Origin: Hwanghaeella sp. | Lineage (GTDB): Bacteria; Pseudomonadota; Alphaproteobacteria; UBA8366; Aestuariispiraceae | DNA length: 35,979 nt | Assembly (NCBI GenBank): GCA_028282025.1 | Contig: JANQIT010000157.1 | Location: 1-35,979 of the forward strand | Reading direction: 5' to 3' | Shown: positions 1 to 35,979 of the stretch, piece after piece | How the letters are laid out: each line of letters opens with the position of its first letter | Position numbering within the stretch: position 1 is the first letter of the stretch | Made by a program: the position numbers and the translations under genes | The notes under the pieces: generated by a model | The model's database searches: none | What the model was told of the DNA's origin: nothing | Seen by the model: the letters and a program-made list of their open reading frames with translations, nothing else

Positions 1-1020
1 GAGCCGGATTTCCGGCCCGTGATCGAAAGTCTGGTGATGGACCATGTCATTCCGGCACACCGGGATCTGGTGGACCGCGCCGCCAATGTTGCGGGCGTCA
101 TGGCGGCGTTGTGCGCCGACCCGGATGGCGCGGGACTGGCCGCCGCCGAAACGGGGTTTGCCGATTTGGTTTCGGCCTTCTCGACCGTCGAACTTTATCG
201 ATTCGGACCGGCCCGGGTGGACAATCGATTCGAGCGGTTGTTCTTTTGGCCTGACCGCCGGGGCCGCGGGTTGCGCCAGGTCCAGCGCCTGATTGCGGCG
301 CAGGATCCAACCGCCGCGGATGCGGAATCCTTGGCCGGAAAGAGCGTCGCCGTTCAAGGGTTTCCCGCCCTCGACTTCGTCCTTTTCGGGGCCGGGCGGG
401 GAAAATTGACGGAACAGCCGGACGGGCATCGTTGTCTTTACGGTGCGGCGATTGCGGAACGAATCAGGGCCGTGTCGGCCTCCTTGCTCGACGATTGGCG
501 CAAGACAGGCGGCTATGCGGACCTTATGCTCAATCCCGGACCGGAAAATCCGGTTTACCGCAACGGGCGCGAAGTGATGCAGGAACTCCTCCGCGCCATC
601 GGCGAGCAATTGCAGATTACCCGGGACTTCAAGCTGCTCCGCGTTGTCGGCGACGCACCGGAACAGGCGAAACCGAAGCGCGCGCCCTTCTGGCGGTCCC
701 GCAACTGGCTTCGTTCCGTGGGCGGCAATATCGATTCCATCCGTGCGCTTCTTGCCGAGGGGCGGTTTAAAGAAGCTCTGTCGCCGCAGCAGTCGGCCTT
801 GATTGAACAGGTTCTGTTCGAACTGAGCCAGGCGCGCCGCGCCGTATCCCGAGTGCAGACGGCTGGCGTGCCGGTCGAAGCGGCGGTGCGGGACCCCAAG
901 CACCATGAAACGCTTGGCTATGCGACCATTCCGTTGGGGTCTGCGGCTGCGTTGGTGGAGGGGCGTTTACCCGCGGCGCTGGGCCTGACGCTGGGATTCA
1001 ATTCCCTTGATGGCGATTAG
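1..1020 (+). CDS. Imelysin-family protein, 3' part (5' end outside window)
   Basis: Imelysin (peptidase M75-like) proteins are periplasmic and usually iron-regulated; the family is linked to iron uptake, but its exact chemistry is unsettled. The reading frame is open to the first base of the window, so the signal peptide and true start lie upstream; the GTG at 19 is only the first possible start inside it. The helical imelysin pattern runs through the whole fragment, including a GFPALDFVLFG stretch about residue 114 from that GTG, where the family typically has a GxHxxE-type motif. Here the His and Glu positions read Pro and Asp, as in the non-peptidase branch. The gene overlaps the DUF1513 gene by 11 bases. 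Imelysin and DUF1513 genes are known neighbours in iron-responsive loci, which supports the call. Confidence 0.8.
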   Translation, partial: EPDFRPVIESLVMDHVIPAHRDLVDRAANVAGVMAALCADPDGAGLAAAETGFADLVSAFSTVELYRFGPARVDNRFERLFFWPDRRGRGLRQVQRLIAAQDPTAADAESLAGKSVAVQGFPALDFVLFGAGRGKLTEQPDGHRCLYGAAIAERIRAVSASLLDDWRKTGGYADLMLNPGPENPVYRNGREVMQELLRAIGEQLQITRDFKLLRVVGDAPEQAKPKRAPFWRSRNWLRSVGGNIDSIRALLAEGRFKEALSPQQSALIEQVLFELSQARRAVSRVQTAGVPVEAAVRDPKHHETLGYATIPLGSAAALVEGRLPAALGLTLGFNSLDGD

Positions 1021-2098
1021 ACGCCGGACGTTTCTGACGGCTATCGCAGGGTCGGCGCTGGCGGCCGCGGCGCTGCCCGCTTGGGCGGCGCAGCCGGCAC
1101 GGTACGCGTCGGCATTTCGCAACGCGGAGGGCTATGGCCTCGCCATCCTGAACGCGCTTGGCCGCATAGAGCGCTTTGTGCCGCTGCCCGGGCGGGGACA
1201 TGGTTCCGCTGTCTCGCCCGATGGGCGTCGGCTGGTTCATTTCGCGCGCCGCCCCGGTTCGTTCGCGATCGTGTTGGATACGGCCGGTCGACGGCCGGCG
1301 AGACGATTCGAACCGCCAAGCAGCCGCCGCTTCAACGGGCATGGCTTTTTTTCGAAAGACGGTGGGTTGCTCTACGCGACCGAGAACGATTTCGAGGCCG
1401 AGCGGGGTGTCTTGGGGGTGTACGACGCCAAAAACGATTTTGGCCGCTTGGGTGAGATATCGACCGGCGGGGTTGGGCCGCATGAAGCAATCCTGCTCCA
1501 GAGCGGGCGGGTCGCCGCTGTCGCCAATGGCGGCATCGCCACACATCCGGATTACCCACGGATGAAGCTGAACCTGCCGGAGATGAGGCCCTCAATTGCA
1601 CTGATCGATCTGGGGTCGGGAGAAATCCTGGCTCGCGCCGAAGCGCCGGCGGAGTGGCATCAGGTCTCGCTTCGCCATTTGGCGGAAGACGGACACGGGA
1701 CGATCTGGGTGGGCGGTCAATATGAAGGATCCGTTACCGACAAGGTCCCACTCATTTTCGTTTATAGCCAAGAAACAGGATTAAAACCTCTTCTTAATCC
1801 TAAAATCCCGTATCGCTCGATGAATCAGTATGTCGGCTCTGTCGCCGCCAATCGATCCGGACGGGAGATCGCCCTTACCAGTCCGCGTGGCGGCGTATGG
1901 CTGATATTCGACAGCCGCTCCTTTGCTATGCGCAGCGTCCGCCGTGTCCCCGATGTCTCCGGCGCAGCCGCGTTGGGGGACGGCTTTTTGGTGACTGACG
2001 GCAACGGCGTCGTATGGAGCGATACGGCGTTAGCGGTCGGGGACGCCGATATCTCCTGGGACAATCACCTGATCGGGTTTGCTGTAGACGATCTATGA
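1010..2098 (+). CDS. DUF1513 protein, Tat-exported beta-propeller-like
   Basis: Periplasmic protein of the DUF1513 family, molecular role unknown. The N-terminus reads [10 protein letters not shown] followed by an Ala-rich hydrophobic stretch ending AWAAQ, a good twin-arginine signal peptide, so it is probably exported folded. The rest is rich in short beta repeats ([40 protein letters not shown]), in keeping with a seven-bladed propeller fold. The ATG at 1010 is preferred to the TTG at 1007. The start lies inside the end of the imelysin gene, so the two are translationally coupled in one operon. In other bacteria this pair accompanies a second imelysin and a di-haem oxidoreductase, which would lie to the left of this window. 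Confidence 0.85.
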
Positions 2099-2195
2099 AG
2101 CCAACCGCAGGCGGTCCGGTTTCGGTTGTTCTGTTTGCGGGTGCGCGCAACAAGCCGCACGTCTCTTCCAGCGGGCGGGATATGCTCTAATTACA

Positions 2196-2243
2196 AATGC
2201 GACGCATTATCGTAGGATTTATTACTATTGCGACGCATTTGCA
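2196..2243. promoter_or_regulatory. Paired TGCGACGCATT repeats upstream of bfr, possible operators
   Basis: Two direct copies of TGCGACGCATT lie at 2198-2208 and 2229-2239, 31 bases apart (about three helical turns), in AT-rich DNA. The first copy is a palindrome about one base (AATGCG-A-CGCATT). The second reads on into TTGCA, giving a TGC...GCA arrangement like alphaproteobacterial Fur boxes. They sit about 60-100 bases before the bfr core promoter. The repeats are plain in the sequence; the binding protein is a guess (Fur-type or another regulator). Confidence 0.4.
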
Positions 2244-2296
2244 CAGAAATATTCACTTTTTGACGCTATTTTTGCCATTTTTTCACCATACCGTGC

Positions 2297-2326
2297 TTGG
2301 CTCACCTTAGAACTGTTCTATATATT
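2297..2326 (+). promoter_or_regulatory. bfr promoter with Irr-type (ICE) box in the spacer
   Basis: TTGGCT (2297-2302) and TATATT (2321-2326) are separated by 18 bases and look like a sigma70-type promoter. The spacer holds TTAGAA-CTG-TTCTA(T) at 2307-2321, nearly matching the iron control element TTAGAA-N3-TTCTAA bound by Irr in alphaproteobacteria. A regulator bound there would block RNA polymerase. Irr is known to repress iron-storage genes when iron is low, which fits the gene downstream. Confidence 0.7.
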
Positions 2327-2369
2327 CCGGCACCCAATTGAGGGTACCCAGATTTTTAGGAGGAACACG

Positions 2370-2849
2370 ATGAAGGGCGAACCGGAAGTTCTGAAGCACT
2401 TGAACGGCATTCTGAAGAACGAACTGACGGCGATTAACCAGTACTTCCTGCATGCGCGCATGTTGAAGGATTGGGGATACGAACGTCTGGCGCATAAGGT
2501 TTACGAAGAATCGATCGGCGAGATGAAACATGCCGACATGATCATTGAACGCGTCCTCACTCTGAATGGACTGCCGAATCTACAGGATTTGGGTAAAATC
2601 AATATCGGCGAGAATGTCCCAGAGATGTTCAAGGCGGACCTTGCCTCCGAGGAAGCCAACCAGGCGGCGCTGAAAGTGGCGATCGTGGTCTGCGAAGAAA
2701 AGCGGGACTTCGTATCCCGTGAGATCTTCGAGAATATCCTCGAAGATACCGAAGAACATATCGATTGGATTGAGACGCAGCAGGGGCTGATCGAACAGAC
2801 CGGCATTCAGAACTATCTGCAGGAGCAGATGTTCAAGTGTGAGGACTAG
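2370..2849 (+). CDS. bfr: Bacterioferritin
   Basis: Iron-storage subunit that assembles into a haem-containing 24-mer. The 159-residue length is normal. The di-iron ligands Glu18, Glu51, His54, Glu94 and His130 and Tyr25 are present, as is Met52, the axial haem ligand. The position matching the ferroxidase ligand Glu127 is Thr (the motif reads DTEEH where E. coli has DEEGH), so the ferroxidase centre may be weak, or this subunit may work with a second bacterioferritin. The start is fixed by a strong AGGAGG at 2358-2363, six bases before the ATG. It is preceded by an Irr-like box, and bfd lies 450 bases downstream in convergent orientation, a common partnership for storing and releasing iron. 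Confidence 0.96.
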
Positions 2850-3035
2850 AACGTCGTTCCTTAACCCGGAACCGTTGGGACGGCGCGCCCGATTTGTCAG
2901 CTAGGATGATCGGGCTCGGCGTCTCAGTGGTCCAGAATTATGCAGGCCGCTTCAAACACCATTCTTCTCAATCAACCGTGCGGCTGATCCGGCGGCGTTT
3001 TCGGTAACAACGTCGCCTCTTCCCGAAGGACTACC

Positions 3036-3068
3036 GGGCTGCGCTTGAGCGTAGCCCGTTTCTGTTTC
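3036..3068 (+). terminator. Hairpin with T-rich tail after bfr
   Basis: GGGCTGCGCT (3036-3045) pairs with AGCGTAGCCC (3048-3057) through ten base pairs including one G-U, followed by GTTTCTGTTTCTG. It would serve as a rho-independent terminator for bfr although it lies about 190 bases past the stop codon. The rest of the 2850-3299 gap shows no convincing gene; a 76-codon minus-strand frame there has no support. Confidence 0.5.
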
Positions 3069-3299
3069 TGCGCGGGCACGCGCCAGCAACTCTTTCGTAA
3101 GGTCGATCCAGACTTTGGATGTCTTGCTGATATACATGCTGTCCAGGCGGCGGCAGGGTGTCGGAAATGCCAGCCGCTTCAATTATGTTGACGGCCTTGC
3201 CAGGACCGCGCCGTGTACCGATACGTCCCGTTTTGAACGGATCCGGTCCGGCAGAGTTCTGTGGGAAGTGCGGGCAGTTCAGAAAGACCGGAAACTGCC

Positions 3300-3506
3300 T
3301 TAAGCGACGGCGAACTGGTTGCCGGAAACGGTTTCGAAATGCGCGGCGATCTTGCCTTCTATCATTTCGGTGATTTCTTCGCTGCAGGTCCCGCACTGCG
3401 GGGCGACGCCGCAGGCGCTGTAAACCGCCGAAGCCGTCAGATGGCCGTCGGCAATCGCTTGTTCGATTTCCTGATCGGTGATCGCGTTACAGATACAGAC
3501 GTACAT
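3300..3506 (-). CDS. bfd: Bacterioferritin-associated ferredoxin (Bfd)
   Basis: Small [2Fe-2S] protein that passes electrons to the haem of bacterioferritin so that stored ferric iron is reduced and released. At 68 residues it is family-sized, and the cluster ligands follow the Bfd spacing: Cys4, Cys6, Cys38 and Cys41 (MYVCICNAIT at the start, PQCGTC later). The start ATG at 3506 has GGAGGAAGC just upstream. It is convergent with bfr, with its own promoter and a Fur-like box, so storage and release can be set oppositely: Bfd is normally made when iron is short. Confidence 0.95.
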   Translation of the reverse strand: MYVCICNAITDQEIEQAIADGHLTASAVYSACGVAPQCGTCSEEITEMIEGKIAAHFETVSGNQFAVA

Positions 3507-3530
3507 GCTTCCTCCGTCCCAACAACAAGG

Positions 3531-3559
3531 AGGTTAGTAATAATGCGAATGATTGTCAA
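3531..3559 (-). promoter_or_regulatory. bfd promoter with overlapping Fur-like box
   Basis: Reading the minus strand, TTGACA (3559-3554) and TAACCT (3536-3531) are 17 bases apart. On the plus strand, TGCGAAT-G-ATTGTCA at 3544-3558 is a 7-1-7 inverted repeat (five of seven pairs) resembling the alphaproteobacterial Fur box and overlapping the -35 hexamer. This layout fits repression by Fur when iron is plentiful. The promoter call is firmer than the identity of the regulator. Confidence 0.6.
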
Positions 3560-3720
3560 TTGCGCAATATCAACGCCGTGTGAACTTTTGCCGGTCCCCG
3601 TTTCCTGGCCGCCAAATCGGAGCGCCTTCATCTTCCCGGTCTTGGAACCGGCTGCATCGCCCTCTAAGGTCCTCCGCAACCGCCCCGTGCGGCCAAGAAA
3701 CCTCGCTGCGGAAATATGAA

Positions 3721-4671
3721 ATGACGGACTCGGGATCGCCTGTTCTGATCGGGCTCGATTGGGGCACGACCTCTCTTCGGGCTTATTGCATCGGCGAGAC
3801 GGGTACGGTGATGGAGCGGATATCCTCGCCGGCTGGTATTCTGGCGGACCATCCGGACGGGTTCGCCGGTACGTTCCGGGCCGTCACCGCGCCGTGGCGC
3901 GACCGCTTCGGCCCGTTGCCCGTTATCGCCTCAGGCATGATCGGCAGCCGGAACGGCTGGATCGAAACGCCCTATGTCGACGCGCCCGCGTCTCTGGGAG
4001 ATTTTGCACAAGGGTTGGTCCCGGTAGAGACGCCGGGCGGTGGGCCGGTTCATTTCGTTCCCGGCCTGTCCTGTACCGATTCGGCGGGCACACCGGACAT
4101 CATGCGCGGCGAGGAAGTGCAGATCCTGGGGGCGTTGTCGGGCGGGGACCTTGCGGCGGACGAAACGGCGACTGCGCTTTTCCTGCTGCCTGGCACCCAC
4201 AGCAAGTGGGCCGGGGTGCGCAACGGCGCGATCGTGTGGTTCGAAACCTATATGACCGGAGAGGTCTTCTCCGTGTTGATGGACCATTCGATCCTCGGGA
4301 AGCTGGCCGCGCCGGGCGGCGATCCGTCGACCGAGGTTTTCTCCCGGGCGGTAGAGGTCAGCCTGAACGGGGACGGGTCCATTCTGCACCGGGCCTTCAG
4401 CGCCCGGACGCTGCCGCTTTTCGAGCGACTGGAACCGAAGGACATTCCGGCGCACCTTTCCGGGCTTTTGATCGGAGAGGAAGTCAGGGCGGCGCTCGGC
4501 CGGGAAGGGAGCGGCGGCAAACCGGCCGTGACAATTGCCGGGCGCGGCGACTTGGCGCAAGCCTACGCCAGGGCCCTGGAAATCGCGGGCGTGGCGTCGG
4601 CCTTCGCGCCCGACGACGTGGCCGCGCGGGGACACTTCATTCTGGCCGAAGCGGGAGAGTTGATAACATGA
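3721..4671 (+). CDS. dgoK: 2-dehydro-3-deoxygalactonokinase
   Basis: Cytosolic kinase that phosphorylates 2-keto-3-deoxygalactonate at O6, feeding the De Ley-Doudoroff pathway of galactose and galactonate breakdown. The 316-residue protein has the ASKHA-type N-terminal phosphate loop GLDWGTTSLRAY, then ASGMIGSRNGW, a GTHSKWAGV motif in the middle and GLLIGEEVR near the C-terminus, all typical of DgoK. The frame is open upstream to 3553, but ATG 3721 gives the standard N-terminus. It overlaps dgoA by four bases (ATGA), so the two are cotranslated. No galactonate dehydratase, transporter or regulator lies alongside within the window. Confidence 0.93.
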   Translation: MTDSGSPVLIGLDWGTTSLRAYCIGETGTVMERISSPAGILADHPDGFAGTFRAVTAPWRDRFGPLPVIASGMIGSRNGWIETPYVDAPASLGDFAQGLVPVETPGGGPVHFVPGLSCTDSAGTPDIMRGEEVQILGALSGGDLAADETATALFLLPGTHSKWAGVRNGAIVWFETYMTGEVFSVLMDHSILGKLAAPGGDPSTEVFSRAVEVSLNGDGSILHRAFSARTLPLFERLEPKDIPAHLSGLLIGEEVRAALGREGSGGKPAVTIAGRGDLAQAYARALEIAGVASAFAPDDVAARGHFILAEAGELIT

Positions 4672-5300
4672 TGCAGTGGCAAGAGGCTCTGGACGCGCTT
4701 CCCCTGATCGCCATTTTGCGCGGACTCAGGCCGGAAGAGGCTGCGGATGTCGCCGCCGCGCTTTCGGATTCCGGCTTTCGGATCGTTGAAGTCCCCCTGA
4801 ATTCTCCACGCCCCTTCGAGAGCATTGAGATTATCGCCAAGCGGTTCGGTGCGGAGATGCTGGTCGGTGGCGGCACCGTCCTGTCGGCGGCGGAAGCCAG
4901 ATCTGTCCACGACGCCGGCGGCACAGTGGTGGTTGCGCCGAACCTCGACAACCGGGTGGCGGAAGCGGCAGCGGCGGAAGGGATGATCTATTGTCCCGGC
5001 GTGCAGACGGCGACCGAAGCGTTCCGGGCGCTGGAACTCGGCGCGGCGGCGCTGAAGCTCTTCCCCGCGGAGATGATTCCGCCCGCCGCGGTGAAGGCCT
5101 TGTCCGCCGTGCTGCCGCAGGGGACGCCGATGGTCCCGGTCGGCGGTATCACGCCGGAGGGGATGGCGGCCTACCTCGATAAGGGGGCGCACGGGTTCGG
5201 GCTCGGCTCGGCGCTCTATAAACCGGGCAAGACGGCGGCCGAGGTTGGCGTGGCAGCCGACGCTTTCGTCCGCGCTTTCCGGCAGGCGGTCCGGCGCTGA
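4668..5300 (+). CDS. dgoA: 2-dehydro-3-deoxy-6-phosphogalactonate aldolase
   Basis: Class I aldolase splitting 2-keto-3-deoxy-6-phosphogalactonate to pyruvate and glyceraldehyde 3-phosphate, the step after DgoK. The 210-residue protein has the KDPG/KDPGal aldolase pattern: AILRGL near the start, the catalytic Glu41 in IVEVPLNSP, the phosphate-binding VGGGTVL, the Schiff-base Lys130 in ALKLFPAE and the late VGGITPE loop. The E-V-P-L-N-S form favours the DgoA branch over the Entner-Doudoroff Eda branch. ATG 4668 overlaps the dgoK stop; ATG 4671 directly after it is the alternative. Confidence 0.93.
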   Translation: MMQWQEALDALPLIAILRGLRPEEAADVAAALSDSGFRIVEVPLNSPRPFESIEIIAKRFGAEMLVGGGTVLSAAEARSVHDAGGTVVVAPNLDNRVAEAAAAEGMIYCPGVQTATEAFRALELGAAALKLFPAEMIPPAAVKALSAVLPQGTPMVPVGGITPEGMAAYLDKGAHGFGLGSALYKPGKTAAEVGVAADAFVRAFRQAVRR

Positions 5301-5366
5301 ACAAGGGCCCGCGCGGCCTTCCCCACAGGTGCGCTGCCGGTCGCCGCATCGTCTTGAAACCACCTC

Positions 5367-5389
5367 CGTAAAACAGAACAGCGTTTACG
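5367..5389. repeat. CGTAAA/TTTACG dyad upstream of the EAL gene
   Basis: CGTAAA (5367-5372) and TTTACG (5384-5389) form a perfect six-base inverted repeat with an 11-base spacer in the 162-base gap before the EAL-domain gene. It could be an operator. No convincing -35/-10 pair was found next to it. Confidence 0.25.
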
Positions 5390-5462
5390 TTCGGTTCATA
5401 AATCTGCGGTATTTTTCGCTTTGTGAGAGAAGGGAAAAGTAGGGATCTCCGGGGGTTTTGCC

Positions 5463-7145
5463 GTGTCACGCGTAAAGTCGTATCGGGAAGCAGCGGAAAC
5501 CGCTGAACGGGACCGATTTGTCGGTTTCTCGTTCGCCGGTGGAGATCTGCTGATCGAAACGACGCCGGAGGGGGAGATTGTCTTCGCCGCCGGCGCGAGC
5601 GTTAGTTTGCTCGGCGTGAACATAACTGAAATGTTCGGCACGTCCTTGGCATCCTGGTTTCGGGATCCCTATCGGACAATTCTGGGCTCGGCCCTGAAGG
5701 CCAGCCTGGACGGGGTGCGCAAAGGTCAGATCGTGGCCCAGACCCGGACCGGCGAACAGGTCGAGCTGAGCATGTGTTCGCTGCCGCGCGACCGCTCCAA
5801 CGTGTATATATCCATCTGCGACCGGCACGACGTCGCCGGGCAGGATGGGGAAACCGAAAATCTCCGATTCGTCGACGCAGCCGTATCCGCCATCGAATCG
5901 GACCGCGGCGAAACCGCCATTACCTTGGTCGATCTGTCCTCTCCCCTGCTGTCGGACGAAGAGGCGGGGAAGGATCTTCAGGCGGAACTCGACCTGGTTC
6001 TGCGGTCCTATCTGCAGGCCAACGCGGTGAACGCCGACGCCGCCACCAAACTGCCAAGCGGGCAATACGGCTTCATCCATACCGCCGAGCAGGACATCGC
6101 CGACATCGTCTCGGAGGTGGAGATTATCGCGATGTCGCTGGACCCGGCCATGCGGAACATTCGTGTCCGGGCGGGATCGTTGCCCACGGCCGATCTGCGG
6201 GAAAACAAGACGGTAGCCCGGCGCGCCTTGCAGCGGGTTCTGGACAATGTCTGCAAAGAGGCTTTTTCCGGTACAGGCGAGAAGGATGTCAGCGCGATGT
6301 TCCGGGCCAGCGTCGAGGCGACGCAAGGGCGGATGGGGCAGGTCGCCCGGATGTTCACCAACCATGAATTCGCGCTGCATATTCAGCCCATCGTCTCCTT
6401 GAGCAGCGAGGAAGTCAGCCATTACGAGGTCTTGAGCCGTTTCCGAAACGGACAGTCGCCGTTCGAGACCGTCGCCTTTGCGGAAGATACGTCCCTGATT
6501 CAGGATCTGGACAACGCGGTGGTGGAACGGGCGCTGAAAGCCATCGGCCAGGGACTGGCGCCGGGGCCGGGCGGGTTGGCGGTCAACGTTTCCGGGGTTT
6601 CGCTTCAATCCCCGGCCTTCATTCAACGCGTCCTCGATCTCTATACGGGCACCCCGGAGGCGGCGGGCAAGTTCAGCGTTGAAATCACCGAATCCGCGAA
6701 GATCGACAATCTGGAACAGGTCCGCCATTTCGTCGACCGCCTGCGTCAGGCGGGCATTATCGTGTGTCTGGACGATTTCGGCGCGGGTGCGGCGTCTTTC
6801 CAATATCTCCAGGCGATGGACGTCGATTGCGTCAAGATCGACGGCCTTTACGTCAGCCGCATGCTGTCCAACGGGAAAGAGTACAGCATGATCCGCGCGC
6901 TCGCCGACCTGTGCCGCGATCTGAAGATCACCACGGTCGCCGAATATGTCGAGGACGCCCGCCATGTCGACGCGCTGCGCGGGCTGAATATCGACTTCGC
7001 GCAAGGTTTCTACTATGGGCGTCCGGCCCCGCTCGAAGCGCAATCCCTACCCAAACCTGCACAGCAGAGTGCGCTAGAGTCCGAGGCGGACCCCTCAAGG
7101 AACGACTCCTTCATCTGGTCGTCGGATCCCGTAAAACAGGGATAA
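5463..7145 (+). CDS. EAL-domain protein with PAS-like N-terminus
   Basis: Probable cyclic-di-GMP phosphodiesterase or c-di-GMP sensor. The C-terminal half (about residues 295-530) is an EAL domain: HIQPIVSL, EVLSRF in place of EALLR, AVNVSG, VEITESA, CLDDFGAG, VKIDGLYV, TVAEYVED and QGFYYGRP. The metal-binding Glu, Asn, Glu, Asp-Asp, Lys, Glu and Gln positions are therefore all present, so activity is plausible. Residues about 20-115 look like a PAS-type sensor; residues 120-290 are a linker or divergent domain I cannot name. There is no membrane segment, so it is cytosolic. The start is GTG at 5463, as no ATG occurs in the first 50 codons. It precedes the STAS/PP2C genes by 250 bases and may or may not belong with them. 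Confidence 0.85.
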   Translation: MSRVKSYREAAETAERDRFVGFSFAGGDLLIETTPEGEIVFAAGASVSLLGVNITEMFGTSLASWFRDPYRTILGSALKASLDGVRKGQIVAQTRTGEQVELSMCSLPRDRSNVYISICDRHDVAGQDGETENLRFVDAAVSAIESDRGETAITLVDLSSPLLSDEEAGKDLQAELDLVLRSYLQANAVNADAATKLPSGQYGFIHTAEQDIADIVSEVEIIAMSLDPAMRNIRVRAGSLPTADLRENKTVARRALQRVLDNVCKEAFSGTGEKDVSAMFRASVEATQGRMGQVARMFTNHEFALHIQPIVSLSSEEVSHYEVLSRFRNGQSPFETVAFAEDTSLIQDLDNAVVERALKAIGQGLAPGPGGLAVNVSGVSLQSPAFIQRVLDLYTGTPEAAGKFSVEITESAKIDNLEQVRHFVDRLRQAGIIVCLDDFGAGAASFQYLQAMDVDCVKIDGLYVSRMLSNGKEYSMIRALADLCRDLKITTVAEYVEDARHVDALRGLNIDFAQGFYYGRPAPLEAQSLPKPAQQSALESEADPSRNDSFIWSSDPVKQG

Positions 7146-7342
7146 CTGGGGCGCACCGGCGGGCCGCGGACACAGCAGGGCGGCATGTGTCCGATCCTGC
7201 GATACCGGGTCTGCTTGCCTTGCGGCGGCGGACGCACGGGCCGGCTGCATTGGTTCATCAACCCTTGTTAATAAAAACCCGCTTCTCCAGGCGTCGCCGC
7301 GCTTTTCATCGCCCGGGCAGGTCACTACTCTCTTTTGCTAAT

Positions 7343-7368
7343 AAAGGAGGGCGCGCCGAGGCGCACCC
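7343..7368 (+). promoter_or_regulatory. Leader hairpin carrying an SD-like GGAGG before the STAS gene
   Basis: AAAGGAGG at 7343-7350 looks like a strong ribosome-binding site but has no start codon at a usable distance. Its last bases begin a GC hairpin (GGG-C-GCGCC, 7349-7357, with GGCGC-A-CCC, 7360-7368). It may be a leader structure for the STAS-MBL-PP2C transcript or a chance feature. The rest of the 7146-7397 gap is GC-rich with no other gene seen. Confidence 0.3.
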
Positions 7369-7397
7369 CCGCAATCAACAGGGTGAGTGTGCGGAAC

Positions 7398-7745
7398 ATG
7401 GAGGTTTCTTCGGAAAGCCGGGACGGAGCGGTCATCGTCGCGGCCAGCGGGCCGATTGACCACGCGACGGCGGGATCGTTCGAAGCGGCGGTAATGCCGG
7501 CCTTGGAGGATGCGCAGGCACGGGATCAGGGCTTGGTCTTCGATATGTCCGGCGTCGATTATATGAGCAGCGTCGGCCTGCGCGTTCTGATGCTGGTCGC
7601 GAAGGCCGCCAAGACGAAACAGACCCCAATCGCCGTATCGTCGCTGCAGCCATCCCTGGCGGAGATTTTTCAAATCAGCCGGTTCGACAAGATCTTCACA
7701 GTTTACGACGACGTACAGGCGGCGGTGGACGGCATCAAGCCGTGA
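7398..7745 (+). CDS. STAS-domain anti-sigma factor antagonist (RsbV/SpoIIAA-like)
   Basis: Single STAS domain of 115 residues. In partner switching, such proteins bind a serine-kinase anti-sigma factor when unphosphorylated and let it go when phosphorylated. The signature VFDMSGVDYMSSVGLRVL is present; Ser58 in the SSVGL motif aligns with the phosphorylated serine of RsbV. ATG 7398 starts the domain cleanly; the frame is open to a TTG at 7335 but those residues are not STAS-like. It lies at the head of an operon with the MBL hydrolase and the CHASE2-PP2C phosphatase, which would be its phosphatase. The RsbW-like ATPase at 12082 is the natural kinase. Function beyond the fold is inferred from context. 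Confidence 0.9.
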   Translation: MEVSSESRDGAVIVAASGPIDHATAGSFEAAVMPALEDAQARDQGLVFDMSGVDYMSSVGLRVLMLVAKAAKTKQTPIAVSSLQPSLAEIFQISRFDKIFTVYDDVQAAVDGIKP

Positions 7746-7792
7746 CGATGACGCGCCGGGCCCCCAAGAGGCCGCGGCCAGGGAGCAGGGAT

Positions 7793-8755
7793 ATGCTGGT
7801 TCGGTTCTGGGGCACGCGCGGATCGCTGCCCGTGGCGATGAGGGCGGATGCGGTGCGCGGCAAGATCGCCAAGGCGCTGAAGGCGTCCCGGGGCAAGGAT
7901 CTGTCGGACGATACCAAGATCGACTCCTTCATAGAGAGCGATCTCGACTTCTCCGTATCGGGGACTTTCGGCGGCGCGTCCTCCTGCGTGGAGATAGATC
8001 TCGGCAATGATGAGTTCATTGTCTGCGACATGGGGTCCGGCCTGCGGGAATTCGGCCTTTCCTCCTTGCCCAAGGTCGCGACGGGGTCCAAGTCCGGGCG
8101 CTACAATATCTTTCTGTCGCACCCCCATTGGGACCACATCATGGGCTTTCCCTTCTTTGCGCCCGCTTTCGTCCCCACCAATTCCCTGCACTTCTACGGC
8201 GGACACGATATAGAGGCGGCGCTGCGCCGCCAGCAGGAGGATCCATCTTTTCCCGTCCCATTGGAATGGATGGGCGCAAGCCGAGAATTCACCCTGATGA
8301 CGGAGGGCGAGACGGCCGGTTTTCCGGACTGGTCGGTGACGATGAAGAAACAGCCGCATCACGGGGACTCTTTCGGCTACCGCTTCGAACATCGGGACAA
8401 GGTGGTGGTCTATACCACCGACGCGGAGCACAAGCTGGAAGATATGGAGGGCATGGACGCGCATATCGAATTCATGCGGGATGCCGACGTGGTGATTTTC
8501 GATACCATGTATTCCATGGCAGACGCGATTTCCGTAAAGCAGGATTGGGGACATTCAAGCAACACCGTCGCCGTCGACATGTGCCATCAGGCGAATGTCA
8601 AACAGTTGGTCATGTTCCATCATGAGCCGGTGCACAGCGACGCCATGATTGTGCAGACCCACCGCGAGACGATGCGCTATGAAGAACTGGTGCGGCCGGG
8701 TGAAGCCGCCCTTACCGTATCCTGCGCCTATGACGGGATGGAGATTACCGTCTAA
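7793..8755 (+). CDS. MBL-fold metallo-hydrolase (PhnP/cyclic-nucleotide phosphodiesterase-like)
   Basis: Metallo-beta-lactamase fold enzyme of about 320 residues. The metal-binding motif reads SHPHWDHIMGFPF (HxHxDH), with further ligands expected from KQPHHGDSFGY, YTTDAEHK, FDTMYS, the WGHSS stretch and FHHEP. The start MLVRFWGTRGS is typical of the branch containing PhnP and cyclic-nucleotide phosphodiesterases, hence ATG 7793, with AGGGAG upstream. A longer frame from GTG 7742, overlapping the STAS stop, is possible. Substrate is unknown. It sits between the STAS gene and the phosphatase gene (11-base gap) and is surely cotranscribed with them, which suggests a role in the same signalling route. 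Confidence 0.85.
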   Translation: MLVRFWGTRGSLPVAMRADAVRGKIAKALKASRGKDLSDDTKIDSFIESDLDFSVSGTFGGASSCVEIDLGNDEFIVCDMGSGLREFGLSSLPKVATGSKSGRYNIFLSHPHWDHIMGFPFFAPAFVPTNSLHFYGGHDIEAALRRQQEDPSFPVPLEWMGASREFTLMTEGETAGFPDWSVTMKKQPHHGDSFGYRFEHRDKVVVYTTDAEHKLEDMEGMDAHIEFMRDADVVIFDTMYSMADAISVKQDWGHSSNTVAVDMCHQANVKQLVMFHHEPVHSDAMIVQTHRETMRYEELVRPGEAALTVSCAYDGMEITV

Positions 8756-8766
8756 AGGATGGGATA

Positions 8767-10944
8767 ATGTCTTCTGTTCCAGATCGCGATCCTGAAGACG
8801 ACGCCCTGGTCGGCGATGCGGACGAGGCGTCCGGCTGGTCTGAACATGCCTGGGTCCGCAAGGCGATGGCCTTCAACGGCAGGCCGGCGGCGGTCGCCAT
8901 GCTGCTCGCGGCGCCTTTCGTTCTGATCTATTGGGGCGATACGCTGGAGCCCTGGCGAAACCTGACCTTCGACGCGCATCATCAGGCCGCGCCGCGAAGC
9001 GCCGAACACCTGCCCGTTCAGATCGTGGAGATCGACGAGGCGAGCCTGCAGGAATTCGGCCAATGGCCCTGGCCCCGGCATCTGGTCGCCGACCTTATTC
9101 AGGGCGTTTCGATCCGCGGCGCGATTGTCGTCGGCCTGGATCTGATTTTCCCGGAGCCCGACCGTCTGTCCCCCCACGCGGTGATCGAGGGCCGGCCCGA
9201 TGTGGACGACACGCTGGTCGAAGCGCTTCGAACCCTGCCCAGCAATGACGACGCCTTGGCCGCGGTGGTCGGGCGCTTTCCGGTCGTCCTGGGCCGCGCC
9301 GCCCTGGAGGGTGAGGTGGCCGAAGCCTGGTATGACCGCGATCCGCCGATGCCGACGACCAACCTGATCGACCCGGTGCTGCTGGACGCCCTGCCGAAGG
9401 CGGATGCCGTGGTCACCAATCTTTCGGCGCTTGAAAACAGCGCCATCGGTTTCGGGATACTCAACGGACCGCCGGATGCCGACGGCGTCGTCCGCCGCGT
9501 GCCGCTGGCCATGAACATCAATGGCCGTCCGCACGCCACCATGATCCTGGAAGTGCTTCGGGTCGCGCTTGGCCATCCGGAGGTGACGTTCCACGGCGAC
9601 GCGGACGGGATCGATGGCGTGGATATCGGTGGGAACTTTTTTGCATCCGATCCGGACGGGCGTATCCGGCCGCACTTCACCCATTCCCTGGAAGACCGTT
9701 TCGTCTCCGCGGGCGATGTTCTGGCGGGCCGCGTCGCGCCCGATGCGTTCGAAAATCAGGTGGTCCTGATCGGCGTCACCGGTATCGGCGTCATCGACAA
9801 GCGTTCGACGCCGGTCTCGCCCCTGGTGCACGGGGTGGAAATTCAGGCCCAGGTTCTTGAAAACCTGTTGCTGGGAAACCGGCTTGTCCGCCCCGTCTGG
9901 GCCGATCCGTTCGAAGCCGGCGTTCTGCTCTTCGCCGGTCTGCTGGTTATTCTGCTGATGCCGGCCAGACCGATCTGGCAGACCTCCGCGGCCTTTCTGC
10001 TGGCGACGGTGGCGGCGGGTGCGCTGACGCATTACGGCTTTGTCAGCCGCAACCTGCTGCTTGATCCGGTTCTCCCCTCGTTCCTGGCGGCCCTGGTCTT
10101 CTTGTCCATGCTAACCATTCTGCTGGCGGAACTGGACCGCAGGCGGCGCGCCCTGCGCCAGGCCTTGCAGAACGAGCGGGTCGCCGCGGCGCAGGTCGCG
10201 GGGGAATTGAAGGCGGCGCGGGATATTCAGCTCGGCATCCTGCCGGACCCGAAGAATATAGACCATCTGCCGCCGACGGTTTCCGTCAGCGCCTTTTTGG
10301 AATCCGCGAAGGCGGTGGGCGGGGACCTCTACGACCTCTTCATGGTGGATGGCGACCGGCTGTTCTTTCTGGTCGGCGATGTCACCGGCAAAGGCGTTCC
10401 GGCTTCCCTGTTCATGGCCTTGAGCAAGGCCATGAGCAAAAGCGCCGCGCTGCGGGCGGGGTCGGAGAGTATGGATGTCATCATCGACATGGCGAACGAG
10501 GAAATCTCCCGCGAAAATCCGGCCTCGCTGTTCGTTACGGTTTTCGCCGGGATCGTCGATTCCAGAACGGGCTCCATCGAGTTCTGCAATGCCGGACACG
10601 AAGACCCGCACATCTTGCGGCCCGATGGATCGGTCCACCCGCTGCAATGCGATGGGGGGCCGCCGCTGTGCGTCTTCGAAGGATTCCCCTATCCGCTGGA
10701 ACGGGTCACGCTGGCGCCCGGCGAAACCCTGGTGATCACAACGGATGGCGTGACGGAGGCGAAACGCGCGGACGGCGTCTTTTACGGCCACGACCGTCTG
10801 GTACGCGCGCTGGAGCAAGCCGCCGGACAAACCGATCTGCACGAGGCCATCGCCGGGCTTGCCGGCGATGTGCGCCGCTTCGAAGCGGGGGCCGATCCGA
10901 CGGACGATCTGACCGTCCTGGCGGTCCGGTTTAACGGACCGTGA
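8767..10944 (+). CDS. CHASE2-domain sensor with PP2C/SpoIIE phosphatase output
   Basis: Membrane sensor phosphatase of 725 residues. An N-terminal membrane segment (about 40-56) leads into a periplasmic CHASE2 domain (about 60-370; VQIVEIDEASLQEFGQWPWPR is the classic start). Three transmembrane helices (about 384-458), a short coiled coil, and a cytosolic SpoIIE-type PP2C domain (about 480-724) follow. The phosphatase metal-binding aspartates are visible in GGDLYD, VGDVTGKG, ITTDGVTEA and the final DDLTVLAVR, so it should be active. Its likely substrate is the phospho-STAS protein two genes upstream. ATG 8767 follows AAGGA. The gene ends 14 bases inside the convergent OmpA-like gene. Confidence 0.93.
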   Translation: MSSVPDRDPEDDALVGDADEASGWSEHAWVRKAMAFNGRPAAVAMLLAAPFVLIYWGDTLEPWRNLTFDAHHQAAPRSAEHLPVQIVEIDEASLQEFGQWPWPRHLVADLIQGVSIRGAIVVGLDLIFPEPDRLSPHAVIEGRPDVDDTLVEALRTLPSNDDALAAVVGRFPVVLGRAALEGEVAEAWYDRDPPMPTTNLIDPVLLDALPKADAVVTNLSALENSAIGFGILNGPPDADGVVRRVPLAMNINGRPHATMILEVLRVALGHPEVTFHGDADGIDGVDIGGNFFASDPDGRIRPHFTHSLEDRFVSAGDVLAGRVAPDAFENQVVLIGVTGIGVIDKRSTPVSPLVHGVEIQAQVLENLLLGNRLVRPVWADPFEAGVLLFAGLLVILLMPARPIWQTSAAFLLATVAAGALTHYGFVSRNLLLDPVLPSFLAALVFLSMLTILLAELDRRRRALRQALQNERVAAAQVAGELKAARDIQLGILPDPKNIDHLPPTVSVSAFLESAKAVGGDLYDLFMVDGDRLFFLVGDVTGKGVPASLFMALSKAMSKSAALRAGSESMDVIIDMANEEISRENPASLFVTVFAGIVDSRTGSIEFCNAGHEDPHILRPDGSVHPLQCDGGPPLCVFEGFPYPLERVTLAPGETLVITTDGVTEAKRADGVFYGHDRLVRALEQAAGQTDLHEAIAGLAGDVRRFEAGADPTDDLTVLAVRFNGP

Positions 10945-11512
10945 CTTCCACCCGCCGGTTTTGCGGCTCGTCCACCTCGTCCTCGGTCTGCACGACCGGT
11001 TCGCGCTCCCCGCGGCCCACGGCGATAACCAGGTCCGGCGGCAAACCGCGCCCGATCAAGGTTTGCCGGACCACGTCCGCGCGATCCCTGGACAGCACGT
11101 CGTTGTCTTCCACCTTGCCGACCGTATCCGTATGACCGGTTACCTGAACCTCCGCGCCGGGCCGCGCATCCACTTCGCGCAGCAACCGCTCCAGGTTCGG
11201 CAGGGAGCCGTCGGTCAGACGGGTCGACCCTTCCCGGAAGTAAAGCACGAAAACGGCGGGCTTCGGCGGCAGCGCTTCCAACAGCGCGCCGTAAGCCGCC
11301 GCGACTTCCTCCGCCGACGTCGTTTCGGTGGAGACCTGGATGCCGCCGACTTTGCCGACCTGATAGGGTTGGTCGATCACCGCGACCGCGCCGCCGTCCT
11401 CGTCCAGCACTGCGACCGCGCCGGTCCCGCCGGCGCCGCCGGGCAGCAGGGTCACCGTATCGCGGGCGCATGCCGCCAGAAGCAGCAGGGCCAGAACCGC
11501 AAGGACCCTCAT
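10931..11512 (-). CDS. OmpA-family lipoprotein
   Basis: Putative outer-membrane lipoprotein, 193 residues. The signal peptide ends in a lipobox (LLLLAAC, Cys15). The C-terminal half is an OmpA/MotB peptidoglycan-binding domain: FREGSTRLT, VTGHTDTVG, LSRDRADVV, GRGEREPV and NRRVEVTV. The N-terminal half (20-85) is unassigned. Its start overlaps the FecR gene stop by four bases (ATGA), so they form a two-gene operon facing the CHASE2 phosphatase. FecR and CHASE2 proteins are often gene neighbours, so this protein may help tie the periplasmic sensor to the cell wall; that is inference. Confidence 0.88.
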   Translation of the reverse strand: MRVLAVLALLLLAACARDTVTLLPGGAGGTGAVAVLDEDGGAVAVIDQPYQVGKVGGIQVSTETTSAEEVAAAYGALLEALPPKPAVFVLYFREGSTRLTDGSLPNLERLLREVDARPGAEVQVTGHTDTVGKVEDNDVLSRDRADVVRQTLIGRGLPPDLVIAVGRGEREPVVQTEDEVDEPQNRRVEVTVR

Positions 11513-11940
11513 TGCGAAACCTCAACGACGAATTCGGTCCCGCGCACACCCAGGATAGAGGACGGGGTGCGAACCTTCATGGCGTCCGGTTTCCGCTTGG
11601 CGATCTGGCCCGAGATGATGGCCAGCGACCCTTTTCGCAGACGGGTGTCGAATTCCCCGTCATGTGTGGTGGCGTTGAAGCGGAACCGCGACAGTTCCAC
11701 ACGGCTGTCCGGGCCGGCCGAGAACCGGCTGTTATCGACGAAGGTTACGCCCAGCTTGCCGTCCGGGCCGGTTACCAGCACGTCCGACTCCTGCAGGGTC
11801 ACGCCGGACTCCGCCTTCAGCAATTCGCCGCCGCGTTCGATGGAGGCGTCCCCCGTCACGGTTTTCACGCGCCCGATATCGGCGAACGCCGGGCCCGCCA
11901 TCAGGGCGATCAGCGTGCCGATCAACAGTCTTTGCAACAT
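11509..11940 (-). CDS. Periplasmic FecR-domain protein
   Basis: Secreted protein of 143 residues with a FecR domain. A signal peptide (MLQRLLIGTLIALMAGPAFA, cut before Asp) is followed by the FecR beta-rich core: VTGDASIERGG, SDVLVTGPDGKLGVTFVD, SRVELSRF and the closing TPSSILGVRGTEFVV. Unlike the true FecR of iron-citrate signalling, it has no cytoplasmic anti-sigma segment and no membrane helix. FecR proteins of this kind commonly accompany CHASE2 sensors and are thought to act with them in the periplasm. ATG 11940 has AAAGGGA upstream; the frame runs open to 11976. It is divergent from the RsbW-like gene. Confidence 0.9.
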   Translation of the reverse strand: MLQRLLIGTLIALMAGPAFADIGRVKTVTGDASIERGGELLKAESGVTLQESDVLVTGPDGKLGVTFVDNSRFSAGPDSRVELSRFRFNATTHDGEFDTRLRKGSLAIISGQIAKRKPDAMKVRTPSSILGVRGTEFVVEVSQ

Positions 11941-12081
11941 CTTAGGTCCCTTTGAGACTTGTTTCGCACACCCCATCGCGCGCGAGTCTAACCTGGAACG
12001 GGTTAAGGATCGACTCCGGAAACGGTTCGCGTCAGAGTCCTGGTGTCAATACTTCCTGCGAAGAGTGAACAGCCATTGAAG

Positions 12082-12504
12082 ATGGATTTTCCAACACGGA
12101 TGGAAGCTCTGCCCCGCCTGCCGGCCTATCTGGAAGCGGTGGCGTCGGAGTATGGGCTGACAAGCCGTACGGTCGGCGTTCTTCGCCTGATGCTGGAAGA
12201 GTTGATGACCAACAGCATCATGCACGGGCGCGCGCCGCCTTCCGCGCCGATTGAGATTGTTGTGACGGTCACGGACGGGGAGACCCGGATTCTCTACAGC
12301 GACGCCGGTTTTCCCTTCGACCCGCGCTGCGAACTGCCGCCGGAGTCGCGGTTCGACGATCTAGACGACCGGCCGATCGGCAAGCTTGGATGGCCCCTAA
12401 TCCTGCATTATTGCAGTTTTGAAGATTACACTTTCGCGAAAGGCCGCAACCGGATGCGCTTTACGCTGGACCGGACGCGCCTAGCAGCATCGGTAGATTG
12501 TTGA
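12082..12504 (+). CDS. RsbW/SpoIIAB-like serine kinase (HATPase) anti-sigma factor
   Basis: Small stand-alone GHKL ATPase of 140 residues. The N box (EELMTNSIMHG), the DAGFPFDP motif for the adenine-binding Asp, and a degenerate glycine box (IGKLGWPLI) are in order. Proteins of this type phosphorylate a STAS antagonist and sequester a sigma factor or another target. The STAS gene at 7398 and the phosphatase at 8767 are its likely partners; no sigma factor is seen in the window, so the final target is unknown. The start is uncertain: ATG 12082 gives the usual N-terminus, with TTG 12076 and GTG 12043 also in frame. The last 44 bases overlap the aminotransferase gene on the other strand. Confidence 0.85.
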   Translation: MDFPTRMEALPRLPAYLEAVASEYGLTSRTVGVLRLMLEELMTNSIMHGRAPPSAPIEIVVTVTDGETRILYSDAGFPFDPRCELPPESRFDDLDDRPIGKLGWPLILHYCSFEDYTFAKGRNRMRFTLDRTRLAASVDC

Positions 12505-13570
12505 GGACGGCGTCCGTGTCATCGGCATCGCCGATGCTGATCCGAATACAATCCTCGAAACCGGGATAAGGGATCGTCTGAGTCAGGATGCCGGCCTCCT
12601 CCCGCAGGGTGCGGGCCGCATCCGCCGCCGGCCCGGGCAGTTTTGCGGCGATGAAATTGGTTGCCGACGGCAGGACCGGACAGCCCGCCGCTTCCAATCC
12701 TTCCGTCAACCGCCGCCGTTCCTGCGCGGTCTTGTCCAGGATCATGGCGGTATGGGCCGTATCCGACAGCGCCGCCAAGGCGCCCGCCTGGGACAGCCGG
12801 CTGACATTCAGGGTGATGCGCAGATTGTCCAGCGAACGCTTGATGGCGTCCGACCCGCACAGTGCATATCCCAGCCGCAGCCCGGCCAGACCGTAAGCCT
12901 TGGAGAAGGTGCGCAGCACCACCCACGGTCCTTTGCGCGCCGCCAGCGCATCGTCATGGTCGGGGCCGCCCGCATGCCGGCCAAGCTCGTAATAGGCTTC
13001 ATCGAGCACGGCGAGCGCATGGTCCGGGATCTCCCGCAGCAGGGTGGCGACCTCTTCCGCATTCATCAGCGTGCCGGTCGGGTTCATCGGCGTCGTGATG
13101 AAGACCAGGCGGGTCTGCTCTGTCACCGCGTCCAGCGTCGCCCGGACATCGATGCCACCGTCCGCGCGCACGGGGATCTGCACCAGCTTCGCGCCTTGCG
13201 CGGCCACGGCCCGGGGATATCCGGGAAAGCACGGACCCGGCGCGATGGCTTCCGTTCCCGGCGACAGGCTCATTTGCGCCGACAGCATCAGCAGCTCGTC
13301 GCTGCCGTTCGTGCAGACGATGCGCTCGGCGGGCCAGTTCCAGTGCGCGCCCAGCGCCTCGACCAGCTTGGTCCAACCGCCGTCCGGGTACAGGTTCAAA
13401 CTCTCCGAGGCCTGGGCGACGGCTTCCTTCACCCTGGGCGAAGGCTGATAGGGGCATTCATTGAGATGCAAACGCCGAACCTGCCTGTCGCCGAATTCCG
13501 TCGGTGGGATGCGCGGCTTCGGCAGGTTGGAGAGGTAGGGTTTCGGAACGGGATTTTCCGTGTCGGTCAT
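12461..13570 (-). CDS. HisC-like PLP aminotransferase
   Basis: Fold-type I aminotransferase of 369 residues, closest in pattern to histidinol-phosphate aminotransferases. Seen are LNECPYQPSP near the N-terminus, CTNGSDELLML, the TPMNPTGT loop, VLDEAYYE, the PLP-lysine motif TFSKAYGLAGLRLGY and the C-terminal IRISIGD for substrate carboxylate. HisC, aromatic-amino-acid and threonine-phosphate enzymes share this pattern, and no histidine genes lie nearby, so the substrate is open. ATG 13570 starts 12 bases after the lactonase stop, with TAAGG serving as both stop codon and ribosome-binding site, so it is cotranscribed with the SMP-30 gene. Confidence 0.85.
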   Translation of the reverse strand: MTDTENPVPKPYLSNLPKPRIPPTEFGDRQVRRLHLNECPYQPSPRVKEAVAQASESLNLYPDGGWTKLVEALGAHWNWPAERIVCTNGSDELLMLSAQMSLSPGTEAIAPGPCFPGYPRAVAAQGAKLVQIPVRADGGIDVRATLDAVTEQTRLVFITTPMNPTGTLMNAEEVATLLREIPDHALAVLDEAYYELGRHAGGPDHDDALAARKGPWVVLRTFSKAYGLAGLRLGYALCGSDAIKRSLDNLRITLNVSRLSQAGALAALSDTAHTAMILDKTAQERRRLTEGLEAAGCPVLPSATNFIAAKLPGPAADAARTLREEAGILTQTIPYPGFEDCIRISIGDADDTDAVLNNLPMLLGASGPA

Positions 13571-13582
13571 GAAAAGTGCGCC

Positions 13583-14551
13583 TTACCAGGGAAACAGCCA
13601 ATGGGCCGGCGGGCGGCCCGCGACGGGAGAGGGGAGACAGGCGACCCGGTCGCCCAGCAGACAACCCAGCCAGATCGTCTTCAGGTCCGGCCCGCCGAAA
13701 CACAGGCTTGAAACGCTGCGCAGCGCCTTGCTCGCGATCCGGTCCATGTGGGGGCGGTCCATCGTCTGATCCTTGTAGGCCTGCTCCACCCACTCCAGAT
13801 GGGCCGGGTCCGCGTCCTCCAGCAGAATATGCTGCCCGCCGTCCGGTCCGATGCGGATCAGGCGGTTGGAGATGATGGAGGTCGCCCACAGCGCCCCGTC
13901 GGCGTCGAAGGTCAACCCGTCGGGAAAGGTGCCGGCCCCATAGGTCGCCACGACTTGCTTGTCCGACAGCGCGCCGTCTTCCGCGACGGCAAAACTGCTG
14001 GTGCGGCGCACGAAGGTCTCGTTGACATAGAGACGCCGGCCGTCCTCCGAAAGCACGACCTCGTTCGTGAAACCGATACCGTCGGCGACAATCCGCGCGC
14101 CCTTGCCGTCCACCAGGATGATGAAGCCGTCATCCACATCGGGCTTGTAGCCCAGCGACCGAGGCTCCCGCCGGGTGCTGACCGTGATCCAGATCCGGCC
14201 CCAATTGTCCAACAGCACGAAGTTGCTGGCGGGCAGCTGTTCCCCGTCGGCCTCCAGCAGGTACGGCGTCAGGCCGCCGTCGCGCCGCAGCCGCCAGATC
14301 CCGCCGTCGTCGCTGAGGTTGGCGACCAGGAAATCCCCATTCTCCAGCAGGCAGAAACCGTTCGGTTTGAAATCGATTGGCGGGTCCTTCGCCAGGATCC
14401 GTTCCTGCCCGCCGCCGGGCTTCAGCCAGGTGACGCCGCCGTTCCAGTCGGACGCATAGACGCTGCCGCGCGCCGTCGCCAGAACACATTCCGGCCGGTA
14501 AAGCGCCTCTCCCGCAAAGCGCAGGTCGTTCAGGTCAAACGGTGTCGTCAT
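13583..14551 (-). CDS. SMP-30/gluconolactonase-family protein
   Basis: Six-bladed propeller of the SMP-30/gluconolactonase/LRE family, 322 residues. Members hydrolyse sugar or other lactones with a divalent metal. Family landmarks are RPECVLATARGSVYASDWNGG, KPNGFCLLENGDFLVAN, DGIGFTNEVVLSEDGRRLYVNE, FPDGLTFDADGALWA and LCFGGPDLKTIWLG near the C-terminus. The Glu in RPECV and the Asn and Asp residues of later blades fit the metal site. ATG 14551 is used; the longer frame to 14839 would run through the opposite gene. No signal peptide. It is divergent from the dehydrogenase gene at 14676 and leads the aminotransferase. The lactone it acts on is not evident. Confidence 0.88.
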   Translation of the reverse strand: MTTPFDLNDLRFAGEALYRPECVLATARGSVYASDWNGGVTWLKPGGGQERILAKDPPIDFKPNGFCLLENGDFLVANLSDDGGIWRLRRDGGLTPYLLEADGEQLPASNFVLLDNWGRIWITVSTRREPRSLGYKPDVDDGFIILVDGKGARIVADGIGFTNEVVLSEDGRRLYVNETFVRRTSSFAVAEDGALSDKQVVATYGAGTFPDGLTFDADGALWATSIISNRLIRIGPDGGQHILLEDADPAHLEWVEQAYKDQTMDRPHMDRIASKALRSVSSLCFGGPDLKTIWLGCLLGDRVACLPSPVAGRPPAHWLFPW

Positions 14552-14675
14552 GGCCCCCGCCGTTGGTCTTCGCTTTCGGGAAAGAGCGTTGTTCCCGCTT
14601 TGCGCTGGCTTCGCCCGAGGGCCCCAGGCTATAGGGTTTCGGGTGCCTGGTCCAAGCGCAAAGGGGAAAAGAACC

Positions 14676-15767
14676 ATGTCCAGTAACCGCCGGTTCAACA
14701 TCGCAGTATTGCCCGGAGACGGGATCGGTCTGGAGGTCATGACGCCGGCGGTCGAAATTCTGCAGGCGGCCCAATCCAAGATCGGCGGGTTCGACCTGGA
14801 TTTTTCCGAACATGAATGCGGCGCGGGGCTGTATGCCAAATCCGGCGACGCCCTGCCGCCTTCGGTGGTCGATGCGGCGGGCGCGGCGGATGCGGTTCTG
14901 CTGGGTGCGATGGGATTGCCCGATGTGCGCTACCCTGACGGAAGGGAAATCACCCCGCAGATCGACTTGCGCGAAATCTTCGGCCTCTACGGCGGGGTCC
15001 GACCGGCGAAGGCCTTGAAGGGCGTGCCCCCGGTCCTGGCCGACCCACGGGCGGGCGAGATCGATTTCGTCCTGATCCGCGAGTCGACGGAAGGATTGTT
15101 CGTGGGTCGCAAGAAGGCCGAGCGGATCGGCGACGACGTCGCCCGCGACACGATGGAGATCACCCGGGCGACCAGCGAGAAGCTGTTTCATTTCAGTTAT
15201 AAGCTTGCCCAGCGCCGCAAGGCCGCCGGCAAGCCGGGCCGCCTGACCTGCGTCGATAAGGCGAATGTGTTGGGCTCGACGGCGTTCTTCCGGCAGATCT
15301 TCGACGAGGTCGGCGAAAACTACCCCGATATTGAACGGGATTACGGCTATATCGACGCGGTGGCCATGAACTTCGTGAAGAAGCCCTGGGCCTATGATGT
15401 GCTGGTGACGGAAAACATGTTCGGCGACATCCTCTCCGACCTGGCGGCTGGTTTGATCGGCGGTCTCGGTTTCGCGCCCTCCGCCGATATCGGGGACAGG
15501 CAGGCGGTGTTCCAGCCCTGCCACGGAACGGCCCCGGACATTGCGGGCGAAGGCAAGGCCAACCCGACCGCGACGATTCTGAGTGCGGCGATGATGCTCG
15601 ACTGGCTGGGCGAGACGCATGACGTCAAGGCGTGCCGGGACGCCGCCGCCGCCATAGATAGCGCGGTTACGGATGCGTTCGCTACGGGCGGTCTCACCAG
15701 CTTCGAACTCGGCGGGGCGGACGGGACGCGGGCCATCGCGGATGCTGTCCTCGCCCGGTTGGAATAG
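14676..15767 (+). CDS. Isocitrate/isopropylmalate dehydrogenase-family protein
   Basis: NAD(P)-dependent beta-decarboxylating dehydrogenase of 363 residues. The family start [29 protein letters not shown], the RESTEGLF segment, the CVDKANVL segment with the catalytic Lys, [13 protein letters not shown] with the metal-binding aspartates, and [11 protein letters not shown] are all present. The substrate loop is neither clearly LeuB nor isocitrate dehydrogenase, so a 2-hydroxyacid such as tartrate, malate or a similar compound is possible. ATG 14676 has AAGGGGAAAA upstream. It runs 5 bases ahead of the Gfo/Idh/MocA gene in one operon, divergent from a lactonase, which suggests breakdown of a sugar-derived acid. 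Confidence 0.88.
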
Positions 15768-15772
15768 CGCGG

Positions 15773-16783
15773 ATGCGTGTCGCGGTCGTCGGCGCGGGCT
15801 ATTTCGCCCAATTTCAGATAGAGGCCTGGGCCCGCCATCCGGACGCGTCGCTTGCGGCGGTCTGCGATCTGGATGCGGAAAAGGCGAAGGCCGCCGCCGA
15901 CGCCCATGGCGCGGAAGCCTGGACCGATGTCGCGGCCATGTTGCGGACGGTGAAGCCAGATCTGCTGGATATCGCCACCCCGCCCGCCAGCCATCTGCCC
16001 TTGGTCCGTCTGGCGGTCGAACAGGGCGTTCACTGTGTCTGCCAGAAACCCCTGGCGCCGACCTTGGCGGAAGCGGAACAGATCGTAAGCACCGCCGCCG
16101 AGGCGGGCGTTTCGCTGATCGTGCACGAGAATTTCCGTTTTCAGCCCTGGTATCGGGAGATCAGGAAACAGATCGATTCCGGCCGTCTCGGCGACCCTTA
16201 TCAGGTTTCCTTCCGGTTGCGGCCGGGCGACGGGCAAGGGACTGAAGCCTATCTGGCCCGGCAACCCTATTTTCAGGAAATGCAGCGCTTCCTAATGCAT
16301 GAAACGGGGATTCACCTGATCGACGTGTTCCGCTATCTGCTGGGGGAGGTTGATTCGGTTTTCGCGGATTTGCGGCGTCTGAACCCTGCTATCGCGGGGG
16401 AGGATGCCGGGCAGGTCCTGTTCCGCTTCGCCGGTGGGGCGCGGGGACTGTTCGACGGCAATCGGCTGGCCGGGCATCGCGCCCGCAATCCCCGTCTGAC
16501 CATGGGGGAAATGCTGTTGGAAGGGTCGGAAGGGTCGATTTCCCTCGATGGCGACGGGGGCCTCAACTGGCTGCCGCTGGGCGGAGAGGCGGAACCGATC
16601 CCTTATGAATGGCGCAACGTGCATTTCGGCGGTGATTGCGTCTACGCCCTGCAGGACCATGTCCTGCGCCATTTCGCGGACGGGGCGGATATCGAAAATC
16701 CCGCCGCCGACTATCTAACCAACATGCGTATCGTTGAGGCCGCCTATCGTTCCGCTGAAACCGAACGCTGGGCCGCGGTATAA
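15773..16783 (+). CDS. Gfo/Idh/MocA-family oxidoreductase
   Basis: NAD(P)-dependent oxidoreductase of 336 residues. The N-terminal Rossmann fold begins [13 protein letters not shown], with DIATPPASH after it. The usual EKP motif reads QKP (CQKPLAPTL), keeping the catalytic Lys. The C-terminal domain has [12 protein letters not shown] and [14 protein letters not shown], where the conserved Asp and His lie. Family members act on sugars, inositols and other polyols; the substrate here cannot be read from sequence. It follows the dehydrogenase gene by 5 bases and is surely cotranscribed. Confidence 0.9.
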
Positions 16784-16883
16784 GGGTCCGTCACGAAATC
16801 GCCTTATTTCCGGTCCGAATTTGGCCGCAATCCCTCTGCATCCTTCCTCTCGAGCACAGGCGCGGGGAAAACAGGAGGATGCC

Positions 16884-17033
16884 ATGCTTAAAGAGACCGC
16901 CGCGACGGCGACGCTCGCACTCTGTGTTGTCGCCGTTCTGATCCTGGTCGCGCCATGGGTCGGCCATGCGCCGTTCGACACGTTGTCATCGCATTTGGAC
17001 GCGGAAGTGCTTCTCGACCGCTGGATACGCTAG
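16884..17033 (+). CDS. Small single-span membrane protein
   Basis: A 49-residue ORF beginning MLKETAATATLALCVVAVL with one hydrophobic span (about residues 8-26) and a polar tail ending DRWIR. A perfect AGGAGG (16873-16878) lies five bases before the ATG, stronger than for most genes here, and this is the main support. Function is unknown. It sits 100 bases after the oxidoreductase gene and 168 bases before hsp20. Confidence 0.6.
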   Translation: MLKETAATATLALCVVAVLILVAPWVGHAPFDTLSSHLDAEVLLDRWIR

Positions 17034-17105
17034 CGCGTGTAGCGGTCCGTCCGGATCGATCCGGGTCTGTTTGGGTATCGAAGGGCAGGGTCCCAAGCGG
17101 CGGGA

Positions 17106-17133
17106 TTGAAAAGCCTGCCTCGGCACGCCATCT
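17106..17133 (+). promoter_or_regulatory. Candidate sigma32 (RpoH) promoter of hsp20
   Basis: TTGAAA (17106-17111) is followed after 14 bases by CGCCATCT (17126-17133). This compares well with the heat-shock consensus CTTGAAA-N(13-17)-CCCCATNT and would start RNA near 17140, about 60 bases before the hsp20 start. The gene's function makes the match more believable. Confidence 0.5.
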
Positions 17134-17143
17134 TCTGACCGGG

Positions 17144-17204
17144 TTCGACTGGGCCGCCTGCGGACGGTCGAACAGGTTCCGCCGTTTATGGGGAGGCTTA
17201 GGTG
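17144..17204 (+). promoter_or_regulatory. Structured hsp20 leader, possible RNA thermometer
   Basis: TTCGAC (17144-17149) pairs with GTCGAA (17167-17172) around a GC-rich inner part. Next, TTCCGCC (17177-17183) can pair weakly, with a bulge, to the ribosome-binding GGGGAGG (17190-17196) across a six-base loop. A weak hairpin over the SD after a stable one is the plan of ROSE-type thermometers, common before small heat-shock genes. Pairing was judged by eye. Confidence 0.35.
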
Positions 17205-17621
17205 TCGACACGCGTTTCGATGTTCGGAAACCCCTTGCTTCTGGGGTTCGACGAGTTGGAGGCGACGCTGGACCGCGTCGCGAAAATGACCAGCGACGGC
17301 TACCCGCCCTATAATATCGAGCAGTTGAGCGAGAATCGCCTGCGTATCGTGCTGGCGGTCGCCGGTTTCTCGGATGACGACCTTTCCATCGAACGGGAAG
17401 GCGACCAGTTGACGGTGGTCGGCAAACAGCGCCCGGATGGGGAAGAGCGCGTCTTCCTGCACCGCGGCATCGCGGCGCGGCAATTTCAGCGCAGCTTCCT
17501 GTTGGCCGAGGGGCTGGAAGTGGAAGGAGCCTCGCTCGACAACGGCCTGCTGGCCATCGATCTCGTCAAACCGCCCCGCGAGGAAGTGGTTCAGACCATC
17601 AAGATACACGCCGCGGACTGA
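17202..17621 (+). CDS. Small heat-shock protein, Hsp20/IbpA family
   Basis: ATP-independent chaperone holding unfolded proteins, 139 residues. The alpha-crystallin domain (about 35-130) reads from PPYNIEQLSENRLRIVLAVAG to GASLDNGLLAIDLVKP; the latter includes the usual A-x-x-x-N-G-L-L motif. The N-terminal arm (LLLGFDELEATLDRV) is IbpA-like. The start is GTG at 17202 with GGGGAGG upstream; no ATG fits. A sigma32-like promoter and a foldable leader lie upstream. It is a single-gene unit convergent with the cation transporter, 25 bases between stops. Confidence 0.93.
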   Translation: MSTRVSMFGNPLLLGFDELEATLDRVAKMTSDGYPPYNIEQLSENRLRIVLAVAGFSDDDLSIEREGDQLTVVGKQRPDGEERVFLHRGIAARQFQRSFLLAEGLEVEGASLDNGLLAIDLVKPPREEVVQTIKIHAAD

Positions 17622-17646
17622 CGGTCTTTGCCAGGGGCGGCCGTCG

Positions 17647-18282
17647 CTATTCCGCGGCGACGACCGTTGTGGCGCTGCGGCGTTCCTGCTGCGCCTGACG
17701 GACGATCTGGCTGGCGGACCACAGGAAAAGGCCGGCCATCAAGGCCGCGACGATCAAGTCCGGCCAGGCCGTTCCGGTCAGGAAGACAGCCCCCGCCGCG
17801 CAGATTACCGCGACATTGCCGATAACGTCGTTCCGGGTGCATAGCCAGACGGAGCGCACATTTGCATCGCCGTTTCTGAAACGCATCAGAATCAGGAAGC
17901 AGGCCAGATTGGCGCCCAGCGCCAGAAAGCCGATGCCGCCCATTACCGTGGCGTTGGGCTGTCCGAGGACCAGAACCTGATAGGCTGTCGAGCCGAAAAC
18001 CCACAGACCCATCGCGCCGAGACTGATCCCCTTGATCAGGGCCGCGGCCGCGCGGACCGGAACCGCCATGCCGATGACATAAAGGCTGATTCCATAGGTC
18101 AGAGTATCCCCCAGAAAGTCCAGGGCGTCGGCTTTCAGCGCCTGGGATCCGGCGAAGGCGCCGGCCGTCATCTCAATGGCGAACATGGCGGCGTTGATCG
18201 CGATCACCACCCACAATACACGCCGGTATTCCTGCGAAACGCCGTCGAATTTAGGGTCCTGCGCGCAGCAACTGCCGGCCAT
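17647..18282 (-). CDS. Short CDF-like cation transporter
   Basis: Inner-membrane protein of 211 residues with about six hydrophobic helices, related to the transmembrane part of cation diffusion facilitators and lacking their C-terminal cytosolic domain. TM2 has ADALDFLGD, keeping the D-x-x-x-D spacing, whereas the TM5 site reads NDVIGN, where typical zinc exporters have HxxxD. The N-terminus carries a Cys pair (MAGSCCAQ). The metal is therefore uncertain. The divergent MerR-type gene and a 19-base-spacer promoter pointing at this gene indicate metal-induced expression and an export role. Confidence 0.8.
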   Translation of the reverse strand: MAGSCCAQDPKFDGVSQEYRRVLWVVIAINAAMFAIEMTAGAFAGSQALKADALDFLGDTLTYGISLYVIGMAVPVRAAAALIKGISLGAMGLWVFGSTAYQVLVLGQPNATVMGGIGFLALGANLACFLILMRFRNGDANVRSVWLCTRNDVIGNVAVICAAGAVFLTGTAWPDLIVAALMAGLFLWSASQIVRQAQQERRSATTVVAAE

Positions 18283-18323
18283 GAAAGATCCTCCGATCCC
18301 TATGAAATTCCGTTCGGACGCTC

Positions 18324-18354
18324 TATGTACTCTCTACAGTCGTTGTAGCTTCAA
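18324..18354 (-). promoter_or_regulatory. MerR-type promoter/operator for the cation transporter
   Basis: On the minus strand, TTGAAG (18354-18349) and TACATA (18329-18324) are 19 bases apart, the overlong spacing typical of MerR-activated promoters. The spacer contains a perfect dyad, CTACA-N5-TGTAG (18334-18348), where the regulator would bind and untwist DNA. It points to the transporter and lies directly before the MerR gene start, so it may also autoregulate. Confidence 0.8.
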
Positions 18355-18362
18355 GGGGAAAT

Positions 18363-18815
18363 GTGAGTATGGAACGTTCGCTAACCATCGGCCGTGTGGC
18401 GGAAGCGACCGGCTGTAAGGTTCAGACGATCCGCTATTACGAACAGATCGGCCTGGTGCAAGCTCCGGCCCGGTCCGCCGGGAACCAGCGGCTATATCTG
18501 AATGCTCATGTCGAACGGTTGGCCTTCATCCGCCATGCGCGAGAGCTCGGGTTCCCGCTGGACGCCATCAGGGAATTGCTGGACCTGTCCGACCGGCCGG
18601 ATCGGTCCTGTGCGGCGGTCGATGGCATCGCCAGAACGCAACTGGACGATGTTGAACGCCGGATACGCCGCTTGGAGTCTCTGAAGACCGAACTGGTGCG
18701 GATGATCGACGGCTGTTCGGGTGGAACCGTCGCGGATTGCCAGGTGATCGAAAGTCTCGCCGACCATACGCACTGCGCCGGCGATCACGTCCCCGATGCG
18801 CGGTTCAGCGGATAG
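18363..18815 (+). CDS. MerR-family metal-responsive regulator
   Basis: DNA-binding activator of 150 residues. The winged helix reads LTIGRVAEATGCKVQTIRYYEQIGLV, the MerR hallmark, followed by the dimer helix. Cys83, Cys118 and Cys126 occupy the places of the metal ligands of PbrR/CadR-type regulators (the last pair in GCSGGTVADCQVIE), with extra His135, His137 and Cys138 near the end. Cadmium, lead, zinc or mercury sensing are all possible. GTG 18363 has GGGG at a good distance; ATG 18369 is the alternative. It is divergent from the transporter it should control, with the operator between. Confidence 0.9.
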   Translation: MSMERSLTIGRVAEATGCKVQTIRYYEQIGLVQAPARSAGNQRLYLNAHVERLAFIRHARELGFPLDAIRELLDLSDRPDRSCAAVDGIARTQLDDVERRIRRLESLKTELVRMIDGCSGGTVADCQVIESLADHTHCAGDHVPDARFSG

Positions 18816-18830
18816 GAACGGGCCGCTTTC

Positions 18831-19298
18831 TCAGGCGGCGACGTGGTTGGTCGTGGCGTCGGTCAGCAGCGCGAAAAGCGCGTCGGCATTGTCGGACCCG
18901 CGCAATTTCTTGCAGATACCCTGATCGCGCAGCAGGCGCGAAACCCGCGCAAGCGCCTTCAGATGATCCGCACCGGCGGATTCCGGGGCCAGCAGCAGAA
19001 ACACCAGATCGACCGGATGTTCGTCGATGGCGTCGAAATCGATGGGCTTTTCCAGGCGTGCGAAAACACCGTAAAGGCGGCCCAGATCGGCAAGCTTGCC
19101 GTGGGGAATCGCAATGCCGTTTCCGACGCCGGTGGTGCCCAGGCGCTCGCGCTCCAGTAACGTGTCGAAAATCAGCCGTTCGTCCAGGCCCGTCACCGTA
19201 TGGGCCCGCTTGGCCAGTTCCTGCAGCGCTTGTTTCTTGGAGGTTACCGAAAGGTTTGAAACGACGGCATCGATACCCAACAAATCACTGATTTCCAT
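18831..19298 (-). CDS. ptsN: PTS IIA-like nitrogen-regulatory protein PtsN
   Basis: EIIA-Ntr of the nitrogen PTS, a cytosolic phosphoprotein that receives phosphate from NPr and regulates potassium, nitrogen and other functions by binding partners. The 155 residues match family length. The phosphorylated His66 lies in NGIAIPHGK, and the LLERERLGTTGVG lead-in and LLLAPESAGADHLKALARVSRLL segment are characteristic. ATG 19298 gives the standard start MEISDLLG; the frame runs open to 19328. It follows hpf by 89 bases on the same strand, the usual order in proteobacteria. Confidence 0.95.
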   Translation of the reverse strand: MEISDLLGIDAVVSNLSVTSKKQALQELAKRAHTVTGLDERLIFDTLLERERLGTTGVGNGIAIPHGKLADLGRLYGVFARLEKPIDFDAIDEHPVDLVFLLLAPESAGADHLKALARVSRLLRDQGICKKLRGSDNADALFALLTDATTNHVAA

Positions 19299-19387
19299 AG
19301 TACAACGATCCCATAAAACGACTGTCAAACCAGGAAGCCCATGGTCCCTGGGACCGGTTCCGCGTCAGGGTGTTTCCCTGTCCGATA

Positions 19388-19975
19388 TCAGGACCCGGCG
19401 ACCGCGGACAACTGCGGGTCCACCCAACCGATATTCCCATCGTCCCGAACGTACACCATGTTCAGGCCGCCATGTTTGGAACTCTTGAACAGCATTGCCG
19501 CATGCCCGGAGAGGTCCAGCCGCATCACGGCTTCGCTAACCGAGAGTGTTTCGATCTCCGCCGGCATTTCCGCGATGATCGCCGGCTGGTCGCCGCCTTC
19601 TGCGCCTGCATCGTCCTCGTCCGCCTGTTCCGGCGAAATCACATACTGCTGCGCCGGGGTGATTTCCGGGTCGCCCGTATGTTTGTGATCTTTCAGCCGG
19701 CGCTTATAGCGGCGCAGCCGTTTGGCCACATGTTCCAGGGCCTCTTCGAACGCCGCATAGGCGTCGCCCGCCTGCCCCAGACCCTGTACGATGATTCGCT
19801 TGGAGACGTGAACCTGAATGTCCACCCGGAAGCTGGGACCCTCTTTGGAGACCGTAACCGTCGCGTCGGTGGTGTTGTCGAAATATTTCGACACGACGCC
19901 TTGAAGGCTGTCTTCGATACGGGAGCGGAGAGCATCCCCGACATCAAGTTTTTTGCCGGTGACCGAAAGCTGCAT
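19388..19975 (-). CDS. hpf: Ribosome hibernation-promoting factor, long form
   Basis: Binds the ribosome and drives 100S dimer formation in stationary phase. At 195 residues it is the long form: an N-terminal S30AE domain (1-105, MQLSVTGKKLDVGDALRSRI through VAKRLRRYKRR), an acidic linker (about 118-133), and the C-terminal dimerisation domain (about 138-190) with VMRLDLSGHAAMLF and MVYVRDDGNIGWVDP. ATG 19975 starts the domain. In many proteobacteria rpoN comes just before it; here the upstream neighbour is unrelated and the gene has its own promoter. Confidence 0.95.
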   Translation of the reverse strand: MQLSVTGKKLDVGDALRSRIEDSLQGVVSKYFDNTTDATVTVSKEGPSFRVDIQVHVSKRIIVQGLGQAGDAYAAFEEALEHVAKRLRRYKRRLKDHKHTGDPEITPAQQYVISPEQADEDDAGAEGGDQPAIIAEMPAEIETLSVSEAVMRLDLSGHAAMLFKSSKHGGLNMVYVRDDGNIGWVDPQLSAVAGS

Positions 19976-20095
19976 TTTTCTCTCTTATCGACATCAGGTT
20001 ACGCCGCCTTCCGTGGCGTGTGAAGCCTGAATTTTCGCCGGTTAAAATCAATGGCCGCTTCGCGCGGCGTCATCGGCGTTCAGCCGAGCGCGCGG

Positions 20096-20124
20096 AACCT
20101 ATTGGCGGGCCCCTTTTCTGTCAA
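20096..20124 (-). promoter_or_regulatory. sigma70-type promoter upstream of hpf
   Basis: On the minus strand, a full-consensus TTGACA (20124-20119) is 17 bases from TAGGTT (20101-20096). It would start RNA near 20089 and give hpf a leader of about 110 bases. The 19976-20221 gap holds no gene that I can support. Confidence 0.6.
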
Positions 20125-20221
20125 GACACCTCCATCACAAAGCGCGGCGTCTTGGACGGCGCGCCCCGCCTTGCGGCCGTCCCGCCCGCCGCGGACCGCA
20201 CCGACGCCGGGCGGACGGGAG

Positions 20222-21319
20222 TCAGCCGCCGGGTATCAGGCGTAGGACCGATTGGGCCCGCTCGTGTCCTTGCGCCGCGGCGGCGCGCAGCCAGCGGCGC
20301 GCGCCCTCCGTGTCCTGCCCGTCCGGCAGTTCCCGCAACAGGGCGAAACCCAGGGTGAACTGGGCCTCGCGGTGGCCGTCCTCGGCCGCCTTCCGAAGCA
20401 GCTTCAAGGCGGTTTCGAAGTTCTCCGGGGCCGTGCGGTCCGACTTGTAGGCCAGCGCCGCGTTATATTCCCGGTCGGGATCGCCGCTCGCCGCGGCGGC
20501 GGCGCGGGCCGTTTCGTCCAGACGCCCGCGGCGGATCGTATCGGCGGCTGTGGCCCGTTCGGCCTGTCCGCTCTTCTCAAGATGCGCGGCGTAGGCGCGG
20601 AAGCCCTCCGCCAGGGCGGGGATGTCGGGATTGCGCGCTTCCCAAAGCCCGGCCAGGGCGGGCCGATTCGCGGCGCTCCAGGCGATATAGTCGGCGCACC
20701 AATGGCGTTCGATTTCCCGGCGCAGCGAAATGGCGGACCGGGCGTCCTTGTCCAGGCCCAGGTCCTGCATCGCCTGTTCGGTCCACAGGAACGCCTCGCA
20801 TTCCAGGTCCAGGTTGCGCATCCGCAGAAGGCGGCCTTCCAGATGCTGGATGCCGTGTCCCAGAAGTTCATGCGCCAAGACCACGGCCAGTTCGCTGGTC
20901 GGCCATTCGATGCCGTAGCGCCCGACAATGACGACGAACGTCCCCCTGGCCGCCGCGGTGTCGAAATGGTCGGGGAGGAAGGCCGCGATGGTCGCTGACC
21001 GTAACGAACGTTCGGGAAAGTGCGGATCGTAGACAATGGCGACCCGGCCTGCGCGTTTCAGGCGGTCGACCGCTTCGGCGGCGCGTTTCGATTTCACGAA
21101 CAGAAGGTCGTGCGCATCCATCATGCGCTGCAGGGCCTTCGCCGGGACGACCGGGTCGGCGTCCAGGCGCTGGCTGGGGGCGGCGGGATAGGCTTGGAAC
21201 AGAATGCCGCGGTGCGGGCGCTGTTCGGCGTCGCGCGCGTGGGCGGTGGCGGCCGGCGCGGCTGTTGCGAACAGAACAAGGCACAAGAGGAAGCGGAACG
21301 CCATCCAAGGAACCCGCAT
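20222..21319 (-). CDS. Secreted HExxGH-motif protein with Sel1-like repeats
   Basis: Hypothetical exported protein of 365 residues. A signal peptide (hydrophobic about 6-26) is followed by a domain holding AHELLGHGIQH, a zinc-protease-like HExxGH motif, and about 20 residues on an NLDLECEAFLW stretch whose Glu residues could be a third ligand. The C-terminal third has two Sel1-type repeats (ALKLLRKAAEDGHREAQFTLG; ARRWLRAAAAQGHERAQ). A peptidase role is plausible but not shown. ATG 21319 is chosen; GTG 21352 and ATG 21304 are alternatives. It is alone on this strand, divergent from the gene at 21564. Confidence 0.65.
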   Translation of the reverse strand: MRVPWMAFRFLLCLVLFATAAPAATAHARDAEQRPHRGILFQAYPAAPSQRLDADPVVPAKALQRMMDAHDLLFVKSKRAAEAVDRLKRAGRVAIVYDPHFPERSLRSATIAAFLPDHFDTAAARGTFVVIVGRYGIEWPTSELAVVLAHELLGHGIQHLEGRLLRMRNLDLECEAFLWTEQAMQDLGLDKDARSAISLRREIERHWCADYIAWSAANRPALAGLWEARNPDIPALAEGFRAYAAHLEKSGQAERATAADTIRRGRLDETARAAAAASGDPDREYNAALAYKSDRTAPENFETALKLLRKAAEDGHREAQFTLGFALLRELPDGQDTEGARRWLRAAAAQGHERAQSVLRLIPGG

Positions 21320-21475
21320 GGTTTCCGGGCGACCGTAGCGCACGCGGTTCACGCCGGAAACTGTGTCTCCTGTCCGAACGCAAAGAACCCACCGTTTTCG
21401 AGTGCGGCAGCGGCTTTGAAAGACCGCTCTTTCCTCTTAGTTCAATTCATTATGGTTCAATCAAAAAATGAAGAA

Positions 21476-21494
21476 AGATTAAGGGTTTTTTAAT
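21476..21494. repeat. GATTAA/TTAATC inverted repeat
   Basis: GATTAA and TTAATC flank GGGTTTT in an AT-rich patch of the 21320-21563 intergenic region between two divergent genes. It may be part of a promoter or operator. Nothing else is seen in the gap. Confidence 0.25.
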
Positions 21495-21563
21495 CACGTA
21501 TCTCTAAAGAACGAACGCGGGGAAGTGTATCGGGGGACGGGGGTTGGGACCCGGTCATACAAG

Positions 21564-21908
21564 ATGAAAATGCGAACATTGATACCGGCGGGATGTTTGG
21601 CGCTGTTCACGACGCTTGTTTTAGCAGTCGCCGCCGTACAACCGCCAAGAGACGCCTTTGCCGCTGTCGCCGTAATGTTTCCGCCGGGAACGGCCCTTGT
21701 CGACGCCATCGGCCGGGTTGCCGAGCACGGCGGACGGGTTGAGCGAACCGGAAAGTGGGAAAACCTGGTCGTCGCGTCCTTTCAGGACCGCGCCGCGCCA
21801 GTGGAGGCGCTGCGGCAGGCGGGCGCCTGGCTGGTGTTCGATCCGATCCTGGCCGGCGGATGCGGTTTGTTGAAGCCCACATCCGGACCGTTGCCGGAAT
21901 ATAGATAA
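21564..21908 (+). CDS. Small membrane-anchored or exported protein, unknown
   Basis: A 114-residue protein starting MKMRTLIPAG with one hydrophobic stretch (about 6-24) that may be a signal anchor. The remainder contains FAAVAVMFPPGTALVDAIG and a later AGAWLVFDPILAGGCG, conserved-looking motifs that I recognise as recurring in alphaproteobacterial hypothetical proteins but cannot name. ATG 21564 is chosen over the in-frame 21525 start, as it begins the hydrophobic region. It lies 39 bases before the chemotaxis receptor on the same strand and is probably cotranscribed. Confidence 0.65.
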   Translation: MKMRTLIPAGCLALFTTLVLAVAAVQPPRDAFAAVAVMFPPGTALVDAIGRVAEHGGRVERTGKWENLVVASFQDRAAPVEALRQAGAWLVFDPILAGGCGLLKPTSGPLPEYR

Positions 21909-21909
21909 A

Positions 21910-21928
21910 CTATCTAAGATAGCTTTTT
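21910..21928 (+). terminator. Weak hairpin plus T-run between small ORF and receptor
   Basis: CTATCT-A-AGATAG (21910-21922) is a perfect dyad followed by CTTTTT. The stem is short and AT-rich, so it may be a partial terminator that lowers readthrough into the receptor gene, or simply an operator. Confidence 0.3.
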
Positions 21929-21947
21929 AAGAAAGAGAGAAAGTGCA

Positions 21948-23405
21948 ATGACCGCCTTGATGGATCTGCGCAGTAAGTCGGCCCAATTTCTGGTTTACTA
22001 CCTGCTGGCGCATATACCCGGGACTGCGGCGGTTTGCCTGCTGCTCGGGGTGCCTTGGATCATGGCGACCGGGCTGACGGCGGTTCTGGCGGCCGCGGCC
22101 GCGGGCATGTGGTTCTGGCGCGGTGCGGCGGATGAAACGCTTTACGTTGTCGCGGGGGCCCTGCTTGGCAGCGTGGCGGCCCTGGTCTTTGCGATGGCCG
22201 GGCATCCCTGGCAAATAGACATGCATATGTACTTCTTCGCCGCGCTGGCGATGTTGGCGGCCTTGTGCAGTTGGCGCACCCTGGTGGTGGCTGCGGGCGT
22301 CGCGGCGGTACACCACCTCAGCCTCAATTTCATCCTGCCTTATGCGGTCTTCCCTGACGGTGGCGATTTCCTTCGTGTCGTGCTGCATGCGCTGATCGTG
22401 GTCCTGGAAACCGGTGTGCTGATCTGGATGACCGGCCGTATCTCCAATGCTTTTATGGAAAGCGAGGAGGCGGCGTCCGCAGCGGCGCATGCCGAGGCCG
22501 CGATGCGGGAAGCCCAGAAAGCAGAGGAGGAAAGCCGCGCCGCCCTGGAGGACGAACGCCGCCGGGCGCTTGACCAGATGGCCGCGACGCTCGAATCCGA
22601 GATCGGCGGTATGGCCGACTCGGTGGCCGCCGCTTCTTCCGAATTGAGCCAGCACGCCGATGGCCTGCGCACCTCCGCCGAGGAAGTGCAGGGCGCGGCC
22701 AGCCAATCGGCGGAAACCAGCCGAGCGGCCGGTGAGGATGTGACCCGGGCCGCCGACGCGGTGGAGGAACTGGGCCGGACGACAGCGGAAATCAGTGATA
22801 TGGCCGGTCAATCGGGCGCCACCACCCGCCGGGCGGTTGAGGAAGCCCGCAAAACGAACGAGGCCGTCACGGGGCTTGCGGATGCGGGGACGAAGATCGG
22901 TGAAGTCGTCGGCCTGATCCAGGACATTGCCGAGCAAACGAACCTTCTGGCGCTCAACGCGACGATCGAAGCGGCGCGTGCGGGCGATGCGGGTAAAGGG
23001 TTTGCCGTCGTCGCCAACGAGGTGAAAGCGCTGGCCAGCCAGACGGCGAAGGCGACGGAGAACATCTCCAATCTGATCAGCGGTATGCAGAGTGCGTCCG
23101 GCGGGGCGGTCTCCGCCACCCAGGGGATCGGCGATACGATTGAAAAAGTCGCCGAGACGGTCGCCGCCATCGAAGGGGCGGTGGGCCGTCAGGAGGCCGT
23201 GACGCGGCAGATTTCCGACACCGTATCTCTGGTTTCCGAAAAGAGCCGGTCGGCCGCGGACCGCGTGGCGACGGTGCAAACGGTGGCCAACGACTCCCAG
23301 GCCGCCTGTAACGATGTGAAAACCGTCGCCAGCAGCCTAAGCGACCAGTCTCAGGAACTGAACAACCGCTTGAAAGACGTGTTGTCCACCTTGCGGGCAT
23401 CGTGA
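21948..23405 (+). CDS. Methyl-accepting chemotaxis protein with multi-TM sensor region
   Basis: Chemoreceptor of 485 residues. The first about 170 residues form six or so membrane helices with no periplasmic ligand domain, and contain His-rich conserved turns ([14 protein letters not shown] and [10 protein letters not shown]). A coiled coil follows ([15 protein letters not shown] onward, without a clear HAMP), then the signalling hairpin whose tip reads [20 protein letters not shown] (about 326-345) and [14 protein letters not shown]. It should signal to CheA/CheW. The membrane His residues could bind a metal, haem or quinone, which would make it a redox or energy taxis receptor; that is inference. 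Confidence 0.92.
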
Positions 23406-23427
23406 CCGGCAGCCTATGCCGAACCTT

Positions 23428-24177
23428 TCATCCGATGGTGACCGGCGAGCCAATTGCAAGTTGAAACCGATTGTCCGCGCGGCCCAGGTTGACGGCGATC
23501 TCGACGAGGCCGAGGGAGTTTTCGTACCAGAAGGCGGCGCCTTCCGGCGCCTCGCCGAAAGTGCCCGCGCGGGACAACCGGAGGTCCCCCACGCCCAGGG
23601 TTGCGCCGGCGTCCAGCGCCGTGGCGCGCAGGCCGGTCATGGCGTTGCCGAAAGCGTCGATGTAAATCACCGCCGGCAGGTCTTCGGGCCAATCCTCGCC
23701 GATGCCGCCGGTTTGCGGGTCCAGCGCCGTGGTCGCCTGTTCCAGCCATGTCTTTCCCTCCGCCGCGATATAGGCGGCGGCCGGTGCGAACAGGTCGCGG
23801 CCGTGAAAACTTGCGGACAGGACGCCGGGCTTCCAGTCGATCCGCCGCCTGACCGCGCCGGTCGTCCGTCTGGCGATCTGGCTCAACAAGCCGTTGTCCG
23901 GCCCGACGAAAGTCCGTCCGCCCGCTTCGAGAACCATGGCGCGCCGCGCGGTCCCGACGCCGGGATCGACAACCGCGACACAGATGGCGTCGGCCGGCAT
24001 GTCGGACGCCAGGGCCGCCAGCAAATAGGCCGAAGACCGCGGGTCTTGGCGCGGAGCGTCGTGCATCAGGTCGATGACTGCAACGCCATGCGGCAGACGG
24101 TCCGCCAGGCGCGCATGCATCTGCCCCACATAGGGACCGCTATATTCGAAGTCGGTGAAGAGGTATATATGGCGCAT
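23428..24177 (-). CDS. SAM hydrolase (SAM hydroxide adenosyltransferase) family protein
   Basis: Member of the DUF62 fluorinase/chlorinase-like family, whose common form splits S-adenosylmethionine with hydroxide to adenosine and methionine. At 249 residues it has the hallmark YLFTDFEYSGPYVG at the start, VAVVDPGVGTARRA, GPDNGLLS, SFHGRDLFAPAAAY and YIDAFGNAMTGL. This points to the hydrolase branch rather than a halogenase, though the halide-binding loop cannot be judged by eye. The biological role of these hydrolases is poorly known. It is convergent with the chemoreceptor (22 bases) and divergent from the receiver-Hpt gene. Confidence 0.88.
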   Translation of the reverse strand: MRHIYLFTDFEYSGPYVGQMHARLADRLPHGVAVIDLMHDAPRQDPRSSAYLLAALASDMPADAICVAVVDPGVGTARRAMVLEAGGRTFVGPDNGLLSQIARRTTGAVRRRIDWKPGVLSASFHGRDLFAPAAAYIAAEGKTWLEQATTALDPQTGGIGEDWPEDLPAVIYIDAFGNAMTGLRATALDAGATLGVGDLRLSRAGTFGEAPEGAAFWYENSLGLVEIAVNLGRADNRFQLAIGSPVTIG

Positions 24178-24284
24178 CTGTTATGCATCGCACAGGATGA
24201 TCGTGTTGTGAACTTTCTACTGTGGCGCGATTGGCCTGATTCCTGCACAAGTTGGCGGTAAACACGGTAACGAGAAGCAAGATA

Positions 24285-25142
24285 ATGCAACCCGAAGCCA
24301 CCACCTCTGATCGTCCGGTACGGCGGGACGGCGCGCCGGGGGAAGGTCTAGGACATGTATTGCTGGTAGATGACGGCGACACCAACCGGATGATCGCGGC
24401 GGCCATGTTGCGCCGGGCCGGATATTCGGTCGACGAGGCTTTTGACGGCGCCGAAGCGGTTTCAATGGCGTTGCAAGGCCGCTATGTCGCCATTCTGATG
24501 GATCTTGCCATGCCGGTTATGGACGGGATGGAGGCTACCCTCTCGATACGCGAATTGCCTGCGCCCCATTGCGAAACGCCCATCGTCGCCTTGACGGCCC
24601 ACGATACGCCGTCCGACCGCATCCGCTGTCTTGAGGCGGGTATGGATGATTATATCGCGAAACCACTGCGTTATACGGAGCTTGTGGATGTGATGCAGCG
24701 GACCGTCCGGGCGCGCGGCGTCACGGCCCCGGACTGTTCGAAGGAAGCGGTCGTGGCTGCCTCTCAAGCCCGGCGGTTGCAGCAGTCCGACCTGGATCCG
24801 TCGGATTTGATCGATGACGGCAAGCTCCGCCAATTGGAACAGGACGCGGGTCCGGAGGCGATGCGCAACCTGATCGAAATGTTCGTAAAAGAGGCGTGGA
24901 CGCTCTCTAAAATATTGCAAAATAAAGAAAATAATGAAGATGTCGCGACGTTGCAGCGGACGGCTCATTCCCTGAAAAGCAGCGCCGCGGCCTTCGGGGC
25001 CCGCGCTTTGGAGGTTGTGGGTGCGGCAGCCGAGAAGGCTTATGCGCGTTCCGACATGGCCAGTGCGGCAACCGTGCTGGGAAACCTGCCCGATTTGGTC
25101 GCGGCGACGGAAGCGGTCTTCAAGGAGCGTGGGTTGGTCTGA
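24285..25142 (+). CDS. Response regulator receiver with C-terminal Hpt domain
   Basis: Phosphorelay protein of 285 residues. The receiver domain (about 22-140) has VLLVDDGDTNR, the phospho-acceptor Asp73 (ILMDLAMPVMDGMEA), Thr104 in VALTAHD and Lys126 in IAKPLRY. The C-terminal histidine phosphotransfer domain (about 175-283) has His228 in AHSLKSSAAAFGA. It lacks a kinase or DNA-binding part, so it should shuttle phosphate between a hybrid kinase elsewhere and another regulator. ATG 24285 with GAGAAG upstream is chosen over TTG 24252. A poly-Lys/Asn patch (NKENNEDV, about 213) interrupts the Hpt helices. Confidence 0.9.
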   Translation: MQPEATTSDRPVRRDGAPGEGLGHVLLVDDGDTNRMIAAAMLRRAGYSVDEAFDGAEAVSMALQGRYVAILMDLAMPVMDGMEATLSIRELPAPHCETPIVALTAHDTPSDRIRCLEAGMDDYIAKPLRYTELVDVMQRTVRARGVTAPDCSKEAVVAASQARRLQQSDLDPSDLIDDGKLRQLEQDAGPEAMRNLIEMFVKEAWTLSKILQNKENNEDVATLQRTAHSLKSSAAAFGARALEVVGAAAEKAYARSDMASAATVLGNLPDLVAATEAVFKERGLV

Positions 25143-25177
25143 GAGACCGGTTTCGATCCGGGACCGGTCCGGGTCGG

Positions 25178-25253
25178 TGGTGCCGGCTGCGTGACTTGAA
25201 CACGCGACCCCATCATTACGAATGATGTGCTCTACCAACTGAGCTAAGCCGGC
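25178..25253 (-). tRNA. tRNA-Thr (anticodon CGU)
   Basis: A full cloverleaf reads on the minus strand: acceptor GCCGGCT with AGCCGGC, D arm GCTC-AGTTGGTA-GAGC, anticodon stem CATCA/TGATG with loop TTCGTAA (anticodon CGT), T arm GCGTG-TTCAAGT-CACGC, and an encoded CCA. It would read ACG threonine codons. Length is 76. Confidence 0.97.
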
Positions 25254-25273
25254 CCAACCACCGTGAGAACGCT

Positions 25274-25302
25274 CTGATATTTGGCGGAACTGAGTTCTGC
25301 AA
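25274..25302 (-). promoter_or_regulatory. Promoter of tRNA-Thr
   Basis: On the minus strand, TTGCAG (25302-25297) and TATCAG (25279-25274) are 17 bases apart, placing the RNA start about 14 bases before the mature tRNA end. Confidence 0.5.
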
Positions 25303-25370
25303 GTTCTTTTTCGCCTACAGCCTCACCGGTGGAACCGGCGGGCGAAAAAAAATCGCGTTTTTCGTATCTA

Positions 25371-25413
25371 TGTGACCGGGGTCACTTCGCACTGGACGGG
25401 GGACGGGTAGGGT
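25371..25413 (+). promoter_or_regulatory. CRP/FNR-type site with possible promoter
   Basis: TGTGA-CCGGGG-TCACT (25371-25386) nearly matches the CRP consensus TGTGA-N6-TCACA and lies in a perfect GTGACC/GGTCAC dyad. A TAGGGT at 25408-25413 would start RNA near 25420, putting the dyad centre about 41.5 bases upstream, the class II activator position. A GTGACC dyad alone can arise by chance. Confidence 0.4.
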
Positions 25414-25419
25414 GAGGTC

Positions 25420-25530
25420 ATCAAAAGGGTTTTTTCATCAGCCAGTTTTTGGCGAGAAGCATCTTCCCTTTTGCCTCTTACTCTCCCTCGCCTCGACGGC
25501 CCGGCACTTTGACCGGGCCGCTTTTTTTGA
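25420..25530 (+). ncRNA. Candidate small RNA of about 110 nt
   Basis: Between the possible promoter at 25408 and the strong terminator at 25497-25528 there is no supported protein-coding frame. The interval holds C/U-rich single-stranded-looking stretches (CATCTTCCCTTTTGCC and CTTACTCTCCCTCGCC) complementary to Shine-Dalgarno sequences, like the loops of alphaproteobacterial sRNAs, and ends in a hairpin with a T7 tail suited to Hfq. No expression data are available; this is an inference from layout. Confidence 0.4.
25497..25530 (+). terminator. Strong rho-independent terminator
   Basis: CGGCCCGG (25497-25504) pairs perfectly with CCGGGCCG (25513-25520) across an eight-base loop, followed by C and seven T. 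It is the best terminator in the window, yet the nearest plus-strand gene ends 355 bases before it, so it probably ends an unannotated transcript. Confidence 0.85.
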
Positions 25531-25570
25531 GTTTTTCTTGCACGCGCCGGGGCCATGCAGACTAGCCAAA

Positions 25571-25607
25571 TGCAAAGAATGATTCGCAGTTTCAAATGCA
25601 AATTGCA
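25571..25607. promoter_or_regulatory. Fur-like inverted repeats in a long intergenic region
   Basis: AAAGAAT-G-ATTCGCA (25574-25588) resembles the box before bfd (ATTCGCA half site shared), and TGCAA-A-TTGCA (25597-25607) is a perfect 5-1-5 palindrome nearby. No neighbouring gene is clearly served. The remaining sequence between 25608 and 25880 holds nothing that I can support. Confidence 0.35.
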
Positions 25608-25880
25608 ATGCGCACCCCTGCTTTTGAGCATCGTTCCATACTTCGGGTTCAACTGAGTTTCCCTGGGGTTCATACGGATAGATGGGTTCCCGAAAGAGCC
25701 TCACGAAACCCGGATACGGCGTGGGCGGCCGTACTATCGCCGTGCCGAGAGCATCACCAACGGCGGCCGAAGCGCTGCCGCATCGCTTTCGCGCCGGTTC
25801 CCGTCCGCGGCAGACCTGTGCCGCGGTCTCAGCCGATATGGAATGAACGCAAATCGCTCTGGAAGCCCCCCTCTACGCCC

Positions 25881-25895
25881 TGGCACAAGCCTTGC
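25881..25895 (+). promoter_or_regulatory. sigma54-type promoter
   Basis: TGGCAC-AAGCC-TTGC (25881-25895) matches the -24/-12 consensus TGGCAC-N5-TTGC with the required spacing. RNA would start near 25907, shortly before the small ORF at 25932. No activator-site array was identified upstream. Confidence 0.6.
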
Positions 25896-25931
25896 GCTCC
25901 TTGGCGTCAGTGAAAGCCATTTTTTTGTGGG

Positions 25932-26165
25932 ATGTTGTGTCGGATGATTCAGTTTGAACGGACAGTGGAAGTGCGTGCGGTGCTGGAAGGTTTGCGATCC
26001 GGGCGGCCGCGGGTAGAGCGACGCCGCCGGCCGCGGCCGCTTAGATGCTACCTTCACCTGGTGGAGGACTGCGGCGAACAGGATGCCAACCGTTTTGAGA
26101 TCCTATCCGGCGCCAAGGACCTTCTGCGCCGCTACATTGTCTGGCGGCTTGCGGCTTACGCCTGA
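25932..26165 (+). CDS. Small hypothetical protein behind a sigma54-type promoter
   Basis: ORF of 77 residues (73 from the second ATG at 25944, beginning MIQFERTVEVRAVLEG). It has an Arg-rich middle (RVERRRRPRPLR) and a helical C-terminus (EILSGAKDLLRRYIVWRLAAY). No signal peptide or membrane span. The ribosome-binding site is weak (GTGGGA). Main support is the sigma54-type promoter starting 51 bases upstream and the lack of any other gene there. Its last ten bases overlap the hemY 3' end on the other strand. It is unrecognised and may not be real. Confidence 0.4.
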   Translation: MLCRMIQFERTVEVRAVLEGLRSGRPRVERRRRPRPLRCYLHLVEDCGEQDANRFEILSGAKDLLRRYIVWRLAAYA

Positions 26166-27358
26166 ACCGCTGCGTCTTCTCCGGTGGCTTTGGCCAACCA
26201 GTAGCGGGCCTTCTCCAGGTCCGCATGTTCCGCTTCTTCCAGTTGGGCCATCAAACGGCAGACGCGTGGTTCCGGCTGACCGTCGCTCTCCACCAGTTTT
26301 TCCAGATGGCTGCGCGCCTCTCCCCATAGTTCCGCATCCAGCGCGGCTTCGGCCAAGGCGACATGGCTCTCCGGATGATCCGGGTTCAGGGACAGCAGAT
26401 GTTCGAACCGCGTCACCTGGCTCAAGGCGTTCGCGCCGGGCGGGGCGACGTCCCGGTAGGCCCGGCTGATCGCGGGATCCGGCGCCTGTCGCCAGGCGTC
26501 TTCCAGCAAACGAGTCGCTTTCGCCTCCTTGCCGCGCCGGGCCAGAAGGCGCGCCGACATGGTGACGGCTTCCGCCAGATCGCCGGCCAGCTTGCCCGCC
26601 TGATTGGCCAGTTTCAGGGCCTGATCGTAATCGCCGGCGGACTGCCGCTCGCGCGCCTGGGCCATGAGAAGCTTGGCTTTCATCCGTTTCGCCTCGCCCT
26701 CTGGAATGGCCTTGTTGCGCATCGCCACCGTGATGGTTTTCAACGCCCCGTCCCAGTCGCCCGCCTCCTGCTGAAGGTCCAGCAAATGCCGGGCGGCCCA
26801 GCTTGTGCCGGGGCGAAGGGTGAAGGCCTTTTCCGCAAGCGCCGTTGCCTCGTCGCGATTCCCGTCGCTGATCGCCTGCATCAGCAGGCCGCGCGTCCCT
26901 AGGAACGCCGTGTCCTGGTTTTCCAGCATTTCCGCGAAATATTTCTTCGCCGCGTCGGAATCCCCCTCCAATTGTGCGGCTTGGGCGGTCAGAAGACGGG
27001 TTAGCGGCGGGTCTTCCAACAGCGTTTCCGCCTTGCGCGCCAGCCGCCGCGCTTCCGCCGGGTCGCCCGCGGCGACAGCCACCAGCCCCTGCGTAAGCGT
27101 CTTATAGCCCCGTTCGCGCCGTGTTGCGCGGCGCGACGCCATGAATTTCCCGGGCGCCGCTATGGTGCCGCTGAACAGGCGTGCGAAGATCACGGAGACG
27201 ACCACGAAGACCAGCAGCAGCAGCGCAAGCAGCCCGACCGAGATATCGACCCGCCATCCCTGCCAATCAATACTCACCCGGCCTGGATATTCAGCGATGT
27301 ACAGCGCCGCCGCCACAATAAGGGCGACTTTGATAAGCAGCAGAAGTCCGCGGATCAT
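26156..27358 (-). CDS. hemY: HemY-like membrane TPR protein
   Basis: Inner-membrane protein of 400 residues of the proteobacterial HemY family (not the protoporphyrinogen oxidase of Bacillus), linked to late haem synthesis by gene position only. Two hydrophobic segments (about 2-22 and 40-62) enclose the family signature YIAEYPGRVSIDWQGWRVD. The cytosolic remainder is a TPR array (AVAAGDPAEARRLARKAETLL; ALAEKAFTLRPGTSWAARHLL; LLSLNPDHPESHVALAEAALD). ATG 27358 gives the standard start MIRGLLLLIKVAL. It follows the hemD fusion by 14 bases and so ends the hemC-hemD-hemY operon. Confidence 0.9.
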   Translation of the reverse strand: MIRGLLLLIKVALIVAAALYIAEYPGRVSIDWQGWRVDISVGLLALLLLVFVVVSVIFARLFSGTIAAPGKFMASRRATRRERGYKTLTQGLVAVAAGDPAEARRLARKAETLLEDPPLTRLLTAQAAQLEGDSDAAKKYFAEMLENQDTAFLGTRGLLMQAISDGNRDEATALAEKAFTLRPGTSWAARHLLDLQQEAGDWDGALKTITVAMRNKAIPEGEAKRMKAKLLMAQARERQSAGDYDQALKLANQAGKLAGDLAEAVTMSARLLARRGKEAKATRLLEDAWRQAPDPAISRAYRDVAPPGANALSQVTRFEHLLSLNPDHPESHVALAEAALDAELWGEARSHLEKLVESDGQPEPRVCRLMAQLEEAEHADLEKARYWLAKATGEDAAVQA

Positions 27359-27372
27359 GGCTGGCGCACTCC

Positions 27373-29682
27373 CTAACCGCCTGCCGCGGCGTTTTGCAGC
27401 CGCGTCAAGGCGGCGTTGCGCAGCGCTTCGAGGGCGGCATCCGCCGTCACCCGCTTGGCTGCCCGGTCGACCCAATCCGCAATCGCCGGGTCCAAACCGG
27501 CAAACGGCCGGACCGCATCGACCGCCGCCGGCAGGTCGTTGCGCGCCAGGGCCGCTTCGGCGCGCGACACGGCAGGTGCGTCCGGGGCGTCGTCGACGCG
27601 GCGGATGCTCACCAGGCTACGCAGTTCGGCCAGGGTTTCCGCCATCCAGTCCGACGCGCCGCCGACACGCTCGGCGCGGTCAACCAGGGCCGCGATGGCG
27701 GTAAAATCGGTGGTCAGTTGGGACCGGGTCGCGATGACCTGATCTTCGAACGGCCGCAGCGCCGCCAGCGCCGCCGTCACCATCTCGTCGCTGGACGCCA
27801 ACGCGCCGATATCGGCCAGGGCGCCGCCGAACGGTTCGGAAGCCGCGATCAGATCGCCCAACTGCCCGACCGCCAGCACCATCGCCGCTTCCGCGCCCGC
27901 CGGACCGCCCGAAGCGCTCTCGATCTGTCCCAGCCTTTGCTCCAGGGCGGCCAGCCGGTCGGAAACGCCTTCGATCCCGGCGCGCAACGTGTCGAACTGA
28001 TCCGCGAAGGTCGCCAATTCGGCCCGGAAGGCTTCCAATGACCCGTCCGCCCGGTTGTCCATGGCGTCCACGCGCTGGCGCAAGGCGGCGATGGCCTCGG
28101 AAAGCGGGCCCAGATCGACCGTGGCCGGTTCGCTCTGCCGCGATACCGCCGCCCGGTCTTCAAGCGCGGCAAGCCGGTCCAGGATCGGCGCCAGTTCGCC
28201 GGTCAGCAGGGAGGGGTCCAATGTGGCGGCTGGCGCGGCGGGTGCTGCGGCCTTCGCCTCGACGGTATCCAGGCGTTTCCGGAGATCCTCCAGACCTTTC
28301 AGTACCGACGGGTCCGCCGGTGCGGCGGCAGGCTTCGGCGGCGGGCCGAAAAACTGCGACAGGTGGCCTTCCAGCGCGGCATCCACGCCGGGCCGCCAAT
28401 AACTCTGCGTCGCGACGGATCCCGCCGCGGCGATTGCGACGAGAAGGGCGAGCCACGCCGTGCCGCTGGGGCGGCGGATTACCTGTACGGCCGGAGGCGG
28501 CGATGCGTCGGATTCCGACCCCGCCGTGGGAGGAGCATCCTTCTCTGCAGGTTGGTTTTCCGGGGTGTCTGTAGCGCCGGTCCCGGCGGCCTCCGCTGCC
28601 GCGGTCTCGCCCTGATTATCATCCCGCGGCGTTTCCTCGCCGGTCGGCGCCGGTGTCAGATCAACGCCTTCTCGCGCCGCGACTTCCTGGATGTCCTGCC
28701 AGCGGTTCTCCGGAATATGGTTGCGCGCTTTCCAGCCCTGCACCGTGCTGACCGCGATATCCAGCTTCTGAGCCATAGGGCGGATGCCCCCGAAGCGGTC
28801 AATGACCGTTTCGGCATCCAGAGCCATTTCAGATCCGGTTTCTTGACCGTTCGCCGTGTCGTTCATGGTGCCCCCTGAATCCGGCAGCGCGTCCGTTGTC
28901 GACAGCGGTCCGGTGGGGCCGCTTTCCCTAGGTTTTAGCGCCTCGCTGGCGGCTTGCAACACAGAAGCCCGGTCGGGATGCGGTGCAATAACAATTTTTC
29001 GCCAGGATAGCGCCTTCGCCGCCTCGGCGACATTCTCACTCATGCAGACCGCCGCGATACGCCCCGCCGCCTCGGCATGGCCCGCTTCTGCGGTCAGTGT
29101 ACAGACGATCCGCGCGGTGCGGGGCGAAAACAGCATCACGCCGTCCAGCCGCCCCGCCGCCATCGCCTGCGATACCATATCCGGCAGGGTGTCCGCCGCG
29201 ACCGCTTCATAAAGGACCCGGCGGTCGACCGTATAGCCCTTTGCCGTCAGCAGGGCGGCCAACTCTCCGGCGCGCTGCGTCCCGGCAACATGCAGCAGCA
29301 CGCCGTCCGCCGGCGCGGTGCGCGCTGAAACATAGTCCGCCAGGGCGTCGACATCCCCATCGGCGCTTTCGACATCCGGGAAGCCCTGCGCGTCCGCCTC
29401 GGCGGCGGTGTTGACCCCGACGGCATAGACCTTGATATCGCGGCGCTCCGTATTCCCGGCCAGCGCCCGCACGCCATTGGCGGAGGTGAACAGGACCGCG
29501 CCGACCCCCGTGAGGTCGACGGGCTTTTCGTGGATGTCGATCTCCAGGACCGGGGCGGCCAGGGCGTCGATCCCGGCGTTTGCAAGCGCGCCGGCCAACG
29601 CTTCCGCGTCTTCCCGCGGTCTTGGCACCCAGACGGACGGGCGCGGCTTCGCCCAGGGGCTGGCCGGGCCGCCGCCGCTCAT
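27373..29682 (-). CDS. hemD: Uroporphyrinogen-III synthase fused to COG4223 mitofilin-like membrane protein
   Basis: One 769-codon frame encodes two proteins normally separate. Residues 1-245 are HemD, which cyclises hydroxymethylbilane to uroporphyrinogen III (VLFTSANGVRALA, ADGVLLHVAGTQRAGEL, GVMLFSPRTARI). A 20-residue linker reaches Met273. Then comes a helix-turn-helix-like domain (about 288-340; FGGIRPMAQKLDIAVSTVQGW), a Pro/Ala/Glu-rich stretch, one transmembrane helix (about 405-425), and a long coiled-coil/mitofilin-like region to the end. ATG 28866 (Met273) has AGGGGG four bases upstream, so a separate shorter product may also be made. Start 29682 overlaps the hemC stop by four bases. 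HemD-HemX fusions are known in other proteobacteria. Confidence 0.85.
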   Translation of the reverse strand: MSGGGPASPWAKPRPSVWVPRPREDAEALAGALANAGIDALAAPVLEIDIHEKPVDLTGVGAVLFTSANGVRALAGNTERRDIKVYAVGVNTAAEADAQGFPDVESADGDVDALADYVSARTAPADGVLLHVAGTQRAGELAALLTAKGYTVDRRVLYEAVAADTLPDMVSQAMAAGRLDGVMLFSPRTARIVCTLTAEAGHAEAAGRIAAVCMSENVAEAAKALSWRKIVIAPHPDRASVLQAASEALKPRESGPTGPLSTTDALPDSGGTMNDTANGQETGSEMALDAETVIDRFGGIRPMAQKLDIAVSTVQGWKARNHIPENRWQDIQEVAAREGVDLTPAPTGEETPRDDNQGETAAAEAAGTGATDTPENQPAEKDAPPTAGSESDASPPPAVQVIRRPSGTAWLALLVAIAAAGSVATQSYWRPGVDAALEGHLSQFFGPPPKPAAAPADPSVLKGLEDLRKRLDTVEAKAAAPAAPAATLDPSLLTGELAPILDRLAALEDRAAVSRQSEPATVDLGPLSEAIAALRQRVDAMDNRADGSLEAFRAELATFADQFDTLRAGIEGVSDRLAALEQRLGQIESASGGPAGAEAAMVLAVGQLGDLIAASEPFGGALADIGALASSDEMVTAALAALRPFEDQVIATRSQLTTDFTAIAALVDRAERVGGASDWMAETLAELRSLVSIRRVDDAPDAPAVSRAEAALARNDLPAAVDAVRPFAGLDPAIADWVDRAAKRVTADAALEALRNAALTRLQNAAAGG

Positions 29683-30605
29683 GGCCGGTAGCTGTCGTCC
29701 ATATCGGCGGCCAGGAATTTGCCCGCGTCCACTGCAATGGCCAGGGCGTCCGACCGGCGGCCGGTCCGCTCCACCCGCATCATCCCGCTGCCGTCCGGCC
29801 GCGCGACCAGTCCGCGGAAGCGCGCGTCCTCTCCGGTGAATTCCATCAGCCCGGCGATGGGGGTGCGGCAGGACCCGTCGAGTTCCGCAAGGTAGGCCCG
29901 TTCCGCGGTGACGCGTTGCGCGGTTTCGGAATGGTCCACTTTCGCCAACAGGGCCATCACCGCGCCGGCGTCCGCGCGGGCGGTGATGCCGATGGCGCCC
30001 TGTGCGACCGCCGGCAGGAATTCTTCGGGCTCCAGCGCCTGGGTCGCGACGTCCGTCATATCCATGCGGTTCAGCCCGGCCATCGCCAGCATGGTCGCCT
30101 GCGCCTCCCCGTCCTCCAGTTTCCGCAGCCGTGTCTGAACATTGCCCCGGAATGGAATGACCTTCAGATCCGGACGCTCGCTAAGGATCTGCGCCTGCCG
30201 CCGCAGCGACGAGGTGCCGACGACGGCCCCCTGCGGTAGATCGCCGAACCGCCCGACGCCCGGCGCCACCAGGGCGTCGCGCACATCTTCCCGGGGCAGA
30301 AACGCGCCCAGCGCGATACCGTCGGGCAACCAGGTTTCCAGATCCTTCATCGAATGCACGGCGATATCGACCCGCCCGTCCAGTTGGGCCGCGTCCAACT
30401 CCTTGCTGAACAGACCCTTGCCGCCGATTTCGGAAAGCGGACGGTCGAGCACCCGGTCGCCGGTCGTCTTGATGATGACGATCTCCGTTTTCAGGCCTGG
30501 CGCAGCCTTGGAAAGACGGTCCGCGGCCTCATGCGCCTGGGCCAGCGCCAGGGGCGATCCGCGGGTGCCGATGCGAAGAATTTCGGGAAGATCGGAGGTG
30601 GTCAT
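29679..30605 (-). CDS. hemC: Hydroxymethylbilane synthase (porphobilinogen deaminase)
   Basis: Polymerises four porphobilinogen units to hydroxymethylbilane, the substrate of HemD next door. The 308 residues fit the family. Visible are RIGTRGSPLALAQ, KTTGDRVLDRPLSEIGGKGLF, DIAVHSMKDLE with the catalytic Asp, GTSSLRRQAQ, FRGNVQTRLRKL and the cofactor-binding Cys246 in ELDGSCRTPIAG. ATG 30605 is the start. First gene of the hemC-hemD-hemY operon, divergent from tsaD. Confidence 0.97.
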   Translation of the reverse strand: MTTSDLPEILRIGTRGSPLALAQAHEAADRLSKAAPGLKTEIVIIKTTGDRVLDRPLSEIGGKGLFSKELDAAQLDGRVDIAVHSMKDLETWLPDGIALGAFLPREDVRDALVAPGVGRFGDLPQGAVVGTSSLRRQAQILSERPDLKVIPFRGNVQTRLRKLEDGEAQATMLAMAGLNRMDMTDVATQALEPEEFLPAVAQGAIGITARADAGAVMALLAKVDHSETAQRVTAERAYLAELDGSCRTPIAGLMEFTGEDARFRGLVARPDGSGMMRVERTGRRSDALAIAVDAGKFLAADMDDSYRP

Positions 30606-30614
30606 ATCGAAGCT

Positions 30615-30641
30615 GTAGCCTATCCGTTACGGTTAGGCTAC
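30615..30641. promoter_or_regulatory. 27-nt near-perfect palindrome between hemC and tsaD
   Basis: GTAGCCTA-t-CCGT-t-ACGG-t-TAGGCTAC: 12 of 13 base pairs match around a central T at 30628. It fills much of the 82-base divergent gap. TAGGCT occurs symmetrically on both strands and resembles a -10 element. It may be an operator for a dimeric regulator, or a paired promoter. Confidence 0.5.
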
Positions 30642-30687
30642 ACCCCGGCACGACGAATTTCCGATTGCCGCTTGGAACGGATTGAAG

Positions 30688-31764
30688 ATGTTGATCTTGG
30701 GTTTGGAAACCTCCTGTGACGAGACCTCCGCCGCGGTCGTGCGCGACGATGGCGAGATCCTCAGCAATGTCGTTGTCTCGCAACTGGACGAACACCGGCC
30801 CTTCGGCGGCGTGGTCCCGGAAATCGCCGCCCGCAGCCACCTGGATCACCTGGATTCGGTGGTGCGCGAAGCCATGGACCGTTCCGGCGTTGCTTTCGCC
30901 GATCTTGACGGAATCGCCGCGACCGGCGGCCCCGGATTGATCGGCGGCGTCATGGTGGGGGTGACCGCGGGCAAGACCATCGCCTTGTCCCAGGGACTGC
31001 CCTTCGTCGCCGTCAATCACCTGGAAGCGCACGCGCTGACCGTGCGGCTCAGCGACGATGTTCCGTTCCCGTATATTCTTCTGCTGGTTTCCGGCGGACA
31101 TTGCCAGATTCTTGCGGTGCGCGGCGTCGGCGACTACAGCCTGTACGGGTCCACCATCGACGATGCGGTGGGCGAAGCCTTCGACAAGACGGCAAAGCTG
31201 CTGGGGCTCGGCTATCCCGGCGGACCGGCGCTGGAAAAGGCCGCGCAAACGGGCGATCCGTCCCGATTCGGCCTGCCCCGCCCGATGTATGGGCGGCCGG
31301 GATGCGATTTTTCCTTCGCCGGGCTGAAAACAGCGGTGCGTCAGCAGATTGACAGGCTGGGGGCTCTCGACGCGCAAGCTGTCGCGGATCTGGCCGCCGC
31401 GTTTCAATCCTGCGCCGGCGCTGTGCTGCGCGACCGCTGCGCGAATGCAATCGATCGGTTCCTGACGGAAGAGGGCGTCGCGCCGACCCTGGTCGTCGCC
31501 GGCGGCGTCGCGGCCAACAAGCATCTGCGCGGCGTCCTTGAAGATCTGGCCTCGGCCCATGAAATCCGTTTCGCGGCGCCGCCCATCGCGCTGTGCACCG
31601 ACAATGGGGCGATGGTCGCCTGGGCGGGCGTCGAGCGGATGCGTCTGGGCCTGACGGACGGTCTGGATTTTGCGCCGCGCCCGCGCTGGCCGCTGGACCC
31701 GGCCGTACAAGTCCGCAAGGGCAGCCGAGCCATCGGGACAGACGGCGCGGCGGTCGGCCAATGA
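30688..31764 (+). CDS. tsaD: tRNA N6-adenosine threonylcarbamoyltransferase
   Basis: Transfers the threonylcarbamoyl group to A37 of ANN-decoding tRNAs, with TsaB, TsaC and TsaE. The 358-residue protein begins [17 protein letters not shown], and has the metal-binding [12 protein letters not shown] (HxxxH), [13 protein letters not shown]-like [33 protein letters not shown] and [15 protein letters not shown] 30688 is preferred to TTG 30682; GGAACGGA lies upstream. Its stop overlaps the gpsA start by four bases. The tsaD-gpsA pair beside hemC is a common alphaproteobacterial order. Confidence 0.97.
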
Positions 31765-32753
31765 CCGCGCGGATCGCGGTTCTCGGCGCGGGGGCCTGGG
31801 GCACGGCGCTCGCCGTCCTGGCGGTTCAGGCCGGAAACGATGTCAGGCTTTGGGCGCGCCGGCCCGAAATCGCCGACAGCATCAATGCGGGGAACGGCAA
31901 TCCACGTTATCTGCCGGGGGTGGCGCTGCCCCCCGGGCTGCCCGCGGGCGCGGAACTCTCCTGGGCCTTGCAGGATGCGGAACTGGTCCTGCTGGCGACC
32001 CCGGCGCAGTATATCCGGGAGACGCTCGCCGCGGCGCGGGCTGCCCTTCCGGCGGGTGCGGTGCTCGCGATCTGCGCCAAGGGGATCGAAAAGGAAACCC
32101 TGCGCCCGATGACCGACGTGGTGGCGGAGGCCGCGCCGGAAAACCCGGTGGCCATCCTGTCGGGACCGACCTTCGCGCGGGAGGCGGCGCTGGGCCTGCC
32201 GACCCTGGCCGTCGTCGCCTGCCGGGACCCGGCCAGGGCCGAATGGATTTGCCGCACCTTAGCGACGCCCGCCTTCCGGCCCTATGTCAGCGACGATACG
32301 GTCGCCGTTTGTCTGGCGGGGGCCGTGAAGAACGTTTTGGCGATTGCCTGCGGCATCGTCGCAGGCCGTGCGCTGGGGGACAATGCCAAGGCCGCGCTGA
32401 TCACCCGCGGTCTGGCGGAGATGCAGCGCCTGATCGTGGCCATGGGCGGGCGCGCGGAAACCGTCAATGGATTAAGCGGGTTGGGCGATTTGGTGCTGAC
32501 TGCGGGCAGTCTTCAGTCCCGCAACATGTCGTTGGGATACGAACTCGGCAAAGGGCGCGCCCTGGCGGACATTCTGGGGGACCGGGTGTCGGTGACCGAA
32601 GGCGTCTGGACCGCCGCCGCCTTGGTCGAGGTCGCGGCGCGGCACGGCGTGGACATGCCGATCTGCGAAGCGGTGGACGGGGTGATCAACCGCGGGCGCG
32701 CGCTGGACGATGCGATCCGCGACCTGCTGGCCCGGCCGATCCGGCGGGAATAA
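31761..32753 (+). CDS. gpsA: Glycerol-3-phosphate dehydrogenase [NAD(P)+]
   Basis: Reduces dihydroxyacetone phosphate to sn-glycerol 3-phosphate for phospholipids. The 330 residues contain the dinucleotide motif [22 protein letters not shown], the [17 protein letters not shown] segment, catalytic Lys in [13 protein letters not shown], and [18 protein letters not shown] 31761 overlaps the tsaD stop (ATGA). It is the last clear gene of its operon; 39 bases later a minus-strand gene ends. Confidence 0.97.
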
Positions 32754-32792
32754 AGGTGACGCGCTTTCGGCGTATTACCTAGACGATCCGCG

Positions 32793-33374
32793 TTACTTGA
32801 ACAGCGTCATATGGGCGTCGATGGATTTCGTCATCTGCGCGTCGAAATCGGCCATCAGCTTCTCCGTCAACTCGTACCAGATTTTTTCCCGCTCGTTGAA
32901 GGTCGAATCTTCCGGCACGGTCTGGCTCCGCTTGACGGTAATCGTCGTCTCCGCGCTTTTCTGGACATTCAGATCGACCGCTTTCAGGGATACGGTCAGC
33001 GTCGCGTCATAGCGATGCCCCTGGTCCGCCGTCACAAGGCCGGTAAGGCCGGTCTTCTTTTCCAGGATGGTTTCGACGACGCTGGCTTCCAGAACGGTCA
33101 GGGTCGCCGTGCCGGACGCGCCGGCGGCTTGAATCCGGTCACCGATCCATCCTTCCGCCGTCCTGGCGATGTCCACCGGAAATTCATGCTCCACGTTCGG
33201 CGCGGTGAGCGGTTTGCTGTACAGCGTCTCCGCCTCCGTCGCGGCGACGGTCAGCGCAATCGGCGGCAGGTGGCTGAAGGTGATGGCCGCATAGCTCGGC
33301 ACTTCGACGTGGGTTTCGCAGGCCGAGGCCAGAACCGCCGCCGCAAGCGCCAATGACTTAAATCCGAAGCGCAT
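32793..33374 (-). CDS. Hypothetical lipoprotein
   Basis: Exported protein of 193 residues with a lipoprotein signal (hydrophobic 5-17, lipobox VLASAC, Cys19). The mature part alternates beta-like strands (ATLTVLEASVVETI, YDATLTVSLKAVDLN) and ends in a helix (KIWYELTEKLMADFDAQM). It resembles hypothetical alphaproteobacterial lipoproteins but I cannot assign a role. It lies 14 bases after the hslO stop on the same strand and is probably cotranscribed. ATG 33374 with AGGATC upstream. Confidence 0.8.
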   Translation of the reverse strand: MRFGFKSLALAAAVLASACETHVEVPSYAAITFSHLPPIALTVAATEAETLYSKPLTAPNVEHEFPVDIARTAEGWIGDRIQAAGASGTATLTVLEASVVETILEKKTGLTGLVTADQGHRYDATLTVSLKAVDLNVQKSAETTITVKRSQTVPEDSTFNEREKIWYELTEKLMADFDAQMTKSIDAHMTLFK

Positions 33375-33388
33375 GATAGGGATCCTCG

Positions 33389-34351
33389 TTACGCAGATTT
33401 CGCGCTACGGATATCCGATTCGCTGAAAGTCCGCGTGGTATTGCAAAATTCGCAGGTCATGACGACGTCGCCCTGGGAGAGGACTTCCTCGATTTCCTGT
33501 TCGGGCAAGGCGGTCAAAGCACCCAGCATTCTCTCGTCCGAACAGCGGCAGACGTCGCTGACCGGCTTCGGCTGGAAGACCCGCACGCCGTCCTCGTTGA
33601 ACAGCCGGTAGAGCATGTCGCTCGGCGGCAGACCCGGGTCCAGAAGTTCCACGCTGGTCGCCGAGGACAGCAGCAGATTGGTGCGCCGCCAATCGCCTTC
33701 GTCCAGCGCCACGCCGCCGGACCCGCCTTCCGGGGGCAAATGCTGAACCACGATGGCGGCGGCCCGCCAAAGCCCCGCGTCATCCTGGCCGGACGCCAGG
33801 GTCACGGCGGCGTCGAACTGTGCGGATTGCTCGAAATAATGCCGAATCACCTCCGCCAGGGTCGCCCCGTCCAGCGATACGATTCCCTGATACCGCTCGG
33901 ACGAGGTGCTGAAATCGACCGTATAGGCCAGATAACCCTGACCCAGCAGTTTCGGAACCGGCGCATTGGCGGCGTCTGCGGCGTCCGGCGTGTCGCCCCT
34001 GATCTGCGCATAGCCGCGCACATGCCCGTCATGGGTGACGTCCGCCACCATGATCGGAACCGGGCCGTCCCCTTTGGTCTGCAGGGTGAAGACCCCGTCA
34101 TATTTCAGGGCGTTGGCCAGCCCGACCGCCAGGGCCAGAAACTCCCCCAGCAGGGCCGCCACCGCCGGCGGCAGATCGTGGCGCGTCAAGATGCCGTTCA
34201 CCGACGCGCCAAGCTTCACGAAACGCCCGGTCAGCCCGGTGCTGTCGATAAGGAAGGGCTGAATGACATCGTCCTTGAGCCAGCCGGAGATATCGACGGA
34301 CCGGGTGTTGGCGTTCAGATCGACGGTGATTTCACTCTTCGTGATGTCCAC
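33389..34351 (-). CDS. hslO: Redox-switched chaperone Hsp33
   Basis: Cytosolic holdase switched on by oxidation. The 320-residue protein has the N-terminal core (FLIDSTGLTGRFVKLG, ALKYDGVFTLQTKGDGPVP, YQGIVSL) and, at the C-terminus, the zinc switch: CRC in SDVCRCSDERMLGAL and CEFC in VVMTCEFCNTTRTF, the CxC...CxxC pattern. The zinc centre keeps it inactive when reduced. GTG 34351 is chosen; the frame is open to 34480 but that would run into argF. It is on the argF strand with a gap of 91 bases. Confidence 0.92.
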   Translation of the reverse strand: MDITKSEITVDLNANTRSVDISGWLKDDVIQPFLIDSTGLTGRFVKLGASVNGILTRHDLPPAVAALLGEFLALAVGLANALKYDGVFTLQTKGDGPVPIMVADVTHDGHVRGYAQIRGDTPDAADAANAPVPKLLGQGYLAYTVDFSTSSERYQGIVSLDGATLAEVIRHYFEQSAQFDAAVTLASGQDDAGLWRAAAIVVQHLPPEGGSGGVALDEGDWRRTNLLLSSATSVELLDPGLPPSDMLYRLFNEDGVRVFQPKPVSDVCRCSDERMLGALTALPEQEIEEVLSQGDVVMTCEFCNTTRTFSESDIRSAKSA

Positions 34352-34442
34352 GGAGTTGCTCGCTTCTTCAAAGGGGCTACGGGGCCGGAAGGCGGATGCC
34401 CGGCCCCGGCGCGACGGCCGCATTGACCATATGGTTACGTGT

Positions 34443-35360
34443 TCATCCCATGCAGTAGGCAAGGATGCCTTTTTGCGCATGGAGCCGGTTTTCAGCCTCG
34501 TCCCAGACCACCGACTGCGGACCGTCGATAACCGATGCGGTCACTTCCTCGTCCCGGTGGGCCGGCAGACAATGCATGAAGATCGCCTGGCTGTCCGCCA
34601 GGGACATCAAACGGTCGTCCACCTGGAACGGCTTCAGCATATTGTGGCGGCTGGCCGCGCTGTCCTCGGTTTCGTCGCCCATGGAGACCCAGACATCGGT
34701 AACGATGCAGTCCGCGCCCGACACGGCGGTTGCCGGGTCGTGCGTCACCTCGACCGTGCCGCCTTGCGCCATCGCCCAATCCAGCACGTCTTGCGGTGGC
34801 GGAAGGGTTTCCGGGCAGGCGATCTTCAGGGTGAAGCCAAAGCGCACGGCGGCGTGAATCCAGCTTGTCGCCATGTTGTTGCCGTCGCCCGACCAGGCCA
34901 CGGTCCTGCCGGCGATCGGCCCGCGATGCTGTTCATAGGTCATCACGTCGGCCATTAATTGGCAGGGATGCGTGCGGTCGGTCAGGCCGTTGATCACCGG
35001 AACGGTCGCATGTTCCGCCAGTTCCAACAGTTTGGATTCTTCCGTCGTGCGGATCATGATCCCATCGACATACCGCGACAGCACGCGGGCGGTGTCGGCG
35101 ATGGTTTCGCCGCGCCCCAACTGCGTTTCCGCAGGGGTCATGATCACGGTCTCGCCGCCCAGCTGACGCATGCCCAGATCGAAGCTGATCCGGGTGCGGG
35201 TGGACGGTTTCTCGAAAATCAGGGCCAGCGCCTTGCCCGCAAGCGGCTTGTCGCCCGCGCGCGGCCCGTCCTTTCGGAAGGCGTTGCCCATATCCAGCAT
35301 GCTGCGCAGGGATGTCTGATCGAACTTGTCGAGATCCAGGAAATGCTTGGGTGTCGTCAT
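34443..35360 (-). CDS. argF: Ornithine carbamoyltransferase
   Basis: Makes citrulline from ornithine and carbamoyl phosphate in arginine synthesis. The 305 residues hold the carbamoyl-phosphate motif FEKPSTRTR (Ser53-Arg57), His131-Pro-Cys-Gln134, [12 protein letters not shown], the DVWVSMGDE loop that binds ornithine, and [16 protein letters not shown] 35360 follows argD by four bases, giving an argD-argF unit as is frequent in alphaproteobacteria. Confidence 0.97.
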
Positions 35361-35364
35361 CGCC

Positions 35365-35979
35365 TTATCCTTCCTGTCCTGCCTGCGCCGCTTCGACGGT
35401 TTCGGCCGCTTGCCGCAAAAGGGCGAGCGCTTCGTCGATATGCGCTTCCTCCAGGATCAACGGCGGCAACAGTCTGACGACATTGTCCGCCGCGCCGACG
35501 GTGAGCAGCCCGCCCTCCATCAATCGTTTGACCATGTCGCCGTTGACGACGCCCTCGGCGCATTTCAGGCCCAGCATCAGCCCCGCGCCGCGAACATCCT
35601 GGAAAACCCGCGGATGGTCGGCCGCCAGGGCGGCAAGCTTGTTCCACAGGATGCGGGCGACCGCGTCCACCCGGTCCAGGAAACCGTCTTCGGTCAGCAC
35701 GTCCAGAACCGCGTTGCCGACGGCCATGGCCAGCGGATTCCCGCCATAGGTGGTTCCGTGATAGCCCGGATCCATGCCGCTGGCGCCCTTTTCGCTGGCC
35801 AGCACCGCGCCGAGCGGGAAGCCGCCGCCGATCCCCTTGGCAGAGGCCAGGATATCTGGGGCGATGCCGGCCCATTCATGCGCCCACATCTTGCCGGTCC
35901 GGCCTGCACCGCATTGAACTTCGTCATAGATCAAGAGCAGGCCGTGTTCGTCGCACAGCTCACGCAAGCCACGAAGGCA
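35365..35979 (-). CDS. argD: Acetylornithine aminotransferase, C-terminal part (start outside window)
   Basis: PLP enzyme making N-acetylornithine from the semialdehyde, step before ArgF's substrate is freed. The frame is open at the window edge, so about half the protein is missing. Present are [15 protein letters not shown], the PLP-Lys motif [30 protein letters not shown] and the C-terminal [10 protein letters not shown]. In the arginine pathway it partners argF, four bases downstream. ArgD and the related succinylornithine and GABA transaminases share these motifs; the argF linkage settles the call. Confidence 0.93.

Follow-up and report, generated by a model that had tools for sequence, protein, structure and literature searches.

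The window analysed here is a stretch of 35,979 nucleotides from Hwanghaeella sp., in which six genes adjoin at 7398-12504. In order, they encode a STAS protein, a metallo-beta-lactamase-fold (MBL) hydrolase, a CHASE2-PP2C phosphatase, an OmpA lipoprotein, a FecR-domain protein and an RsbW-like ATPase (Table 1). Three transcription units share the locus: STAS-MBL-PP2C on the forward strand, FecR-OmpA on the reverse strand and the ATPase gene on the forward strand. The CHASE2-PP2C and OmpA genes converge with a 14-bp overlap, and the FecR and ATPase genes diverge, an arrangement retained at most loci carrying the module. An initial annotation had named all of these genes in their correct positions, as the Pfam domain matches confirm, and had pointed to an ATGA overlap of FecR and OmpA, which is real (4 bp, 11509-11512). 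It had also called the genes contiguous; they do adjoin one another, but the convergent and divergent junctions are at odds with a single operon. The same-strand order of its operon-like STAS-MBL-PP2C unit holds, while an overlap between STAS and MBL depends on the start codon: the MBL frame spans 7742-8755 from an in-frame upstream GTG at 7742, and only with this start do the two frames overlap. Because the conserved start is Met18, translation probably begins at 7793, which leaves a 47-bp gap. The annotation's remark that the window holds no sigma factor also stands, in that none turned up in those window proteins that were scanned, though a remote one may exist. At its far end the ATPase gene overlaps a HisC-like aminotransferase gene tail-to-tail by 44 bp (window 12461-12504). 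An EAL protein (5463-7145) was considered as a further part of the module and rejected, since its homologue adjoins no other module.

Table 1. Features of the locus, with coordinates in the window and the evidence for each assignment.
Feature	Position	Strand	Basis
STAS protein (RsbV/SpoIIAA-like), phosphosite Ser58	7398..7745	+	Pfam STAS PF01740, E 1.7e-21
Metallo-beta-lactamase-fold hydrolase with extra N-terminal helical segment	7793..8755	+	Pfam Lactamase_B_2
Membrane sensor phosphatase CHASE2-SpoIIE/PP2C	8767..10944	+	Pfam CHASE2 1.6e-48, SpoIIE 9.8e-45
OmpA-family lipoprotein, lipobox Cys15, peptidoglycan-binding OmpA domain	10931..11512	-	Pfam OmpA 5.8e-17
Periplasmic FecR-domain protein, signal peptide	11509..11976	-	Pfam FecR 2.4e-10, hydropathy, family alignment
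Divergent intergenic region FecR/ATPase	11977..12042	.	Sequence; 11941-12081 with conserved starts
RsbW/SpoIIAB-like serine kinase ATPase	12043..12504	+	Pfam HATPase_c_2 8.8e-13; conserved start possibly 12082

The STAS protein matches TIGR00377 above its cut-off and carries the motif SSxGLR, which is invariant, Ser58 included, across 17 aligned homologues. This serine aligns with the phosphoserine of SpoIIAA (SpoIIAA Ser58), bearing out its earlier designation as the phosphosite position, and provides the phosphorylatable residue typical of RsbU/V/W-type systems; asparagine was found at position 58 only in genome G167, discussed below. The window genome contains six STAS matches, among which the window protein scores best and one other lies in a short open frame.

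Pfam matches and hydropathy give the domain order of the phosphatase as a transmembrane helix, a periplasmic CHASE2 domain, three transmembrane helices, a helical linker that ends in AARDIQ and the SpoIIE/PP2C domain. A coiled-coil linker transmits the signal in RsbU, and the same has been proposed for related phosphatases (PMC12143880). The metal-binding residues (GGDxxD, GDVxGKG, TDG and DD) are kept across homologues, as in RsbU/V/W-type enzymes, and the best NCBIfam match of the PP2C domain is SiaA, far below the SiaA cut-off. The cultured relative Hwanghaeella grinnelliae has a phosphatase of 63% identity. We searched for CHASE2-PP2C proteins in titled contigs and in whole genomes (relatives, a class sample and a phylum sample). 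They are rare, occurring in 13 of 385 sampled alphaproteobacteria and 3 of 398 genomes in the phylum sample, with the window genome included in both. In G353 (L110 3339-7713) the CHASE2 and phosphatase halves lie ~2.3 kb apart, as if split by an insertion.

A profile of the ATPase finds RsbW (6m36, E 2.7e-16, the best PDB sequence match) and SpoIIAB (1.5e-9), and its structural model (pLDDT 89) has SpoIIAB, UsfX and RsbW as the best Foldseek matches. Residues E40 and N44 (N-box), D74 (G1) and G100 and G103 (G2) are invariant, consistent with a small GHKL protein. There are 17 HATPase_c_2 matches in the window genome; this one scores best and is alone in lying in a short open frame. The window phosphatase is, moreover, the only SpoIIE-family protein found in that genome. 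With one SpoIIE phosphatase and one free-standing RsbW-like ATPase, the two are therefore obvious mutual partners, and any classical STAS/ATPase pair serving this phosphatase is, as judged from the sequences, the one encoded in the window.

The metal ligands of the MBL hydrolase, H110, H112, D114, H115, H189, D210 and H276/H277 (numbered from the Met at 7793), are invariant among 18 homologues. The predicted fold is RNase Z/YhfI/PhnP-like (model pLDDT 82; best Foldseek match RNase Z, 3.6e-15), but the fold alone is shared with RNase Z, for which the protein scores 58.6 bits against an NCBIfam cut-off of 293. Nor does it match the class-II cAMP phosphodiesterase family PF02112 (PDEase_II) at E 0.01; PF02112 does match the MBL neighbour of a CHASE2-cyclase in Aliidiomarina (L017 9051-12040), a class-II-like phosphodiesterase encoded directly upstream of a CHASE2-adenylyl cyclase. 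The subfamily is sharply bounded, with 16 of the 385 alphaproteobacteria scoring at least 376 bits and the next only 222. Twelve of these 16 belong to the 13 phosphatase-bearing genomes of that sample. Four remain: in G330 the MBL gene adjoins CHASE2 at a contig end, G286 and G365 have STAS-MBL (followed in G365 by the ATPase gene), and the last is G167. Linkage of the hydrolase to the module is as tight as that of any other part, and its gene sits between STAS and the phosphatase in nearly all genomes bearing the module. On plasmids, CHASE2-PP2C was not found and only more distant MBL relatives were, two of which adjoin PilZ or HDOD genes, a context that is not diagnostic.

FecR comprises 155 aa over its whole frame, with a signal peptide and a FecR domain and nothing else; its start is probably the Met at 11940. 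A role as a FecIR-type anti-sigma factor was rejected, as the N-terminal anti-sigma domain is absent. In the OmpA lipoprotein, the lipobox Cys15 and residues D129 and R144 of the OmpA domain are invariant across 18 homologues. Pairs of this kind are not confined to the phosphatase. FecR-OmpA pairs adjoin CHASE2 histidine kinases in alphaproteobacteria (L214, L218, L220, L221 and L223) and in a Sulfurovum MAG (L021), and in L216 and L022 the adjoining CHASE2 proteins have an ATPase domain of kinase type and no HisKA match. The FecR-OmpA pair is thus a reusable input, found with CHASE2 proteins of differing outputs. The statement in the initial annotation that CHASE2 proteins near FecR usually have cyclase outputs was too narrow; beside the FecR-OmpA pairs examined here, the outputs are mostly histidine kinases. 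Since some pairs (L217, L219, L222, L226 and others) lack a CHASE2 protein in the sequence retrieved around them, the association is frequent and not universal. FecR beside CHASE2 kinases or cyclases was already known (PMC5192318, PMC9239204); for its association with this OmpA family and a phosphatase, we found no published account. In a Desulfuromonadales MAG (L020 2811-7578), a CHASE2-HD-GYP gene has a FecR-OmpA pair on either side, one pair codirectional with it and the other convergent.

Neighbour genes around the CHASE2-PP2C matches were identified by profile. The six genes are contiguous in seven alphaproteobacterial families (f1, f2, f3, f85, f97, f151 and f67), either in the window order or with the ATPase gene alone shifted to the head of the operon; family f71 has all but an adjacent ATPase, and in f84 and f86 some genomes carry STAS-MBL-PP2C without FecR-OmpA beside it. 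Flanking genes differ between families, so the unit has been kept while its surroundings changed. The co-occurrence of the six genes exceeds chance, and a failure to recur in other genomes, which the annotation had named as the result that would count against it, was not observed. Other layouts separate the parts differently. In G135 an operon runs ATPase-STAS-MBL-PP2C, with the ATPase gene first and 3 bp from STAS, and in G270, G736 and G153 OmpA-FecR is divergent from the ATPase gene at a locus of its own, apart from the phosphatase. More than one arrangement therefore keeps the ATPase and FecR-OmpA linked to one another and to the other genes, and the ATPase family was present in all 11 further phosphatase-bearing genomes tested. 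A betaproteobacterial MAG contig, possibly misbinned (L007), has MBL-PP2C convergent on OmpA and a FecR end. Several of the compared genomes are incomplete draft assemblies, and in G153 and G204, where the phosphatase lacks adjoining STAS-MBL, contig ends or gene damage may be responsible. In G204 (L211 6317-8535) a short phosphatase-only gene is convergent on OmpA-FecR with the ATPase gene, and adjoining CHASE2, STAS and MBL genes are missing.

Two genomes lack part of the set. G167 (95% complete) retains only STAS-MBL, and neither a SpoIIE protein nor this ATPase family was found in it; its STAS protein has Asn58, and the MBL metal ligands are intact. G365 retains STAS-MBL-ATPase with Ser58. 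No SpoIIE phosphatase was found in G365 despite the ATPase and Ser58, and another phosphatase would therefore be needed there. The comparison, a single case, is consistent with Ser58 as the shared substrate of kinase and phosphatase and with STAS-MBL as a possible downstream pair.

With the genes, domains, catalytic residues, linkage, copy numbers and one co-loss observed, the whole is probably a partner switch (CHASE2-PP2C, STAS and ATPase) with an envelope input. The peptidoglycan-tied OmpA lipoprotein and periplasmic FecR would signal envelope state to CHASE2 in the periplasm, which would alter the helical linker and so switch the cytoplasmic PP2C domain. The phosphatase would dephosphorylate STAS Ser58; the ATPase would rephosphorylate it and bind unphosphorylated STAS. 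Much like SiaC acting on SiaD, STAS would then, in one of its phosphorylation states, probably bind the adjoining hydrolase and regulate it. The first of these steps follow from what is known of the families; signal direction, phosphorylation, the MBL protein as target and its substrate are all inferred. That the hydrolase is the output is a suggestion we place a little below even, drawn from its linkage and the G167 case. In its fullest form the proposal, which we put forward tentatively, is an envelope-gated switch with the MBL enzyme, which might be a phosphodiesterase breaking down a nucleotide signal, as its direct output through STAS binding, and with FecR-OmpA-CHASE2 as a cassette exchangeable among histidine kinases, HD-GYP proteins and the partner switch. 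The annotation had proposed a full RsbU/V/W-type switch with FecR/OmpA/CHASE2 input; the co-occurrence of its parts is upheld, but it left out a role for the hydrolase. Release of an unseen target of the ATPase, as it envisaged, is less likely than a STAS output on the hydrolase, given how tightly the MBL gene is linked and that it remains beside STAS in the absence of kinase and phosphatase.

The output is most likely something other than a sigma factor. A classical anti-sigma switch, in which the ATPase would hold a sigma factor, or a different regulator of transcription, encoded elsewhere until dephosphorylated STAS binds the ATPase, with the hydrolase as an accessory or modulator, is the best of the alternatives and still rather unlikely. 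The closest relatives of the ATPase (RsbW, SpoIIAB and UsfX) are all anti-sigma factors, and RbaVWY of Rhodobacter capsulatus, with no sigma gene nearby, still affects gene expression (PMC3999984); however, the window has no sigma factor, the genes beyond the module differ between families, and G167 keeps MBL-STAS without the ATPase. It is unlikely that the hydrolase instead acts upstream, making or destroying a small-molecule modulator of the phosphatase or kinase. An MBL-fold phosphodiesterase does lie beside the CHASE2 adenylyl cyclase of Aliidiomarina (L017), and a cAMP phosphodiesterase and FecR occur in CHASE2-cyclase clusters of Campylobacterota (PMC9239204), but such a role would leave the hydrolase idle in G167, which has neither kinase nor phosphatase. 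Mere proximity of two independent systems, FecR-OmpA in the envelope and STAS/PP2C/ATPase in the cytoplasm, would suit the opposite strands, the three transcription units and the f84 and f86 genomes without adjoining FecR-OmpA, but this is highly improbable, as the juxtaposition repeats in many families amid different surroundings, FecR-OmpA in other phyla lies beside CHASE2 proteins whose outputs differ, and it adjoins the ATPase even where apart from CHASE2.

The preferred reading, a partner switch acting on the hydrolase, has partial precedents. The Bacillus RsbU-RsbV-RsbW and SpoIIE-SpoIIAA-SpoIIAB systems share its three protein classes, phosphoserine, ATP boxes and phosphatase residues, whereas the module described here is unlinked to a sigma factor, has CHASE2 and FecR-OmpA as periplasmic input and includes a tightly linked MBL gene. 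Among systems whose output is an enzyme, we regard SiaABCD as the closest working analogue. SiaC is not known to be a classical STAS protein. SiaABCD of Pseudomonas aeruginosa comprises a phosphatase, a kinase, a substrate protein and an enzyme output, as in our module, but that output is a diguanylate cyclase (SiaD) activated by SiaC, where here the candidate is an MBL hydrolase (PMC7647112, PMC8457831). In RbaV-RbaW-RbaY, likewise from an alphaproteobacterium, the STAS, ATPase and PP2C proteins also have no sigma factor linked to them, and the STAS protein has paired serines; RbaY differs in its REC input domain and in a locus apart from rbaVW, and FecR, OmpA, CHASE2 and MBL go unmentioned in the part of that paper covered here (PMC3999984). 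A Burkholderia operon of FecR/LysM and a CHASE2 histidine kinase (PMC5192318) and clusters of FecR with CHASE2 adenylyl cyclases (PMC9239204) share the placing of FecR beside a CHASE2 receptor, but have kinase and cyclase outputs, respectively, and no partner switch. In a search of mainly open-access literature, no paper turned up that connects CHASE2 to both PP2C and FecR, or a partner switch to a metallo-beta-lactamase. As far as this literature shows, the parts are known, and the CHASE2/FecR-OmpA input and probable MBL output are undescribed for partner switches. Many Gram-negative partner switches have no known target, and a candidate output gene inside the module makes the question directly testable. 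In addition, the FecR and peptidoglycan-bound OmpA pair, recurring with different CHASE2 outputs, offers a concrete candidate for the input that CHASE2 senses.

Two further observations concern relatives of the components. Elsewhere in the window genome (L051, G000:C15, 2907-6990) CHASE2 genes occur in tandem, one encoding a protein of 508 aa without a recognised output domain that adjoins a CHASE2-cyclase. In G122 (L136 53-1821) and G236 (L140 5772-9370), an RsbW-like ATPase gene is divergent from an apparent mla-type ABC lipid-transport operon.
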